This document shows positions 1 to 64,000 of a stretch of DNA of 64,000 bases, piece after piece. The first letter of the stretch is position 1, and each line of letters begins with the position of its first letter. The translations under genes and the position numbers were made by a program. The notes under the pieces were generated by a model. That model searched no databases. It saw only the letters and a program-made list of their open reading frames with translations, and was not told the DNA's origin. This DNA comes from Streptomyces armeniacus (GTDB taxonomy: Bacteria > Actinomycetota > Actinomycetes > Streptomycetales > Streptomycetaceae): NCBI RefSeq assembly GCF_003355155.1, contig NZ_CP031320.1, positions 1,040,369-1,104,368 of the forward strand, read 5' to 3'.

Positions 1-519
1 GACGCTGTCGGCGCCGCCGCCGAACGCGCCCTCGACGCGGCCCCGGCGCCGTCCCCGGACACCCACCTCGAGCGCTGGCTGGCCGTCTGCCGCGCGGTGC
101 GGGCGTGGGCGCTGGACCACCCGCACGAGTACGCGCTCATCTACGGCTCGCCCGTACCCGGATACTCCGCACCCCAGGCCACCACCGGCCCGGCCTCCCG
201 CGTCGCCCTCGCGCTGATCACCGTCGTCGGCGAGGCCGCCGCGGCGGGCGACCTGCGCGCACCCGCGGACGGCGCGGAGGCGGCGGCCGGGATGCGGGAG
301 GACGCTGAACGGCTCGCCGAGCAGCTCGGCCTGGCGCTCACGCCGACGCTGATGGCCGAACTCGTCGCCACCTGGTCGCAGTTGTTCGGGCTGGTGAGCT
401 TCGAGGTGTTCGGCCAGTTCAACCGGGTCGTCGAGGCCCGCGAGGAGTTCTTCGACCACGCCGCCGCCCGTCTCGCCCGCGGCCTCGGCATCGGGACCGG
501 GGCGGACGGCGACGCGTGA
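1..519 (+). CDS. TetR-family regulator, C-terminal part only
   Basis: The reading frame is open from the first base of the window, so the N-terminal helix-turn-helix lies outside. What remains, about 172 residues, is the ligand-binding half. It contains a stretch reading ALDHPHEYALIYGSPVPGY, typical of the WHG-type C-terminal domain of actinobacterial TetR repressors, followed by helical segments. It ends at TGA 517-519. The gene it controls is not visible here. It lies just upstream of a two-component pair, but nothing shows a functional link. The family call rests on recognition of the C-terminal domain alone. Confidence 0.8.
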   Translation, partial: DAVGAAAERALDAAPAPSPDTHLERWLAVCRAVRAWALDHPHEYALIYGSPVPGYSAPQATTGPASRVALALITVVGEAAAAGDLRAPADGAEAAAGMREDAERLAEQLGLALTPTLMAELVATWSQLFGLVSFEVFGQFNRVVEAREEFFDHAAARLARGLGIGTGADGDA

Positions 520-548
520 CGGCCGCCGCGACGGCGGCCCGGGGGAAC

Positions 549-572
549 CCCGTACTGCCCAGGGAGTACGGG
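549..572. promoter_or_regulatory. Palindrome upstream of the kinase promoter
   Basis: An 8-bp perfect inverted repeat, CCCGTACT (549-556) and AGTACGGG (565-572), is separated by 8 bp. It lies about 45 bp upstream of the -10 box of the sensor kinase gene, where an activator or autoregulating response regulator could bind. The binding protein is inferred, not known. Confidence 0.45.
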
Positions 573-615
573 TGAGCACCGCGCTCGGCTGACGCCGCCC
601 CGCCGCCCGGCGGTC

Positions 616-621
616 TAGCGT
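616..621 (+). promoter_or_regulatory. Leaderless-type -10 box of the kinase gene
   Basis: TAGCGT sits exactly six bases before the ATG at 628 and no Shine-Dalgarno is present. This is the usual arrangement when transcription starts at or next to the start codon. Confidence 0.65.
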
Positions 622-627
622 TGCCGT

Positions 628-1869
628 ATGAAACGAGCCCCTCTGCGCGACGGCCTGCCCGGCCCACCGCTGTGGCAGCGCTGGGTGGAGCGGCCCCCGG
701 CGCTGGCGCGGCTGCCCTGGCCGTCGACCCTCGCGATCACCTTCATCACGCTCGTCGGCTCCGCCTTCGCCGCCAGCGAGCAGACGGACCGCGAGGCGCT
801 CGACGTGTTCGCGCGGGTCCTGCTGGTGCTCGGCCCGGGGCAGCTGCTGCTGCGGCAGCGCCGTCCGGCGCTCGTGGCGCTCGGTACGAGCGCGGTGTGC
901 GCGCTCTATCTCGCCCTCGGGTATCCGTACGGGCCGATCTACCTCTGCGTGATCGTCGGTACGTTCACAGCCGTCGTCGCCGGGCACCGCCGCGCCGCCT
1001 GGTCCGGGCTCCTCGTGCTGTGGAGCAGCCAGGTGCTGGTCGGCGCCTGGCTGTACCGCTGGCTGCCGCCCGCGGGCGACGGCGGCAGCGACTGGAGCTT
1101 CGCCCTCGCGCCCGCCGCCTGGATGATCGCGGTCGCCGCGGCGGCCGAGGTCGCGCGGGTGCGCCGGGAGCAGTGGGCCCGCCAGCGGGAGGAGCGGGAG
1201 GAGGCGGAGCGGCGCAAGACCGACGAGGAGCGGATGCGCATCGCACGCGAACTGCACGACGTACTGGCCCACAGCATCTCGGTGATCAACGTGCAGGCGG
1301 GCGTCGGGCTCGCGCTCCTCGACTCCGACCCCGAGCAGGCCCGTTCCGCGCTGACCACCATCAAGTCCGCCAGCAAGGAGGCGCTGGGCGAGGTACGGCA
1401 CGTCCTCGACACGCTGCGCACCCCCGGGGACGCGCCCCGCGCGCCCGCGCCCGGCCTCGAACGGCTGCCGGAGCTGGCCGAGCAGGCGGCGGGCGCCGGG
1501 CTGCGGGTCAGCACCGAGACCGAGGGGCGGCCCGCGGGGCTGCCGCCGGGAGCGGACCTGGCGGCGTTCCGCATCGTCCAGGAGGCGCTGACCAACGTGA
1601 TGCGGCACTCCGCGTCCCGGGAGGCGCGCGTACTGCTGCACTACGCGGGCGACGAGCTGCGCATCCGCGTCGACGACGACGGGCCGGCCGCCGAGCGCGG
1701 GCCGGGCGGCGGCGGCAACGGACTCGTCGGCATGCGCGAACGCGCCGCCGTGCTCGGCGGCTCCGTCGAGGCGGGGCCGCGCGGCGACGGCGGGTTCCGG
1801 GTGCTGGCCCGGCTCCCCCTGTCCGCCCCGGCTACCGTGAGCGGGTCCACCGAGAAGGAGGCATCGTGA
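628..1869 (+). CDS. NarL-type sensor histidine kinase
   Basis: A 413-residue membrane kinase. Hydrophobic segments over about residues 30-180 form the membrane sensor part. A charged coiled region follows (RRKTDEERMR), then the dimerisation/phosphoacceptor box RIARELHDVLAHS, with the phosphorylated histidine in ELHDV. The C-terminal HATPase_c domain shows EALTNVMRHS (N-box) and GNGLVGMRERA (G-box). This is the HisKA_3 subclass that pairs with LuxR-type regulators, and the next gene encodes such a partner with a 4-bp overlap. No extracellular domain of size is present, so the signal is probably sensed in the membrane. The signal is unknown. The ATG start follows a leaderless -10 box. Confidence 0.92.
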   Translation: MKRAPLRDGLPGPPLWQRWVERPPALARLPWPSTLAITFITLVGSAFAASEQTDREALDVFARVLLVLGPGQLLLRQRRPALVALGTSAVCALYLALGYPYGPIYLCVIVGTFTAVVAGHRRAAWSGLLVLWSSQVLVGAWLYRWLPPAGDGGSDWSFALAPAAWMIAVAAAAEVARVRREQWARQREEREEAERRKTDEERMRIARELHDVLAHSISVINVQAGVGLALLDSDPEQARSALTTIKSASKEALGEVRHVLDTLRTPGDAPRAPAPGLERLPELAEQAAGAGLRVSTETEGRPAGLPPGADLAAFRIVQEALTNVMRHSASREARVLLHYAGDELRIRVDDDGPAAERGPGGGGNGLVGMRERAAVLGGSVEAGPRGDGGFRVLARLPLSAPATVSGSTEKEAS

Positions 1870-2531
1870 TCCGCGTACTGCTGGCCGACGATCAGCTGCT
1901 CGTCCGCGCGGGCTTCCGCGCGCTGCTCGACGCGCAGCCCGACATCGAGGTCGTGGGCGAGGCCGCCGACGGGGCAGAGGCGTTGGCCATGGTGCGCGAA
2001 CTGGCGCCCGATCTCGTCCTGATGGACATCCGCATGCCGGTGCTCGACGGCCTCGCCGCCACCCGCAAGATCAGCGAGGACCCCGGCCTGGAGCCGGTCA
2101 AGGTGGTCATGCTGACCACCTTCGAACTGGACGAGTACGTCTTCGAGGCGATCCGGTCCGGCGCCTCCGGCTTCCTGGTGAAGGACACCGAGCCGGACGA
2201 GCTGGTACGCGCCGTGCGCGCGGTCGTCGAGGGCGACGCCCTGCTCTCGCCGGGGGTGACGCGGCGGCTGATCTCGGAGTTCGCGGCCCGCTCGAAGGAG
2301 CCCGCGGCTGCCGCGTCGCTCGCCGAACTCACCGAGCGCGAGCGGGAGGTGATGGCGCTGGTCGGCATCGGGCTCTCGAACGAGGAGATCGCCCGGCGGC
2401 TCGTCGTCTCGCCCCTCACGGCGAAGACCCATGTCAGCCGCACCATGGTCAAGCTCGGGGCGCGGGACCGCGCCCAACTGGTCGTGCTGGCCTACGAGTC
2501 CGGGCTGGTCCGCCCCGGGTGGCTCGGCTGA
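1866..2531 (+). CDS. LuxR/NarL-type response regulator
   Basis: A 221-residue regulator starting at GTG 1866, inside the last codons of the kinase (GTGA overlap), so the two are translated together. The receiver domain carries the acidic pair in LLADDQ, the phosphoacceptor in LVLMDIRMP and the conserved lysine in FLVKDTEP. The C-terminal LuxR helix-turn-helix reads LTEREREVMALVGIGLSNEEIA. It should be phosphorylated by the upstream kinase. Its targets are unknown; the palindrome at 549-572 is a candidate. The last 40 bases overlap the convergent small gene at 2492-2809. Confidence 0.93.
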   Translation: MIRVLLADDQLLVRAGFRALLDAQPDIEVVGEAADGAEALAMVRELAPDLVLMDIRMPVLDGLAATRKISEDPGLEPVKVVMLTTFELDEYVFEAIRSGASGFLVKDTEPDELVRAVRAVVEGDALLSPGVTRRLISEFAARSKEPAAAASLAELTEREREVMALVGIGLSNEEIARRLVVSPLTAKTHVSRTMVKLGARDRAQLVVLAYESGLVRPGWLG

Positions 2532-2809
2532 CGCCACTCCTGCTGCTGCCAGCGCCACCTCAGCAGCACCCACAGCACGCGGCCGACGAACACCGTGCCG
2601 CCGATCCACTGCGCGGGCTGGATCCACTCGGACGACCCGTGCCAGAAGAGCGCGGGACTGGCCAGCGCGAGGAACACGGCACCGGCCAGCACGCCCCCGC
2701 TGATGAGCGCGAAGGCGATCTCCACGGTGGTGGCGTCCCGCGCGGCCTGGGACGGCGCGCTGCCCGTGGACGTCGCCGGTGTGTCGGGTGGCTGCCGCTC
2801 TGAGTCCAT
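2492..2809 (-). CDS. Small two-helix membrane protein (DUF6332-like)
   Basis: A 105-residue protein with two predicted membrane helices, around VEIAFALISGGVLAGAVFLAL and the segment with WIGGTVFVGRVLWVLL, and charged or Pro-rich ends. It resembles the short Streptomyces membrane proteins grouped as DUF6332; that family name is from memory. It overlaps the 3' end of the response regulator gene on the other strand. No function can be given. The start is supported by a leaderless-type -10 box six bases upstream. Confidence 0.7.
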   Translation of the reverse strand: MDSERQPPDTPATSTGSAPSQAARDATTVEIAFALISGGVLAGAVFLALASPALFWHGSSEWIQPAQWIGGTVFVGRVLWVLLRWRWQQQEWRQPSHPGRTSPDS

Positions 2810-2815
2810 AAAGCG

Positions 2816-2821
2816 ATTCTG
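2816..2821 (-). promoter_or_regulatory. Leaderless-type -10 box of the small membrane gene
   Basis: On the minus strand CAGAAT lies six bases before the ATG at 2809, and no ribosome-binding site is visible. The first base deviates from TAnnnT but the conserved A2 and T6 are present. Confidence 0.45.
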
Positions 2822-2943
2822 TCACCCTCCGGCGGCCCTGCGACATGCCTCGGCCAACGGGCGCCGGAGCGCCCGCGCAGGGACGGGGCGTACGGCCGCG
2901 GGGAGCCCGCGGGCCGCCTCGGCGGTGGTGCGGGCGGCGCGGT

Positions 2944-3420
2944 TCAGCGCCGGGCGGCGGCGGGGGACTTGCGGCGTACGTAGAGCTGCTTGCGCACTCG
3001 CGCCACCACGGTGCCGTCGGCGGCGGTCACCACGGACTCGAACCAGGGCAGCGCCTTGCCGCCTTCCGCGGTCTCGGCCCGTATCTCCGCCAGCCGGTCC
3101 TCGGTCAGCTCGAACTCTGCGAAGACGTCGCCGCGGCCCGGCGCCACGTACTCGATCTCGCCGGCCTTGTCCCACACGATGTACTCCTTGCCCAGCCGGT
3201 TCACGGCGAGCAGCGCCCAGAAGGGGTCGCTCATCGAGTACAGGGAGCCGCCGAACTGGGTGCCGAAGTAGTTCCGGTTGAAGCGGCCGAGCCGGAGCCG
3301 CACCCGTGCGCTGCTCCAGTCCCCGGCGATGTCGAGGACCTTGATGCCGGCGAAGCGGTACGGAGGCCACCAAGCCATGGCGCGGCGCAGGCCGTGCGGA
3401 GTGGACAGCGTCTTTCGCAT
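2944..3420 (-). CDS. DUF4442 hotdog-fold protein, thioesterase-like
   Basis: A 158-residue protein matching the DUF4442 family, which adopts the hotdog fold of acyl-CoA thioesterases. Visible are the conserved NYFGTQFGGSLYSMSDPF stretch, corresponding to the central helix and its edge, and the late segment VARVRKQLYVRRK. An acyl thioester substrate is an inference from the fold; no substrate is indicated. It stands alone between a small membrane gene and an MFS gene. The ATG start is supported by a TAGCGT box six bases upstream. Confidence 0.85.
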   Translation of the reverse strand: MRKTLSTPHGLRRAMAWWPPYRFAGIKVLDIAGDWSSARVRLRLGRFNRNYFGTQFGGSLYSMSDPFWALLAVNRLGKEYIVWDKAGEIEYVAPGRGDVFAEFELTEDRLAEIRAETAEGGKALPWFESVVTAADGTVVARVRKQLYVRRKSPAAARR

Positions 3421-3426
3421 GCCGGG

Positions 3427-3432
3427 ACGCTA
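3427..3432 (-). promoter_or_regulatory. Leaderless-type -10 box of the DUF4442 gene
   Basis: Minus-strand TAGCGT followed by six bases and then the ATG at 3420, identical in layout to the kinase, MOSC and SDR starts. Confidence 0.65.
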
Positions 3433-3542
3433 CCACGGGAGTTACTGTCCGGTAATAGGCGTGCGCGGCCCCACCGTACGGACGCGGCGCGCCCGCCGGG
3501 CCGCGGCGCCTGAACATGCCCGCCGGGCCGCGCGTACGGGCG

Positions 3543-4841
3543 TCAGATCGCGCGCCGGGCCACGTACGCGATGAGCGCCGCCACCGCGGCCAGCAGCGCG
3601 ACGGTGGTGAGCGCGGCCGTCAGTGAGAACCACTCCGCGAGGAAGCCGATGGCCACCGGGCCGAGCAGCATGCCGCCGTAACCGAGCGTGGACGCGGCGG
3701 CGACGCCGCTCGGGCCCGCGAGGGCGCCGGCCCGGCCGATGGCGATCGGGAAGATGTTCGCGAGCCCGAAGCCGGTGACGACGAAGCCCGCCAGGGCGGG
3801 CCACACCGACGGGGCGAGGGCGCCGAGCAGCATGCCGCACGCCGCCGTGGCGCCGCCCAGGACCAGGGCGCGGTTCTCACCGAGCCGCTGCAGCAGCCAG
3901 GTGCCGCTGAGCCGGCCGACGGTCATGGCGAGCGCGAAGACGGAGTACCCGGCGGCCGCGACCCCGGCGCTCGCGTCCAGGTCCTCGGTCAGATGCAGGG
4001 CGCTCCAGTCGGCGAGCGCGCCCTCCCCGTACGCGGTGCACAGCGCGATCAGCCCGAGCACGGTGACCAGCACGCCGGTACGGCGGACGGGCGCGGCATC
4101 CGTACGGGACGCGCCGCCGGCCGTGGGCGACTCCGTACGGGGCTCCGTGCCGCCCGCCGCATCCGGTGCCGTACGGGACGCGTCGCGCGCCGCTCCGCCG
4201 TCGCCCGGCGCCAACTCGTACGCCAGCAGCGTGCGCGCCGTGAGCGCCGTGACCAGCAGGCCCGTCACGGTGAGCAGGAGCAGGTGCCGTGTGGCGCTCA
4301 ACTGCCCCGCCACGAGCCCGCCGAGGCCCGCCCCGAGCATCCCGCCGAGGCTGAACGCCGCGTGGAAGCTGGGCATCACGGGCCGCCGCAGCGCCGCGAC
4401 CAGGTCGACGGCCGCGCTGTTCATGGCGACGTTGATGGCGCCGTACGCGGCGCCGAAGACGAGCAGGACGAGACCCAGGGCCAGTGCCGAGTGGGTCAGC
4501 GGCGGCAGCGCGATGCCGAGCGACAGCAGCACCGCGGAGGCGACGGTCACGCGACGGCTGCCGAAACGGCGGCACAGCCGGCCGGTGAGTGTCATGGTGG
4601 CCACCGCGCCCGCGGAGACCCCGAGCAGAGCCAGGCCGAGATCGCTGGCGGACGCGCCCGTCTGGTGTTTGATGGCGGGGATGCGCACGACCCAGCCGGC
4701 GAACAGCAGGCCGTCGAGCGCGAAGAACGCGGTGAGCGCGGCGCGGAGGCGCCGCAGCCCGTCGTCGGCGGTGCGTCGGCCCGTGCCCGCGGGACCTCCG
4801 CTGCCGGGGAGCGCGGTCCGTAGTTTGTTTATTGACGGCAC
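3543..4841 (-). CDS. MFS transporter
   Basis: About 432 residues with two halves of six membrane helices each, separated by a charged loop rich in Arg, Asp and Pro (around TRTLLAYELAPGDG to PVRRTGVLV). The conserved MFS loop is represented by GRLCRRFGSRRV between helices 2 and 3, and a second-half equivalent GRLSGTWLLQRLGENRAL is present. A start at GTG 4841 is chosen because a TATTCT box lies six bases upstream and an upstream start would run through the divergent gene. It shares its promoter region with a ROK regulator, so repression by that protein is likely. The substrate may be a sugar or sugar derivative, but this is inference. Confidence 0.88.
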   Translation of the reverse strand: MPSINKLRTALPGSGGPAGTGRRTADDGLRRLRAALTAFFALDGLLFAGWVVRIPAIKHQTGASASDLGLALLGVSAGAVATMTLTGRLCRRFGSRRVTVASAVLLSLGIALPPLTHSALALGLVLLVFGAAYGAINVAMNSAAVDLVAALRRPVMPSFHAAFSLGGMLGAGLGGLVAGQLSATRHLLLLTVTGLLVTALTARTLLAYELAPGDGGAARDASRTAPDAAGGTEPRTESPTAGGASRTDAAPVRRTGVLVTVLGLIALCTAYGEGALADWSALHLTEDLDASAGVAAAGYSVFALAMTVGRLSGTWLLQRLGENRALVLGGATAACGMLLGALAPSVWPALAGFVVTGFGLANIFPIAIGRAGALAGPSGVAAASTLGYGGMLLGPVAIGFLAEWFSLTAALTTVALLAAVAALIAYVARRAI

Positions 4842-4846
4842 AAAGC

Positions 4847-4853
4847 CAGAATA
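4847..4853. promoter_or_regulatory. Overlapping divergent -10 boxes for the MFS and ROK genes
   Basis: Read leftward, TATTCT (4848-4853) is six bases from the MFS GTG at 4841. Read rightward, CAGAAT (4847-4852) is six bases from the ROK GTG at 4859. The two boxes use the same base pairs, so both promoters can hardly be open at once. Confidence 0.5.
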
Positions 4854-4858
4854 GGGGT

Positions 4859-6091
4859 GTGACCCTGACTCGTACAACAAAGCTGGAGAGGGGCCGTGGA
4901 GCCCTGGGGCCGGCGCTCGCCCTCGTGCACACCGGACGCGCGCCCACCCGCGCCGTGCTCACCGCCGAACTCGGCGTGACCCGCGCGACCGCCGGAGCCG
5001 TCGCCGCCGAACTCGCGTCGCTCGGCCTCATCACCGTCGACTCCCGGCCCGGAGCCGCCGTCGGGGCGCAGGGCAGGCCCTCGCACCGGCTCGCCGTCGA
5101 CCCCGAAGGGCCCGTGGTGCTCGCCGCCCAGGTGCACGCGGACGGCTTCCGCGCCGCCCTCGTCGGACTCGGCGGGCGGATCGTGGCCACCGCCCCCGGC
5201 TGCATGACCGTCCACGCGGACCCCGCCCAAGTGCTCGGCGAGGTCGTCGAGTCGGGCGCCGGGCTGCTGCGCGAGACCGGACGGCGCTGCGTCGGCGCCG
5301 GGCTCGCCGTGCCGTCCGCGGTCGCCGAACCGGAGGGTACGGCGCTGAACCCGCTGCACCTCGCCTGGGAGGCGGGCGCCCCCGTGCGGGACATCTTCAC
5401 CCGCTGTCTCGCCGACGCCCGTGTCCCCGGGCCGTCCCCGGACGCGCCCGCCACCGGCTACACCGCCAACGACGTCAACCTCGCCGCCCTCGCCGAGCAC
5501 CGGCACGGGGCCGGACGCGGCGCCGAGCACCTGCTCGTCGTCGGCACCGGGCACCGCGGGGTCGGCGGGGCGCTGGTGCTGAACGGGCGGCTGCACACCG
5601 GGAGTTCGGGCCTCGCCCTGGAGGTCGGCCACCTCACCGTGGACCCGGCCGGGCGGCCCTGCCACTGCGGCAGCCGCGGCTGCCTGGACGTGGAGACCGA
5701 CCCGCTGGCGTTCCTGGAGGCGGCGGGCCGTACGCCCGGGCCCGAGGTCTCCCTGCTGGAGCAGTCGTGGGAGCTGATCCGTACGGAGTACGACACCGAC
5801 CCCCGGGTCCGTACGGCGGTCGAACTGCTCATCGACCGGCTCGGCCTGGGGCTCGCCGGGCTCGTCAACATCCTCAACCCGGACCGCATCGTCCTCGCCG
5901 GGCTGCACCGCGCGCTGGTCGAGAAGGACGGCGAACGGCTCCGCGCCGTCATCGCCGACAGCAGCCTGTGGGGCCGCAGCGGCGGCGTGCCCGTACTGGC
6001 CTGCACGCTCGACCACAACAGCCTGGTCGGAGCGGCCGAACTGGCCTGGCAGCCGCTGCTGGACGACCCGCTGCTGCTGCTGGGAGGCTGA
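4859..6091 (+). CDS. ROK-family transcriptional regulator or sugar kinase
   Basis: A 410-residue ROK protein. The N-terminal 80 residues look like a winged helix (LTAELGVTRATAGAVAAELASLGL), so a repressor role is favoured over a free kinase. The ROK part has GHRGVGGALVLNGRLHTGSSGLA, the EVGH motif and the zinc-binding cysteines in PCHCGSRGCLD. Start GTG 4859 is preferred over TTG 4832 because a -10-like CAGAAT is six bases upstream. It is divergent from an MFS transporter, the common layout for a sugar-responsive repressor and its target. The inducer is unknown. Confidence 0.87.
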   Translation: MTLTRTTKLERGRGALGPALALVHTGRAPTRAVLTAELGVTRATAGAVAAELASLGLITVDSRPGAAVGAQGRPSHRLAVDPEGPVVLAAQVHADGFRAALVGLGGRIVATAPGCMTVHADPAQVLGEVVESGAGLLRETGRRCVGAGLAVPSAVAEPEGTALNPLHLAWEAGAPVRDIFTRCLADARVPGPSPDAPATGYTANDVNLAALAEHRHGAGRGAEHLLVVGTGHRGVGGALVLNGRLHTGSSGLALEVGHLTVDPAGRPCHCGSRGCLDVETDPLAFLEAAGRTPGPEVSLLEQSWELIRTEYDTDPRVRTAVELLIDRLGLGLAGLVNILNPDRIVLAGLHRALVEKDGERLRAVIADSSLWGRSGGVPVLACTLDHNSLVGAAELAWQPLLDDPLLLLGG

Positions 6092-6096
6092 CGGCC

Positions 6097-6606
6097 ATGG
6101 AGATCCGACCTGCCCGCGCCGCGGAACTCGAGGTGCTGCGGGAGATCGAACGGACGGCGGGACAGTGGTTCCGCGACGTGGGCATGGACCTGATCGCGGA
6201 CCACGAGCCGCCGTCGCCGGCCGAACTCCGGCAGTTGCAGCAGGCCGGACGGCTCTGGGTCAGCGCGGGGGAGGACGACCGGCCGGTGGCGTACGCGGTG
6301 CTGCTGCCCGTCGACGGCTGCACCCATGTCGAGCAGATCTCGGTGCACGCCGGCAGCGCGCGCCGCGGCATCGGGCGGGCGCTGCTCGACGACGTGGCGG
6401 AGCGCGAGCGGGCCGCGGGCGTGCCCGCACTCACCCTGACGACGTTCGACGACGTGCCGTGGAACGCGCCGTACTACGAGCGCTGCGGCTTCCGGCGGCT
6501 CGCCGACGGCGAACTGACCCCGGGCCTCCGCGAGATCCGCGCGCACGAGGCCGAACTGGGCATCGACCGCTGGCCGCGCGTCTGCATGCGCCGCGAACTC
6601 GTCTGA
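6097..6606 (+). CDS. GNAT-family N-acetyltransferase
   Basis: A 169-residue single-domain GNAT. The acetyl-CoA-binding motif A is visible as ISVHAGSARRGIGRALLDDV, and the C-terminal motif as NAPYYERCGFRRL. The ATG at 6097 is five bases after the ROK stop and follows GGGAGGCTGACGGCC, giving a ribosome-binding site, so it is probably cotranscribed with the ROK gene. The acceptor substrate cannot be predicted. A short tail ending WPRVCMRREL is typical of actinobacterial relatives. Confidence 0.88.
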   Translation: MEIRPARAAELEVLREIERTAGQWFRDVGMDLIADHEPPSPAELRQLQQAGRLWVSAGEDDRPVAYAVLLPVDGCTHVEQISVHAGSARRGIGRALLDDVAERERAAGVPALTLTTFDDVPWNAPYYERCGFRRLADGELTPGLREIRAHEAELGIDRWPRVCMRRELV

Positions 6607-6727
6607 CAGGGGTACGGGCACGGGCGTACGGCCACGGGCGTACGTGACGTGGCGAGCCGGGCGCGCGCGCCGCCGTACGCCGCCCGGGCGCGGCCGCCGT
6701 TCGGGCGCGGGCGGCGCCCCGCTGCCG

Positions 6728-6733
6728 TAGCCT
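6728..6733 (+). promoter_or_regulatory. Leaderless-type -10 box of the F420-type oxidoreductase gene
   Basis: TAGCCT, six bases, then ATG 6740; no Shine-Dalgarno. Confidence 0.6.
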
Positions 6734-6739
6734 CGCCGT

Positions 6740-7123
6740 ATGGTGCCGCCCGTGATCGCCGAGAGCACGTACGTCCGCCTCGTCACGCTCCGCCGTGACG
6801 GCACGCCGGTCCCCACGCCCGTCTGGTGCGTGGCGGACGGCGGGGAGCTGCTGATCTGGACCAAGACCGACACCGGCAAGGTGAAGCGGCTGCGGAACGA
6901 CACCCGCGTAACCGTCACTCCGTGTGACGCGCGGGGCCGCACAGCGGGCGACGCCGAGCCGGTCGAGGCGACGGCGCGGCTGCTGCCGGGCCGGTCCGGG
7001 CTGGACCGCGTACGGGCGGCGATGGGCGCCAAGTACGGCTGGAAGTTCCGACTGCTGGACTCCGGCGCCGCCCTGCTGCGGCGCGGGAAACGGCCGCACA
7101 CCGGCATCGCAGTCACCTTCTGA
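6740..7123 (+). CDS. PPOX-class, probably F420-dependent, oxidoreductase
   Basis: A 127-residue protein of the split-barrel flavin/F420-binding fold. The opening YVRLVTLRRDGTPVPTPVWC and the GKVKRLRNDTRVTVTPCD segment are characteristic of small actinobacterial PPOX-class enzymes, many of which use coenzyme F420. Length fits the family (about 125-150). The substrate is unknown. It is monocistronic, with a -10 box close to the ATG. FMN use instead of F420 cannot be excluded from sequence. Confidence 0.82.
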   Translation: MVPPVIAESTYVRLVTLRRDGTPVPTPVWCVADGGELLIWTKTDTGKVKRLRNDTRVTVTPCDARGRTAGDAEPVEATARLLPGRSGLDRVRAAMGAKYGWKFRLLDSGAALLRRGKRPHTGIAVTF

Positions 7124-7243
7124 GCCGTCCGCCCCGCGGCTCCGCCCGCGCGGGAAGCAGCGCGCGCAGGGCCGCGTACTCCCGCCGGGGTACGTGCACG
7201 GCCGCTGGCCGTACGACGACGCGGACCCCTTCGTACGGCGACT

Positions 7244-7274
7244 CTCGGTAGCGAAGACAGCAACCGCTACCGAG
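7244..7274. promoter_or_regulatory. Perfect 10-bp inverted repeat before the SHOCT-ABC operon
   Basis: CTCGGTAGCG (7244-7253) and CGCTACCGAG (7265-7274) are separated by 11 bp. The right arm touches the GAGGAG ribosome-binding site at 7272-7277. It may be an operator for a TetR- or PadR-like repressor, or an RNA hairpin masking the ribosome site. Confidence 0.6.
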
Positions 7275-7287
7275 GAGCTGACCGGAC

Positions 7288-7569
7288 ATGAACACCATGG
7301 CGCACTGGGCCGACAGCGGGGGCCCCGGCCCCTGGATCCTGCTCTTCCCGCTGATGTGGGCGGCCGTCATCTTCGGCCTGGTCACGCTGGCACGCCGCAC
7401 CGTCTGGCGCGGCCGCGGCCCCTGGCAGGGGCGCGGCACGGCCGCCGCCGACCCCGCGAACGCGCCGCTCGAACTCCTGGCGAACCGCTTCGCGGCCGGC
7501 GAGATCGACGAGAACGAGTACTGGATGCGGCTGTCCGTGCTCAAGGAGAGCAAGGGAGGCTCGGAATGA
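7288..7569 (+). CDS. Small SHOCT-domain membrane protein
   Basis: A 93-residue protein with one membrane helix (WILLFPLMWAAVIFGLVTLA), a basic linker and a C-terminal SHOCT motif (LANRFAAGEIDENEYWMRLSVL). SHOCT segments are short oligomerisation modules. The stop overlaps the start of the ABC ATPase gene (ATGA), so it belongs to the transporter operon and may be a membrane-anchored accessory subunit; this role is inferred. The ribosome site GAGGAG lies ten bases before the ATG. Confidence 0.85.
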   Translation: MNTMAHWADSGGPGPWILLFPLMWAAVIFGLVTLARRTVWRGRGPWQGRGTAAADPANAPLELLANRFAAGEIDENEYWMRLSVLKESKGGSE

Positions 7570-8321
7570 CCTCCATCGCCGCACGCGTCGTCGACGCCGT
7601 CAAGGTCTACGGCAGCGGGGACACCGAAGTACGCGCGCTCGACGGCGTGTCCGTCGACTTCGCCGCCGGCCGCTTCACCGCCATCATGGGCCCCTCCGGG
7701 TCCGGCAAGTCCACGCTGATGCACTGCGCCGCCGGCCTGGACACCCTCACCTCGGGCGAGGCCCACATCGGCGGCACCGAGCTCGGCACGCTCAGCGACA
7801 AGCGGCTGACGCTGCTGCGCCGCGAGCGGGTCGGCTTCGTGTTCCAGGCGTTCAACCTGCTGCCCACGCTGACGGTTGCCGAGAACATCACGCTGCCCCA
7901 GGACCTCTCCGGCGTACGGGGCGACTCCGAGTGGACCGACTCTCTGATCGACGTCGTAGGGCTGCGCGACCGGCTGCACCACCGGCCGAGCGAACTGTCC
8001 GGCGGACAGCAGCAGCGCGTCGCCGTGGCCCGCGCGTTCGCGAGCCGCCCGGAGGTGGTCTTCGCGGACGAGCCGACGGGGAACCTCGACTCCCGCTCCG
8101 GCGAGGAGGTACTGCGGCTCCTGGGCCGCGCCGTACGGGAGACGGACCGCACCGTCGTGATGGTCACGCACGACCCGGTGGCCGCCGCACACGCCGACGA
8201 GGTCGTCTTCCTGGCGGACGGGCGGCTCGTCGACCGGATGGAGGCGCCCACCGCGGAGCGCGTCCTGGACCGGCTGAAGGCGTTCGACGGGCACCACCGT
8301 CAGCCGGAGGTGGCGACATGA
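7566..8321 (+). CDS. ABC transporter ATP-binding protein (MacB/LolD type)
   Basis: A 251-residue ATPase with Walker A GPSGSGKST, Q-loop in FVFQAFNLLP, signature LSGGQQQRVAVARA, Walker B VVFADEPTGNLD and switch histidine in VMVTHDP. The FNLLPTLTVAEN segment and the GNLDS motif mark the MacB/LolD/FtsE class, which works with large FtsX-type permeases. It overlaps the SHOCT gene and the permease gene by 4 bp each, giving a tight three-gene operon. Such systems act by mechanotransmission, in efflux of peptides or drugs or in cell-envelope work; the substrate is not indicated. Confidence 0.93.
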   Translation: MTSIAARVVDAVKVYGSGDTEVRALDGVSVDFAAGRFTAIMGPSGSGKSTLMHCAAGLDTLTSGEAHIGGTELGTLSDKRLTLLRRERVGFVFQAFNLLPTLTVAENITLPQDLSGVRGDSEWTDSLIDVVGLRDRLHHRPSELSGGQQQRVAVARAFASRPEVVFADEPTGNLDSRSGEEVLRLLGRAVRETDRTVVMVTHDPVAAAHADEVVFLADGRLVDRMEAPTAERVLDRLKAFDGHHRQPEVAT

Positions 8322-10894
8322 GCGGCACCCGCGCCTCCGTACGGATCAGCCTCGCGTCGCTGCGCACCCACAAGCGCCGGTTCGCCGGGACGTTCTCGGC
8401 GGTGCTGATCGGCGTGGCCTTCCTCGCCGGAACGCTCGTCATGGGGGACACGCTGCGCGCGAGCTTCGACACCATGTTCGGCAACGCCTCCAGCGGCACC
8501 GACTCGGTGGTCCGCAGCAGCGAGGCCATCACCACGGGGGACAACCCGCAGGGCGCCCGCGAACCCGTCGACACCCGGCTCGTGGACACCATCGAGAAGG
8601 TGCCCGGCGTCGCCGCGGCCGCCCCCAGCATCGAGGGCCCCGGCCAGATCGTCGGCTCCGACGGCGAACCGGTGGGCGGCGGCGGGCCGCCGACCATGGC
8701 GGGGAACTGGGTCACGGACCGGGAGCTCAACCCGTACGACCTGGCGGAGGGGCACGCACCGCGCGCGTCCGGCGAGATCGTGATCAACCGGGGCGCCGCC
8801 GAGAGCGGCGGCCTGGAGGTCGGCGACCGCACCACGCTGCGTACGCCCGAGCCGGTCGAGGTCGAGATCGTCGGCCTGGCCACCTTCGGCGGCGAGGACG
8901 GCATGGCCGAGACCACGTTCGCCGGGATGACGCGGGCCGACGCGGAGAAGTACCTCGCCACGGAGCCGGGACGCGCCGCCACGATCGACGTGCGGGCCGA
9001 ACCCGGCACCGGGCAGGAGGAGCTGACGAAGGCGCTCGCCGACCAACTCCCGCGCGGCGTCGAGGCGATCACCGGCGAGGCCGCCGCCGACGAGCAGCAG
9101 GAGAACACCTCCGGGGAGTTCCTCGGCCTGTTCACCACCCTGCTGCTGGTCTTCTCCGGCATCGCGCTGTTCGTCGCGACGTTCTCGATCCACAACACGT
9201 TCGCGATCGTCGTCGCCCAGCGCTCCCGCGAGAACGCCCTGATGCGCGCCCTGGGCGCGTCCCGCCGCCAGGTGCTCGGCTCCACCATGGTGGAGGCGGC
9301 GGTGGTGGGCACCCTCGCGTCGGCCGTCGGACTCGGCGGCGGGATCGCGATCGCGGCCGGGCTGCAGGCGCTGTTCCCGGCGATCGGATTCCCGTTCCCC
9401 GAGGGCGACTTGGTCATCAGCGCGATGTCCATGCTGCTGCCGCTTGTCATCGGCGTCCTCGTCACGCTCGGCTCGGCCGTGCTGCCCGCCGTACGCGCCG
9501 GCCGCACCGCGCCGCTCGCCGCACTGCGCGAGACCGCGGTGGAGTCGGCGGGCGCGTCCCGTACGCGCGCCGTCGCCGGCGCGGTGCTCGGCGCGGCGGG
9601 GGTGGTGCTCGCGGTGGCCGGGGCCGGCGGCACGGTGCTGCTGACCTCGCTGGGGGCCGTACTGGTGGTGGTCGCGTTCGTGGTGCTCGGACCGGTGGTG
9701 TCCTCGCTCGCCGTACGCGTCCTGGGCCGCCCCGTCGCACGGGCCCGCGGCATCTCGGGCGCCCTGGCGCAGCGCAACGCCCTGCGCAGCCCGAAGCGCA
9801 CCGCGGCCACCGCGACCGCGCTGATGATCGGGGTCGCCGTGGTGTCCCTGTTCACGGTCTTCGCGTCGTCGCTCAAGGCCACGATGGACGACACCGTCTC
9901 GCGCAACTTCGCCGGCGACGCCGCCGTCACCGCCTCCTCGGGCTTCGGCGGCCAGGGCCCCGGCGGCGCGGGGCTCAGCCCGCGGCTGGAACCGGCGGTC
10001 GAGAAGCTCCCCGAGGTGGAGACGGCGCTCGGGCTCGGCCGGGGCGTCGCCCGCATCGACGGCGGCGGCACCGAGCTGACCGTGACGGACCCGGCGCGGC
10101 TCGGCGGCGTACTCGACGTCGGCGAGGTGACGGGCTCGTTCGACGACTTCGGCACGCACGGCATCGCGGTCTCCGAGGAGAAGGCGGACGACAGGGGCTG
10201 GCGGGTCGGCTCCAGGGCCGAACTGGTCTTCGCCGACGGCGAGAAGCAGACGTTCACCGTACGGGCCCTCTACGATCAGCCGGAGCTGACGGGCGACTAC
10301 GTCATCACCCGCGAGGCCTGGGCCCCGCACCGTACGCAGGACGCCGACTGGCTCATGGTCGTGACCTACGCCGACGGCGTGCCGTCCGACCGGGCACAGG
10401 CCGCGGTCGAGCGGGCGGCGGAGCCGTACGGCAGCCCCGAGGTGCAGAGCAGGGACGAGTACGTCGAGACCTCTGCGAGCGGCATCGACATGATGCTCAG
10501 CCTGGTCTACGCCCTGCTCGCGCTGGCCGTGCTGATCGCGCTGCTCGGCATCGCCAACACCCTCACCCTCGCCGTCCACGAACGCACCCGCGAACTGGGC
10601 CTGCTGCGCTCGGTCGGCCAGACCCGGGCCCAGCTGCGGGCGATGGTCCGCTGGGAGTCCGTCCTCGTCGCCGCGTTCGGCACGGCCGGCGGGCTGGTGC
10701 TCGGCGGGTTCCTGAGCTGGGCGCTGGTGACGGCGGCGGACGCGCAGGCCGCCACGCCGTTCACGTTCGACGTGCCGCCGGTGCAGCTGACGCTGGTCGC
10801 GCTGGTGGGCGTGGCGGTCGGGCTGCTGGCCGGCTGGCGCCCCGCCCGCCGGGCCGCACGGCTGGACGTGCTCCGGGCCATCGCCACGGAGTGA
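8318..10894 (+). CDS. FtsX-family ABC transporter permease
   Basis: About 858 residues with two FtsX modules. An N-terminal helix near residue 25 is followed by a large extracytoplasmic MacB-like domain, then three helices around IALFVATFSIHNTFAIV, a central pair of helices, a second extracytoplasmic domain, and a final FtsX block with LLALAVLIALLGIANTLTLA. The repeated motif EN/ELGLLRSVGQTRAQ is the coupling helix that contacts the ATPase. The ATGA overlap with the upstream ATPase gene shows they form one transporter. Length agrees with two-FtsX actinobacterial permeases. Confidence 0.92.
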   Translation: MSGTRASVRISLASLRTHKRRFAGTFSAVLIGVAFLAGTLVMGDTLRASFDTMFGNASSGTDSVVRSSEAITTGDNPQGAREPVDTRLVDTIEKVPGVAAAAPSIEGPGQIVGSDGEPVGGGGPPTMAGNWVTDRELNPYDLAEGHAPRASGEIVINRGAAESGGLEVGDRTTLRTPEPVEVEIVGLATFGGEDGMAETTFAGMTRADAEKYLATEPGRAATIDVRAEPGTGQEELTKALADQLPRGVEAITGEAAADEQQENTSGEFLGLFTTLLLVFSGIALFVATFSIHNTFAIVVAQRSRENALMRALGASRRQVLGSTMVEAAVVGTLASAVGLGGGIAIAAGLQALFPAIGFPFPEGDLVISAMSMLLPLVIGVLVTLGSAVLPAVRAGRTAPLAALRETAVESAGASRTRAVAGAVLGAAGVVLAVAGAGGTVLLTSLGAVLVVVAFVVLGPVVSSLAVRVLGRPVARARGISGALAQRNALRSPKRTAATATALMIGVAVVSLFTVFASSLKATMDDTVSRNFAGDAAVTASSGFGGQGPGGAGLSPRLEPAVEKLPEVETALGLGRGVARIDGGGTELTVTDPARLGGVLDVGEVTGSFDDFGTHGIAVSEEKADDRGWRVGSRAELVFADGEKQTFTVRALYDQPELTGDYVITREAWAPHRTQDADWLMVVTYADGVPSDRAQAAVERAAEPYGSPEVQSRDEYVETSASGIDMMLSLVYALLALAVLIALLGIANTLTLAVHERTRELGLLRSVGQTRAQLRAMVRWESVLVAAFGTAGGLVLGGFLSWALVTAADAQAATPFTFDVPPVQLTLVALVGVAVGLLAGWRPARRAARLDVLRAIATE

Positions 10895-10897
10895 CCC

Positions 10898-10919
10898 GCG
10901 CGCGCCGTCCGGCGCGCGC
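10898..10919. terminator. Stem-loop between convergent genes
   Basis: GCGCGCGCC and GGCGCGCGC form a perfect 9-bp stem with a GTCC loop, 4 bp after the permease stop and before the end of the convergent ATPase gene. There is no T-run on either side, as is usual in Streptomyces. Confidence 0.65.
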
Positions 10920-10954
10920 ACCCGGACCGTACGCCGCAGGCTGCCCCGCAGACC

Positions 10955-11557
10955 CTAGGCGTGCGAGGCGCGGGGCCGCTGTTCCACGGGGGCGGCGGCC
11001 CCGTCGTCGTCCGCGAGCAGCGGCGCGGACGCGGCGGCCGGGGCAGCGGCGGCAGCCGCGGCGGCCGGAGCAGGCGGGGCGGACGCACCCGACGGGGCAG
11101 CCGCGGTGGACGCGGCGGGGGCCGCCGGCCGCACCGTACGGGAGGTGGTGAACGGCGCGGGCAGCGTGAACCACACGACCTTGCCCGAGCCGTCCTGCCG
11201 CGCGTGCACGCCCCAGCTCTCGCTGACGGCGGCCACCAGCGCGAGCCCGCGCCCGTCGGTGGCGAGCGCCCCCGACTCGCGCAGCCGGGGGAGGTTCGGG
11301 TCCTGGTCGCGTACGGACACCGTCAGCCGGTCCCACAGGAAGACCAGTTCCACGGTGCAGTGCTTGTCGGGGCCCGCGTGCTCGTGGACATTCGCCAGCA
11401 GCTCGGTCATTCCGAGCGCGGCCCGGTCGATGAGCGGATGGAGATGCCAGTACCGCAGCTGGGCGGAGACGATGCGGCGGACCTGGCCGATGCGCGAGGG
11501 CAGCGCCTGGAACTCGACCGCGCAGTGCCTGCTCGGGGTGGTGGTTCGACTGATCAC
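10955..11557 (-). CDS. RsbW-like ATP-binding protein (anti-sigma kinase family)
   Basis: A 200-residue protein. Residues 1-125 are a GHKL ATPase domain of the type found in actinobacterial RsbW-like proteins, with N-box MTELLANVHEHA and G-box DGRGLALVAAVSESWG. The last 70 residues are Ala/Pro-rich and probably disordered. These proteins usually act as anti-sigma or regulatory kinases; no partner sigma factor or anti-anti-sigma gene is nearby. Start GTG 11557 is chosen because AGGGAG lies eight bases upstream; longer readings lack such a site. Confidence 0.8.
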   Translation of the reverse strand: MISRTTTPSRHCAVEFQALPSRIGQVRRIVSAQLRYWHLHPLIDRAALGMTELLANVHEHAGPDKHCTVELVFLWDRLTVSVRDQDPNLPRLRESGALATDGRGLALVAAVSESWGVHARQDGSGKVVWFTLPAPFTTSRTVRPAAPAASTAAAPSGASAPPAPAAAAAAAAPAAASAPLLADDDGAAAPVEQRPRASHA

Positions 11558-11702
11558 GGCTGCGACTCCCTGGGAAGGGCCCGGGCGGGCGGAAAGCGGA
11601 TCGCATGTGATGCGCGTCACAAACCCCAGGGTGCGGGCACCGTCACCGCACTGCAACTCGGACGCCGGGACGACCCGGCGCCCCGCGGACCCGGCGCGCG
11701 CC

Positions 11703-12017
11703 TCAGCGCCCCAGTACGCCCCGCTCTGCCGCCGCCTTGGCGCGGGCCGTACGCACCGCGCTGACCAGGCCCTCCCGGTGCCCGAGGCCCAGGCGGAGCA
11801 GATACCGGGTGCCGTTGACGGTCGCCACGGCCCGCCGCCGCGCGCCGTACCAGCCGCTGATCCGCACCTTCTCCAGCGGCGCGCTGTCGATCTCGCGCCC
11901 GTAGCTGGTCAGCAGCTCCAGCCTGCCGTCCCGGATGAGGACCCTCCCGGCCCGGGTGAGTGACCGCAGCATCCGCTCGATCCGCACGCCACCGGCATCG
12001 AAGTCCGTGTCCGCCAT
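11703..12017 (-). CDS. Conserved hypothetical protein, 104 residues
   Basis: A small soluble protein opening MADTDFDAGGVRIERMLRSL with alternating basic and hydrophobic stretches and a segment GWYGARRRAVATVNGTRYLL that looks like a beta-hairpin. It resembles uncharacterised Streptomyces proteins; no domain is recognised. ATG 12017 has GGAGGG nine bases upstream. The 141-bp gap to the divergent cysteine-synthase-like gene carries a 14-bp perfect palindrome at 12056-12069. Confidence 0.7.
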   Translation of the reverse strand: MADTDFDAGGVRIERMLRSLTRAGRVLIRDGRLELLTSYGREIDSAPLEKVRISGWYGARRRAVATVNGTRYLLRLGLGHREGLVSAVRTARAKAAAERGVLGR

Positions 12018-12146
12018 GCCGCACCGCCCTCCGCGTGAACCATCGCAGCCGGTGTCACCCGGCCGGGTGCACCACACCCTGTTCGCAGTGTGCCGCGCAT
12101 CCGGCGCCTCCACCAGTGCGGGTCCGGTGCGGCTCTGACGCGGCTC

Positions 12147-12152
12147 TATGAT
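12147..12152 (+). promoter_or_regulatory. Leaderless-type -10 box of the cysteine-synthase-like gene
   Basis: TATGAT, a near-perfect -10, six bases before GTG 12159. It fixes this GTG as the start rather than codons further upstream. Confidence 0.65.
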
Positions 12153-12158
12153 CGGCGG

Positions 12159-13268
12159 GTGACCAGCGCATCCGCCACCGGCGACGTCGACCGCAGCGAC
12201 CCCGGCTACCGCGACTGGCTGAAGGAGGCCGTCCGCAAGGTCCAGGCGGACAACCAGCGCAGCGCCGACACGCATCTGCTGAGCTTCCCGCTGCCGGAGC
12301 GGTGGGGCATCGACCTGTATCTGAAGGACGAGTCCACGCACCCCACCGGCAGCCTCAAGCACCGGCTGGCCCGCTCGCTGTTCCTCTACGGCCTGTGCAA
12401 CGGCTGGATCCGCAAGGACCGGCCGGTCATCGAGGCGTCCAGCGGCTCGACGGCCGTGTCCGAGGCGTATTTCGCGAAGCTGATCGGCGTCCCCTTCATC
12501 GCGGTGATGCCGCGCACGACCAGCAGCGAGAAGACACGACTGATCGAGTTCCACGGCGGCCGGTGCCATCTGGTGGACGATCCGCGCACCGTGTACGACG
12601 TGTCGGCTGCCCTCGCGGTGGAGACCGGCGGCCACTACATGGACCAGTTCACCTACGCCGAGCGTGCCACCGACTGGCGCGGCAACAACAACATCGCCGA
12701 GTCGATCCACCACCAGTTGCGGCTCGAGCGCTATCCGGAGCCCGCCTGGATCGTCGCCACCGCGGGCACCGGCGGCACCTCGGCGACCCTCGCCCGCTAC
12801 GTCCACTACATGCAGTACGACACCCGGATCTGCGTCGCCGACCCCGAGAACTCCTGCTTCTTCGACGGCTGGGTACGCGGCGACCCCGGCGCGTCCAGCG
12901 ACTGCGGATCCCGTATCGAAGGCATCGGCCGGCCCCGTATGGAGCCCAGCTTCGTACCGGGCGCCATCGACCGCATGATGAAGGTGCCCGACGCCGCGTC
13001 CGTGGCGTCCGTACGGGCGCTGGAGCGGGCCATCGGGCGGAAGGCCGGCGGCTCGACCGGCACGGGGCTGTGGAGCGCGCTGCGGATCGTCGCGGAGATG
13101 GTCGCGGAGGGCCGCGTGGGCTCGGTCGTCACGCTGTTGTGCGACCCCGGCGACCGCTACCTCGACAAGTACTACTCCGACGCGTGGCTCGCCGAACAGG
13201 GCCTGGACATCGCGCCGTACGCGGCGGCCATCGACACGTTCCTCACCGAGGGCGTCTGGCCGGACTGA
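12159..13268 (+). CDS. PLP-dependent cysteine-synthase-family protein
   Basis: A 369-residue fold-type II PLP enzyme. The Schiff-base lysine is in [13 protein letters not shown], the substrate-binding loop in [17 protein letters not shown], and the phosphate-binding glycine loop in [15 protein letters not shown]. It is longer than CysK/CysM (about 310 residues) and belongs to the actinobacterial branch whose member in mycobacteria is often called Cds1, a cysteine desulfhydrase. Either cysteine synthesis or H2S-forming cysteine breakdown is possible. No sulfur genes adjoin it. Confidence 0.85.
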
Positions 13269-13294
13269 CGCGGCTCCGGCCCGTACGTACGGGA

Positions 13295-13765
13295 TCAGCC
13301 GCCGGCCGCGAGCCGCCCGTCCAGTGTGCGCACCGCGCCGCGGAAGGCGCGCCGCAGCCCGGGGCCGAGCAGCCGCGCCACCGCGCGGCACGGCGCGGTG
13401 CCGTCCAGCGCGAAGGTGTACTGCACCCGGGTGCCGGTGCCGGACGGCTCCAGCCGCCAGTCCTCCAGGAGGGCGCGTACGCCGGGGGCGTTGGTCTCGT
13501 CGGAGCGGTACGAATACCGCTCCGGGCGGCTCGTGATGACCGTCTCCAGGAACCGCCCGCCGCCCCGGAGGTGGATCATCCGCTGCTCGCCGCCCTCCAG
13601 CGGCCGGGCGCCGGTCACACCCGGGTACCACTCGGGCCACGTGTCCACCTCGGAGAGGGCGTCGAACAGCGCCTCCGGCGACGCCCGCGCCTCCTCGCGG
13701 AACACGAGGCGCACCGGCGCCGTCTCGGCGAACTCCAGCTCCACGGAACGCAGTCGGTTCGGCAT
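13295..13765 (-). CDS. SRPBCC (START-like) family protein
   Basis: A 156-residue protein with the helix-grip fold pattern: FREEARASPEALFDALSEVDTWPEWYPGV at the start, beta strands in the middle, and a long C-terminal helix (APCRAVARLLGPGLRRAFRGAV). These proteins bind hydrophobic ligands in a central cavity; the ligand here is unknown. The ATG at 13765 has a run of five G about nine bases upstream. It converges on the cysteine-synthase-like gene with a 26-bp gap. Confidence 0.82.
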   Translation of the reverse strand: MPNRLRSVELEFAETAPVRLVFREEARASPEALFDALSEVDTWPEWYPGVTGARPLEGGEQRMIHLRGGGRFLETVITSRPERYSYRSDETNAPGVRALLEDWRLEPSGTGTRVQYTFALDGTAPCRAVARLLGPGLRRAFRGAVRTLDGRLAAGG

Positions 13766-13833
13766 CGGCGCAACCCCCTGGGCAGAGACGGCACTTGGCG
13801 CGGAACAGCCGGAACAGCCTAGACCGCCGCCGT

Positions 13834-14730
13834 TCAGTCCGACGCGGCGGGCTCCTCCGCGGCGGCGTCCTCGCCCGCACCCGCGCTCGCCTCCGCGCTC
13901 CCGTCCGCGGTGTCGCCCGCGACGATCAGGCCCGGCAGCTGCTCGTTGATCTCCGCGCGCGCGGCGCCGGACAGACCGCCGTCCGTCACCAGGGTGTCCA
14001 CCTGCTCCAGCGCCGCGAACGAACTCAGCCCCACCGTGCCCCACTTGGTGTGGTCCGCGACCACCACCACGCGCCGGGCGGCGCCCACGAAACGCCGGTT
14101 GGTCTCGGCCTCCGCCAGGTTCGGCGTGGACAGCCCCGCCTCGACCGATATGCCGTGCACCCCGAGGAAGAGCACGTCGAAGTGGAGCGAACGGATCGCC
14201 GCGTCCGCGACCGGGCCCACCAGCGAGTCCGAGGGCGTACGCACCCCGCCGGTCAGCACCACCGTCGCCGCGCCGGGCCGTATGGTCCGCGCGTCGCCCG
14301 CGGCGCGCTGCGCGGAGTGGAACACGTCCGCCACACGCACCGAGTTGGTCACCACCGTCAGGTCCGGCACGTCGAGCAGATGCCGCGCCAGCGCGAACGT
14401 CGTCGTGCCGCCCGACAGCGCGATCGCGCTGCCCGGCACGGCCATCGCCGCGGCAGCCCGCGCGATCTCCTCCTTCGCGGTCAGCTCCAGCGACGACTTC
14501 ACCTCGAAGCCCGGCTCGTGCGTGCTCGCCTCCGCGACCGGCACCGCGCCGCCGTGCACCTTCTCCAGCGCGCCCTGCCGCGCCAAGGCGTCCAGGTCGC
14601 GGCGGACCGTCATGTCGGAGACCATGAGCCGCCGGGTGAGCTCGTTGACGCGGACGCCGCCGCGCCGCCGGACCTCGTCCAGAATCAGCGCGCGCCGCTG
14701 CTCCGCGAGGAGGTTCTGGTTGTCGCCCAC
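13834..14730 (-). CDS. DeoR/GlpR-family transcriptional regulator
   Basis: A 298-residue repressor. The N-terminal DeoR helix-turn-helix is RRGGVRVNELTRRLMVSDMTVRRDL followed by the family stretch EKVHGGAV. The C-terminal sugar-phosphate sensor has ALSGGTTTFALARHL, LTVVTNSVRVAD and the late VVVVADHTKWG. Such proteins repress sugar or polyol genes until bound by a phosphorylated sugar. No sugar operon is adjacent, so its targets are elsewhere. GTG 14730 has GGAAGG five bases upstream. Confidence 0.9.
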   Translation of the reverse strand: MGDNQNLLAEQRRALILDEVRRRGGVRVNELTRRLMVSDMTVRRDLDALARQGALEKVHGGAVPVAEASTHEPGFEVKSSLELTAKEEIARAAAAMAVPGSAIALSGGTTTFALARHLLDVPDLTVVTNSVRVADVFHSAQRAAGDARTIRPGAATVVLTGGVRTPSDSLVGPVADAAIRSLHFDVLFLGVHGISVEAGLSTPNLAEAETNRRFVGAARRVVVVADHTKWGTVGLSSFAALEQVDTLVTDGGLSGAARAEINEQLPGLIVAGDTADGSAEASAGAGEDAAAEEPAASD

Positions 14731-14920
14731 CGCGCCTTCCGTCCCTTCGTCACCCTGCTCGATCCGGCCGTACGCCCGTGCTCATCCTCCCATGAGCGTC
14801 CGTCAGCCGCTCGAGTGAAGATTTCGGGTCGTCTTGGCGGAGGTGGGCTGCGCCCGGCACAGTCCGAGGTGGATGCTGGTGCGCGGCCGGAGGGGTTTTC
14901 GGGGGTACGGGGGAGACGCG

Positions 14921-17368
14921 ATGCGCGCTGTCGGGGCGGAAGCGGCGGACGGAAGCACGGGCGGAACGGCGGGCGGAAGCGCCGGCGGAGCGGACGAGGC
15001 GGGACGGGACCGGCCCAGCGGGCTGGCCCTGGAACTGCTCGTGCACGGGGTGGGCGGCACCACCCCCGAGGAGATGCTGGGCGATCCGCGTACGGAGCGC
15101 GTCAGCGGCGACGACACCGCCGCCGTCCACCGGCGCGGCGACGACGTGGGCGGCGAGGAGCGGCCCGAGGAGTACACGGACCGGCCGATCCCGGAGGCGT
15201 ACTGCTGGTCCAACCTCACCTCCGGCAACAGCGCCCGCGCCCTCTGGCTGATCCTGCTGCCGTTCATGGTCGCCAACCTCGCGCACTGGATGCGCCCCGC
15301 CGCCGACCCCCGCCGCCCCGCCGTACGGACACACGGCGTGCTGGTGCGGCTGGTCTCGCTCAGCCTCACCGTGCTGCTGACCGCCGCCGCCTGCCAGGTG
15401 GCGCTCGACCTGGTCGCCTGGCAGTGCGCCGGAACGCCGGAGTGCTCCGCGGAGCGCGACTGGCTCGGCTTCATGGCGGTCGACGCGGGCGGCAGCGGCG
15501 GCTGGTGGAGCCAGCCGGGACGGCGGCTCGCGCTGGCCGCGCTGGTGCCCACCGCGCTGACGGTGCTGCTGTGGTGGCTCTCGCACCGCACGTGGAGCGC
15601 GTACGAGTCGCAGCCCCCGTGGCGCCGCCCGGTCGCCGAGGACGAGCCGGAGGGCGCCGAGCGTCCCGCGCTGTGCCTGCCCGGCTTCTGGTACGGGCGG
15701 CGCCACGTCGCCCGGCTGCGTGCCGCGCACACGGCCGCCGGATTCCTCACCGTGGCCGCCGCGATCAGCGCCGCGGCCGGCCGCTTCGACCGCGGGCCCG
15801 GGGGCGCCGCCGCGCTGGAGGCGCTGGGCTGGGCCGTCGCCGCGCTGATCGCGGCCGGCGCCTGCTGGACCGTCTACGCGGTCTGCCGCCGGGGCCGCAA
15901 GGAACGGGTGGCGGACGACTCCCTCGACACGCTCACCGTACGGCTGCTGCCCGGCGCCGCCGCCGGCGTCCTCGCGCTCGCCGTGCTGCACGCCGCCTGG
16001 TCGCGCCCGGAGTGGCGCAGCGGCGGACAGCTGCCCGGCGACGAGACGTTCGCGGTCCTCGCCGTCGCGCAGGGCGTGCTGATCGTCGCCCTCGCCGCCA
16101 TCGGCGTCCTGCTGCACCGGGCGGCCCGTGTCGCGCGTACGGCGCTGGCCGGACTGGCCGCCGCCTCGGTGGCGATGCTCGCGTGCGCGCTGGGCGGCGT
16201 GATGTCCGGCGGGGTGACGAAGTGGGTGTCCGACTGGCTGGACGGCTCGATCGCCGGGCCGCCGACCGTGCTCACCTGGCAGTCGTCGGCGATCCCCGTG
16301 CTGCTGGGCGTCGTACTGGTGCTGCTGTTCTCGTTCCTCCTCCAGGTGCGGCGGCACGGCTCCCGGCTGGCCGGCCAGGTGCACGAGGGGTACCGCGCCG
16401 AGCGTGCGGAGCGCGACGAGTCCCGCTCGCGGCGCATCGCGAGCTCCATCGCGCGTGCCGCCGTCACCGACTCGGCGCCGCTGCTCGTCGGCCTGATCGC
16501 CGCCGTCACGCTGCTGCTGGGCGCCGCGGCGGTGCTCGGCACGTGGCTCACCGGCGAGGTTCCCGGCACGGCCGCCGACGGCGCCCCGGACATCGTCGAC
16601 GGCTTCGCCGACACCGTCCAGACGCTGGGCTCCTGGCTCGTCGGCTTCGGCTTCCTGCTGCTCCTCACCATGGGCCGGCGCGCCTACCGCGACGCGTCCG
16701 CCCGGCGCACCATCGGCATCCTCTGGGACGTCGGCACGTTCTGGCCGCGCGCCGCGCACCCCTTCGCGCCGCCGTGCTACGCCGAGCGGGCCGTGCCGGA
16801 CCTGGTGTGGCGCATGGCGACCTGGACGCAGGAGCGGCCGGGCGGGCGGCTCGTCATCTCCGGGCACTCGCAGGGCAGCGTCCTCGCGGCCGCCGCCGTG
16901 TGGCAGCTCGACCCGGTCACCCGCCGGCACGTCGCCCTGCTCACGTACGGATCGCCGCTGGAGCGGCTCTACGGCCGCTGGTTCCCCGCCTACTTCGGCC
17001 CCCGCGAACTCGGCTCCCTGCACCGCGAGCTGGACTGCTGGCGCAACCTGTGGCGGCTCACCGACCCCATCGGCGGCCCCGTACGGCTCCCCGCCGACAC
17101 GGACCCGGACGTCGACCGGGGCCCGCTGCTCGACCCGCTGGCGTACGGCCGCACCGCCGAACAGCCGCTGCCCGCGCCGATCCTGGGGCACAGCGACTAT
17201 CAGGCCGACCCCGCGTTCGACGAGGAGCGGGACGGGCTGCTGGCGCGCCTGCGCAGGGGGCGGCTCCCGGCGCAGCAGGGCGCTGTGCCTCAGGCGGGGG
17301 ACCGGCCCGTGGCTCAGGCGGAGGCGCAGACGGGGGCTCAGGCCGGGCCGGGCAAGTCCTCGCCGTAG
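14921..17368 (+). CDS. Large multi-pass membrane protein with split alpha/beta-hydrolase motifs
   Basis: About 815 residues. An early soluble segment has LELLVHGVGGTTPEEMLGDP near residues 37-57. Eight to ten hydrophobic helices follow (about 80-600). The C-terminal part has VISGHSQGSVLAAAAVW near residue 647, a GxSxG nucleophile elbow, and a later ILGHSDYQADP that could supply the histidine. It therefore looks like a hydrolase fold whose N-terminal HG element is separated from its nucleophile by an inserted membrane domain. I do not know a named family. ATG 14921 is chosen for the GGGGGAG site upstream. Its last 31 bp overlap the convergent beta-helix/AAA gene. Confidence 0.75.
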   Translation: MRAVGAEAADGSTGGTAGGSAGGADEAGRDRPSGLALELLVHGVGGTTPEEMLGDPRTERVSGDDTAAVHRRGDDVGGEERPEEYTDRPIPEAYCWSNLTSGNSARALWLILLPFMVANLAHWMRPAADPRRPAVRTHGVLVRLVSLSLTVLLTAAACQVALDLVAWQCAGTPECSAERDWLGFMAVDAGGSGGWWSQPGRRLALAALVPTALTVLLWWLSHRTWSAYESQPPWRRPVAEDEPEGAERPALCLPGFWYGRRHVARLRAAHTAAGFLTVAAAISAAAGRFDRGPGGAAALEALGWAVAALIAAGACWTVYAVCRRGRKERVADDSLDTLTVRLLPGAAAGVLALAVLHAAWSRPEWRSGGQLPGDETFAVLAVAQGVLIVALAAIGVLLHRAARVARTALAGLAAASVAMLACALGGVMSGGVTKWVSDWLDGSIAGPPTVLTWQSSAIPVLLGVVLVLLFSFLLQVRRHGSRLAGQVHEGYRAERAERDESRSRRIASSIARAAVTDSAPLLVGLIAAVTLLLGAAAVLGTWLTGEVPGTAADGAPDIVDGFADTVQTLGSWLVGFGFLLLLTMGRRAYRDASARRTIGILWDVGTFWPRAAHPFAPPCYAERAVPDLVWRMATWTQERPGGRLVISGHSQGSVLAAAAVWQLDPVTRRHVALLTYGSPLERLYGRWFPAYFGPRELGSLHRELDCWRNLWRLTDPIGGPVRLPADTDPDVDRGPLLDPLAYGRTAEQPLPAPILGHSDYQADPAFDEERDGLLARLRRGRLPAQQGAVPQAGDRPVAQAEAQTGAQAGPGKSSP

Positions 17369-19785
17369 AGCAGCGTCAGGTCGTCGGTGCTCGGGTCGGC
17401 GAGCTGCGCGACCCGGCCCGCGTGCCGTTCGACCATCGCCTCGAAGGTCTGCCGCGCGGTGCGCCCGTTCCCGAACGTCGGGCCCTTCGGCAGGATCGTG
17501 AAGTGCTTCAGGAGCGCCTCCTGGGCGCCCTCGCCGAGCTGGTACTCGTGCTCCTCCGCCTGCTGCTCCACGATGCTCAACAGCTCCTCCGGGGAGTAGT
17601 CGCCGAAGGTGATGGTGCGGGAGAAGCGGGACGCGACACCGGGGTTGGCGGCCAGGAAGCGCTCCATCTCGGTGGTGTACCCGGCGGCGATGACCACGAC
17701 CTCCTCGCGGTGGTCCTCCATCAGCTTCACCAGCGTGTCGATCGCTTCGCGGCCGAAGTCCCGCCCGGAGTCCTCGGGGGAGAGGGCGTACGCCTCGTCG
17801 ATGAACAGGACGCCGCCGCGCGCCCTGTCGAACGCCTCCTGCGTACGGATCGCCGTCGAGCCGATGTGCTCGCCGACCAGGTCGACGCGGGACACCTCGA
17901 CCAAGTGGCCGCGCTCCAGCACGTCCAGGGAGTGCAGGATCTCGCCGTACAGCCGGGCGACCGTCGTCTTGCCCGTGCCGGGGGAGCCGGTGAACACCAG
18001 GTGGCGGCGGACCGAGGCCGCCTTCAGGCCCGCCTGCAGGCGCCGCCGCCCCACCTCGATCATGTTCGTGAGGATGCGCACCTCGCGCTTGACGCTCTCC
18101 AGGCCGACCAGGCAGTCGAGTTCGCCCAGCACCTCCTTCGCCGGACGCGCCGCCGGGCTGCCTGGTTCCGGCTCCCCGTCAGCGCCGGGCACCCGCGCCG
18201 CCTTCCCGCCGGCCGTGGCCCCCTGGGCCGGCACGTCGGAACCGGCCGTCAGCAGGCCCGCGTTCACCACGGCGGTGGTCGTACGGGCGGCGGGCGCGGC
18301 CGGAGCGGGCACGGCGGCGCTCTCGTCACTCGTGCAGTCCTCGACGACCGGCCCCTCCTCGGCGAACTCGAAGCCGCCCCGCGCGCACCGCTCCGTACGG
18401 CAGCGGCGCAGCGTCGTACGGCAGCCGTCGATGACGTGGAAGCCGTACCCGCGCGACCCGGTGACCCGGCAGCCGTGGAACGTGCCGCGGCCCTCCGCCG
18501 AGACGTACACCCCGGCCTCCTCCGGCGAGGTCACCGTGCAGCGCTCCACCGTCGGGTCGGCGCCCTTGGTCACGATGAGGCCGGTGGCGACGCCGTCGAT
18601 GGTGCAGTTGGCGAGGGTGCCGCCGCTGCCGTGGTCGCGGAACCACGCGCCGGTGCCGCTCTCACGTATGCGGCAGTCGTCGAGCTGCACCGTCGCGCCG
18701 TCGCTCACCGACACCGCCGTGCCGCGCACCTGCGACAGGTCGCTGTCGAGCACGTCGGCACGCGAGCCGCGGTCCAGCACGAACAGGGCGTCCGGCACGC
18801 CGTGTACGCGGCACGAGTCGAGCACCGCGGTGGCGCCGTCGCTGATCCACACCGCCGGGTAGTCGCCCGTACTCTCGTGGATCTCGCAGCTGTTGGCGTC
18901 CACGCGGGTGCCCGGGTCCCACACCGACAGGCCGTTGCGGCCGAACCGGCGCACCTTCGAGCGGGTCAGCGTCAGCACCGAACGGGACCGCAGGTCGATG
19001 GCGTTCTCGGGGATGTCGTGGATCTCGCAGTCGGCGAGCGTCAGCACCGCGTCCGTGTCCAGCGTGAGCCCGTCGGCCGACGTGCGGTGCACGCGGCAGC
19101 CCGTGAGATGCCCGGTCGCGCGGGACGCGACGAGCACACCCGCGCCCTTGATCTCGTACACCTCGCAGCCCACCGCCTCGACCGCGCTGCCCTCGCCGTG
19201 CACCGACAGGCCCGCCCCGGAGGCGTGGTGGACCCGGCAGCGCTCCAGGCGCGGGTGCGCGCCGTCGCGCACGGAGATGCCCGCCTGGCCCGCGGCGACC
19301 ACCTCGCACTCCTCGTAGACGCCGCCGGCGCCGCCGCACACGCTGAGGCCGATCCCGGCCGGGTTGTCCACCGTGCAGCGGCGCACGATGGGACGGGCGC
19401 CGGAGCGCACCTCCAGGCCGGCCGCCGAACGCGTCATCACCCGGAGGGCGTTCAGCTCCGGGGCGCAGTCCTCCACGAGCAGCGCGGGCGCCGCGGAGTC
19501 CTGCCCCTCGATCTGCAGGTCCGCCAGCGCCGCCGACGCCCGTACGGTGACGGCGACGCCCTCCGCGGGCGCGATGCGCACCGAGCCGCTGCCCGCGCGC
19601 TCGGGGCCGCGTACGGTGACGGCCCGTTCGATCGTCAGATTCTCCCTGTACGTGCCCGGGGCCACCGTGAGCACATCGCCGTCGGCCGCGGCCTGCAACG
19701 CGGCGGACAGTGAGCCGTACTCTCCCGTGCGGCGCCGCCAGCGCGCTGTGCCGGTGTGCGTGACCTGGACCGGGGCCTGTCCCAT
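17338..19785 (-). CDS. Right-handed beta-helix protein fused to a CbxX/EccA-type AAA ATPase
   Basis: About 815 residues. Residues 20-480 are a pectate-lyase-like beta-helix with many short repeats of the form C-x-V/I-H-x(5)-G-L/V. A Pro/Ala-rich linker follows, then a AAA domain with Walker A SPGTGKTTVARL near 597, Walker B GGVLFIDEAYAL near 660, and the final FGNGRTARQTFEAMVERH sensor region. The ATPase resembles SpoVK/CbbX and the EccA of type VII secretion. The beta-helix may recognise a carbohydrate or act as a scaffold; this is inference. ATG 19785 is preferred, with GAGGA about eleven bases upstream. Confidence 0.85.
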   Translation of the reverse strand: MGQAPVQVTHTGTARWRRRTGEYGSLSAALQAAADGDVLTVAPGTYRENLTIERAVTVRGPERAGSGSVRIAPAEGVAVTVRASAALADLQIEGQDSAAPALLVEDCAPELNALRVMTRSAAGLEVRSGARPIVRRCTVDNPAGIGLSVCGGAGGVYEECEVVAAGQAGISVRDGAHPRLERCRVHHASGAGLSVHGEGSAVEAVGCEVYEIKGAGVLVASRATGHLTGCRVHRTSADGLTLDTDAVLTLADCEIHDIPENAIDLRSRSVLTLTRSKVRRFGRNGLSVWDPGTRVDANSCEIHESTGDYPAVWISDGATAVLDSCRVHGVPDALFVLDRGSRADVLDSDLSQVRGTAVSVSDGATVQLDDCRIRESGTGAWFRDHGSGGTLANCTIDGVATGLIVTKGADPTVERCTVTSPEEAGVYVSAEGRGTFHGCRVTGSRGYGFHVIDGCRTTLRRCRTERCARGGFEFAEEGPVVEDCTSDESAAVPAPAAPAARTTTAVVNAGLLTAGSDVPAQGATAGGKAARVPGADGEPEPGSPAARPAKEVLGELDCLVGLESVKREVRILTNMIEVGRRRLQAGLKAASVRRHLVFTGSPGTGKTTVARLYGEILHSLDVLERGHLVEVSRVDLVGEHIGSTAIRTQEAFDRARGGVLFIDEAYALSPEDSGRDFGREAIDTLVKLMEDHREEVVVIAAGYTTEMERFLAANPGVASRFSRTITFGDYSPEELLSIVEQQAEEHEYQLGEGAQEALLKHFTILPKGPTFGNGRTARQTFEAMVERHAGRVAQLADPSTDDLTLLYGEDLPGPA

Positions 19786-19891
19786 GGACTGCTGCGTCCT
19801 CACTTCGTGCGATCTGAGCTGCGCTGCCGCGCGTGCGGGCAGGTCCACCGTAGCGTGCGCGCGGGGTGTCCCATGACAGGTCAGCGACGGT

Positions 19892-20497
19892 TCAGTTGCT
19901 GCTGCCCGTGCGCCCCCAGTCGGGACCGATCCGCGCCCACTCCGCGTCCCAGCGCGCGTACCGCCGGCGCAGCAACTGCCGTACGGCCAGCCGCCGCAGA
20001 CCCTCCACCAGGCCGGCGGCGAGGGCCGCCGACACCACGCCGGCCAGCAGCGCCTGCGAGGAGGCGGTGGCCGCGGACATCGGCGGGTTGGTGATACGGC
20101 CCTGGTCGTCCGTCCAGACGTGGAACCGGTCGCCGGGGCGCACCTGGTGGCCGACGTCCGTCGTGCCGGTGTGGACGGCGCCGTCGGGGCCCGGCCAGTA
20201 CGCGACGACGCGGTACTTCTCGCTCTCCCCGTCGGCGTCCTCGGGGTCGGCGCCCAGCCCGGGCTGCGGGGTGGTCAGCTGCTGTACGGTGGCCCACGCG
20301 GCGTGCCGCTCCGCGCGCTGCTCCCGCGCCGCGCCCAGCAGTTCCTCGTGGGCCAGCACGCCCCCGGTCAGGCCGACGACGGGGGCGCCGAGGACGATCA
20401 GCAGCGCGGCGCACAGCGACACCAGCGCCTCGCGGCGGTCGCTGCGGCGGCACAGCGGATTACGGCGCCAGCGCCACAGCCCGGCGATGCTGCGCAC
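19892..20497 (-). CDS. Rv1733c-like membrane protein
   Basis: A 201-residue protein with two membrane helices: VSLCAALLIVLGAPVVGLTG and, near the C-terminus, SQALLAGVVSAALAAGLVEGL. Between them lies an extracytoplasmic loop with the signature RVVAYWPGPDGAVHTGTT. The opening WRWRRNPLCRRSD and this layout match the actinobacterial family named after mycobacterial Rv1733c. Function is unknown. It is divergent from the encapsulin genes across a 379-bp region that contains a palindromic operator-like site near this gene. Confidence 0.85.
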   Translation of the reverse strand: MRSIAGLWRWRRNPLCRRSDRREALVSLCAALLIVLGAPVVGLTGGVLAHEELLGAAREQRAERHAAWATVQQLTTPQPGLGADPEDADGESEKYRVVAYWPGPDGAVHTGTTDVGHQVRPGDRFHVWTDDQGRITNPPMSAATASSQALLAGVVSAALAAGLVEGLRRLAVRQLLRRRYARWDAEWARIGPDWGRTGSSN

Positions 20498-20530
20498 GGC
20501 CTCACCCCCAACTCCCCGTTCTCCCCGTTG

Positions 20531-20556
20531 GTCCGACTTTACTCGGACAGTCCGAC
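20531..20556. promoter_or_regulatory. GTCCGAC repeats upstream of the Rv1733c-like gene
   Basis: GTCCGAC occurs at 20531-20537 and 20550-20556, and between them TCGGAC completes a perfect 13-bp palindrome at 20543-20555. On the minus strand a TAAAGT that could be a -10 box lies between the repeats, so a regulator bound here would cover that promoter. The rest of the 20498-20789 gap shows nothing else I can name. Confidence 0.45.
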
Positions 20557-20789
20557 GTTACGTGGGCGGAGCACCCGCACGGGTCCGGGGGCGCATCGCT
20601 GGAACGCAACCGTGACGGCTCCCGCGCGCGCCCCAGGCGTACGCCCGTGTGCGGCCCGGCGGCCGTACGGGTGGCCAATTCCCGTGGCTGGTCACGGAGT
20701 TCGCGCGGCCGCCGGTTCCGGCGGGCGGGCTCGGGCGTTACCCGTCCGTACCCGCCCGCATTCCTCGCCCCGGCAGCTCTTTCGAGCGA

Positions 20790-20819
20790 TTGCCGCTGCT
20801 CCGCGGCGGCGGTTAGCTT
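20790..20819 (+). promoter_or_regulatory. Probable promoter of the encapsulin operon
   Basis: TTGCCG (20790-20795), 18 bp, TAGCTT (20814-20819), about 57 bp before the first shell gene. The -10 sequence is the same as in the rhamnose promoters of this window. Confidence 0.5.
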
Positions 20820-20876
20820 CGTGGCGCAGCGCGCTGAATTCGCAAAGCCAGCAAGCAGATTGGCGGTCTTCGTTCC

Positions 20877-22292
20877 ATGACCACTTCCGTGGAAACACAT
20901 TCCGGCAGCGACGGCGCGGAGGAGCAGGCGAGGCTCAGCCTCGGCACGGCCGCGGCGAGGAATCTGGCGACCACCACCAAAACGCCCCCGCAGATGCAGG
21001 GGATCACTTCCCGCTGGCTGCTCAGGGTGCTGCCGTGGGTCGAGGTGTCCGGCGGCACCTTCCGCGTGAACAGGCGGCTCACCCACACGCTCGGCGACGG
21101 CCGGGTCGAGTTCGTCTCCACGGGCGCCGAGGTCCGCGTCATCCCGCGCGAGCTGGCCGAACTGCCCCTGCTGCGCGGATACGAGGACGAGGCGGCCCTG
21201 ACGGAGCTCGCGGACCGCTGCGAGCAGCGGGACTTCGGGCCCGGCGAGACGATCGTCGAGGCCGGGCAGCCCGCGGACCGGCTGGTGCTCGTGGCGCACG
21301 GGAAGCTGGAGCGGCTGGGCCGGGGCAAGTACGACCGGCAGACCTCGCACGGCGTCCTCGCGGACGGCGACTTCGCGGGCGACGACCGGCTGGAGGGCGA
21401 AGCCGGCGAGTGGGACGTCACCCTCCGGTCGCTCACCAGCGGCACCGTGCTGACGCTGTCCAGGACCGCGTTCGAGGAGGTCGCCGGGCGCTCCGGCAGC
21501 CTCCGCACCCACCTGGCGAGCGGCCGCCCCACGGTGCCCGCGCAGCGGACACCGGACGGCGAGGCGGCCATCAGCCTGGCGTCCGGACACGAGGGTGAAC
21601 CGTCCCTCCCGGGCACGTTCGTCGACTACGAACTGGCGCCACGGGAGTACGAGTTGAGCGTCGCCCAGACCGTGCTGCGCATGCACAGCAGGGTCGCCGA
21701 CCTCTACAACCAGCCGATGAACCAGGTCGAGGAGCAGCTGCGGCTGACCGTCGAGGCGCTGCGCGAGCGCCAGGAGCACGAGATGGTGAACAGCCGGGAC
21801 ATCGGGCTGCTGCACAACGCCGACCTCAGGCAGCGCCTGCACACCCGCTCCGGCCCGCCCACTCCCGACGACCTCGACGAACTCCTCGCCACCGTCTGGA
21901 AGGACCCCAGCGTCATCCTCGCGCACCCCAAGGCGATCGCCGCCATCGGACGGGAGTGCACGAGCCGGGGCATCCACCCCGGGAGCGTCGACTTCGAGGG
22001 GCACGCCGTGCCCGCCTGGCGCGGTGTGCCGATCCTGCCCTGCAACAAGATCCCGGTGAGCGCCGCGGGCACCACGTCGGTGCTGGCGATGCGCACGGGC
22101 GAGAAAGCGCAGGGCGTTGTCGGGCTGCACCAGACGGGAATTCCGGACGAGTTCCAGCCGAGCCTCTCGGTGCGTTTCATGGGGATCAGCGAGAAGGCCA
22201 TCATCTCCTATCTGGTGAGTGCCTACTATTCGACGGCCGTACTGGTCCCGGACGCCCTGGGAATTCTCGAGGACGTGGAAGTCGGACGGTGA
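20877..22292 (+). CDS. Family 2B encapsulin shell protein (EshA-like), first copy
   Basis: A 471-residue shell protein. The N-terminal arm contains [12 protein letters not shown] and [24 protein letters not shown]. Residues about 100-220 are an inserted cyclic-nucleotide-binding-type domain, which lacks the usual Arg-Ala phosphate cassette. The remainder, from about 240, is the HK97-like shell fold ending [26 protein letters not shown]. The absence of any helix-turn-helix rules out a Crp-type regulator. Family 2B shells of Streptomyces (EshA) are linked to development and to terpene-related cargo. Here no cargo enzyme is next door, but a second shell gene follows 100 bp downstream. The ribosome site is weak. 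Confidence 0.9.
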
Positions 22293-22297
22293 CGGCG

Positions 22298-22315
22298 CGG
22301 CGCGGAAACGCGCCG
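22298..22315 (+). other. GAAA-tetraloop hairpin between the two shell genes
   Basis: Five bases after the first shell stop, CGGCGCG and CGCGCCG pair around a GAAA loop. GNRA loops make very stable RNA hairpins. It could shield the upstream message from decay or partly terminate transcription, setting the ratio of the two shell proteins. The effect is inferred. Confidence 0.5.
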
Positions 22316-22392
22316 GGACCCCCCGGTGAACGCCCGCCCGCACCGCGGCCGGAACGCCCGCACGTCCCGAACGGAAGGCCCACCACCCGTCC

Positions 22393-23769
22393 ATGACCAC
22401 ACACCCCGGCCCCACCGCGTACACCAGTCTCTCCACCGCCGCCGCACGCAAGCTGGCGACCACCACCAAGACGCCCCCGCAGATGCAGGGGATCTCCCCG
22501 CGCTGGCTCCTGCGCGTCCTCCCCTGGACGGAGACGAAGGGCGGCAGCTTCCGGGTGAACCGCAGGCTCACCCACACACTCGGCGACGGCCGGGTCGAGT
22601 TCGTCGCCACCGGCACCGACGTCCGGGTCATCCCCGCCGAGCTGCGCGAGATCCCGCACCTGCGGGCGCTGGACGACCCGGACGTGCTGCGCGCCCTCGC
22701 CGACCGCTGCGAGCAGCGCGAGTACGCGCCCGGCGACACCGTGGCCGCCGGCGGCGCCCCGGTCGAGCAGCTGGTCCTCCTCGCGCACGGCAAGCTGCGC
22801 CGTACGGGCACCGGCCCGTACGGCGCGGAGAATCTGCTCGGCACCCTCGCAGACGGCGACCACGACGGCGACCAGGTCCTCACGCCCGAGCCGGGCAGCT
22901 GGCCGTACTCGCTGACGGCGGTCACCCGCTGCACCGTGCTGACCCTCCCGCTGACCGGAATCCGGGAGCTCGCGGAGCGCTCCGGTACGCTCCGCGCGCA
23001 CCTCGAGCGCCACACCTCGCGCCCCCTCCCGCCCCGGAACCGCCGCGGCGAGGCCGACATCGCGCTCAGCTCGGGCCACACCGGAGAGCCCGAACTGCCC
23101 GGCACGTTCGCCGACTACGAGCCGGAGCCCCGCGAGTACGAGCTCGCTGTCGCGCAGACGGTGCTGCGCGTGCACACGAGAATCGCCGACATCCACAACG
23201 GCCCGATGGACCAGGTCGGCGAGCAGCTGCGGCTGACCGTCGAGGCGCTGCGCGAGCGCCAGGAGCACGACCTGGTCAACGACCGCGGGTTCGGGCTGCT
23301 GCACAACGCGGACCTCAAGCAGCGGATCCCCACCCGCTCCGGGCCGCCCACCCCCGACGACCTCGACGAGCTGATCTCCCGCCGCCGCAGGACGCGTTAC
23401 CTGCTGGCGCATCCGCGTGCGATCGCCGCCATCGGCCGCGAGTGCAGCAGCCGCGGCATCCTCCCGCCGGAAACCGAGTTCGAGGGCACCCGGGTGCGTA
23501 CGTGGCGGGGCATCCCGCTGCTGCCCTGCGACAAGATCCCGGTGACCGACGGCGTCACCAGCGTCCTCGCGATGCGCACCGGAGAGGACGACCAGGGCGT
23601 CGTCGGACTGCGCCAGACCGGCATCCCGGACGAGCTGGAACCGGGCCTCAACGTCCGCTTCATGGGCATCGACGAGCGCGCGCTGCTCTCGTACCTCGTC
23701 AGCACGTACTACTCCGCCGCGGTGCTCGTCCCGGACGCACTCGGCATCCTGGAGGACGTCGAGGTCTGA
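22393..23769 (+). CDS. Family 2B encapsulin shell protein (EshA-like), second copy
   Basis: A 458-residue paralogue of the upstream protein, alike over its whole length: the same [12 protein letters not shown] arm, RWLLRVLPW, a cyclic-nucleotide-binding-type insert, and the shell end [19 protein letters not shown]. It differs in its shorter N-terminus and at many insert residues, for example [19 protein letters not shown] against [18 protein letters not shown] in copy one. The matched layout suggests that both copies build one mixed shell. A strong terminator follows. The ribosome site (GGAAGG, about 14 bases upstream) is unusually far from the ATG. Confidence 0.9.
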
Positions 23770-23772
23770 ACC

Positions 23773-23813
23773 GGGGCCGGCCGGCGGGACGTTGCGGACC
23801 GCCGGCCGGCCCC
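23773..23813 (+). terminator. Strong stem-loop after the encapsulin operon
   Basis: A perfect 15-bp stem (23773-23787 with 23799-23813) and an 11-base loop, 3 bp after the second shell stop. It isolates the shell genes from the aldehyde dehydrogenase cluster. Confidence 0.8.
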
Positions 23814-23897
23814 GCCGCACCGGCTGCCCTATAGCACGTCACGGGCGCCGCCGTGTGAAGCGTTGCCTGCTGACGCTCCGTGCAGGAACATGACGGG

Positions 23898-25196
23898 GTG
23901 CGAAATCCATGGCTGGCGCTCGAGGCGGGAGCGGACCCGGCCGAGCGGGACGGGCTGCTGCGGCGAGCGCACGAGGAGTTCCTGCGGGGCGCGCCGATCG
24001 CCGAACCGGTACGCAATGTGGTGGCCGACTCGTGGCGGCGGTGCGCCGGGGCGCTGGTGCGCCCGGAGAGCGTCGCCCGCGTCGACCTGGCCGGCGCCGA
24101 GCTCTCCGCGTTCCGCGCCGAGCACCCGCTGGCCCGCGTGATGCCGCTCATCCGCGAACTGCTCGGGACCATAGCCGACGACGGCGCCCACCTGCTGTCC
24201 GTCTGCGACGAGACGGGCCGCATGCTGTGGGTCGAGGGCCACCCGCAGGTACGGCGCCGGGCCGAGCGGATGAACTTCGTCGCCGGCGCCCACTGGGCCG
24301 AACGGGCCGTCGGCACCAACGCCCCCGGCACCTCGCTCGCCCTCGACCACGCCGTGCAGATCTTCGCCGCGGAGCACTACTCCCGCGCCGTGCAGTCTTG
24401 GACCTGCGCCGCCGCCCCCGTACACGACCCACACACCGGCCGCCTGCTGGGCGCCGTCGACATCACCGGCGGCGACCACCTCGCCGCCCCGCAGAGCCTC
24501 GCCCTCGTCCAGGCCACCGCCCGCGCCGCCGAATCTCAGCTCGCCCGTGCCGGCACCGGCGCCGACGGCGGTACGCCGCTGCTGCAGGCACTCGGCCGGG
24601 ACGAGGCCGTGCTGCGCGGCGGGCGCGCCGCACCCGTACGTCTCGGGCGGCGGCACAGCGAGATCCTGCTGCTGCTCTCCGCGCACCCGGAGGGCCTCAC
24701 CGGCGAACGGCTCAGCCTGGAGCTGTACGGCGAGCGCGACGTCAACCCGGTCACCCTGCGCGCCGAACTCTCCCGCCTGCGGCAGCTGCTGGGTCCCCTC
24801 CTCGCCTCCCGCCCGTACCGGCTGCGGGAACCCCTCGGCACCGACTTCGCCGCCGTCACCGACGCGCTGGACGCCGCGGACACGGGCGCCGCCCTCGCCG
24901 CCTACCGCGGCCCGCTGTTGCCCCTCTCCGAGGCGCCGGGGATCATACGGCTGCGCCGCACCCTCGAGGACCGGCTGCGCCAGCGGCTGCTCACCGTGCC
25001 GCGCCCGGAGCTGCTGGAGACATGGGTGCACAGCCCCTGGGGCGAGGACGACCTGGATGCGTGGGAGGCGCTGCTCGCGGCCCGCCCCGCGCACGACCCG
25101 CTGCGCGCCCCCACCGCGGCACGTGTTCGGGCACTGCGCCGTGCGTTCGGGCTGAGCGAGACGTACGCAACGTATACGCAACGTCCGCACCTCTAG
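23898..25196 (+). CDS. GAF-domain transcriptional regulator of the aldehyde dehydrogenase genes
   Basis: About 432 residues. The first 90 residues (LLRRAHEEFLRGAPIAEPVRNVVADSW) match the start of AcoR-type activators. A GAF-like sensor follows (about 90-215), containing WAERAVGTNAPGTSLA. No sigma-54 ATPase domain is present. The C-terminal half has a winged-helix-like region (GRRHSEILLLLSAHPEGLTGERLSLELYG). In Streptomyces this gene type is found before an ExaC-type aldehyde dehydrogenase and DUF779, as here, so it likely activates them in response to an aldehyde or alcohol. GTG 23898 has AGGA ten bases upstream; GTG 23880 is an alternative. Confidence 0.82.
   Translation: MRNPWLALEAGADPAERDGLLRRAHEEFLRGAPIAEPVRNVVADSWRRCAGALVRPESVARVDLAGAELSAFRAEHPLARVMPLIRELLGTIADDGAHLLSVCDETGRMLWVEGHPQVRRRAERMNFVAGAHWAERAVGTNAPGTSLALDHAVQIFAAEHYSRAVQSWTCAAAPVHDPHTGRLLGAVDITGGDHLAAPQSLALVQATARAAESQLARAGTGADGGTPLLQALGRDEAVLRGGRAAPVRLGRRHSEILLLLSAHPEGLTGERLSLELYGERDVNPVTLRAELSRLRQLLGPLLASRPYRLREPLGTDFAAVTDALDAADTGAALAAYRGPLLPLSEAPGIIRLRRTLEDRLRQRLLTVPRPELLETWVHSPWGEDDLDAWEALLAARPAHDPLRAPTAARVRALRRAFGLSETYATYTQRPHL
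25164..25184. promoter_or_regulatory. Direct repeat before the aldehyde dehydrogenase promoter
   Basis: TACGCAACGT occurs at 25164-25173 and again at 25175-25184, inside the end of the regulator gene. A TAGCGT box follows at 25194-25199, so the repeat lies at the -35 position, a likely activator site. An 11-bp period puts both copies on one DNA face. Confidence 0.45.
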
Positions 25197-25259
25197 CGTC
25201 CCCGGCAGCCGCGCATTCCCACACAGCGCGCGGTGACACCCGTCAGGGAGGCCAGGGAC

Positions 25260-26782
<1,523 letters not shown>

Positions 26783-26783
<1 letters not shown>

Positions 26784-27178
26784 TGCCCCGTGTCGAGGTG
26801 ACCCCCGCGGCCGCCGAGCTGCTCCGGCAGCTCAGCGGCCGGCACGGGCCGCTGATGTTCCACCAGTCCGGCGGCTGCTGCGACGGGAGTTCGCCGATGT
26901 GCCTCCCCCTCGGCGAACTCCGTACGGGCGCCTCCGACGTGCTGCTGGAGGAGCTGTGGGTGGAGGGCGTGCCGGGGCTGGTGCCGTTCTGGATGTCGGC
27001 CGCCCAGTTCGCGTACTGGAGCCACACGCACCTCACCGTGGACGTGGTGCCGGGCCGCGGCGCCGGGTTCTCGCTGGAGGCCCCCGAGGGGGTGCGGTTC
27101 CTGATCCGCTCGCGGCTCCTGGAGGACGCCGACCTCGGCGCGGACGCGCCTCCCTCGCCCTCCGGACGGACTCCCTGA
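26783..27178 (+). CDS. DUF779 protein
   Basis: A 131-residue protein with the hallmark MFHQSGGCCDGSSPMC, three cysteines that could bind metal, then an all-beta remainder. DUF779 genes almost always sit directly after ExaC-type aldehyde dehydrogenases, and here ATG overlaps the dehydrogenase stop by one base (TGATG), so the two are translationally coupled. It may help mature or protect the dehydrogenase; the actual role is not known. Confidence 0.9.
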
Positions 27179-27226
27179 ACCACCGTCGTGCCCGTGGACG
27201 GCGCGGGCACGGCGGTGCCGCCGCCG

Positions 27227-27264
27227 GGAACACGGCAACGCGCGCCGGAACACAGCAACGCGCG
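27227..27264. repeat. 18-bp direct repeat
   Basis: Positions 27227-27244 and 27247-27264 are the same 18-mer (GGAACAC...CAACGCGCG) with one mismatch, in the space after DUF779. The second copy runs into the inverted repeat described next. Confidence 0.7.
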
Positions 27265-27343
27265 GCGCAAGCGGCCCAGGGCAGGCGGGTGTTGACCCCG
27301 CAGTCGTGCTCCGCCCCCCGTCGGCCGTTTGCGCCGCGCGTTG
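27256..27343. repeat. Long inverted repeat between convergent genes
   Basis: Arms 27256-27276 and 27323-27343 pair over 21 bp with a single G-T pair, enclosing 46 bases that hold a small GGGT/ACCC hairpin. It lies between DUF779 and the convergent Pro/Gln-rich gene and could end both transcripts. A structured RNA is an alternative. Confidence 0.7.
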
Positions 27344-27354
27344 TCGCGTGCCGG

Positions 27355-27879
27355 TCAGTACCCCCTGCCGGGGTACGGACGTCCGTACTGGTCCTCGTAG
27401 GTGTTGGGCATCTGCCGCGGCGCGGCCGGACGCGGCGGCGCGACCGGGCGCATCTGCGGCTGCGGCCGCTGGGGCTGCTGGTGCTGGGGCGGCTGCTGAC
27501 CGCCCATGCCGGGGTGGCCCGGATAGCCCGGCTGGCCCTGCGGCCCGCGCCCGCCCGGCTGTTGCTGCTGCGGGACGTACGGCATCGGGGCCTGTTGCAG
27601 GGGCATCGGCTGCGGCGCGGGCTGGCCCGCGGTCGGATAGCCGTGCGGCGGCGTCTGCTGCTGCTGGCCGTAACCGGAACCGGACCCCGAGGGCAGGGCC
27701 GGGAGCGCGGGCGCGGGCAGTGCGGGCAGATAGCCGCTGGACTCGTACTGGGCCGGCACCCGGATGGGAGCGATCTGCGGAGTGCCCCGCTCGGCGACGA
27801 GCATGTCGTAGATCGGAGTGTCAGGGAAGGGTGGCGCAGCGTAGTAACCGCCGCCGTAGGTACCGCGGGGGGAGGTCAT
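27355..27879 (-). CDS. Pro/Gln/Gly-rich protein (DUF6643-like)
   Basis: A 174-residue protein. The first 50 residues are an ordered block (GGGYYAAPPFPDTPIYDMLV, RGTPQIAPIRVPA). The rest is a low-complexity tail of Pro, Gln, Gly and Tyr, probably disordered. The N-terminal block is conserved in Streptomyces proteins I recall as DUF6643; function unknown. A TAACTT box seven bases before the ATG indicates a leaderless message. It is divergent from the TerD gene. Confidence 0.75.
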   Translation of the reverse strand: MTSPRGTYGGGYYAAPPFPDTPIYDMLVAERGTPQIAPIRVPAQYESSGYLPALPAPALPALPSGSGSGYGQQQQTPPHGYPTAGQPAPQPMPLQQAPMPYVPQQQQPGGRGPQGQPGYPGHPGMGGQQPPQHQQPQRPQPQMRPVAPPRPAAPRQMPNTYEDQYGRPYPGRGY

Positions 27880-27886
27880 AGCCCAT

Positions 27887-27892
27887 AAGTTA
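27887..27892 (-). promoter_or_regulatory. Leaderless-type -10 box of the Pro/Gln-rich gene
   Basis: Minus-strand TAACTT, seven bases, then ATG 27879. The rest of the gap to TerD (27893-28116) is AT-richer than its surroundings and holds a TAGGTT at 28053-28058 that may serve TerD. Confidence 0.5.
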
Positions 27893-28116
27893 AGCCCAAG
27901 ATGTGCTAGTTGGGGAGTCCGGTAAGAGGGTCATTTTGCGTGCTCGGAGTGGCTGCGCGGACACAATGCGAACGAATCCGGGAAAATCGGTCGCACCGTC
28001 GTGTTCAGATCGTGTAAAGAGACCGCTTCTCGCCTGCGTGGGCGGGGTGGAATAGGTTGGGCCGGGCGTCACGCCGCTGCCGCACGCCGTATGAGCTGAG
28101 CACGAGGGGATCACCT

Positions 28117-28836
28117 ATGACCATGCGCAAGGGCACCAACGTTCCCGTACCGGCCCCGGCCGTACGGGTGGAGCTGGGCTGGCACGCCGGTCCCGGAGTG
28201 CCGGACGTGGACGCCTCCGCCCTGCTGCTGGTTTCCGGCAAGGTACGGTCCGACGCCGACTTCGTCTTCTACAACCAGCCGCAGGACCCGGTGGGCGCCG
28301 TCCGGCACGAGGGCAAGCGCACCGAGGGGGCGACGGTGACCGACGGCCTCTCCGTCGCGCTGGAGCGCGTCGAGCCGGCCATCGAGACGATCGTCGTCGC
28401 GGCCTCGGCCGACAGCGGCAGCTTCGGGCAGGTGCCGGGACTGTACGTACGGGTGCTGGACGCGGCGGGCGGCGCCGAACTCGCGCGGTTCGACAGCACG
28501 GACGCCAGCAGCGAGACCGCGTTCGTGCTGGGCGAGCTGTACCGCAGGCAGGGCAGCTGGAAGTTCCGCGCCGTCGGCCAGGGCTACGACACCGGACTGG
28601 CCGGGCTGGCAACGGACTTCGGCATCAGCGTGGACGAGCCGCAGGCACCGGCCGCGCCCCAGGCGCCGTCGCTTATACACATCTTACGCTGCACACGAAG
28701 GCCTACGGGTAGATCCCGTGGGGTGCCGGTGCCTCGAAAAAAACCACCCGCCTCTTCCCCGGCGTCACGCTGCCCCTGTGCGCCGCGGTGTTCACCCGCT
28801 GCCGCGGGCCGCAGCGCCAGATCACCGCCGAGGTAA
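28117..28836 (+). CDS. TerD-family protein whose 3' end is replaced by adapter sequence
   Basis: Residues 1-180 are an intact TerD domain, with the calcium-binding type stretch DADFVFYNQPQDPVGAVRHEGK and the closing LATDFGISVDE. TerD proteins bind calcium and are tied to tellurite or stress resistance and phage defence. After about residue 183 (PAAPQAPS) the frame enters sequence matching a Tn5/Nextera adapter, so everything past 28666 up to the stop at 28836 is probably not native. The true protein may have a longer C-terminal domain. ATG 28117 has GAGGGG upstream. Confidence 0.8.
   Translation: MTMRKGTNVPVPAPAVRVELGWHAGPGVPDVDASALLLVSGKVRSDADFVFYNQPQDPVGAVRHEGKRTEGATVTDGLSVALERVEPAIETIVVAASADSGSFGQVPGLYVRVLDAAGGAELARFDSTDASSETAFVLGELYRRQGSWKFRAVGQGYDTGLAGLATDFGISVDEPQAPAAPQAPSLIHILRCTRRPTGRSRGVPVPRKKPPASSPASRCPCAPRCSPAAAGRSARSPPR
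28666..28743. other. Degraded Nextera/Tn5 adapter plus poly-A: assembly artefact
   Basis: Seventeen of 19 bases at 28666-28684 match the Tn5 mosaic end read outward, including an exact CTTATACACATCT. The next 14 bases match the Nextera read-1 adapter (GACGCTGCCGACGA) at 11 positions. Eight index-like bases follow, then a stretch like GTGTAGATCTCGG..., then seven A at 28737-28743. This order is what an Illumina read gives when it runs through a short insert. Adapter sequences are recalled from memory. Confidence 0.85.
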
Positions 28837-28992
28837 AGCATGCGACCGTCACCGGCACCCGCGACGAGAACTTCCGGCAGATCGAGCAACTCCTGAGCCC
28901 ATCCGGCCAGCACGCATGCGGCGGGCCCACACCCCACCTCCACGAAGGGCAGCCCCGGGCACCACCAACCCCCCGCCCCGCCCGTTCAGCCC
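28744..28992 (+). other. Coding-like remnant without a recognisable gene
   Basis: About 250 bases between the artefact and the LysR stop. In the plus frame containing TCRGPQ/RQITAEVKHATV and ENFRQIEQLLSPSG the third codon positions are nearly all G or C, as in real genes of this genome, but the frame differs from TerD and has no start or natural end. It is probably the fragment of a gene cut by the faulty join. I cannot assign a family. Confidence 0.35.
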
Positions 28993-29880
28993 TCAGCCCC
29001 GTGCCGCTGTCTCCAGCCGGTCCAGCATCCCGCCGACCACGGGCACCCTCGCCAGGTCCGGCAGGGTCAGCGCCACGACCTCCCGCCGTACGTCCGGCTC
29101 CAGCCGCACCGTCGCGACGCCCTGCGTACGCACCGAGCGGACGGCCAGCTCCGGCAGCACGGCCACGCCCAGACCCGCGCCCACCAGGCCGACGACCGCC
29201 GGATAGTCGTCGGTCGCGAAGTCGATCCGCGGGGTGAAACCGGCGCGCTCGCACACGTCCACCAGATGGGCGCGGCAGCGCGGGCAGCCCGCGATCCACG
29301 GCTCCTCGGCGAGGGTGCCGATGCCCACCACCGGCGCGTCCGCGAACCGGTGCTCCGCCGGGACCAGCCCCACCAGCCGGTCCGCCAGCAGCGGGCGTAC
29401 GACCAGGTCGTCCCACTCGGGCGAGGGCTCGTAGCGGAACGCGAGCGCGATCTCGCAGTCCCCCGCACGCAGCATCTCCACCGACCCCGGAGGCTCCGCC
29501 TCCACCAGCGAGACACGGGTGCCGGGGTGGTCGTTCCGCATCGCGGCGACGGCCGTGGGGACGAGCGTCGAGCTGCCGCTCGGGAACGAGACCAGCCGGG
29601 CCCGCCCCGCCCGCAGCCCCGCCAGCGCCGCCACCTCCTCCTCGGCGGCGGTGAGCCCGGCCAGGATGCCGGCGGCATGCCGTACGAGCGCCTGGCCCGC
29701 CTCGGTCAGCCGCATCTCGCGGCCGGAGCGCACCAGCAGCGGCGTGCCCGCGGACTGCTCCAGGGCCTTCATCTGCTGGCTGACCGCGGGCTGCGTACAG
29801 CCCAGCCGGCGGGCGGCGGCCGAGAACGACCCCGTACGGTCCACGGCGCGCAGCACGCGGAGATGGCGAGCCTCGATCAT
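28993..29880 (-). CDS. LysR-family transcriptional regulator
   Basis: About 295 residues. The helix-turn-helix is HLRVLRAVDRTGSFSAAARRL with the family stretch GCTQPAVSQQMKALEQ. The C-terminal periplasmic-binding-like domain senses a small ligand. It is divergent from the MOSC gene, which it may control. ATG 29880 is preferred because TATGCT lies seven bases upstream; ATG 29892 is four codons longer. A cysteine pair in AGCPRCRAHLVDVCE is unusual and might respond to redox or metal. Confidence 0.88.
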   Translation of the reverse strand: MIEARHLRVLRAVDRTGSFSAAARRLGCTQPAVSQQMKALEQSAGTPLLVRSGREMRLTEAGQALVRHAAGILAGLTAAEEEVAALAGLRAGRARLVSFPSGSSTLVPTAVAAMRNDHPGTRVSLVEAEPPGSVEMLRAGDCEIALAFRYEPSPEWDDLVVRPLLADRLVGLVPAEHRFADAPVVGIGTLAEEPWIAGCPRCRAHLVDVCERAGFTPRIDFATDDYPAVVGLVGAGLGVAVLPELAVRSVRTQGVATVRLEPDVRREVVALTLPDLARVPVVGGMLDRLETAARG

Positions 29881-29887
29881 GCCCCCG

Positions 29888-29893
29888 AGCATA
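29888..29893 (-). promoter_or_regulatory. Leaderless-type -10 box of the LysR gene
   Basis: Minus-strand TATGCT, seven bases, then ATG 29880. Confidence 0.5.
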
Positions 29894-29949
29894 AGACCGG
29901 CTTGGGGGAGGCGGAGAAATACCGTTAGCGGCTTTGGCCGGCGGCTGGC

Positions 29950-29955
29950 TAGCGT
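29950..29955 (+). promoter_or_regulatory. Leaderless-type -10 box of the MOSC gene
   Basis: TAGCGT, six bases, ATG 29962; no Shine-Dalgarno. Confidence 0.65.
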
Positions 29956-29961
29956 GGGCGG

Positions 29962-30627
29962 ATGAAGCTGCTGTCAGTGAATCTCGCCAGGCCGCACACC
30001 GCGGAGTACACCGACTCCGCCGGACGCGTCACCGGAATCGACAAACGGCCCGCACCGCACCCCGTCCGCGTCTCCGCGCCAGGCCCCAAGGGCTCCGGCG
30101 GCAGCGGCCTGGCCGGCGACACCATCGGCGACTGGCGGCACCACGGAGGCGACGACCAGGCGGTGTACGCGTTCGCGCGCGAGGACCTGGACGGCTGGGC
30201 CGCCGAGCTCGGCCGCGAGCTGCCGAACGGCGTCTTCGGCGAGAACCTCACCACCACCGGCGGCAGCGTGAACGACGCCCGCGTCGGCGAGCGCTGGCGC
30301 GTCGGCGACCCGGACCGCGGCCCCCTGCTGGAGGTCAGCTGCGGCCGCATACCGTGCCGTACGTTCGCGGGCTGGCTCGGCGAACGCGGCTGGATCAAGC
30401 GCTTCACGCAGCGGGCGGCGCCGGGCGCGTACCTGCGGGTGATCGAGCCCGGCGAGGTGCGGGCCGGCGACGCCGTCCAGGTGGTGCACAGGCCGGAGCA
30501 CGAGGTGTCGGTCGCGTTCTGGTTCCGCGCCCTCACCACCGAACCGGAACTGCTGCAACGGATGCTCGCGGCCGGCGACGCCCTGCCCCACGAGTCGCGG
30601 GAACGGGCGCTGCGGCGCGGCGCGTGA
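29962..30627 (+). CDS. MOSC-domain protein, YiiM-like
   Basis: A 221-residue protein with the MOSC features DWRHHGGDDQAVYAF and GVFGENLTTTG, and the conserved cysteine in EVSCGRIPCRTF that coordinates molybdenum cofactor or carries sulfur. A C-terminal helical part (after 165) is shared with YiiM, a molybdoenzyme acting on 6-N-hydroxylaminopurine. Detoxification of N-hydroxylated compounds is a reasonable guess. It is divergent from a LysR gene and followed by an SDR gene with its own start signal. Confidence 0.87.
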   Translation: MKLLSVNLARPHTAEYTDSAGRVTGIDKRPAPHPVRVSAPGPKGSGGSGLAGDTIGDWRHHGGDDQAVYAFAREDLDGWAAELGRELPNGVFGENLTTTGGSVNDARVGERWRVGDPDRGPLLEVSCGRIPCRTFAGWLGERGWIKRFTQRAAPGAYLRVIEPGEVRAGDAVQVVHRPEHEVSVAFWFRALTTEPELLQRMLAAGDALPHESRERALRRGA

Positions 30628-30668
30628 GGGGGTACGCGAGGCGGCGCGTGAGGGGGACGCGGGGCAGA

Positions 30669-30674
30669 TAGCGT
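30669..30674 (+). promoter_or_regulatory. Leaderless-type -10 box of the SDR gene
   Basis: TAGCGT, seven bases, ATG 30682. Confidence 0.6.
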
Positions 30675-30681
30675 TCCCCGT

Positions 30682-31455
30682 ATGACGACTGCATTGATCA
30701 CGGGCGCGACGTCGGGGATCGGCGCCGCGTTCGCGCGGCGGCTGGCGCGGGACGGGCACGACGTGGTGCTGGCCGCGCGGAAAACCGAACGGCTGCGCAC
30801 GCAGGCCGCCGAACTGCACGACCAGCACGGCGTCGAGGTGTCCGTGCTGACCGCCGACCTCGCGACCGAGGACGGCATCAGCGCCCTCGAACAGCGCCTC
30901 GGCGACCGCGCGCGCCCGGTGGACCTGCTCGTGAACAACGCGGGCTTCGGCACCAAGGGCCGCTTCCTGGAGGTGCCTCTCGCGGACGAGTTGACGATGC
31001 TCCGCGTGCACTGCGAGGCGGTGCTGCGCTCGACGACGGCGGCGGCCGAGGCGATGCGCGAACGGGGGCGGGGCGGCGTGGTCAACGTCGCCTCCGTGGC
31101 GGCGTTCGTGCCGAACGGCACGTACAGCGCGTCGAAGGCGTGGATCGTCCAGTTCACGCAGGGGGCGGCGCGGAACCTGGCGGGCACGGGCGTACGGCTG
31201 ATGGCCCTGTGCCCCGGCTTCGTACGGACGGAGTTCCACGACCGGGCCGGCCTGGACACGGGGCAGGTGCCGGGCTGGATGTGGCTGGACGCGAGCCGCG
31301 TGGTGGACGCGGCGCTGGCGGACCTGGCCCGCGGGCGTGAACTGTCCGTGCCCGACCCGCGGTACAAGGCCATGACGGGCCTGGCGAAGCTGGCCCCGAG
31401 CCGCGTGCTCTCGCGCGCCACGTCCTCGACGCGCCGCCGCTACGGCCCGAAGTAG
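30682..31455 (+). CDS. SDR-family NAD(P)-dependent oxidoreductase
   Basis: A 257-residue classical SDR. It has the cofactor loop TGATSGIGAAFA with a basic AARKTER after strand 2, suggesting NADP preference. The NNAG motif is in LLVNNAGFG, the catalytic serine in VNVASVAAF and the YxxxK pair in TYSASKAW. The substrate is not predictable. It resembles the YdfG/DltE-like group acting on short hydroxy compounds. It stands 54 bp behind the MOSC gene but has its own -10 box. Confidence 0.9.
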   Translation: MTTALITGATSGIGAAFARRLARDGHDVVLAARKTERLRTQAAELHDQHGVEVSVLTADLATEDGISALEQRLGDRARPVDLLVNNAGFGTKGRFLEVPLADELTMLRVHCEAVLRSTTAAAEAMRERGRGGVVNVASVAAFVPNGTYSASKAWIVQFTQGAARNLAGTGVRLMALCPGFVRTEFHDRAGLDTGQVPGWMWLDASRVVDAALADLARGRELSVPDPRYKAMTGLAKLAPSRVLSRATSSTRRRYGPK

Positions 31456-31512
31456 CGCGCGCAGCACCGGACGACGGGGCCGGGGCGGCGCGCCGAACGG
31501 CGAGGGGCTCGC

Positions 31513-31713
31513 TCAGCCCCCGCCGCCACCACCGCCGTCGCCTCCGCCACCGCCACCGCCGTCGAAACCGCCGCCGTCGATGCCGCCAGGGTCGCCGCCA
31601 CCGCCGCTGGTCCCGGAGCCGGAGCCGGTGTTGGACCTGGAGCCGCGCCAGCCGGAGTACATCCCGACGAGCAGGAACAGCACCGCCAGCACGATCGACA
31701 GTTCAGTCACCAT
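31513..31713 (-). CDS. Small membrane protein with a polyglycine tail
   Basis: A 66-residue protein with one N-terminal membrane helix (LSIVLAVLFLLVGMYSGW), a short polar linker and a C-terminal run of about 35 residues made almost only of Gly with Asp. GGAGGA precedes both ATG 31713 and GTG 31710; the GTG has the better spacing. Tails of this kind occur in Streptomyces membrane proteins of unknown role. The low-complexity DNA makes length variation likely. Confidence 0.65.
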   Translation of the reverse strand: MVTELSIVLAVLFLLVGMYSGWRGSRSNTGSGSGTSGGGGDPGGIDGGGFDGGGGGGGDGGGGGGG

Positions 31714-31836
31714 GTCCTCCGCGGTGTCACCGGTTGCTCCACTGCTGCCCATTCTGCCGGCGCCTGCCCGAAGCCCCTTGGGTTCATGCGCAGTTGGCCC
31801 GCGCCGTGCGAGGCCCCGGCGTCCCCCGCGCAACGG

Positions 31837-31886
31837 GTGAGGCCCGGCTTCCCGTACACGTTCCGTACGGGAGAACCGGGCCTCAC
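31837..31886 (-). terminator. Terminator of the groES-groEL1 operon
   Basis: An 11-bp stem (31837-31847 with 31876-31886) continues into a 7-bp inner stem (31851-31857 with 31865-31871), 45 bp after the groEL stop. The loop is ACGTTCC. There is no T-run, but the stem is very stable. Confidence 0.8.
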
Positions 31887-31930
31887 CATCGGCACCGCGC
31901 GACCGCGGGTCGCCTGTGCCCTGCTACGGC

Positions 31931-33574
<1,644 letters not shown>

Positions 33575-33649
33575 TCAAACGAACTGCGCCCCGGCCCCGG
33601 CTCTCGCGGGTTCCAGGGCGCAGATCAGGCAATCTTCGGCTTGGGTGAA

Positions 33650-33961
33650 TTACTTCTCGACGATCGCGAGAACGTCGCGCGCCGAGAGAACGAGGTAGTC
33701 CTCGCCGTGGTACTTCACCTCGGTGCCGCCGTACTTGCTGTACAGCACGATGTCGCCGACGGAGACGTCGAGCGGAAGCCGGTTGCCGTCCTCGAAGCGC
33801 CCGGGGCCGACGGCCAGGACGGTGCCCTCCTGGGGCTTCTCCTTGGCCGTGTCCGGAATGACCAGGCCCGAGGCCGTGGTCTGCTCGGCGTCGAGCGGCT
33901 GGACCACAATGCGGTCCTCGAGCGGCTTGATGGCAACCTTGGAGCTGGTGGCGGTCGTCAC
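33650..33961 (-). CDS. groES: Co-chaperonin GroES
   Basis: A 103-residue lid protein of the GroEL chamber. [20 protein letters not shown] is the family start and [16 protein letters not shown] the mobile loop that docks on GroEL. The end [20 protein letters not shown] is intact. GTG 33961 has GGAGG seven bases upstream. It is first in the operon with groEL1; upstream lie two CIRCE elements and a consensus promoter. Confidence 0.97.
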
Positions 33962-34057
33962 GATCCGACCTCCCCCTTCGGAGATCTCAGCGGGGTACGC
34001 ATGTCTGGTTGGCGCTGGCCAGAACCGTCGTCGCGGGTGCCGGTCTGCCCGTCGCTT

Positions 34058-34084
34058 CTGGCACTCCCCGGCGGGGAGTGCCAG
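34058..34084. promoter_or_regulatory. CIRCE element, start-proximal copy
   Basis: CTGGCACTC, nine bases, GAGTGCCAG; the arms are perfectly complementary. It covers the predicted transcription start of groES. CIRCE is the binding site of the heat-shock repressor HrcA. Confidence 0.88.
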
Positions 34085-34089
34085 CCTTG

Positions 34090-34118
34090 ACATTATGCCT
34101 CGATTAGCACTCCGTCAA
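34090..34118 (-). promoter_or_regulatory. groES-groEL1 promoter
   Basis: On the minus strand TTGACG (34113-34118), 17 bp, TAATGT (34090-34095), the best sigma-70-like promoter in the window. The -35 lies inside the spacer of the distal CIRCE box. Confidence 0.85.
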
Positions 34119-34130
34119 CTAGAGTGCCAG
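34104..34130. promoter_or_regulatory. CIRCE element, distal copy
   Basis: TTAGCACTC, nine bases, GAGTGCCAG. The left arm is the exact CIRCE consensus and the right arm differs at two positions. It surrounds the -35 box of groES and ends four bases from the stop of the next gene. Confidence 0.9.
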
Positions 34131-34134
34131 GCGC

Positions 34135-35169
34135 TCAGAGATAGTCCTCCAGCCGACCCACGGAATAGCCCTGATCTGCGGCGAGCCGGAGCAGTCTGCG
34201 GGTCATGTCGGCCATGGTGCCGCCGTCGCCCCACTCGGCCGGGCCGCGGTAGTGGGTGAGGATGATCGCGCCGGGGTAGAGCCGCCGGCCCGGCTCCTGG
34301 AAGTCGACGCGGTCCGCCCACGCCTCCATCCCCCACAGCACGACCGCGTCCACGCCGCACTTCCGCGCGGCACGCAGCGTGTCCTTGTCGTACTCCCCGT
34401 ACGGCGGCCGGAACAGCCGCGGCTCCGGGCCGCCGAACTCCCGCTTCAGGTTCTCCTGCTGCCCGCAGATCTCCTTGCGCTGCCGCTTGTACGAGAGCGC
34501 CGGCAGAAACGGGTGGTGCAGCGTGTGGTTGTGCGTCGTCCCGCCGAGGCGTTCCAGCTCGCGGAAGTACTCGTACCCGGCGCCGGGGCGCGACTCCTCG
34601 TCGGTCAGGAACGAGGTCACCGGCAGGTCCATCTCGCGTACGAGATCCAGGAATTCGGGGTCCTTGACAGTGCCGTCGTCGATGGTCAGGAAGATGACCT
34701 TGTCGTCGGTCGGCACCCGCGAGACGACCTTGGCGTCGCGTACGCGCGGCTTGAGCGCGGGCGGCGCGGCGGGCGCGGGCAGCGGGCGCTTCAGGCCCCA
34801 GCGGCGGTAGGCGGCGAGGCGCTGCTGGACGCGTTCGGCGTGGCTTGCGAGCGCCTGGGCGGAGGACAGGGCCTGGCTGCGCTGCGCGGACGCGAGCGCC
34901 AGCCCGGGGGCGGCAGGTGCGGCCTCGGGCAGCAGCTTGGGCGCGGCCTCGCCGGGCCCGGGACGGGGGTCGTCGACGAGGGGCTGCGGCGGGCCGAGGA
35001 GCGGGCGGAGGGGGCCCGCCTGCCGGTCCGCGGCCGGATGCGCGCCGGGGCCGGCGCCGTCCGGCGGCACTCCGGTGCCGGCGGCCCGTACGTCCACCGC
35101 GGGGGCGACCGCCGTGAGCAGCGCGAGCGTCGAGGCGAGCAGTGCCCGCCTCGACGCCCGCCAAGGCAT
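34135..35169 (-). CDS. Secreted polysaccharide deacetylase (NodB domain)
   Basis: About 344 residues. A signal peptide (RRALLASTLALLTAVAPAVDVRA) is followed by a Pro-rich linker and a helical stretch to about 140, then a NodB-type domain. Motif 1 is IFLTIDDG, with the two catalytic-site aspartates; motif 2 is THNHTLHHPF, with the metal histidines; motif 3 is RLFRPPYGEYD; a late ILTHYRG carries the last histidine. It removes acetyl groups from a cell-wall or extracellular glycan; which one is not shown. ATG 35169 has AAGGGA just upstream; ATG 35196 is an alternative. It lies tail-on to the groES promoter. Confidence 0.88.
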   Translation of the reverse strand: MPWRASRRALLASTLALLTAVAPAVDVRAAGTGVPPDGAGPGAHPAADRQAGPLRPLLGPPQPLVDDPRPGPGEAAPKLLPEAAPAAPGLALASAQRSQALSSAQALASHAERVQQRLAAYRRWGLKRPLPAPAAPPALKPRVRDAKVVSRVPTDDKVIFLTIDDGTVKDPEFLDLVREMDLPVTSFLTDEESRPGAGYEYFRELERLGGTTHNHTLHHPFLPALSYKRQRKEICGQQENLKREFGGPEPRLFRPPYGEYDKDTLRAARKCGVDAVVLWGMEAWADRVDFQEPGRRLYPGAIILTHYRGPAEWGDGGTMADMTRRLLRLAADQGYSVGRLEDYL

Positions 35170-35268
35170 ATTTCCCTTTTGTAGGATTACGCGCATAACG
35201 CCGGATCGTGTCACCGGACCCCGCGTGCGCCCGTACGGCGTTCCGGCGCGGCGGGGAGAATGGCCCGT

Positions 35269-36570
35269 GTGGCCGTACCCGACACGCCGGCTCCGACCGG
35301 CGACGCCTCCCCGACCCCGCTGACCTCGTTCGAAGCGCTGCTCACCGACGAGGGGCAGCGGCTGCTCGCCGAACTGCGGGACTACGACCCCGCGCACGAA
35401 CTCGCCGTCGCCACCCGGCTGCGCCGCGACCACCCCGCCGCGCTGGTCACCGCCGCGCTGGCGCAGGCGCGGCTGCGCCAGCGGGCGGCGGCGAAGTTCG
35501 GGGCGCGGGACGCGGCCCGCATGTACTTCACGCCGGACGGCGTCGAGCAGGCGACCCGTACCGCCGTGGCCGCGCACCGCGCGGAGCGCTTCGCGGCGCG
35601 CGGCGTACGCCGTATCGCCGACCTGTGCTGCGGCATCGGCGGCGACGCGATCGAACTGGCCCGCGCGGGCATCGCCGTACTGGCCGTCGACCGCGACCCG
35701 CTGACCTGCGCGGTGGCACGCGCCAACGCGGCGGCGCTCGGGCTCACCGCACGCGTCGAGGTGCGGTGCGCGGATGTCACGGAGGTCGACACGAGCGCGT
35801 ACGACGGCGTGTTCGTGGACCCCGCGCGCCGGGGCGGGCGCGGTGGCCGCGGCGGGCGGATCTTCGATCCGGAGGCGTACGCGCCGCCGCTGAGCTGGGC
35901 CGTCGAGACCGCCCGCGCGGCGGACGCCGCCGCGCTGAAGATCGCGCCGGGCGTACCGCACGAGGCGCTGCCGGAGGACGCCGAGGCGGAGTGGGTCTCG
36001 CACGCGGGGGACGTGAAGGAGGCGGTGCTGTGGTTCGGCGGTGCGCGGTCTGGGGCGCGGGGCGGCGCCCCCGCCGTGCGGGCCACGCTGCTGCCGCGTG
36101 GTGACTCGCTGAACGGGGCGGGTGCGGGGGCGGGTGGCGCCGGTGGTGGCGGCGCGGGCGCCGGTGGCGGGGCGCCGTACGAGGCGCCGCCCGTCGGGCC
36201 GGTCGGCCGGTACCTCTACGAGCCGGACGGCGCCGTCATCCGCGCCCACCTCGTCGCCGAGGTCGTACGGGAGACGGGCGGGCGGCTGATCGACCCGTCC
36301 ATCGCGTACGTCACCGCCGACGAGCGCGTACGGACGCCATTCGCCACCGCGTACGAGATCACCGACGTGCTCCCCTTCAACCTCAAGCGGCTGCGCGCGC
36401 TGCTGCGCGAGCGCGAGGTCGGCACGCTGACCGTGAAGAAGCGCGGCTCGGCGGTCGAACCGGAGGAACTGCGGCGGAAGGTGAAGCCGCGGGGGGCGGG
36501 GTCCGCGACCGTGTTCCTCACGCGGGTGGCCGGTGCGCCGAGCATGCTGCTCGGGCACCCGGCGGTCTGA
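35269..36570 (+). CDS. SAM-dependent methyltransferase with THUMP-like C-terminus
   Basis: About 433 residues. A helical N-terminal part is followed by a class I methyltransferase core with motif I IADLCCGIGGDAIEL, the acidic AVDRDPLTC and the active-site-like VFVDPARRGG. A Gly/Ala-rich insert lies around residues 280-300, and a C-terminal THUMP-like segment follows (LKRLRALLREREVGTLTVKKRGSAVEPEELRR). An RNA substrate is suggested by that segment. GTG 35269 is favoured over ATG 35260; a GAGAAT box lies seven bases before it. Confidence 0.85.
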   Translation: MAVPDTPAPTGDASPTPLTSFEALLTDEGQRLLAELRDYDPAHELAVATRLRRDHPAALVTAALAQARLRQRAAAKFGARDAARMYFTPDGVEQATRTAVAAHRAERFAARGVRRIADLCCGIGGDAIELARAGIAVLAVDRDPLTCAVARANAAALGLTARVEVRCADVTEVDTSAYDGVFVDPARRGGRGGRGGRIFDPEAYAPPLSWAVETARAADAAALKIAPGVPHEALPEDAEAEWVSHAGDVKEAVLWFGGARSGARGGAPAVRATLLPRGDSLNGAGAGAGGAGGGGAGAGGGAPYEAPPVGPVGRYLYEPDGAVIRAHLVAEVVRETGGRLIDPSIAYVTADERVRTPFATAYEITDVLPFNLKRLRALLREREVGTLTVKKRGSAVEPEELRRKVKPRGAGSATVFLTRVAGAPSMLLGHPAV

Positions 36571-36643
36571 CGCCGCCGGGCACCGTCCGCCGCCGTGGCC
36601 CCGCGGCTCAGCGGCCCACCGCCGGTGCCCCGTGGCCGGGGGC

Positions 36644-36690
36644 CGTCCTCAAACGCCGAACGGGCTGGGATTGCGCCGGACGGGCTGGAG
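36644..36690. repeat. Degenerate copy of a common Streptomyces intergenic repeat
   Basis: GTCCTCAAACGCCGAACGGG starts the unit and a second, shifted CGCCGGACGGGCTGGAG follows. The motif CTCAAACGCCGGACGGGCTG is widespread between Streptomyces genes, usually as a palindrome; here the two parts are in direct orientation and the palindrome is lost. It lies between convergent genes. Recognition is from memory. Confidence 0.5.
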
Positions 36691-36695
36691 CTCGC

Positions 36696-37394
36696 TCAGC
36701 GGGGCAGGCGGTCGAGGAGGGTGGGGGCCCATGAGGGGTCGTAGGCGTCCAGGCGGGGGAGGCCGCCCTCGATGGGGTCGCCCGTCCATTCGAAGACCGC
36801 GCCCGGGTTGTGCGCGTCGTAGCCGTCCGCGCTGAACAGGTGCGGGCTGCCCTGGATTTCGGGCCCCTGCGCGATGCGCCAGTGCGCGTACATCTCGGCC
36901 CGGCCCGCGCCCCGTTCCAGCGCCTTCGCCAGCTCGGCGGCGTCCACGTGCGGGCACTTCTCGGCCAGCCGGAGGATCACCGGGTGGATGCTGACGCACT
37001 GGTGCTCGACGTAGAAGGCGTGCCGCAGCGCGGCGTCCAGTTCGTCGCTGCCGCGCAGGCCGCCGACCGCCGGGTCCTTCGCGGCCTGTACGGCCTCCAT
37101 GGCGGGCAGCATCGCGGACGGGTAGGTCCACTCGGGCTTCGACCAGACCCGCCAGCCCAGTTCGGGCCGTCGCGCGCCGATCACGATCGTCTCGGGTTCC
37201 ACGATGTACTTCGGCGTGGGCATGTTGTTGAACAGTTCCAGCGGGAACGCCCTGTGGTCGATCAGCACGTCCTGGCCGCGTTCGGCCGCCGCCGCGCGCA
37301 GCGTGTGCAGGGCGAGGCTGGCCCAGGGGCAGCCGATGTCGGACCAGACGGTGACCGTTCCGGGGTCGGGGCTGGCGATGCCTGTCGGGGTCAT
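36696..37394 (-). CDS. DsbA-family oxidoreductase-like protein
   Basis: A 232-residue thioredoxin-fold protein of the DsbA/FrnE type. The active-site region reads VWSDIGCPWASLALHT, so only one of the two usual CxxC cysteines is present (CPWA). It is therefore unlikely to make disulfides in the standard way and may work as a glutathione-S-transferase-like or isomerase-like enzyme. No signal peptide is present, so it is cytoplasmic. GAGGAGG lies nine bases before ATG 37394. Confidence 0.85.
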   Translation of the reverse strand: MTPTGIASPDPGTVTVWSDIGCPWASLALHTLRAAAAERGQDVLIDHRAFPLELFNNMPTPKYIVEPETIVIGARRPELGWRVWSKPEWTYPSAMLPAMEAVQAAKDPAVGGLRGSDELDAALRHAFYVEHQCVSIHPVILRLAEKCPHVDAAELAKALERGAGRAEMYAHWRIAQGPEIQGSPHLFSADGYDAHNPGAVFEWTGDPIEGGLPRLDAYDPSWAPTLLDRLPR

Positions 37395-37432
37395 GCGTGC
37401 GTGCCTCCTCGTACGGGCGCGGTCCGCGCGGT

Positions 37433-37693
37433 TCAGTCGTTCGGCTGCACCTGCTCGAAACGCCAGCGGTGTACGGGCCGTGCCGTCAGCTCGGCCGGGG
37501 GATCGGGGAGTTCGGGCAGGTCGGCGTCGAGGGCCGCGTGCCACCAGGTGATGACGAGCACCCTGCCCCCGGGCGCGGAGTACGTCTCGCGACGCAGGGG
37601 CGCCGGGGCGAGGGGGTGCCCGCGGCACCAGGACAGCAGTTCGCGGTCCCGTCCCTCGGGGGCCTTGGCCTCCCACATCAGTGCGACAGTCAT
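37433..37693 (-). CDS. Hypothetical protein behind tsaD
   Basis: An 86-residue protein beginning [20 protein letters not shown] with a Trp-rich centre ([11 protein letters not shown]). The ATGA overlap with the tsaD stop shows translational coupling, so it is the last gene of the tsaB-rimI-tsaD operon. The size and strand-helix pattern would suit a dimeric alpha/beta-barrel monooxygenase-like fold, but this is a guess. No family recognised. Confidence 0.75.
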
Positions 37694-38892
37694 GAGTCGT
37701 AGAGGTTCTTTCTGCTGAGTTCGTGGACATGGTCGTGCGCATGCACATGCGCATGCGCGTGGCCGTGCCCGTGCCCGTCCGCATGGGCGGCCACGGGCTG
37801 GGACTCAGGCGACGCCGACGCCGGTACGGGAGAGGGCGCGGGCGCGGCGGTGCCCGGTACGTGCGGCTCCGTCACCGGCAGCGAGGAGTCCGCGGGCAGG
37901 TCCCAGGACGAGACCGAACGCCCGCGCGCGACCATCTCGGCCCCGAGCGCCGCGACCATCGCGCCGTTGTCCGTGCACAGCTTGGGACGCGGCACGCGCA
38001 GCGTGATCCCCGCGTCCGCGCAGCGCTCCTCGGCGAGCGCGCGGAGCCGGGTGTTCGCCGCCACTCCCCCGCCGATCATGAGGTGGTCGACGCCCTCGTC
38101 GCGGCAGGCGCGGATCGCCTTCCGCGTGAGCACGTCCGTGACCGCCTCCTGGAACGAGGCCGCCACGTCCGCGACGGGCACGTTCTCGCCCGCCGCCCGC
38201 CGGGCCTCGACCCAGCGCGCGACGGCGGTCTTGAGGCCGGAGAACGAGAAGTCGTACGGCGCGTCGCGCGGCCCCGTGAGCCCGCGCGGGAAGGCGATGG
38301 CCGCAGGGTCGCCCTCGCGTGCGTAACGGTCGATCACCGGGCCGCCGGGGAAGCCGAGTTGGAGGATGCGGGCGATCTTGTCGAACGCCTCGCCCGCCGC
38401 GTCGTCGATCGTCGAGCCGAGCGGCCGTACGTCCGCCGTGATGTCCGGTGCCAGCAGCAGCGACGAGTGGCCGCCGCTCACCAGCAGCGCCATGGTCGGC
38501 TCCGGCAGCGCGCCGTGCTCCAGCTGGTCGACGGCGATGTGCGAGGCCAGGTGGTTGACCCCGTACAGGGGCTTGCCCAGCGCGTACGCGTACGCCTTGG
38601 CCGCCGAGACGCCGACGAGCAGCGCGCCCGCGAGCCCCGGCCCCGCCGTCACGGCGACGCCGTCCAGGTCGCGCGCCGAGACACCGGCCTCGGCCAGGGC
38701 CCGTTCGATGGTCGGAACCATCGCCTCCAGATGCGCGCGGCTGGCGATCTCGGGCACGACGCCGCCGAACCGCGCGTGCTCGTCGACGCTGGACGCGACG
38801 GCGTCGGCGAGCAGCGTACGGCCGCGGACGACGCCGACGCCGGTCTCGTCGCAGGAGGTCTCGATGCCGAGGACCAGGGGTTCGTCTGTCAT
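37690..38892 (-). CDS. tsaD: tRNA t6A synthase subunit TsaD with a His-rich tail
   Basis: About 400 residues. TsaD transfers the threonylcarbamoyl group to A37 of ANN-decoding tRNAs together with TsaB and TsaE. It has the opening [15 protein letters not shown], the metal-binding [10 protein letters not shown], the nucleotide loops LVSGGHSSL and [10 protein letters not shown], and [12 protein letters not shown]. After residue 350 the family part ends and a tail follows with ten histidines in 21 residues ([14 protein letters not shown]), which is not part of normal TsaD. ATGA overlaps with both neighbours confirm the operon. Confidence 0.96.
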
Positions 38893-39530
38893 GGCTTCCG
38901 CTCGTCTCCGGGTGGTGCGTTCGTTACGGCGCCGGGCGCCACGTTGTCGGGTCCCGTGGCCGCGTGGGGTCCCGTGCCGGCGCGCGGCCCGTGCCGGGGC
39001 TCCGCCGGGCGGCCGTTCCGCATGACCAGCGCGTCGACGTTGCCCGGCTGGTAGTAGCCGCGCCGCACGCCGATGGGCACGAAGCCGAAGCGCTCGTACA
39101 GGCGGCGGGCGGGGTGGTTGTCGACCCGTACCTCGAGGAGCACCTCGTGGCACCCGAAGTCGGCCGTGGCCGCGGACAGGAGCGCGTCCAGCAGGCGCGC
39201 GCCGAGGCCCGTGCCCCGGTACGCCGGCAGCACCCCGAGGGTCTGGACGTCGCCGGTGCCGTCCACCGCGACGAGGCCGCCGTACCCCGCCAGGGTCCCG
39301 TCGGGCGCGACGGCCACGAGGTAGCGCCGGGTGGCGTGCGCGCCCCGCGCGTACGCCAGCTCCGACCAGAACATGCCCTCGGACCAGGCGTCCTCCGGGA
39401 ACACCTCGCGTTCGAGCGCGACCACCGGCTCGATGTCCCACCAGCGCATCTCGCGCAGCCGGAGGCGCGTCCGCGGGTCCGCCGCCGGAGTCGGGGCGGC
39501 TCCGTGCGGCTGGTACGGCTCCGGGCTCAC
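38889..39530 (-). CDS. rimI: Ribosomal-protein S18 alanine N-acetyltransferase RimI
   Basis: A 213-residue GNAT with the RimI pattern: [20 protein letters not shown] at the start, [24 protein letters not shown] as the acetyl-CoA motif, and [21 protein letters not shown] Pro/Gly-rich tail of about 35 residues extends beyond the domain. Position between tsaB and tsaD is the classical one for rimI. GTG 39530 overlaps the tsaB stop (GTGA) and the stop overlaps the tsaD ATG. Confidence 0.92.
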
Positions 39531-40186
39531 CTGGGCGTGACCACCTTGTAGTTGGCGGGCACCTGGGCGTCCGGACGGCGGAGGTAGAGCGGCCGCGGCG
39601 GGAGCAGTTCCGTCCCGGCCGCGAGTCTCCCCACGGCGAGCGACGCGAGCGCGGCGGCGGACTGGTGCTCGGGCAGGTCCGTACGCACGCCCGTGAACGT
39701 GCTCTCGTACAGCCGCGCCCCCACGCCGACCGCCGCCACCCCGGCCACCTCCCCGGCGATGTCGTCCGGGCGGTCGACGGCCGGGTCGCCCACACGCGTA
39801 AGGGAGTCGGCGTACCGCGCCCAGTACACCTCCTTGCGCCGCGCGTCCGTCGCGACCACGAAGGGGGTGTCCAGCCCGGAGGAGTACGCGATGCCGTCCA
39901 GCGTGCACAGCCCGTGTACGGGGATGCCGAGCGCGGCACCGAACGCCTCGGCCGTGGCCAGCCCCACCCGCAGCCCCGTGTACGGGCCCGGGCCGACCCC
40001 GGCGACGATCGCGGTGACCTGCCGCAGCTCGCGGTCCGCCGACCGCAGCACGCGGTCGACGGCCGGCAGCAGCAGCTCGCCGTGGCGGCGGGCGTCGACC
40101 TGGGCGGAGTGGGCGAGGACCCGCTCGCCGTCGTGCAGGGCGACGGTGACGGCGGGCGTGGCGGTGTCGAGAGCGAGCAGCAGCAC
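39527..40186 (-). CDS. tsaB: t6A complex scaffold TsaB
   Basis: A 219-residue ASKHA-fold protein, catalytically inactive partner of Tsa[17 protein letters not shown] opens the fold and [19 protein letters not shown] is the family signature. It nucleates the TsaB-TsaD-TsaE complex. GTG 40186 is supported by TACGCT six bases upstream. It is first in the operon with rimI, tsaD and a small gene, all joined by 4-bp overlaps. Confidence 0.94.
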
Positions 40187-40192
40187 GGTTCC

Positions 40193-40198
40193 AGCGTA
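40193..40198 (-). promoter_or_regulatory. Leaderless-type -10 box of the tsaB operon
   Basis: Minus-strand TACGCT, six bases, GTG 40186. Confidence 0.55.
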
Positions 40199-40346
40199 CG
40201 GCGGGCGGGGCCGCGCGTTGTCCGCGCGGTACGGGTCGGGGGCCGCGCGGCGGGCGCCTCCGCGGGTGTCCGCGGACGGTCCGCCCGCCTCCGTACCGGC
40301 TGCTACCGTCAACCCCGGAACAGGCACACGGAGAGGTGACGGCACG

Positions 40347-40910
40347 GTGGGCGCACGCAACAGCGGTGGCAGACCGGGGAAGGCCGTGGCCTGGCTGACC
40401 GCGGCGGCGCTGGGCGTCGTCGGCTTCTTCGCCTACCAGGCGTCCGCCGCCATGGACGGCGTGTCCCCGGCTGCGAAGCGGCCCGGCTCCTCCGCCTCCC
40501 CGACGACCTCCGACAAGGCCAAGCAGGAGACGGCGGTCCCGGCCCGCTCCGGCAGCGGAGAACGCGTCGTCTACTCCCTGAAGCGCAAGCGCGTCTGGCT
40601 GATCGGCGCGGGCGACAAGGTGCAGCGCACGTTCGAGGTCTGGCCGAGCTCGGTCAGCCCGCCGCCCGACACGTACCGCGTGACCACACGCACCCGGCAC
40701 GTCACGGGCTCGGACGGCGTCCCGGTGGAGAACGTGGTGCGCTTCGCGAACGTCGAGGGCACGGTCATCGGCTTCAGCTCGGCGTTGGACGGGTCCACGC
40801 CCGACCCGGAGTCCGACGAGAAGACGGGCGGCATCCGCGAGCGGGAGAAGGACGGCCAGGCGATGTGGCTGTTCGCGACGACGGGCACGAAGGTCGTCGT
40901 CGTTCCCTGA
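40347..40910 (+). CDS. Membrane-anchored protein resembling an inactive L,D-transpeptidase
   Basis: A 187-residue protein with one N-terminal membrane helix (VAWLTAAALGVVGFFAYQA), a Ser/Pro linker and a C-terminal beta domain. VVYSLKRKRVWLIGAGDKVQ, FEVWPSSVSPPPDTYRV and TVIGFSSALDG recall strands of the YkuD fold, but the catalytic HxxSHGCxR segment is absent, so it cannot be a working L,D-transpeptidase. It may bind peptidoglycan without catalysis. A fully different beta protein is possible. GTG 40347 is preceded by GAGAGG. It is divergent from tsaB. Confidence 0.6.
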   Translation: MGARNSGGRPGKAVAWLTAAALGVVGFFAYQASAAMDGVSPAAKRPGSSASPTTSDKAKQETAVPARSGSGERVVYSLKRKRVWLIGAGDKVQRTFEVWPSSVSPPPDTYRVTTRTRHVTGSDGVPVENVVRFANVEGTVIGFSSALDGSTPDPESDEKTGGIREREKDGQAMWLFATTGTKVVVVP

Positions 40911-40981
40911 GCCCGTGGGCGTGTACCGCGCTCCGATACCGCCAGAACGAGTGACAGCGCGGCCGTCCGCGCCCCTGCCCG

Positions 40982-41227
40982 CTACGCCGCGCGGCGGCCC
41001 CGCTGCGCGGTGCCGTGTCCGGCGTGTCCGGCGGCCGCGTGCTTCTCCTCGTCGGACGCCGGCTCGGAGGCGGATTCGGACGCGGGCCGGGCGGGCCGTT
41101 CCGGCGGCGTGGACACGGCGTCCGCCGCGGCGCAGGACGCCAGCACCTCGCTCATCGACGGCGACGGCGACGGCTGCGGCTGCGGCTGCTTCCGCGTACG
41201 CGGGTGTTCCCGCTCTCCAGCCGGCAT
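40982..41227 (-). CDS. Small protein behind an iron-box-like operator
   Basis: An 81-residue, mostly disordered protein: a basic Arg/Gln/Pro start with PQPQPSPSPS, one cysteine in VLASCAAADAV, an acidic Ser/Glu/Pro stretch, and a His/Gly/Arg end. AGGAGG lies four bases before ATG 41227, and an 18-bp palindrome of iron-regulator type lies about ten bases before that, which makes the minus strand the convincing reading over two plus-strand frames. Function unknown; regulation by iron is inferred. Confidence 0.55.
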   Translation of the reverse strand: MPAGEREHPRTRKQPQPQPSPSPSMSEVLASCAAADAVSTPPERPARPASESASEPASDEEKHAAAGHAGHGTAQRGRRAA

Positions 41228-41239
41228 GGGCCCTCCTGA

Positions 41240-41257
41240 AGTTAGGCAGACCTAACT
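41240..41257. promoter_or_regulatory. Iron-box-like palindrome
   Basis: AGTTAGG, CAGA, CCTAACT: perfect 7-bp arms. It closely resembles the TTAGGnnnnnCCTAA core bound by IdeR/DmdR-type iron repressors in actinobacteria. It sits between the expected promoter and the ribosome site of the 81-residue gene. The remainder of the gap to tsaE (41258-41370) shows nothing distinct. Confidence 0.6.
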
Positions 41258-41370
41258 AGACTCTCGACCTCCATAGGACCACGGCTCGCGCCGCGTACGC
41301 AACTGCTTGCCGACGCCCTGTCGGTATCCTGTCGGCAACTTCCCCCGCCCGCACCCGGCGGCCGTACGGG

Positions 41371-42009
41371 CTACGCCAGAACGCTCAGATCCACGTCCGC
41401 CCAGCGCGCACCGGTCCCGATGACGGTGACCTCGCGTACGTCCCGCTCGGCGGCGCCCGGCCCGGCGGACTCAGGCCCCGCGGGCTCCGGCCCGGCGCCG
41501 GTGGTGCGGTCGATCACCACGTGCAGCCGGTCCTCGGACAGCTCCTCGACCTTCCCCTCGCCCCACTCGACCACGACCACGGAGTCGGTCAGCGACACGT
41601 CGAGGTCCAGGTCGTCCATCTCCTCCAGACCGCCGCCCAGCCGGTACGCGTCCACGTGCACCAGCGCGGGGCCGCCGTCCAGCGGCGGGTGCACGCGCGC
41701 GATGACGAACGTCGGCGAGGTCACGGCCCCCCGTACGCCCAGGCCCTCGCCCAGACCGCGCGCCAGGGTGGTCTTGCCTGCGCCCAACTGCCCCGTCAGC
41801 AGGACGAGATCGCCGGGGCGCAGCAGCCCCGCCAGCCGCCGCCCCAGCTCCCGCATCCGCTCCGGGGTCTCAACGGTGACGGCGGCGCGCACGGGACCGG
41901 CGTCCCGCGCCGGGCGCGGGGGTGTCTGCTGAGGGGTTGTCTGCTGCCGGGTCGTCTGCTGCGGAGCTGCCTGCTGCGGGAGGGCTGTCCGGTGGTGCGG
42001 TGCTTCCAT
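41371..42009 (-). CDS. tsaE: t6A pathway ATPase TsaE
   Basis: About 212 residues. The P-loop LTGQLGAGKTTLARGL, the TSPTFVIARVH segment, HVDAYRLGG and the late VVVVEWGEGK are typical of TsaE, which hydrolyses ATP to reset the TsaB-TsaD complex. The first 40 residues are a Gln/Thr/Pro-rich extension from imperfect DNA repeats. A TACCAT box eight bases before ATG 42009 supports this start, but GTG 41892 would give the usual family length. The start region overlaps the preceding hydrolase gene by 140 bp. Confidence 0.92.
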   Translation of the reverse strand: MEAPHHRTALPQQAAPQQTTRQQTTPQQTPPRPARDAGPVRAAVTVETPERMRELGRRLAGLLRPGDLVLLTGQLGAGKTTLARGLGEGLGVRGAVTSPTFVIARVHPPLDGGPALVHVDAYRLGGGLEEMDDLDLDVSLTDSVVVVEWGEGKVEELSEDRLHVVIDRTTGAGPEPAGPESAGPGAAERDVREVTVIGTGARWADVDLSVLA

Positions 42010-43180
42010 GCGACCGGATGGTACGCGTGCGGGCGAGCAGTCCGGCGAGTTGCTCGTCGACCAGCTCGGGCCGTTCCAGCGTCACCAGGTGCCCGGCGTT
42101 CTCCACGACGACCAGCGTCGCGCCGGGCAGCGCCGCGGCGATCCTCTCGCTGTGCCCGTGCGGGGTGAGCTGGTCACGGTCGCCTGCGAGCACCAGCGCG
42201 GGCACGTCGCCGAAGTACGGCAGCGCCGCCGCCTTCTCGTGCTCCGCGAACGCCGGATAGAAGTCGGCGACCACATCGACCGGCACCGCCTCGATCAGCC
42301 GCTCGGCGAACCGCGCCACCCCGGGGTCCACGTCACCGGGGCTGCCGAACGAGTACCGCCTGACCAGCCCCGCGAACAGGTCCGCAGTCGCCCGCCGCCC
42401 CCGTTCGACCAGCTCCGTCTGCGCCGCCAGCGCCCTGAGCACGCCGGGCAGGACCCGCCGCGCGGCACGCGCGCCGACCGCGGGCAGCCCGTACGTCACC
42501 TCGGTGAGCCCGCCCGCGGACGTACCGATGAAGGCGACACCGGCGACCCGTTCGGCGACGAAGCCGGGGTACTGGTCGGCCAGCGCCATCATCGTCATGC
42601 CGCCCATCGAGTGCCCGACCAGGACGACCGGGCCCTCGGGCACCGCCGCGTCCAGCACGGCCTTCAGATCCCGCCCGAGCCGGTCGATGCTGACCGGCTC
42701 CCCGGCCGCGGCACGGGCGGAACGGCCGTGGCTGCGCTGGTCCCAGTACACGGAACGGACGGCTCCGCGCAGCGCGGCCCGCTGGAAGTGCCAGGAGTCC
42801 TGGCTGAGGCAGTAGCCGTGCGAGAAGACGACGGTGACGCCGGGGGTGGCGTCGGCCGCCCCCGGCGCGTCGGCCCCATCGAGCTCGCCGTCGGTCTCGT
42901 CGGCCTCGTCGGCCTCGTCGATCTCGTCGATCTCGTCGATCTCGTAGTGCAGCTCCGTGCCGTCCGCCGCGACCGCCGTGCCGGGGGTGCCGCGCAGCGA
43001 GCCGTACGGGCCCGCCGCGTCCAGTGCGGCGCGGGCCCGGCGGCGCACCGTACGGTTCACGGTCAGCCGCTCGACCGCCACGCCCGCCGCGAGCAGCCCT
43101 ATCGCCGCCCCGGCCACGCCCGCGTGCCGTACCCAGCCTCCGCTCCCGGGGCTCCCGCCACCGCCCGGCTGCTCGCTCAT
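41870..43180 (-). CDS. Membrane-anchored alpha/beta-hydrolase
   Basis: A 436-residue protein. One membrane helix near residue 25 is followed by a basic segment, then an acidic repeat (EIDEIDEIDEADEAD) near 80-95, then the hydrolase domain. That domain has HGYCLSQDSWHF (oxyanion region), VGHSMGGMTMMALAD (nucleophile serine), LAGDRDQLTP (acid) and VENAGHLVTLERPE (histidine). A lipase or esterase acting at the membrane is likely; the substrate is unknown. It overlaps alr by 4 bp upstream and tsaE downstream, matching the conserved alr-hydrolase-tsaE order. The tail after residue 395 is low complexity. Confidence 0.88.
   Translation of the reverse strand: MSEQPGGGGSPGSGGWVRHAGVAGAAIGLLAAGVAVERLTVNRTVRRRARAALDAAGPYGSLRGTPGTAVAADGTELHYEIDEIDEIDEADEADETDGELDGADAPGAADATPGVTVVFSHGYCLSQDSWHFQRAALRGAVRSVYWDQRSHGRSARAAAGEPVSIDRLGRDLKAVLDAAVPEGPVVLVGHSMGGMTMMALADQYPGFVAERVAGVAFIGTSAGGLTEVTYGLPAVGARAARRVLPGVLRALAAQTELVERGRRATADLFAGLVRRYSFGSPGDVDPGVARFAERLIEAVPVDVVADFYPAFAEHEKAAALPYFGDVPALVLAGDRDQLTPHGHSERIAAALPGATLVVVENAGHLVTLERPELVDEQLAGLLARTRTIRSHGSTAPPDSPPAAGSSAADDPAADNPSADTPAPGAGRRSRARRRHR
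42896..42940. repeat. 9-bp tandem repeat inside the hydrolase gene
   Basis: Five units of nine bases, two CTCGTCGGC and three CTCGTCGAT, encode the acidic Glu-Ile/Ala-Asp linker of the hydrolase. Unit gain or loss would keep the frame. Confidence 0.8.
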
Positions 43181-44472
43181 CCCGGCACGCCTTCCGTGCT
43201 CGTACGGTCGCCCGCGTCGCCCGCGCCGTCCCCGTCGTCCGTGTGCCCCGCGGCCTGCGCGCCCTCCCCCACGTACACGCGGGGCACGCGGGCGCCGACC
43301 CGGGTGACGATCTCGTACGAGATCGTGCCCACCGCGCGCGCCCAGTCCTCCGCCGTCGGCTCGCCCCGGTCCCCCGGCCCGAACAGCACCGCCTCGTCGC
43401 CCACTTCGGCCCTGTCCCCGCCCAGGTCCACCACGAACTGGTCCATCGCCACCCGCCCCGCGACCGTCCGCAGCTTCCCCGCGACCAGTACGGGCCCGCT
43501 GCCGGACGCGTGCCGCGGGACGCCGTCGCCGTAGCCGGCGGGCACGAGCGCGAGGGTGGTCTCGCCCTGGGTCGTGTACGTGTGCCCGTAGCTCACCCCG
43601 TGCCCGGCCGGCACCCGCTTCACCTGCGCGAGGGACGCGCTGAGCGTCATCGCGGGCCGCAGCCCGAGATCCGCCGCGACGCCGACCTCCGGCGACGGCG
43701 ACAGGCCGTACACGGACACCCCGGGGCGTACGAGGTCGAAGTGCGCCTCGGGGAGCGTGAGGGTCGCGGGCGAGTTCGCCATGTGCCGCACCTCGGGGGC
43801 GAGTCCGGCGCGCTCGGCGGTTTCCAGCGCCGTACGGAACGCGTCCAGCTGGGCCGCGATCGACGGGTCGCCCGGCTCGTCGGCACGGGCGAAGTGCGAC
43901 CAGATGCCGGTGACCCGTACGGCGCCCTCCGCCTCGGCGGCACGCGCGGCGGCGACCAGGTCGGGCCAGTCGGCGGGCTGGCAGCCGTTGCGGCCGAGCC
44001 CCGTGTCGGCCTTGAGCTGTACGCGGGCGGTACGGCCGCACGCGCGCGCCGCCGCCACGATCTCGTCCAGCGCCCAGCGGCCGCTTGCCGCCACGTCGAC
44101 GTCCGCCTCGATCGCCTCGCGCCAAGGCCCGCCGGGCGTCCACAGCCAGCACAGCACCCGGCCCCGGTCGCCCGCGGCGCGCAGCGCCAGCGCCTCCTCG
44201 GGCACCGCGGTGCCCAGCCAGGACGCCCCGGCCCGGCGGGCGGCACGGGCGCACGGCAGCAGCCCGTGCCCGTACCCGTCCGCCTTCACCACGGCCATCA
44301 GCTCCGCGCGCGGGGCGCGGGCGCGGAGCGCCCGTACGTTGGCGCGCACCGCGCCGAGGTCGACCTCGGCGCGGACACGTACGGGGGCGGCGCGGCCGGG
44401 TGCGGGCGCCGTGTCGGGTGCCGCGGGGGGCGCCGTGGGGGCGGTCCGTGGCCCGGTGGACTGGTCGTTCAT
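43177..44472 (-). CDS. alr: Alanine racemase
   Basis: A 431-residue PLP enzyme making D-alanine for peptidoglycan. The Schiff-base lysine is K63 in MAVVKADGYGHG. TGIWSHFARAD, RPGVSVYGLSP, VSYGHTYTT and GRVAMDQFVVD are family motifs; the second catalytic base lies in the C-terminal beta domain. A disordered Ala/Pro N-terminal extension of about 30 residues and an acidic tail exceed the usual length. The stop overlaps the hydrolase ATG. The ATG has no Shine-Dalgarno but GAGACT lies six bases upstream, so it may be leaderless. Confidence 0.96.
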   Translation of the reverse strand: MNDQSTGPRTAPTAPPAAPDTAPAPGRAAPVRVRAEVDLGAVRANVRALRARAPRAELMAVVKADGYGHGLLPCARAARRAGASWLGTAVPEEALALRAAGDRGRVLCWLWTPGGPWREAIEADVDVAASGRWALDEIVAAARACGRTARVQLKADTGLGRNGCQPADWPDLVAAARAAEAEGAVRVTGIWSHFARADEPGDPSIAAQLDAFRTALETAERAGLAPEVRHMANSPATLTLPEAHFDLVRPGVSVYGLSPSPEVGVAADLGLRPAMTLSASLAQVKRVPAGHGVSYGHTYTTQGETTLALVPAGYGDGVPRHASGSGPVLVAGKLRTVAGRVAMDQFVVDLGGDRAEVGDEAVLFGPGDRGEPTAEDWARAVGTISYEIVTRVGARVPRVYVGEGAQAAGHTDDGDGAGDAGDRTSTEGVPG

Positions 44473-44548
44473 CCGGCCAGTCTCTCAACCCGCACGGCCG
44501 TACGGTGCCACCGGCGACCGCCCCGGTTTCCCCGCCGCCGTTCCGCCC

Positions 44549-45580
44549 CTACGGGTTGGGCTTCCGGCCCCAGCTGTACACGCGGTCGCCCTGGCGCAGG
44601 AGCTTCCACAGCCGGGCCGCGTCCTGGTACTCGAGGTTCACGCAGCCGTGGGAGCCGGACGTCGTGTAGAGGTCGTCGTAGACGCCGTGGATGGCCTGGC
44701 CGCCGTTGAAGTACTGGCTGAACGGCATCGGCGACTCGTACAGCCGCGACCACTCGTGCCGGACCCGGTTCGTGATCCGGTTCCAGCCCGTACGGGTCTC
44801 GTAGCCCGGCTTGCCGGTACGGACCGGGACCGGCTTGTAGACCATCCTGCCGTTGTTCGTCACCCACAGGAGCTGGCGGTTCAGGTCCATGCACACGACC
44901 TTGCCGCGCGCCGTCGGGCACCCGCGCAGCCGGTCCGGATGCTTCTGCGCCCAGCGCAGCGTCATCACCTTCCAGGTGACGGGACCGGCGAAGCCGCTGT
45001 TCGGGTAGATGCCGACGGCGGTCTGGTACTTCTGGATCGCCAGGCAGTCGGACGGCGACTGCCTGCCGTCGACCTTCAGCTTGAGATACCGCTCGACGAA
45101 CCGCTGGTACGGCCCCGTCGAACGCGAACAGCGCGGCATACGCGGCTTCGCGGCACGGTCCTGGATCTGCTCGCCCCGCGGCACGTACTCGATCAGCGCG
45201 CTGGGCACCGCGTACTCCGCGCCGGGCGTCCTGCGCTCGGGGCGGGCCCGGCTCTCGTCGCCGGGGGCGGCGCGGTTGTCGGCGGGGGCGGCGTTGTCGT
45301 CGCCGCGAGCGGCGTTGTCGGGAGCGTCACCGTCCGGCGGGAACATGCCCTGGTCGGGGGTGATCCGCTGGTACGGCTGCTTGGGCTCCAGCGGGTATCC
45401 GGGTACGAGGCTCTCCTCGGGGACCGGGCCACGCGGGACGGGCCCGTCCCCGGTTGCGGCGCTTGCGGCGCTGGCGGCGCTCGCGCTGCCGAGGGCGAGC
45501 GGTACGGCGATGGCTGCGGCGAGTACGGCCGCGCCGAGCTTCTGGGCTTGGATTCGTGTGCGCACGCTGTACGCATGCAC
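44549..45580 (-). CDS. Secreted L,D-transpeptidase with peptidoglycan-binding domain
   Basis: About 343 residues. A signal peptide (LGAAVLAAAIAVPLALGSASA) is followed by a long disordered Pro/Asp region, then a peptidoglycan-binding domain (SPSDCLAIQKYQTAVGIYPNSGFAGPVTWKVM). The YkuD catalytic domain follows, with GQAIHGVYDDL and SGSHGCVNLE, holding the catalytic His and Cys. It makes 3-3 cross-links in peptidoglycan. GTG 45580 is tentative; GTG 45565 is possible. It lies between alr and the NAD(P)HX repair gene. Confidence 0.9.
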   Translation of the reverse strand: MHAYSVRTRIQAQKLGAAVLAAAIAVPLALGSASAASAASAATGDGPVPRGPVPEESLVPGYPLEPKQPYQRITPDQGMFPPDGDAPDNAARGDDNAAPADNRAAPGDESRARPERRTPGAEYAVPSALIEYVPRGEQIQDRAAKPRMPRCSRSTGPYQRFVERYLKLKVDGRQSPSDCLAIQKYQTAVGIYPNSGFAGPVTWKVMTLRWAQKHPDRLRGCPTARGKVVCMDLNRQLLWVTNNGRMVYKPVPVRTGKPGYETRTGWNRITNRVRHEWSRLYESPMPFSQYFNGGQAIHGVYDDLYTTSGSHGCVNLEYQDAARLWKLLRQGDRVYSWGRKPNP

Positions 45581-45891
45581 GGAGGGCTCTCGCGCGCCGC
45601 GCGGCGGGGGCGGAAACCACCCCGCCGCCCCAGGTTTTCCCCCGGTGAGCCCACACGGCGGCGCTTGTGCCGCTTGTGCCGTACGTGTCCCGACCGCCGT
45701 CGCACATGCCGCCGGACCCAGTCCGCCGCGCTCACCCACCGCGGCGGCGGGAAGGGGTTGCGGCCACCGCCCACCGGCCCCCTGCCCGAGCAGGGTCGCA
45801 CCCTCATCCCGCCGCGACGGCGCGCAACCAGCACGGTGGAGATCGGCGGTGCCGAACCCACCGCGCGGCCGGAAGGCGGGAAGCGGCGGCG
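45581..45891. other. Gene-free stretch of 311 bp
   Basis: I find no gene here. It contains a tandem GCTTGTGCC (two copies near 45667-45686) and several GC-rich inverted stretches, but no clear promoter for the L,D-transpeptidase gene. Confidence 0.4.
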
Positions 45892-47340
45892 TTACGGCTC
45901 CCGTGTGATGGAGCGCCAGGCGGTCGGGAGCGTCGAGGCGACCGTGGAGGCCGTGGGCGGGGGGGCCGCTTGGCGGGCGGCCAGGCCGTGCAGGTACGCG
46001 CCGGCCGAGGCCGCGTCCAGGGGCGGGAGGCCCGCCGCCAGCAGCGCGCCGGTGACCCCGGACAGCACGTCGCCGCTGCCCGCCGTGGCGAGCCAGCCGG
46101 TGCCGGTCGGGTTGACCCGTACGGGGCCCGCGCCGTCCGGTGAGGCGACGAGCGTGGTGGAGCCCTTCAGGAGCGCCGTCGCCCGCAGCCGTTCCGCCAG
46201 TTCCCGTACGGACGCCAGGCGCTGCGACTCGACCTCCTCGCGCGGCTTTCCGAGCAGGGACGCGGCCTCGCCCGCGTGCGGGGTGAGCAGGGTCGGGGCC
46301 GTACGGGCGCGTACGGCGTCGTGGTCGAGGAGGCGGAGCCCGTCGGCGTCCACGAGGACCGGTACGCCGGAGGCCAGCACCTCGTCGACGGTCTCGCGCG
46401 GCTCCTGCCCGTCGCCGAGGCCGGGCCCGACGACCCATGCCTGTACGCGGCCGGCCTTCGCGGGCCCGCCCGTCGAGACCAGGGTCTCGGGGAAGTGCCG
46501 TACGACGGCCTCCGTGCCCGGCCCGACGTACCGTACGGCTCCCGCGCCCCCGCGCAGCGCCCCGGCGACCGCCAGGACGGCGGCCCCCGGGTAGCGCGCC
46601 GAACCGGCCGCCACGCCGACGACGCCGCGCCGGTATTTGTCGCTCTCCGCGGTGGGCCGGGGCAGCAGCGCGTTCACGTCCGCGTGCTGGAGCGCCTCCG
46701 CCTCGGGTACGGGCGGCAGGTGCGGTGCGAGGCCGATGTCGACGAGCCGCAGCGCGCCGGCGTGCTCGCGTGCGGGGTCGATGAGCAGGCCGGGCTTGTA
46801 CGCGCCGAAGGTCACGGTCGCGTGGGCGCGTACGGCGGGGCCGTGCACCTCGCCCGTGTCGGCGTCGACTCCGCTGGGGAGGTCGACGGCGACGACGGGT
46901 GTGCCGGACTGCTCGACGGCCCGCACCAGTCCGGCGGCGTCGGGCCGCAGGCCGCCCTTGCCGCCGATGCCGACGATCCCGTCGACGACGAGTGCCGCAC
47001 CGGCGAGGAGCGGGGCGGCGTCCGCCGCCGGTACGGCGCGTCCGCCCGCCGCGCGCAGGGCGCGCAGGCCGCCCGCGTGCGTGCGGTCGGGCGAGAGCAG
47101 TGCCGCCGTGACGCCCGCGCCGCGGCGGGCGAGTCGCGCGCCGGCATACAGGGCGTCGCCGCCGTTGTCACCGCTGCCGACGAGCAGCACGACGCGGGCG
47201 CCGTACACCCGGTCCAGCAGCCCGGCGCAGGCGGCGGCGAGCCCGGCGGCGGCGCGCTGCATGAGCGTTCCCTCGGGCAGCAGCGCCATCAGCGCCCGCT
47301 CCGCGTTCCGTACGGTTTCCACGCTGTACGCAGTCCTCAT
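45892..47340 (-). CDS. nnr: Bifunctional NAD(P)HX epimerase/dehydratase
   Basis: A 482-residue two-domain repair enzyme. The N-terminal YjeF_N epimerase half has VLLVGSGDNGGDALYAGARL and VDLPSGVDADTGEVHG. The C-terminal dehydratase half has LLTPHAGEAASLLG and GTGWLATAGSGDVLSGVTGALLA. Together they restore hydrated, inactive NADH and NADPH. Length equals the usual fusion. Its place upstream of alr fits the conserved actinobacterial order. CACACT six bases before the ATG is a weak leaderless-type box. Confidence 0.94.
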   Translation of the reverse strand: MRTAYSVETVRNAERALMALLPEGTLMQRAAAGLAAACAGLLDRVYGARVVLLVGSGDNGGDALYAGARLARRGAGVTAALLSPDRTHAGGLRALRAAGGRAVPAADAAPLLAGAALVVDGIVGIGGKGGLRPDAAGLVRAVEQSGTPVVAVDLPSGVDADTGEVHGPAVRAHATVTFGAYKPGLLIDPAREHAGALRLVDIGLAPHLPPVPEAEALQHADVNALLPRPTAESDKYRRGVVGVAAGSARYPGAAVLAVAGALRGGAGAVRYVGPGTEAVVRHFPETLVSTGGPAKAGRVQAWVVGPGLGDGQEPRETVDEVLASGVPVLVDADGLRLLDHDAVRARTAPTLLTPHAGEAASLLGKPREEVESQRLASVRELAERLRATALLKGSTTLVASPDGAGPVRVNPTGTGWLATAGSGDVLSGVTGALLAAGLPPLDAASAGAYLHGLAARQAAPPPTASTVASTLPTAWRSITREP

Positions 47341-47430
47341 GCGTCCAGTGTGACGAAGGGGAGGCGCGTACGGGTGCCGGCGGGGCGGGCCGCTGCGGCC
47401 ACACGGCCGTCCGCGGGCCCGCCGTGTCCG

Positions 47431-48372
47431 TCACACGTCGGCTCCTTCCGTCGCGGCCCCGGCCGCCACCTCGGCCACCGGGTTGGTAAGCGTGCCGATG
47501 CCGGAGATCTCCACCCGTACGGTGTCGCCCGCGGCGAGGAAGCGGGGCGGGTCGAAGCCCGCGCCGACACCCGCGGGGGTGCCCGTGGCGATGACGTCGC
47601 CGGGGTACAGCGTCATGCCGGCCGAGAGCGTGGCGATCAAGTCCGGGATGCCGAAGACGAGTTCGCCGGTGTCGGCCTGCTGGCGGAGTTCGCCGTTGAC
47701 CCAGCACCGTACGCCGAGCGCGGCCGTGCCGTCGGTCTCGTCGGCGGTGACGATCCACGGGCCCATCGGGCTGGAGTCGTCCAGGGCCTTGCCCAGGAAC
47801 CACTGGCCGTGCCGGAGTTGGAGATCGCGCGCGGTGACGTCGTTCAGGATGGTGTACCCGAAGATGTGCCGGTGCGCGTCCTGTGCCCGGATGCCGCGGC
47901 CCCGTCTGCCGATGACGACGGCGAGTTCGGCTCCGTAGTCGAGACAGCCGGTGACACCGCGGGGCAGCCGGATCGGCGCGTACGGGCCGATCACGGACTC
48001 CGGCGGCTTGGTGAACACGATGGGCGCGCCGGGGACGCCGCCGGAGGGCGTCGCGCTGTAGCCGCTGCGGTCGAACTCCCTGGCGTGGGAGGCGTAGTTC
48101 TTCCCGACGCAGAGGAGGTTGCGGTGGGGTGCGGGGAGCGGGGCGAGGAGTTCGACGTCGTCGAGCGGGTACGGCTCCGCGCCGCGTACGCCGTCCCGGC
48201 GGGCGTGCGGCCAGTCGTTGAGCCGGTCGTACAGCTCGCCGAACCTGTCGATGACGTCCGTCATGGTGGTCACCGGCCGCGCCGCGTCCAGCTCCGCCAG
48301 CGAGCGTACGGTGTCGCCGTCCACCATCCCCACGTGGACGGCGCCCGCCTTGCGGAAGGTCGCGAACCTCAC
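47431..48372 (-). CDS. Fumarylacetoacetate-hydrolase-family protein
   Basis: A 313-residue FAH-fold enzyme. LLCVGKNYASHAREF, IVFTKPPESVIGP, LDYGAELAVVIG, FGYTILNDVTARDLQ and VIATGTPAGVGAGFDPPRFLAAGD are the conserved metal and substrate segments. Members hydrolyse or decarboxylate 2,4-dioxo acids. Next to rhamnose genes, a role on 2,4-diketo-3-deoxy-L-rhamnonate is conceivable, but the dehydrogenase and dehydratase of that route are not in the window. GTG 48372 overlaps a 23-residue upstream ORF (GTGA). Confidence 0.9.
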   Translation of the reverse strand: MRFATFRKAGAVHVGMVDGDTVRSLAELDAARPVTTMTDVIDRFGELYDRLNDWPHARRDGVRGAEPYPLDDVELLAPLPAPHRNLLCVGKNYASHAREFDRSGYSATPSGGVPGAPIVFTKPPESVIGPYAPIRLPRGVTGCLDYGAELAVVIGRRGRGIRAQDAHRHIFGYTILNDVTARDLQLRHGQWFLGKALDDSSPMGPWIVTADETDGTAALGVRCWVNGELRQQADTGELVFGIPDLIATLSAGMTLYPGDVIATGTPAGVGAGFDPPRFLAAGDTVRVEISGIGTLTNPVAEVAAGAATEGADV

Positions 48373-48440
48373 TGCGGCCCCTCGGTGCCGCGGCGGGGCG
48401 GTTCGTTCGGGGCTCTGCGGGCGACGCGTGCGTAAGGCAT
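48369..48440 (-). CDS. 23-residue ORF coupled to the FAH gene
   Basis: MPYARVARRAPNEPPRR opens a 23-residue basic peptide. CAGGAGT stands five bases before ATG 48440, one of the better ribosome sites in the window, and the stop overlaps the FAH start (GTGA). A leader peptide that couples or controls FAH translation is likely; the peptide itself may have no function. Confidence 0.5.
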   Translation of the reverse strand: MPYARVARRAPNEPPRRGTEGPQ

Positions 48441-48468
48441 GGGTACTCCTGTGGGGGGTGGATCTTGT

Positions 48469-48508
48469 GGAACCGTTCCTGCTGGGATGGTGCCTCTTCG
48501 GAACGGTC
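48469..48508. promoter_or_regulatory. GGAAC/GTTCC sites upstream of the FAH gene
   Basis: GGAACCGTTCC (48469-48479) is a perfect odd palindrome and a half-copy GGAACGGTC lies at 48500-48508. Their position before the small ORF fits an operator. The binding protein is unknown; the sequence differs from the rhamnose operators. Confidence 0.35.
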
Positions 48509-48553
48509 GAGGTGCACAGGAATATCCGCTGCCGCTTGGCGTCCACGACAGCG

Positions 48554-48572
48554 ACCGGCCAGGTGGGCCGGT
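48554..48572 (-). terminator. Stem-loop after the LacI gene
   Basis: ACCGGCC and GGCCGGT pair around five bases, 2 bp beyond the lacI-type gene stop. It likely ends the rhamnose transport operon before the FAH gene. Confidence 0.6.
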
Positions 48573-48574
48573 TT

Positions 48575-49594
48575 TCAGCCCGCGCTGGACATGCTGCTCT
48601 CGCGCACGACCAGTTCGGGCTGGAGCACGATCCGCTGGTGCTCGTGCTCCGCCGCGTCGTCGCCCGTCTCCTCGATGAGCAGATCGGCCGCCGCCCGCCC
48701 CATCCGGTACGCGGGCTGCCGTACGGACGTGAGCGGCACCGCCGCGGCAGCGGCGAACTCGATGTCGTCGTACCCGACCAGCGCGATGTCCTCAGGCACC
48801 GAGACCCCCGCCCCGTACAGCGCCTGGAGCACGCCGAGTGCCAGCAGGTCGTTCGCGCAGAACACGGCGGTCGGCCGGGGCGACATGCCCAGCAGGCGCG
48901 CGCCCGCGTCGCGTCCGGCGGCCACGTCGAGGCGTTCGACCTCCACGTGCCGCAGCTGCGCGCCCGAGCGGGAGCCGCGCAGGACGCGGCGGGCGCCGGC
49001 GTACCGGTCGCGGCACTGGGTCAGCGACATCGAGCCGCTGACATACGCCATCTCGCGGTGCCCCTGGTCCAGCAGATGCCGTATGGCCAGTCCACCGCCC
49101 CGTACGTCGTCCACGGACACCGAGCAGCCCTCGCTGCTCGGCACGGCGCGGTCGACGCTGACGAACGCGATGCCGTGCCGCTCGAAGTCGGCGAGGTTAC
49201 GGCCGGAGTCGTCGGCCGGTGTCACGAGGACGCCGCGTACGCGCTGCTCCGCGAACAGCGACAGGTAGTCGGCCTCCTCGGCGGCGCTCTGCGCGCTGTT
49301 GCACAGCATCACGCCGAGCCCGGCGGCGCGTGCGGCACGTTCCGCGCCGGAGGCGACGTCCACGAAGAACGGGTTGGCCATGTCCAGCACCAGCAGCGCG
49401 ATGATCCGGCTGCGGCCGGCGCGCAGCTGGCGGGCCGACTCGCTGCGTACGTAGCCGAGCCGGCGTATCGCGGAGCGCACCCGGTCGCGGGTCTCCTCCG
49501 CCACCATGTCGGGGCGGTTGATCACGTTGGAGACCGTGCCCACGGAGACGCCCGCCGCCCGCGCCACGTCCTTGATGCCCACCATGCTCGCCAC
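48575..49594 (-). CDS. LacI-family regulator, probable rhamnose repressor
   Basis: A 339-residue LacI-type regulator. The N-terminal helix-turn-helix is IKDVARAAGVSVGTVSNVIN, with the hinge RSESARQLRAGRS. The C-terminal periplasmic-binding-like domain (IALLVLDMANPFF to VALVGYDDIEFAA) senses the inducer. It is the last gene of the transport operon, six bases after the isomerase-type gene. The window carries three LacI-type operators in the rhamnose promoters, and this is the only LacI protein, so it is the obvious binder. The start may be GTG 49594 or ATG 49585. Confidence 0.9.
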   Translation of the reverse strand: MASMVGIKDVARAAGVSVGTVSNVINRPDMVAEETRDRVRSAIRRLGYVRSESARQLRAGRSRIIALLVLDMANPFFVDVASGAERAARAAGLGVMLCNSAQSAAEEADYLSLFAEQRVRGVLVTPADDSGRNLADFERHGIAFVSVDRAVPSSEGCSVSVDDVRGGGLAIRHLLDQGHREMAYVSGSMSLTQCRDRYAGARRVLRGSRSGAQLRHVEVERLDVAAGRDAGARLLGMSPRPTAVFCANDLLALGVLQALYGAGVSVPEDIALVGYDDIEFAAAAAVPLTSVRQPAYRMGRAAADLLIEETGDDAAEHEHQRIVLQPELVVRESSMSSAG

Positions 49595-49600
49595 GAGCGC

Positions 49601-51175
49601 TCATGCTACGCAGTGCGGACCGGCCCAGGGCCCCGCACCGGCTCCGGGGCCGTACGGTGCGCCCGCGCCCGTGCCGACCTCGACCAGTTCCGTACCGGTG
49701 AGGTCCGCGAAGGCGCGCAGGTCGGGCAGCAGCCGCCCGGTGGCCAGCGCCCAGTGGTGGCCGACGCCGCTCGCGCTCCAGGCGTCCGTCCACTCGCCGG
49801 GGTCGGCGCCGACGTCGACGCGCGAGGTGGTGTTGCCGATGCGCAGCAGCGGGCCGCCGACGACCTCGCCCTCGGCGGCGATCAGCCGGTAGCGGCCGTC
49901 GCGGGTCTGGCCGACGCCGACGAGCGTGACCGGCCCGTGCCGTACGTCGAGTTCGACGGAGACGCCCCAGCCGCGCTTCCCGTGGTAGACGCCCAGGCCG
50001 CGCAGCAGCGGGCGGTGCTCGCCGATGGCGAGGTGGCCGGGGCCGTCGTGGCCCATCTCCACGACGCCGTCCCGGAAGTTGAGCGCCTGCAGCTCCGTGA
50101 ACGAGCCGCCCGCGCCGAGCCGGTCGCAGATCAGCATGGCCAGCGACGTACGCAGCTCGTACTCGCCCGCGGCCGGCACGCCGCGCGCCGTCAGGAGTGA
50201 GGCGCCGAGGATCATCCCGGCGCCGAGCCGTTCGTGGATTTCGCCGTCGAGGCCGCGGTGGTAGTACGCCAGTGAGTCGAGGTCGTAGTCCGCCACCAGG
50301 CGGTCGAGCCCGCAGGCGACGCGGGCGGCCCAGGCGAGGTCGTCCTCGGCGACGGTGTCGTCGAGGGTGAACACGTCGCGGGTCTCGGCGAGTTTGGCCG
50401 CCACGCCCGCGTCGGCGGCGGCCTCGGCCCGTACCCGCAGGTCGTCGAACTCCAGCACCTCCACATGGCCGCCGAACGTGCCCGGCACCATCGTCAGATC
50501 CGTCGAGACGTCGTACATCCCGGGGTAGAGGTGCCCCATCAGCCCGTGCCGCCCGCCGCGCAGCGCGGACCGTACGCCTGCCGCGCGTATCCAGCGGGCG
50601 ATGCGCTGCCAGGCGCGTTCGTCCTCGACGTGGCCGCTGACGGAGCGGAAGGGCACGCCGACGCGTTCGAAGACGTTGGCCATCTCGGGCAGCGGGCAGG
50701 CCCCGCAGTACGCGAGCCACTGCCCGGTGTCGAACGAGGCGTGGTCCATGGCCTCGGTCGGCTGCAGATTGATCAGCAGGACGGGAGCGCCGCCGCGCTG
50801 GGCGACGGGGACCAGCATGGTGGCGGTCATGTAGGTGGTGAGGAAGCCGACGATCAGGTCGCAGTCGGCGGCGCGCAGTTTGTCGGCGGCCTCGGCGCCC
50901 TCGCGGGCGTCGGAGATGAAGCCGACGTCGACCACCTCGGCGTCCAGCCCGCGCATCCGCTCGGCCACGCGGGCGGCGGAGCGCCGCAGTTGGGGCAGCA
51001 GTTCGGGGAACTGCGGCCAGTACGCGCCGAGTCCGCCCGCGACCAGGCCGACGCGGGGGCGGCGGGCGACGGCGGGCGTGCGTACGGGGACGGCCGCCCC
51101 GGCCTCCCTGGCCTCCTCGTACGCCTCCCCGCCCGCGCTCCCGTACGTGTCCGCGTGCGCGTTCTCCTTCGTCAT
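49601..51175 (-). CDS. L-fucose/L-arabinose isomerase-family protein
   Basis: A 524-residue protein of the FucI/AraA fold. VGLVAGGLGAYWPQFPELLPQL opens domain one, FLTTYMTATMLVPVA and LLINLQPTEAM mark domain two, and a barrel-like C-terminal domain follows (WGVSVELDVRHGPVTLVG). The family interconverts aldoses and ketoses with Mn2+. Because a true rhamnose isomerase is encoded at 60025, this may act on L-fucose, L-lyxose or another 6-deoxy sugar, or replace the mutarotase-linked step. GGAGGG stands upstream of ATG 51175. Confidence 0.87.
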   Translation of the reverse strand: MTKENAHADTYGSAGGEAYEEAREAGAAVPVRTPAVARRPRVGLVAGGLGAYWPQFPELLPQLRRSAARVAERMRGLDAEVVDVGFISDAREGAEAADKLRAADCDLIVGFLTTYMTATMLVPVAQRGGAPVLLINLQPTEAMDHASFDTGQWLAYCGACPLPEMANVFERVGVPFRSVSGHVEDERAWQRIARWIRAAGVRSALRGGRHGLMGHLYPGMYDVSTDLTMVPGTFGGHVEVLEFDDLRVRAEAAADAGVAAKLAETRDVFTLDDTVAEDDLAWAARVACGLDRLVADYDLDSLAYYHRGLDGEIHERLGAGMILGASLLTARGVPAAGEYELRTSLAMLICDRLGAGGSFTELQALNFRDGVVEMGHDGPGHLAIGEHRPLLRGLGVYHGKRGWGVSVELDVRHGPVTLVGVGQTRDGRYRLIAAEGEVVGGPLLRIGNTTSRVDVGADPGEWTDAWSASGVGHHWALATGRLLPDLRAFADLTGTELVEVGTGAGAPYGPGAGAGPWAGPHCVA

Positions 51176-51188
51176 GCCCTGCTCCCTC

Positions 51189-51512
51189 CTACGCGAGGTG
51201 GAACACCTCGGTCAGCGGCCGCATCGCCTCGTCCGGGCCGGTGCCGTCGTCGAGCGACTCGAAGAACGGCGCCATCTCGGCCTGCCAGCGCGCGTTGACC
51301 TCGGTCCGTGCCATCGCGGCCTGGGCGGCCTCGAAGTCCTCGGTCTCCAGATAGCCGACGAGCAGGCCGTCGTCGCGCAGGAAGAGCGAGTAGTTGTGCC
51401 AGCCGCTCGCGGTGAGCGCCGCGCACATCTCGGGCCAGACGGCCGCGTGCCGCTCGCGGTACTCGTCGATCCGGTCGGCCCGGACCCGGAGCAGAAAGCA
51501 GACGCGCTGCAT
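51189..51512 (-). CDS. rhaM: L-rhamnose mutarotase
   Basis: A 107-residue alpha/beta dimeric-barrel protein. VCFLLRVRADRIDEYRERH with the catalytic histidine, and HNYSLFLRDDGLLVGYLE, are hallmarks of RhaM, which interconverts alpha- and beta-L-rhamnose. Length matches E. coli RhaM (104). GGAGGG precedes the ATG at 51512. It lies between the importer genes and the isomerase-type gene. Confidence 0.93.
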   Translation of the reverse strand: MQRVCFLLRVRADRIDEYRERHAAVWPEMCAALTASGWHNYSLFLRDDGLLVGYLETEDFEAAQAAMARTEVNARWQAEMAPFFESLDDGTGPDEAMRPLTEVFHLA

Positions 51513-51545
51513 ACGTGTCCCTCCGCCGTCATGTTCGCCGGGTGC

Positions 51546-52658
51546 TCAGAAGTCGAAGTCGTCGATGTTCTTCTTGTCGAAGACCGTGGGCGGCCCGAGG
51601 ATGACCTCGCCGTCCTTGCCGACCGTCCGTTCGCCCAGCTCGCCCGCCTTGAACCGCTCGCCCTCCTTGCCGGTGATCTGCCCGGAGGCGAGCGCGGCGG
51701 CGGCGTACGAGGCGAGGTAGCCGAGCTTCTCCGGGTCCCACAGGGAGAACTGCTCGACGGTGCCGTTCTTCACGTACTTCCGCATCTGGTTGGGCGTGCC
51801 CAGGCCGTTGAGCACGACCTTGCCCTTGTACGAGGAGCCGCCGATGTAGCGGGCGGCGGCGGCGATCCCGACGGTGGTGGGCGAGATGATGGCCTTCAGC
51901 TTCGGGTACGCCTTGAGCAGGCCCTGCGTCTCCTGGAACGACTTCTGGTCGTCGTCGTCCCCGTACGCGGTCTTGACCAGCTTCATGTCCTTGTACGCGG
52001 GCTTCTTCAGCTCGTCCTTCATGAACTCGATCCAGGCGTTCTGGTTCGTGGCGTTCTGCGTCGCCGACAGGATCGCGATCTGGCCCTTGTGGCCGAGCTG
52101 CTCGGCCGTGTGCTGGACGAGGCTGCGGCCGATGTCCTCCGAGCTGGCCTGGTTGATGAACAGCTGGCGGCAGTCCTTGCTGGTGTCGGAGTCGTACGCG
52201 ACGACCTTGATGTCCTGCTTCATGGCCTGCTTGAGGGGGCCGCAGACGGCGTTGGGGTCGTTGGCGGCGATGAGGATGGCGTCCTGCCGCTGCTGTACGA
52301 GCGTGTTGATGTAGCTGACCTGGGAGGACGCCTTGGCGTCGGACGGGCCGACCTCCTTGGCCTCGCCGTCGTACTCCTCGGCGGCCTTGATGCCCGCCTC
52401 GTCGACGATCTTCTCGTACGGGTTGTTGATCTGCTTCGGCAGGAAGGCCAGTTTGAGGCCCTTCTTCAGCGGCGCGTCGGGGTCGGCCTTGGCGTTCTGG
52501 GCGTCTTCCTTGGCGTTCGCCGCGTCGTCCTTCGCGTCGTCCTTGGTGGTGCCGGAGCAGCCGGCGAGCGCCACGGACAGGGCGCAGACGACGGCGGTCG
52601 CGGCGACCGTACGGGTACGGAAACGGGTGCGGAATCGGGTGCGGGTGTGCGGTCGCAT
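51546..52658 (-). CDS. rhaS: Rhamnose ABC transporter substrate-binding lipoprotein
   Basis: A 370-residue lipoprotein. The signal peptide ends in the lipobox VALAGC, with the lipidated Cys34. A Lys/Asp/Ala linker follows, then a type I periplasmic-binding domain starting LKLAFLPKQINNPYEKIV. That opening is typical of RhaS in rhamnose import systems (here rhaS means the binding protein, not the E. coli activator). The N-terminus has a curious TRFRTRFRTRT repeat. The ribosome site AAAGG stands before ATG 52658. Confidence 0.92.
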   Translation of the reverse strand: MRPHTRTRFRTRFRTRTVAATAVVCALSVALAGCSGTTKDDAKDDAANAKEDAQNAKADPDAPLKKGLKLAFLPKQINNPYEKIVDEAGIKAAEEYDGEAKEVGPSDAKASSQVSYINTLVQQRQDAILIAANDPNAVCGPLKQAMKQDIKVVAYDSDTSKDCRQLFINQASSEDIGRSLVQHTAEQLGHKGQIAILSATQNATNQNAWIEFMKDELKKPAYKDMKLVKTAYGDDDDQKSFQETQGLLKAYPKLKAIISPTTVGIAAAARYIGGSSYKGKVVLNGLGTPNQMRKYVKNGTVEQFSLWDPEKLGYLASYAAAALASGQITGKEGERFKAGELGERTVGKDGEVILGPPTVFDKKNIDDFDF

Positions 52659-52696
52659 GGCGGGGGCCTTTCAGCAGGGAGACGGGAAGGGGGCGG

Positions 52697-53677
52697 TCAG
52701 GGCGCGGCCGTACGGCGCTGCCGCCGCTCGCCGAGCACGGCGATCACCCGGGGCGTCAGCACGGAGACGATCAGAAGCGCCCCGGTGACGATGACCTGGA
52801 TCTCGTTGGACACGTCGTTCAGCGTGAGGAGGTTGTTGAGTACGCCGATGAGGAGCACGCCGGCGACGGCGCCGCCGAGCGTTCCCTTGCCGCCGTTGAA
52901 GTCGACGCCGCCGAGCAGCACGGAGGCGATGACGACGAGTTCGAGACCGAGCCCGTTGTCGGCGCGTGCGCTGCCGTAGCGCAGGGTGTAGACGATGCCG
53001 GCGAACGAGGCCATCAACCCCGTCACCGCGAACAGCACCAGCTTGATCCGCTTGACCCGTACGCCCGCGAACCACGCGGCCTGCTCCTGCGCGCCGATGG
53101 CGAACATCGACCGCCCGAACCCGGTGCAGTGCAGCACCACCGCGGCCACCACCGCGAGCACGGCGAACAGCGCGATCGGGTACGGCACGAAGGTGCCCGG
53201 CACCGTCTCGGTGTACGAGGCCCACTGCGCATACGTGTCGGGGAAGTCCGCGACGGCCTTGTTGCCGAGAACGACGGACGCCAGGCCGCGGTAGAGCGTG
53301 AGGGTGCCGATGGTGACGGCCAGCGAGGGCAGTCCGACGCGGGTGACGAGCCAGCCGTTGAGGAGCCCGCCGAGCACGCCGACCAGGAGGCAGACGGGCA
53401 CGATGAGTTCGAACGCCCAGCCCGCGTCCCAGAGCGCGCCGGCGAGCGCGCTGGACAGGCCGAGCATGGAGGCGACGGACAGGTCGACCTGCCCGGCGAC
53501 GACGAGCAGCGTCATCGGAAGGGCGATCAGGGCGATTTCGGCGGTGTCGTTGAGGGCGGCGGAGAGGTTCGTCGTCTCCGCGAAGCCCTCGGTGCTGCCC
53601 GCGCCCGCCAGCAGGACGGCGACGAGCAGGATGCCGAGGCCGGTGTCCCAGCGGAGGTACCGCACGTACTTGTTCAT
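52697..53677 (-). CDS. rhaQ: Rhamnose ABC transporter permease
   Basis: A 326-residue inner-membrane permease of the ribose/rhamnose (BPD_transp_2) family with about ten helices. PMTLLVVAGQVDLSVASMLGLSSA is the family signature and GGVDFNGGKGTLGGAVAGVLLIGVLNN is the conserved loop towards the ATPase. GGAGG stands five bases before ATG 53677, which overlaps the stop of the other permease (ATGA). Confidence 0.92.
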   Translation of the reverse strand: MNKYVRYLRWDTGLGILLVAVLLAGAGSTEGFAETTNLSAALNDTAEIALIALPMTLLVVAGQVDLSVASMLGLSSALAGALWDAGWAFELIVPVCLLVGVLGGLLNGWLVTRVGLPSLAVTIGTLTLYRGLASVVLGNKAVADFPDTYAQWASYTETVPGTFVPYPIALFAVLAVVAAVVLHCTGFGRSMFAIGAQEQAAWFAGVRVKRIKLVLFAVTGLMASFAGIVYTLRYGSARADNGLGLELVVIASVLLGGVDFNGGKGTLGGAVAGVLLIGVLNNLLTLNDVSNEIQVIVTGALLIVSVLTPRVIAVLGERRQRRTAAP

Positions 53678-54714
53678 GGCCGCCTCCTCTTCCGCAGCGC
53701 CTCGGTGGTGCGGTGCCGTACGACGCGGTCGGCGCAGATCGCGGCCAGCAGCAGCACGCCGGTGATGGCCTGCTCCCAGAACGGGTTGACCTTGAGCACG
53801 ACGAGCGCGCTGCCGATGGTGGTGAGCAGCAGCGCGCCGAGCGCCGCGCCCCAGACAGTGCCGACGCCGCCGGTGATGGCGAGACCGCCGACCACGACGG
53901 CGCTGACGACGGTGAGTTCCCAGCCGTTGGCGGCGTCCGCCACGACGGTCCCGAAGCGGGCCAGCCACAGCGCGCCCGCGAACCCGGCGACCGCGCCGGA
54001 GAAGGCGTACGCGGCCAGCACCCGCCGCCGGATGGGGATGCCGGCGAGCCGGGCGGCCTCCGGGCTGGACCCGATGGCGTACAGCTCGCGGCCGCCGCGG
54101 TAGGTCCGCAGGTAGTACGCGGTGCCGGTGAGCACCACGGCGGAGATCAGCGGCAGGTACGGCACGCCCAGCACGCTGCCGCTGCCCAGGTCGAGCACGC
54201 CCTGCGGGACGTCGGCGGCGTTGATCTGGTCGCCGTGCGCCCAGGCGTGGCCGATGCCCTGGATGACGTACAGCATGCCGAGCGTCACGACCAGCGCGGG
54301 CACCCGGCCGAAGCTCACCAGCGCCCCGCTGACGAGACCGCACAGCACGCCGAGTCCGGTGCCGAGCAGCAGCACGGTGACCGCGCTGTGGTCGCTGCCG
54401 GAGACGAAACTGCCGCAGGCGAAGGCGCTGAGGCCGACGACGGAGCCGACGGACAGGTCGATGTTGCGGGTGAGCACGACGACGGACTGGCCGGTCGCGA
54501 GCAGCACCAGGATCGCGGAGTTGAGCAGCAGGTCCTTGACGCCCTGGCTGTCCAGGAAGGAGGGGTTGGCCAGCCAGGTGCCGAGGATGAGCAGGACGAG
54601 GGCGCCGCCGATGCTGAGTTCGCGGACGCGGAAGACGGTCTCGGCGAGGGAGCGCCGGGGGCGTTCGGCCGGGGCCTGCGGGGCGGGCGGCGGCTTGAGG
54701 GTGCTGGTGCTCAC
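53674..54714 (-). CDS. rhaP: Rhamnose ABC transporter permease
   Basis: A 346-residue second permease, forming a heterodimer with the next gene product. A Pro-rich cytoplasmic start is followed by helices; [27 protein letters not shown] and [26 protein letters not shown] are the family motifs. GTG 54714 overlaps the ATPase stop (GTGA) and its own stop overlaps the following ATG, showing strict coupling. Confidence 0.92.
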
Positions 54715-56312
54715 GGCGTGCCCTCCTTTGTACGGGCGCCGGCTTCCGTACCCGGGCCCGCGTCCGTACGCGCCTCTGTGTCCGTACGCGCGCCCGCCCG
54801 CGTACGTCCCGTCGCCGCCGCCATCACCGACTCCTCGGTGGCTTCGGCGCGCGGTATCTCCGCGACGAGCCGGCCCTCGTGCATGACGAGCACCCGGTCG
54901 GCCATGCCCAGGACTTCGGGCAGGTCCGAGGAGACCATCAGGACGGCGAGACCGTCGGCGGCGAGCGTGGAGAGCAGCCGGTGCACCTCGGCCTTGGTGC
55001 CGACGTCGATGCCGCGGGTCGGCTCGTCCACGATCAGCACGCCCGGCTCGGTGGCGAGCCACTTGGCGAGGACGACCTTCTGCTGGTTGCCGCCGGAGAG
55101 CACGCCCGCGGTGTCGGACAGCCGGTCGAACTTGAGCCGCAGCCGGGCCGCCCAGTCGGTGGCGCGGGCCCGTTCGCCCGCCCGCCGTACGAGGCCGCCG
55201 CGGCCGAGGCGGTCGAGTCCGGTGAGGCCGATGTTCCGCTCGATGGACATCTCCATCACCAGGCCCTGCTGCCGCCGGTCCTCGGGCACGAGGGCGAGGC
55301 CCGCGTCCATCGCGGCCGTCGGCGAGCCGCGGCGCAGCGCCGTGCCCCGTACCTCCACCTCGCCCGCGTCCGCGCGGTCCACGCCGAACACGGCCTGCAC
55401 CACCTCGCTGCGCCCGGCGCCCACCAGCCCGGCGAGGGCGACGATCTCGCCGCGGCGGACCTCGAACGACACGTCGTGGAAGACGCCTTCGCGGGTGAGC
55501 CGCCGTACGGTCAGGGCGGTCTCGCCGGTGCGGGTGTCCTGCTTCGCGTACAGCTCGTCGAGGTCGCGGCCGACCATGCGGCGCACGAGGTCGTCCTCGG
55601 TGAGCCCGGCCAGCGGCTCGGAGGCCACCAACTCGCCGTCCCGCAGGGTGGTGACGCGCTGGCAGAGCCGGAAGATCTCGGTCAGCCGGTGCGAGATGAA
55701 CAGCACCGCGGCGCCCTCCGCGCGCAGCGTCTCCACCACGGCGAACAGCCGGTCGGTCTCGGTGCCGGTGAGCGCCGCGGTGGGCTCGTCCATGATCAGC
55801 ACGCGCGCGTCGAAGGAGAGCGCCTTGGCGATCTCCACGATCTGCTGGTCGGCGATCGACAGCCCGCGGGCGGGCCGTTCGGGGTCCAGGTCGACCCCGA
55901 GACGGCGCAGCAGGGCGGCGGTGGCGTCGCGTACGGCCGTATGGTCGATACGGCGGAGGGTGCGGCGCGGCTGGCGGCCCATGAAGATGTTCTCGGCGAT
56001 GGAGAGGTCGGCGAAGAGCGTGGGCTCCTGGTAGATCACCGCGATGCCGGCGGCGCGCGCGTCGGCGGGGCCGTGGAACGCGACGGGCGCGCCGTCGAGG
56101 AGCACCGTGCCGGAGTCGGGGCGGTGTACCCCGGCGAGCGCCTTGATGAGCGTGGACTTGCCCGCGCCGTTCTCGCCGGCGAGCGCGTGTGCCTCGCCGG
56201 CGTGGAGTTCGAGCGAGACGCCGCGCAGCGCGCGCACGCTGCCGAAGGACTTGGTCACCTCCTTCAGCGCGAGTACCGGAGCGGCGGCTCCGGCCGGTGC
56301 GGGCTGGGGCAT
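54711..56312 (-). CDS. rhaT: Rhamnose ABC transporter ATP-binding protein
   Basis: A 533-residue fused ATPase of the RbsA/MglA type. The first domain has Walker [17 protein letters not shown] and Walker [12 protein letters not shown]. The second has the degenerate loop [16 protein letters not shown], signature [15 protein letters not shown] and [15 protein letters not shown]. The C-terminal 35 residues are a Thr/Gly/Glu repeat-like tail. ATG 56312 has GGGGAGA eight bases upstream. It is the first gene of the leftward rhamnose operon, reading from the promoter at 56514-56542. Confidence 0.93.
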
Positions 56313-56488
56313 GGTGCGGTTCTCCCCTTTCGTGTTCGTTCGCCTCCGGGCGCTCGTACCCGGTGTCGACACTCTTCGACTCTGCGCTCGTTCCTCGCTT
56401 GGTCTCATCGCTTTCGACACCGGCGCGCCCTTTGGCTCACTCACTTCGGCAGCGGCGGTCGTTTCCCGTGCTCGTTCGCCTGCGAAAA

Positions 56489-56500
56489 TGAAATGTTTCA
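56489..56500. promoter_or_regulatory. LacI-type operator for the import operon
   Basis: TGAAATGTTTCA, with TGAAA/TTTCA arms, 13 bp downstream of the leftward -10 box. It matches the sites at 56628 and 59965. The rest of the 56313-56488 leader shows nothing I can name. Confidence 0.65.
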
Positions 56501-56513
56501 ATTCAATTCCGGG

Positions 56514-56542
56514 AAGCTAATGCCACCCCGAGACCCCGTCAA
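56514..56542 (-). promoter_or_regulatory. Promoter of the leftward rhamnose operon
   Basis: Minus-strand TTGACG (56537-56542), 17 bp, TAGCTT (56514-56519), followed by the operator. Confidence 0.75.
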
Positions 56543-56553
56543 GGGGGTGCGCA

Positions 56554-56570
56554 GCAGGTAAATAACCTGC
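56554..56570. promoter_or_regulatory. Central palindrome between divergent rhamnose promoters
   Basis: GCAGGT, five A/T bases, ACCTGC. Its centre (56562) is equally far from the two -35 boxes, as expected of a site for an activator serving both directions. Confidence 0.55.
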
Positions 56571-56582
56571 ATGCCGGATGTC

Positions 56583-56612
56583 TTGACGGTCACCTCCGAA
56601 CAGCTCTACGTT
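56583..56612 (+). promoter_or_regulatory. Promoter of the alpha-L-rhamnosidase gene
   Basis: TTGACG (56583-56588), 18 bp, TACGTT (56607-56612), followed 15 bp later by an operator half. Confidence 0.65.
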
Positions 56613-56627
56613 CCTGGCGCACTGAAC

Positions 56628-56639
56628 TGAATCGTTTTT
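56628..56639. promoter_or_regulatory. LacI-type operator for the rhamnosidase gene
   Basis: TGAATCGTTTTT: left half and centre as in the site at 59965, right half degenerate. It lies between the predicted transcript start and the AGGAGGT ribosome site. Confidence 0.5.
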
Positions 56640-56663
56640 ATTTGCTCCAGGAGGTGCAGGTCC

Positions 56664-59600
56664 ATGATCAGCAGACGCCGTCTCATCGCCACGGCTGCCG
56701 CTTCCGGCACTGCGGGCACGGCGCTCGGCACGCTCGCCACCGACGCGCAGGCCGCCCCCGCGCCGCCCGCGGGCGCAGCCGCCGGCCTGCGCGTCCGGAG
56801 CACCACCACGGAGTACGCCGACCGCCCGCTCGGCGTGGACTCGCCCCGCCCCCGGCTCAGTTGGGTGCTGGCGGCGGACGGCGAGGGCGTGCTCCAGCAC
56901 GCGTACCAGATCCGCGTCGCCACCTCCCCCGACCGCCTCGGCTCCCCCGACGTGTGGGACAGCGGCAAGCAGACCGCGCGCCAGTCCGTCCTCGTCCCGT
57001 ACGACGGTCCCGCGCTGCGACCCCGCACCCGCTACCACTGGTCCGTACGCGTCTGGGGCGCCGACGGCGGCCCCTCCCCCTGGTCCGGCCCCAGCTGGTG
57101 GGAGACCGGGCTGATGGACGAGCAGGAGTGGCACGCCGACTGGATCAGCGCCCCCGCCGCGCTCGTCGCGCCCCCGGACGTGGCCGGCGCGCCCTGGGTC
57201 TGGCACCCGGACGACCAGGTGGGCCAAGTCCCCGCCGCCACCCGCCACTTCCGCGGCACGTTCGAGGTGTCCGGCGAAGTACGCCGCGCCCGCCTGGTGC
57301 TGGCCGTCGACGACGGCTTCACCGCGTACGTCAACGGCACCGAGATCGCCGCCCGCGACGCCCACCCCGTGCACAAGAGCTGGAGCCACCCGGCGCTCCT
57401 CGACGTGACCGGGCTGCTCCGCGAGGGCGCCAACGTCCTCGCCGTCGAGGCCGTCAACTCCGAGCAGGGCCCCGCCGGTCTGCTCGCCGTCCTCGAGGCC
57501 GAGACCGCGGGCGGCACCGTCCGCTTCGACACCGCAGGCACATGGCGTACGACGAACGAGCCGCCCGGCGACGGCTGGCAGGACCCGGACCACGACGACA
57601 GCGGCTGGCAGGAGGCCCGCCGGGTCGGCACCTGGGGCGACGACCCGTGGGGCAAGGTGCTGCCCGAGCAGTCGCCCGCACAGCTGCGCCGCTCGTTCCG
57701 GCTGCCCGGCAAGCGCGTCGCGCGCGCCCGCCTGTACGTCACGGCGCTCGGCCTGTACGAGGCGCACCTCAACGGCGCCCGCGTCGGCGAGGACCAGCTC
57801 GCGCCGGGCTGGACGGACTACGCCAAGCGCGTCGCGTACCAGGTGCACGACGTCACCGACGCCGTACGCCGCGGCGGCAACGCACTCGCCGTCACCCTCG
57901 CGCCAGGCTGGTACGCGGGGAACATCGGCTGGTTCGGGCAGCACCACTACGGCGAACACCCGGCGCTGCTCGCCCGGTTGGACGTGGTGTACGCGGACGG
58001 CAGCAGCGAGAGCGTCGGCACCGACGAGCAGTGGCGCGCGGCCACCGGGCCGCTGCTCACGGCGGATCTGATGATGGGCGAGCAGTACGACGCGCGCCGC
58101 GAGACCCCCGGCTGGACCGGTCCCGGCTTCGACGACTCCGGCTGGCAGCGGGCCACCGCGGCCTCCGGCATCGAGACGAGCGTGGTGGCGATGACGGACG
58201 CGCCGACGCGGATCACGAAGGAGATCGAGCCCGTCGAGGTCACCGAGCCGAAGCCCGGCGTGTTCCTGTACGACCTCGGCCAGAACATGGTGGGCGGCGT
58301 CCGCCTCACCGTCTCCGGCGAGGCCGGCCGCACCGTGCAGCTGCGGCACGGGGAGGTGCTGGACAAGGACGGCAGCCTGTACGTCGCGAACCTGCGCGCC
58401 GCGCGGCCCGTCGACACGTACACCCTCAAGGGCTCGGGCACCGAGACGTACCAGCCGCGCTTCACCTTCCACGGCTTCCGCTACGTCGAGGTCACCGGCT
58501 ACCCCGGCACACCGGCCCGTAACGCCGTGAAGGGCCTGGTGATGCACACGGCCGCGCCGTTCACCATGGACTTCGCCACCGACGCGCCGATGCTCAACCA
58601 GCTGCACCGCAACATCACCTGGGGCCAGCGCGGCAACTTCCTGTCCGTGCCCACCGACACGCCCGCGCGCGACGAACGCCTCGGCTGGTCCGGCGACATC
58701 AACGTGTTCGCGCCGACCGCCGCGTACAACATGGAGTCCGCCCGCTTCCTCACCAAGTGGCTCCAGGACCTGCGCGACGGCCAGGACGACGCGGGCGCGT
58801 ACCCGGACGTCGCCCCGTACATCGGCCCCGTCGGCAAGGGCGTGGCCGGCTGGGGCGACGCGGGCGTGACCGTGCCGCTGGCGCTGCACCAGGCGTACGG
58901 GGACCGGCGGGTGCTGGAGGAGAACTGGCCGGCCGTACGGAAGTGGATCACGTATCTGGAGGAGCACAGCGACGGCCTGCTGCGCCCCGCCGAGGGCTAC
59001 GGCGACTGGCTGAACACGGAGGACGAGACCCCCAAGGACGTGGTCGGCACGGCCTACTTCGGGCACGCCACCGACCTGGCGGCGCGTACGGCGAAGGCGC
59101 TGGGCGAGGACCCGGGGCCGTACGAGAAGCTGTTCGGGCGGATCAGGGACGCGTTCAACACGGCGTACGTGACCGAGGGCGGCGCCCGTGTCAAGGGCGA
59201 CACCCAGACCGCGTACGTCCTCGCCCTCTCCATGGACCTGCTGCCCGACGCCGCCGCCCGGCGCGCCGCGGCCGGCCGGCTGACCGAGCTGATCGAGTCC
59301 CGCGACGGCCACCTCTCCACCGGCTTCCTCGGCACGCCGCGGCTGCTGCCCGCGCTCACCGCGGCCGGCCGTACGGACGTCGCGTACGGGCTGCTGGAGC
59401 AGCGGACGTTCCCGTCCTGGGGCTACCAGATCGACAACGGCGCCACGACCATGTGGGAGCGCTGGGACTCGATCAAGCCGGACGGCAGCTTCCAGGACGT
59501 GGGCATGAACTCGTTCAACCACTACGCCTACGGCTGCGTCGGCGAGTGGATGTACCAGAACATCGCGGGCATCGCGCCCGGCTCCCCCGGCTTCCGGGAG

Positions 59601-59879
59601 ATCACCGTACGGCCCCGGCCCGGCGGCGGCGTACGGTCCGCGAGCGGCCGCTACGCGTCGCCGTACGGGCCGGTGGCCACCCGGTGGACGTGGGACGGCG
59701 CGGACCGCTTCGAACTCACCGTGACGGTCCCGGTCAACGCGACGGCCGAGGTGTGGGTGCCCGCCGCGCGCGCGGAGGACGTGGCGCGCGGGGACGGCGC
59801 CGAGTTCGTGCGGACGGCGGAGGGCTGCGCGGTGTTCGCGGTGGGCTCGGGCCGGCACCGGTTCGGCACGGGCGGTTAG
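56664..59879 (+). CDS. Secreted alpha-L-rhamnosidase (GH78)
   Basis: A 1071-residue glycoside hydrolase. The N-terminal SRRRLIATAAASGTAG is a twin-arginine (Tat) signal. A fibronectin-like domain follows (RPRLSWVLAADGEGVLQHAYQI), then two beta-sandwich domains, the second with GWQRATAA and YDLGQNMVGGVRL, and the (alpha/alpha)6 barrel from about 620. The catalytic region has DTPARDERLGWSGDIN, where the general acid is expected, and TTMWERWDS. It frees L-rhamnose from plant or bacterial glycans outside the cell. AGGAGGT stands before ATG 56664. Confidence 0.94.
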   Translation: MISRRRLIATAAASGTAGTALGTLATDAQAAPAPPAGAAAGLRVRSTTTEYADRPLGVDSPRPRLSWVLAADGEGVLQHAYQIRVATSPDRLGSPDVWDSGKQTARQSVLVPYDGPALRPRTRYHWSVRVWGADGGPSPWSGPSWWETGLMDEQEWHADWISAPAALVAPPDVAGAPWVWHPDDQVGQVPAATRHFRGTFEVSGEVRRARLVLAVDDGFTAYVNGTEIAARDAHPVHKSWSHPALLDVTGLLREGANVLAVEAVNSEQGPAGLLAVLEAETAGGTVRFDTAGTWRTTNEPPGDGWQDPDHDDSGWQEARRVGTWGDDPWGKVLPEQSPAQLRRSFRLPGKRVARARLYVTALGLYEAHLNGARVGEDQLAPGWTDYAKRVAYQVHDVTDAVRRGGNALAVTLAPGWYAGNIGWFGQHHYGEHPALLARLDVVYADGSSESVGTDEQWRAATGPLLTADLMMGEQYDARRETPGWTGPGFDDSGWQRATAASGIETSVVAMTDAPTRITKEIEPVEVTEPKPGVFLYDLGQNMVGGVRLTVSGEAGRTVQLRHGEVLDKDGSLYVANLRAARPVDTYTLKGSGTETYQPRFTFHGFRYVEVTGYPGTPARNAVKGLVMHTAAPFTMDFATDAPMLNQLHRNITWGQRGNFLSVPTDTPARDERLGWSGDINVFAPTAAYNMESARFLTKWLQDLRDGQDDAGAYPDVAPYIGPVGKGVAGWGDAGVTVPLALHQAYGDRRVLEENWPAVRKWITYLEEHSDGLLRPAEGYGDWLNTEDETPKDVVGTAYFGHATDLAARTAKALGEDPGPYEKLFGRIRDAFNTAYVTEGGARVKGDTQTAYVLALSMDLLPDAAARRAAAGRLTELIESRDGHLSTGFLGTPRLLPALTAAGRTDVAYGLLEQRTFPSWGYQIDNGATTMWERWDSIKPDGSFQDVGMNSFNHYAYGCVGEWMYQNIAGIAPGSPGFREITVRPRPGGGVRSASGRYASPYGPVATRWTWDGADRFELTVTVPVNATAEVWVPAARAEDVARGDGAEFVRTAEGCAVFAVGSGRHRFGTGG

Positions 59880-59932
59880 GGGCGGGCCCCGTCGAGGAGA
59901 GCGCGCGCCAAGGAGCGGCGTCGCAGCCCTCC

Positions 59933-59961
59933 TTGACGGGGGTCACCTGCGGGGTTAGCTT
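59933..59961 (+). promoter_or_regulatory. Promoter of the rhamnose catabolic operon
   Basis: TTGACG (59933-59938), 17 bp, TAGCTT (59956-59961), the same hexamers as the leftward promoter. Confidence 0.75.
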
Positions 59962-59964
59962 TTC

Positions 59965-59976
59965 TGAATCGTTTCA
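59965..59976. promoter_or_regulatory. LacI-type operator for the catabolic operon
   Basis: TGAATCGTTTCA, one base from the perfect palindrome TGAAACGTTTCA, starting three bases after the -10 box, where a repressor would block polymerase. Confidence 0.7.
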
Positions 59977-60024
59977 TTTCATGATGTGCCACCGGCTCCC
60001 GCGTGGTTCCGTACGAGGAGACGC

Positions 60025-61191
60025 ATGTCAGTGCCAGACCTGCCGGCCGTCAGCGCCGCGCTCAAGTCCCAGCGGATCGAGACCCCTTCGTGGGCGTACG
60101 GCAACTCGGGTACGCGCTTCAAGGTCTTCACGCAGCCGGGCGTGCCCCGCAGCCCCGAGGAGAAGCTGGACGACGCGGCGCGCGTGCACGAGCACACCGG
60201 CGTCGCCCCCGTCGTCGCCCTGCACATCCCCTGGGACCGCGTGGCCGACTACGCCGCGCTGGCCTCGTACGCCCGCGACCGCGGCGTGCGGCTCGGCACC
60301 ATCAACGCCAACGTCTTCCAGGACGACGACTACAAGCTCGGCTCCGTGACACACGCCGAGCCGGCCGTACGCCGCAAGGCGCTGGACCACCTGCTGGAGT
60401 GCGTCGACATCATGGACGCCACCGGCTCCCGCGACCTCAAGCTGTGGTTCGCCGACGGCACCAACTACCCCGGCCAGGACGACATACGGACCCGCCAGGA
60501 CCGGCTCGCCGAGGCGCTGTCCGCTGTGTACCAGCGACTGGGCGAGGACCAGCGGCTGCTGCTCGAGTACAAGCTGTTCGAGCCCGCGTTCTACGCCACC
60601 GACGTGCCCGACTGGGGCACCGCGTACGCACACTGCCTCAAACTCGGCCCGCAGGCCCAGGTCGTGGTCGACACCGGGCACCACGCGCCGGGCACGAACA
60701 TCGAGTTCATCGTGGCGATGCTGCTGCGCGAGGGGAAGCTCGGCGGCTTCGACTTCAACTCCCGCTTCTACGCCGACGACGACCTGATGGCCGGCGCCGC
60801 CGACCCGTTCCAGCTGTTCCGGCTGATGTACGAGGTGGTGCGGGGCGGCGGCCTCGGCCCGCAGACCGCGTTCATGCTCGACCAGTGCCACAACATCGAG
60901 CCGAAGATCCCCGCGATCATCCGCTCCGTGATGAACGTGCAGGAGGCCACCGCCAAGGCGCTCCTCGTGGACGGCCCCGCCCTGGCCGAGGCCCAGACCT
61001 CCGGCGACGTGCTGGGCGCCAACGCGGTGCTGATGGACGCGTACAACACGGACGTACGGCCGTTGCTGGCGTCCGTACGCGAGGAGCTGGGCATCGACCC
61101 GGACCCGGTGGCGGCGTACCACCGCTCCGGCTGGGCCGCGAAGATCACCGCCGAGCGGGCGGACGGGCAGCAGGCCGGATGGGGAGCGTGA
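60025..61191 (+). CDS. rhaI: L-rhamnose isomerase
   Basis: A 388-residue TIM-barrel isomerase of the Pseudomonas/Bacillus RhaI type, distinct from E. coli RhaA. SWAYGNSGTRFKVFTQPGVPR opens the fold; LKLWFADGTNYPGQDDIR, LLEYKLFEPAFYATDVPDWG, VVDTGHHAPGTNIEF and FDFNSRFYADDDL hold the metal-binding Glu, Asp and His residues. It converts L-rhamnose to L-rhamnulose. GAGGAG is four bases before ATG 60025. First gene of the catabolic operon; its stop overlaps or abuts the aldolase start. Confidence 0.95.
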   Translation: MSVPDLPAVSAALKSQRIETPSWAYGNSGTRFKVFTQPGVPRSPEEKLDDAARVHEHTGVAPVVALHIPWDRVADYAALASYARDRGVRLGTINANVFQDDDYKLGSVTHAEPAVRRKALDHLLECVDIMDATGSRDLKLWFADGTNYPGQDDIRTRQDRLAEALSAVYQRLGEDQRLLLEYKLFEPAFYATDVPDWGTAYAHCLKLGPQAQVVVDTGHHAPGTNIEFIVAMLLREGKLGGFDFNSRFYADDDLMAGAADPFQLFRLMYEVVRGGGLGPQTAFMLDQCHNIEPKIPAIIRSVMNVQEATAKALLVDGPALAEAQTSGDVLGANAVLMDAYNTDVRPLLASVREELGIDPDPVAAYHRSGWAAKITAERADGQQAGWGA

Positions 61192-61196
61192 CCGGG

Positions 61197-63257
61197 ATGA
61201 CCGACGAACACCCCCAGGTGGCGGCCCTGCTGGCGCGTTCGCACCGGCTCGGCGCCGACCCGCGCAACACCAACTACGCGGGCGGCAACACGTCCGCCAA
61301 GGCCGCCGTGCCCGACCCGGTCACCGGCGACGACGTCGAGCTGATGTGGGTCAAGGGCTCCGGCGGCGACCTGGGCACCCTCACCACCGGCGGGCTCGCG
61401 GCGCTGCGCGTGGACCGGCTGCGCGCGCTCCGCGCCCGCTACCCCGGTGTGGAGCGCGAGGACGAGATGGTGGAGGCGTTCGACCACTGCCTCCACGGGC
61501 GCGGATGGCTCCCGGGGGGAGAAGGCACAGCACCGTCGATCGACACCGCCATGCACGGCCTGCTCGACGCCGCCCACGTCGACCACCTGCACCCCGACTC
61601 CGGCATCGCACTGGCCTGCGCCGCCGACGGCGAACGGCTCACCGCCGAGTGCTTCGGCGACACCGTCGCCTGGGTGCCGTGGCGCCGCCCCGGCTTCCAG
61701 CTCGGCCTGGACATCGCCGCCGTCAAGGACGCCAACCCCCGCGCCATCGGCTGCGTCCTGGGCGGGCACGGCATCACCGCCTGGGGTGACACCGCCGAGG
61801 AGTGCGAACGCAACTCGCTGCACATCATCCGCACCGCCGAGGCGTTCCTCGCCGAGCGCGGCAAGGCCGAGCCGTTCGGGCCCGTACGCCCCGGCTACGA
61901 GCCGCTGCACGAGGACGCGCGCCGGGAGCGGGCCGCCGCGCTGGCGCCCGTACTGCGCGGGCTCGCCTCGACCGACCACCCGCAGGTCGGACACTTCACC
62001 GACACCGAGCCCGTACTGGACTTCCTCGCCCGCACCGAACACCCCCGGCTGGCCGCGCTCGGCACCTCCTGCCCGGACCACTTCCTGCGGACGAAGGTGC
62101 GGCCGCTCGTCCTCGACCTGCCGCCGGACACGCCGTACGGCGAGACCGTGGCCCGGCTGCGCGAGCTGCACGAGGCGTACCGCGCCGACTACCGCGCCTA
62201 CTACGAGCGGCACGCCGGCCCCGGCTCCCCCGCCATGCGCGGCGCCGACCCGGCGGTGGTGCTGGTGCCCGGCGTCGGGATGTTCTCGTACGGGCGGGCC
62301 AAGCAGACGGCGCGCGTGGCGGGCGAGTTCTACCTCAACGCGGTCAACGTGATGCGCGGCGCCGAGGCCGTCTCCTCGTACGCGCCCATCGAGGAGCCGG
62401 AGAAGTTCCGCATCGAGTACTGGGAGCTGGAGGAGGCCAAGCTGCGCCGCATGCCCGCGCCCAAGCCGCTCGCCACCCGCGTCGCGCTGGTGACCGGCGG
62501 CGGCTCGGGCATCGGGCGGGCCATCGCGCACCGGCTGGCGGCGGAGGGCGCGTGCGTGGTCGTCGCCGACCGCGACGCGGAGAGCGCGGCCACGGTCGCG
62601 GGCGAACTGGGCGGCCCTGACACGGCGGTGCCCGTCACCGTCGACGTCACCTCGGAGGAGCAGGTCGACGCGGCCCTGCGGGAGTCCGTACTCGCCTTCG
62701 GCGGCGTGGACCTGGTGGTCAACAACGCCGGGATCTCGCTGTCCAAGCCGCTGCTGGAGACCACGGCGGAGGACTGGGACCGGCAGCACTCCATCATGGC
62801 GCGCGGCTCGTTCCTCACCTCCCGCGCGGCCGCCCGGGTGCTCACGGCGCAGGGCATGGGCGGCGACATCGTCTACATCGCGTCCAAGAACGGCGTCGTA
62901 GCCGGCCCCGACAACATCGCGTACGGCGCCGCCAAGGCCGACCAGTCGCACCAGGTACGGCTGCTCGCCGCCGAGTTGGGCGCCCACGGCATCCGCGTCA
63001 ACGGCATCAACCCGGACGGCGTCGTACGCGGCTCCGGCATCTTCGCCGGCGGCTGGGGCGCGCAGCGGGCCGCCGTGTACGGGGTGGAGGAGGAGAAGCT
63101 CGGCGAGTTCTACGCCGGACGCACCCTGCTCAAACGGGAAGTGCTGCCCGAACACGTCGCGAACGCCGTCTTCGCCCTGACGGGCGGCGACCTCACGCAC
63201 ACCACGGGCGCGCACCTGCCGGTGGACGCGGGTGTCGCCGCGGCGTTCCTCCGCTGA
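61197..63257 (+). CDS. rhaE: Bifunctional rhamnulose-1-phosphate aldolase/alcohol dehydrogenase
   Basis: A 686-residue fusion. Residues 1-410 are a class II aldolase/adducin domain (NTNYAGGNTSAKA, VDHLHPDSGIALAC with the zinc histidines, LGGHGITAWGD). Residues 425-686 are an SDR dehydrogenase (ALVTGGGSGIGRAIAHRL, VVNNAGISL, IAYGAAKADQS). It splits rhamnulose-1-phosphate into dihydroxyacetone phosphate and L-lactaldehyde and oxidises or reduces the latter. ATG 61197 is used; GTG 61188 overlaps the isomerase stop and is possible. The rhamnulokinase gene follows at 10 bp. Confidence 0.95.
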   Translation: MTDEHPQVAALLARSHRLGADPRNTNYAGGNTSAKAAVPDPVTGDDVELMWVKGSGGDLGTLTTGGLAALRVDRLRALRARYPGVEREDEMVEAFDHCLHGRGWLPGGEGTAPSIDTAMHGLLDAAHVDHLHPDSGIALACAADGERLTAECFGDTVAWVPWRRPGFQLGLDIAAVKDANPRAIGCVLGGHGITAWGDTAEECERNSLHIIRTAEAFLAERGKAEPFGPVRPGYEPLHEDARRERAAALAPVLRGLASTDHPQVGHFTDTEPVLDFLARTEHPRLAALGTSCPDHFLRTKVRPLVLDLPPDTPYGETVARLRELHEAYRADYRAYYERHAGPGSPAMRGADPAVVLVPGVGMFSYGRAKQTARVAGEFYLNAVNVMRGAEAVSSYAPIEEPEKFRIEYWELEEAKLRRMPAPKPLATRVALVTGGGSGIGRAIAHRLAAEGACVVVADRDAESAATVAGELGGPDTAVPVTVDVTSEEQVDAALRESVLAFGGVDLVVNNAGISLSKPLLETTAEDWDRQHSIMARGSFLTSRAAARVLTAQGMGGDIVYIASKNGVVAGPDNIAYGAAKADQSHQVRLLAAELGAHGIRVNGINPDGVVRGSGIFAGGWGAQRAAVYGVEEEKLGEFYAGRTLLKREVLPEHVANAVFALTGGDLTHTTGAHLPVDAGVAAAFLR

Positions 63258-63266
63258 GGCCGCGGC

Positions 63267-64000
63267 GTGGCTCCTTCCTCCCCTGACCTCCCCTTCGCCG
63301 CGGTCGACCTCGGCGCGTCCGGCGGACGCGTCATGGTCGGCCGCGTCGCGCCTGGTTCACTCGGCCTCCAGGAGGTCCACCGCTTCCCCAACCGGCCCGT
63401 ACGCACCGGCGGCACGCTGCACTGGGACGTACTCGCGCTGTACCAGGGCGTCCTGGATGGGCTGCGCGCGGCGGGCCCCGTCGCGTCCGTCGGCATCGAC
63501 TCGTGGGCGGTCGACTACGGCCTCCTCGACACCGACGGCGCCCTCCTCGGCAACCCGGTGCACTACCGCGACACCCGTACGGAGGGCATGGCCGATGCCG
63601 TCGGCGAAGTGCTGCCCGCCGCGGAGCTGTACGCCGCCACCGGGTTGCAGTACCTCCCGTTCAACACCCTCTACCAGCTCGCCGCCGCCCGCGGCACCGC
63701 CCAACTCGCCGCCGCCGACCAGCTGCTGCTGATCCCCGACCTGCTCGCGTACTGGCTCACCGGCGAGCGCGGCACCGAACTCACCAACGCCTCCACCACC
63801 CAGCTCATCGACCCCCGTACGCGCGACTGGTCCCGTACGGTCGCCGATCCGCTCGGCATCGACCTGTCGCTGTTCCCGCCACTGCGGCTACCGGGCGACC
63901 CCGGCGGCGAACTCCTGCCGGGCATACGGGCGGAGGCGGGGCTGACCGGTCCCGAACGCGTCCCGCTCACCGTCGTCGGCTCGCACGACACGGCGTCGGC
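63267..64000 (+). CDS. rhaB: Rhamnulokinase, 5' part (cut by window end)
   Basis: An open frame of 244 codons runs from GTG 63267 to the last base. The product begins LPFAAVDLGASGGRVMVGRV, the phosphate-1 loop of FGGY kinases. HRFPNRPVRTGG, LHWDVLALYQGVLDGL, SVGIDSWAVDYGLLD and NPVHYRDTRTEGM follow, as in rhamnulokinase. It phosphorylates L-rhamnulose for the aldolase encoded just upstream. GAGG stands upstream of the GTG. The ATPase half and the end of the gene lie outside the window. Confidence 0.93.
   Translation, partial: MAPSSPDLPFAAVDLGASGGRVMVGRVAPGSLGLQEVHRFPNRPVRTGGTLHWDVLALYQGVLDGLRAAGPVASVGIDSWAVDYGLLDTDGALLGNPVHYRDTRTEGMADAVGEVLPAAELYAATGLQYLPFNTLYQLAAARGTAQLAAADQLLLIPDLLAYWLTGERGTELTNASTTQLIDPRTRDWSRTVADPLGIDLSLFPPLRLPGDPGGELLPGIRAEAGLTGPERVPLTVVGSHDTAS

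Follow-up and report, generated by a model that had tools for sequence, protein, structure and literature searches.

Nextera adapter residue marks a false join of terD and a LysR-type regulator gene in a single-contig Streptomyces armeniacus record

Does Streptomyces armeniacus carry, beside the gene of a LysR-type regulator, a terD gene whose C-terminus is altered, or do these impressions stem from the way in which the genome record was assembled? The window (the whole stretch of DNA that was analysed, 64,000 nucleotides) covers bases 1,040,369-1,104,368 of the single 8,083,249-base contig that forms the 8.08-Mb record (G000). Between the two genes, a first-pass annotation made from the sequence had recognised a Nextera/Tn5 adapter and poly-A embedded in the assembly. 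The features of this region, in window positions, are the following.

28117..28665, plus strand: 5' part of terD (TerD domain; Pfam TerD PF02342, E 2.7e-49), at the point where the genomic sequence of the left contig truly ends
28666..28684, plus strand: Tn5 mosaic end, 17 of 19 bases, with an exact core at 28672-28684
28685..28698, plus strand: P5-side read adapter, 11 of 14 bases
28699..28706, plus strand: index bases (8), 6 of 8 matching the complement of index S508
28707..28735, plus strand: distal P5 adapter, 18 of 29 bases
28737..28743, plus strand: seven A, a tail read past the adapter end; the P5-arm consensus likewise runs into poly-A
28744..28991, plus strand: foreign read-like piece, a 93% copy of 4,670,182-4,670,429 of the same record (the 4.67-Mb locus)
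28993..29892, minus strand: complete LysR-type regulator gene (Pfam LysR_substrate and HTH_1), which starts the right contig's own sequence

Adapter residue beside terD

The mosaic end is the recognition sequence of the Tn5 transposase. Its 13-base core, CTTATACACATCT, is the sole match in the 64-kb window at up to two mismatches, where 0.01 would be expected by chance. The window was scanned without gaps with a template of the Nextera (Tn5) P5-side read-through (69 fixed positions). Positions 28666-28742 agreed with the template at 52 of the 69, the next best score elsewhere in the window on either strand was 32, and the reversed template reached at most 33. The elements stand in the order of a Nextera read-through: mosaic end, read adapter, index, distal adapter and poly-A. 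The index bases agree at 6 of 8 with the complement of S508, the index that best fits the P5-arm sites of the record. The counts of the first-pass annotation are right in each of the parts it had named (11 of 14 bases of read adapter, about 18 of 29 of distal adapter and seven A). Its view that chance would not give this order is upheld by the template scores and by a count of mosaic-end-like sites in the whole record, 92 against none for a reversed pattern.

The stretch 28666-28743 is confirmed as sequencing adapter residue, an artefact and not a real biological feature, because the template scan is joined by 91 further mosaic-end-like sites and by a consensus of index, distal adapter and poly-A after such sites. 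The left contig most likely closes with the seven A, which would put the contig boundary at 28743/28744. An exact search for the junction sequence in a named genome collection, which may omit the window's own genome, gave no match, and a GC profile around the join added little.

Flanks whose true neighbours lie elsewhere

An open frame runs from terD through the adapter to 28836, and it is not a natural protein. Both flanks were compared with six relatives, picked from 36 same-genus genomes as having both flank matches on one contig. In all six, synteny with the left flank stops at about 28643-28660, synteny with the right flank begins at 29012-29051, and a distance of 2.65-5.0 Mb separates terD from the LysR gene. 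Five of the relatives have a TerD frame of 425-475 aa, and the sixth has one of 237 aa. The true neighbours of each flank were found elsewhere in the record, both ending at adapter-marked junctions. The terD-LysR join is therefore false and links two unrelated pieces of the chromosome. Since the window contains no N, the join passes as continuous sequence.

The remainder of terD was traced with genome G031, in which the sequence downstream of the terD match has its own match in the S. armeniacus record at 7,478,586-7,481,473. The C-terminal half of the G031 TerD has its match at this 7.481-Mb locus (80% identity); for the N-terminal part, the window's terD is the only match among the three loci compared, two of which overlap. 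The TerD domain score of that C-terminal half is 23.0 bits, just below the curated cut-off of 25.3. Judged by these matches, the missing 3' half of terD lies at 7.481 Mb, about 6.4 Mb from the window's terD. The earlier warning that the TerD C-terminus is unsafe was well founded, given the longer frame in five of six relatives and this distant half in the same record. A mosaic end lies at 7,481,761, in the junction beside the contig with the terD 3' half; the adapter tail there is that of the far-side contig, and a foreign piece lies between.

The right flank gave a similar result. The G031 sequence past the 3' end of the LysR gene has a match in the record at 7,379,870-7,382,486, and the usual neighbour of LysR accordingly lies at 7.381 Mb. 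A mosaic end follows at 7,382,584, and its adapter tail follows the neighbour's own contig. LysR loci were collected from 80 named relatives, all labelled Streptomyces, and from 29 unnamed ones (the sets share some genomes; flanks reached at most 3 kb and 1.5 kb). The 7.381-Mb block stands beside LysR in 79 of the 80 named and 29 of the 29 unnamed loci (108/109), terD in 0/109 and the middle piece at 28744-28991 also in 0/109.

This middle piece has an origin of its own. Over its 248 bases, the first 127 are identical to the 4.67-Mb locus and mismatches then rise, so that the 25-base bins from 28950 and from 28975 hold 7 mismatches each. Both the length and the error gradient of the piece fit a single Illumina read, some 250 bases long and running left to right, that appears to have been misplaced. 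A second read-like piece, at 7,481,450-7,481,740, is a 95% copy of 3,792,869-3,793,156 and separates the contig with the terD 3' half from the adapter. Its errors crowd toward the terD 3'-half contig, save for four mismatches in the last 13 bases, at the opposite edge. The two pieces are near mirror images in their error gradients, and the simplest reading is that a noisy read tail was wrongly overlapped with a contig end.

As to the extent of the fault, the first-pass annotation was right about the adapter and the TerD end but understated the damage, in that the flanks are unrelated and 28744-28991 is misplaced as well. Neither the altered C-terminus of terD nor its place beside a LysR regulator is real, and no biology should be inferred across 28665-28992.

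Recurrence of the adapter and spacing of the junctions

How far does the artefact extend through the record? The exact 13-mer occurs 12 times in G000, and the reversed pattern is absent. The 92 mosaic-end-like sites were counted over 19 bases at up to three mismatches; none is exact, two have one mismatch, 54 have two and 36 have three. An adapter arm follows in 67 of the 92 (53 P5 and 14 P7), where about five would be expected from the arm threshold, which was met by 1,185 of 20,000 random window positions. Arm classes were set on the first 14 or 15 bases only, and later bases serve as an independent test. Beyond the classing bases, the P5 consensus shows an index that differs by one base from the S508 complement; distal adapter (26 of 29 bases) and poly-A come next. 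In the P7 consensus, from 14 sites only, there is an index one base off N705 and 19 of 24 bases of distal adapter (both consensuses counted by eye). Among 16 i5 indices S508 fitted best, with a mean of 5.40 of 8 bases (next 3.08), and among 24 i7 indices N705 fitted best, with a mean of 4.71 (next 2.79). At least six of the eight index bases agree at 28 of the 53 P5 sites for S508 and at 8 of the 14 P7 sites for N705. The sites carry one consistent index pair, S508 and N705, as copies of one library do.

By the same threshold, 25 of the 92 sites are without recognisable adapter. In five of these it is hidden by an N run that begins where the mosaic end stops or no more than one base away; some of the other 20 show distal adapter or poly-A out of register by eye (L086, L101, L111). 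The complete P7 adapter, index included, had no match in G000 when three mismatches were allowed, because the copies are heavily damaged. T-to-C and A-to-C changes are the two commonest substitutions in P5-class sites (102/255). The P5 arm, which outnumbers the P7 arm (53 vs 14), is sequenced in read 2, as a rule the poorer of the two reads. It seems that near-exact copies were trimmed or masked and only error-bearing ones escaped.

Runs of N at or just past the mosaic end, or within the arm, were observed in G000 at L064, L079, L085, L095 and L129, as well as at L059 and L083. It is as though masking by an adapter screen had caught the better copies and spared the damaged ones. At L094 (G000:C1:7,932,393-7,933,060), two mosaic ends face each other 49 bases apart, both with a P7 arm, back to back; apparently two contig tails were trimmed at one point and then joined.

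With a clustering distance of 400 bases, the 92 sites fall into 82 clusters. This number is only an estimate, as a junction whose adapter can no longer be read escapes the count, and a few of the unclear sites may be something other than junctions. The sites of two-site clusters face each other in 10 of 10 cases, 49-195 bases apart, as expected if two adapter-tailed contig ends were put end to end. From left to right along the record, the spacing between clusters falls from hundreds of kilobases to a few (Spearman -0.88 over 83 intervals, readable-adapter junctions only), and 36 of the 82 clusters lie beyond 7.5 Mb. The draft contigs were apparently joined from longest to shortest, an order that would account for the position of both broken ends' partners among short contigs near 7.4-7.5 Mb.

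Explanations, consequences and known artefacts

The record is best explained as a concatenation of Illumina draft contigs, assembled from incompletely adapter-trimmed Nextera reads, with a false join at terD/LysR; we put the probability of this reading at about 97%. Trimming before assembly would have left adapter in some Nextera reads. The left contig would end within terD, where short-insert reads ran through the mosaic end, the P5-side adapter, index, distal adapter and poly-A, and only noisy tails too error-rich for trimming may have survived. At its left edge the right contig would carry the foreign read (28744-28991, about 250 bases), and the noisy 3' end of this read was probably taken, wrongly, to overlap the beginning of the LysR contig. 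The draft contigs would then have been strung into one record, apparently from longest to shortest. Points against this reading are the 25 sites left unclassed, the lack of any full P7 adapter match and the four mismatches of the second piece that lie at the wrong edge.

Other explanations fare much worse. Streptomyces chromosomes are known to rearrange, and the synteny of two relatives is intact on each side up to the join; the adapter could accordingly be a local blemish, such as a badly filled gap, between flanks made truly adjacent by rearrangement. This is very unlikely, as a real rearrangement would leave no adapters at the partner ends, whereas the terD 3' half and the usual neighbour of LysR are still in the record, each ending at an adapter-marked junction. 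The 82 clusters and their falling spacing moreover point to a fault of the whole record. A purely local gap fill is rejected, given the position of the true neighbours at other junctions.

Less credible still is that the living strain carries a Tn5/IS50-like transposon end of natural origin, or a scar left by a Tn5 insertion made in the laboratory. The mosaic end is established as the sequence that Tn5 transposase recognises, but what follows it here is library adapter and no transposon; 14 other sites carry the P7 arm, and sites of either orientation are scattered along the record. A biological scar is rejected on account of the index, distal adapter and poly-A downstream. Chance resemblance in GC-rich sequence could appeal to the imperfect match outside the 13-base core, yet its probability is negligible beside the template score, unmatched anywhere else in 64 kb or by the reversed template, and the genome-wide count of sites with its empty control. 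The scan and the reversed controls rule it out.

Adapter residue was also sought in other genomes of the genus. The exact 13-mer core is present in at least 34 of 295, G000 included; assemblies in this genus often hold adapter residue. Such residue usually sits at contig starts, and among the matches listed outside G000, those on the minus strand lie in the first 93 bases of contigs. The comparison with independently assembled relatives that the first-pass annotation had proposed was run in part and agrees with its reading, as the core is absent, by this count, from 261 of the 295 genomes and the matches listed resemble adapter residue. The 9.03-Mb single contig G012:C1 (9,034,319 bases) holds 162 mosaic-end-like sites, with one in the reversed control, and N runs stand beside the site at two of four of its loci (L147, L149, L151, L153). 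G012 is probably a second case of concatenated contigs. Mosaic-end-like sites numbered zero in G005, G009, G013 and G031.

We consider it highly probable that some single-contig species representatives in public collections, G000 and probably G012, are draft contigs concatenated with adapter at the seams. G000 is listed with a completeness of 100 and a contamination of 0.31; such scores do not reveal concatenation of this kind, and error-laden residue escapes near-exact adapter screens. A statement in PMC10898089 holds that NCBI's older screen (VecScreen and megaBLAST) misses a nontrivial amount of contamination; the literature found, PMC7717575 included, is general work on contamination and misassembly. 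Gene order, gene clusters, fusions, operons and rearrangements are unsafe wherever they are inferred across one of the 82 junctions detected. Other single-contig genomes can be checked cheaply for the same fault by a mosaic-end scan that tolerates errors and has the reversed pattern as its control. The artefact is accounted for by known laboratory and assembly steps; its value is practical, for data quality, and its biological interest is small.

Two known artefacts meet in this record. Nextera or Nextera XT read-through in draft assemblies shows the same order of elements, and both arms are present in G000. In G220 and G201, read-through left exact copies at contig ends (8 of 9 mosaic-end copies are exact in G220), whereas the G000 copies, none exact, lie inside one seemingly continuous sequence. 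Unlike concatenation with an N spacer, the join in the G000 window is made without N. The record is otherwise like a pseudo-chromosome of concatenated contigs: a single contig, with unrelated neighbours at its junctions and a spacing that shrinks along its length.
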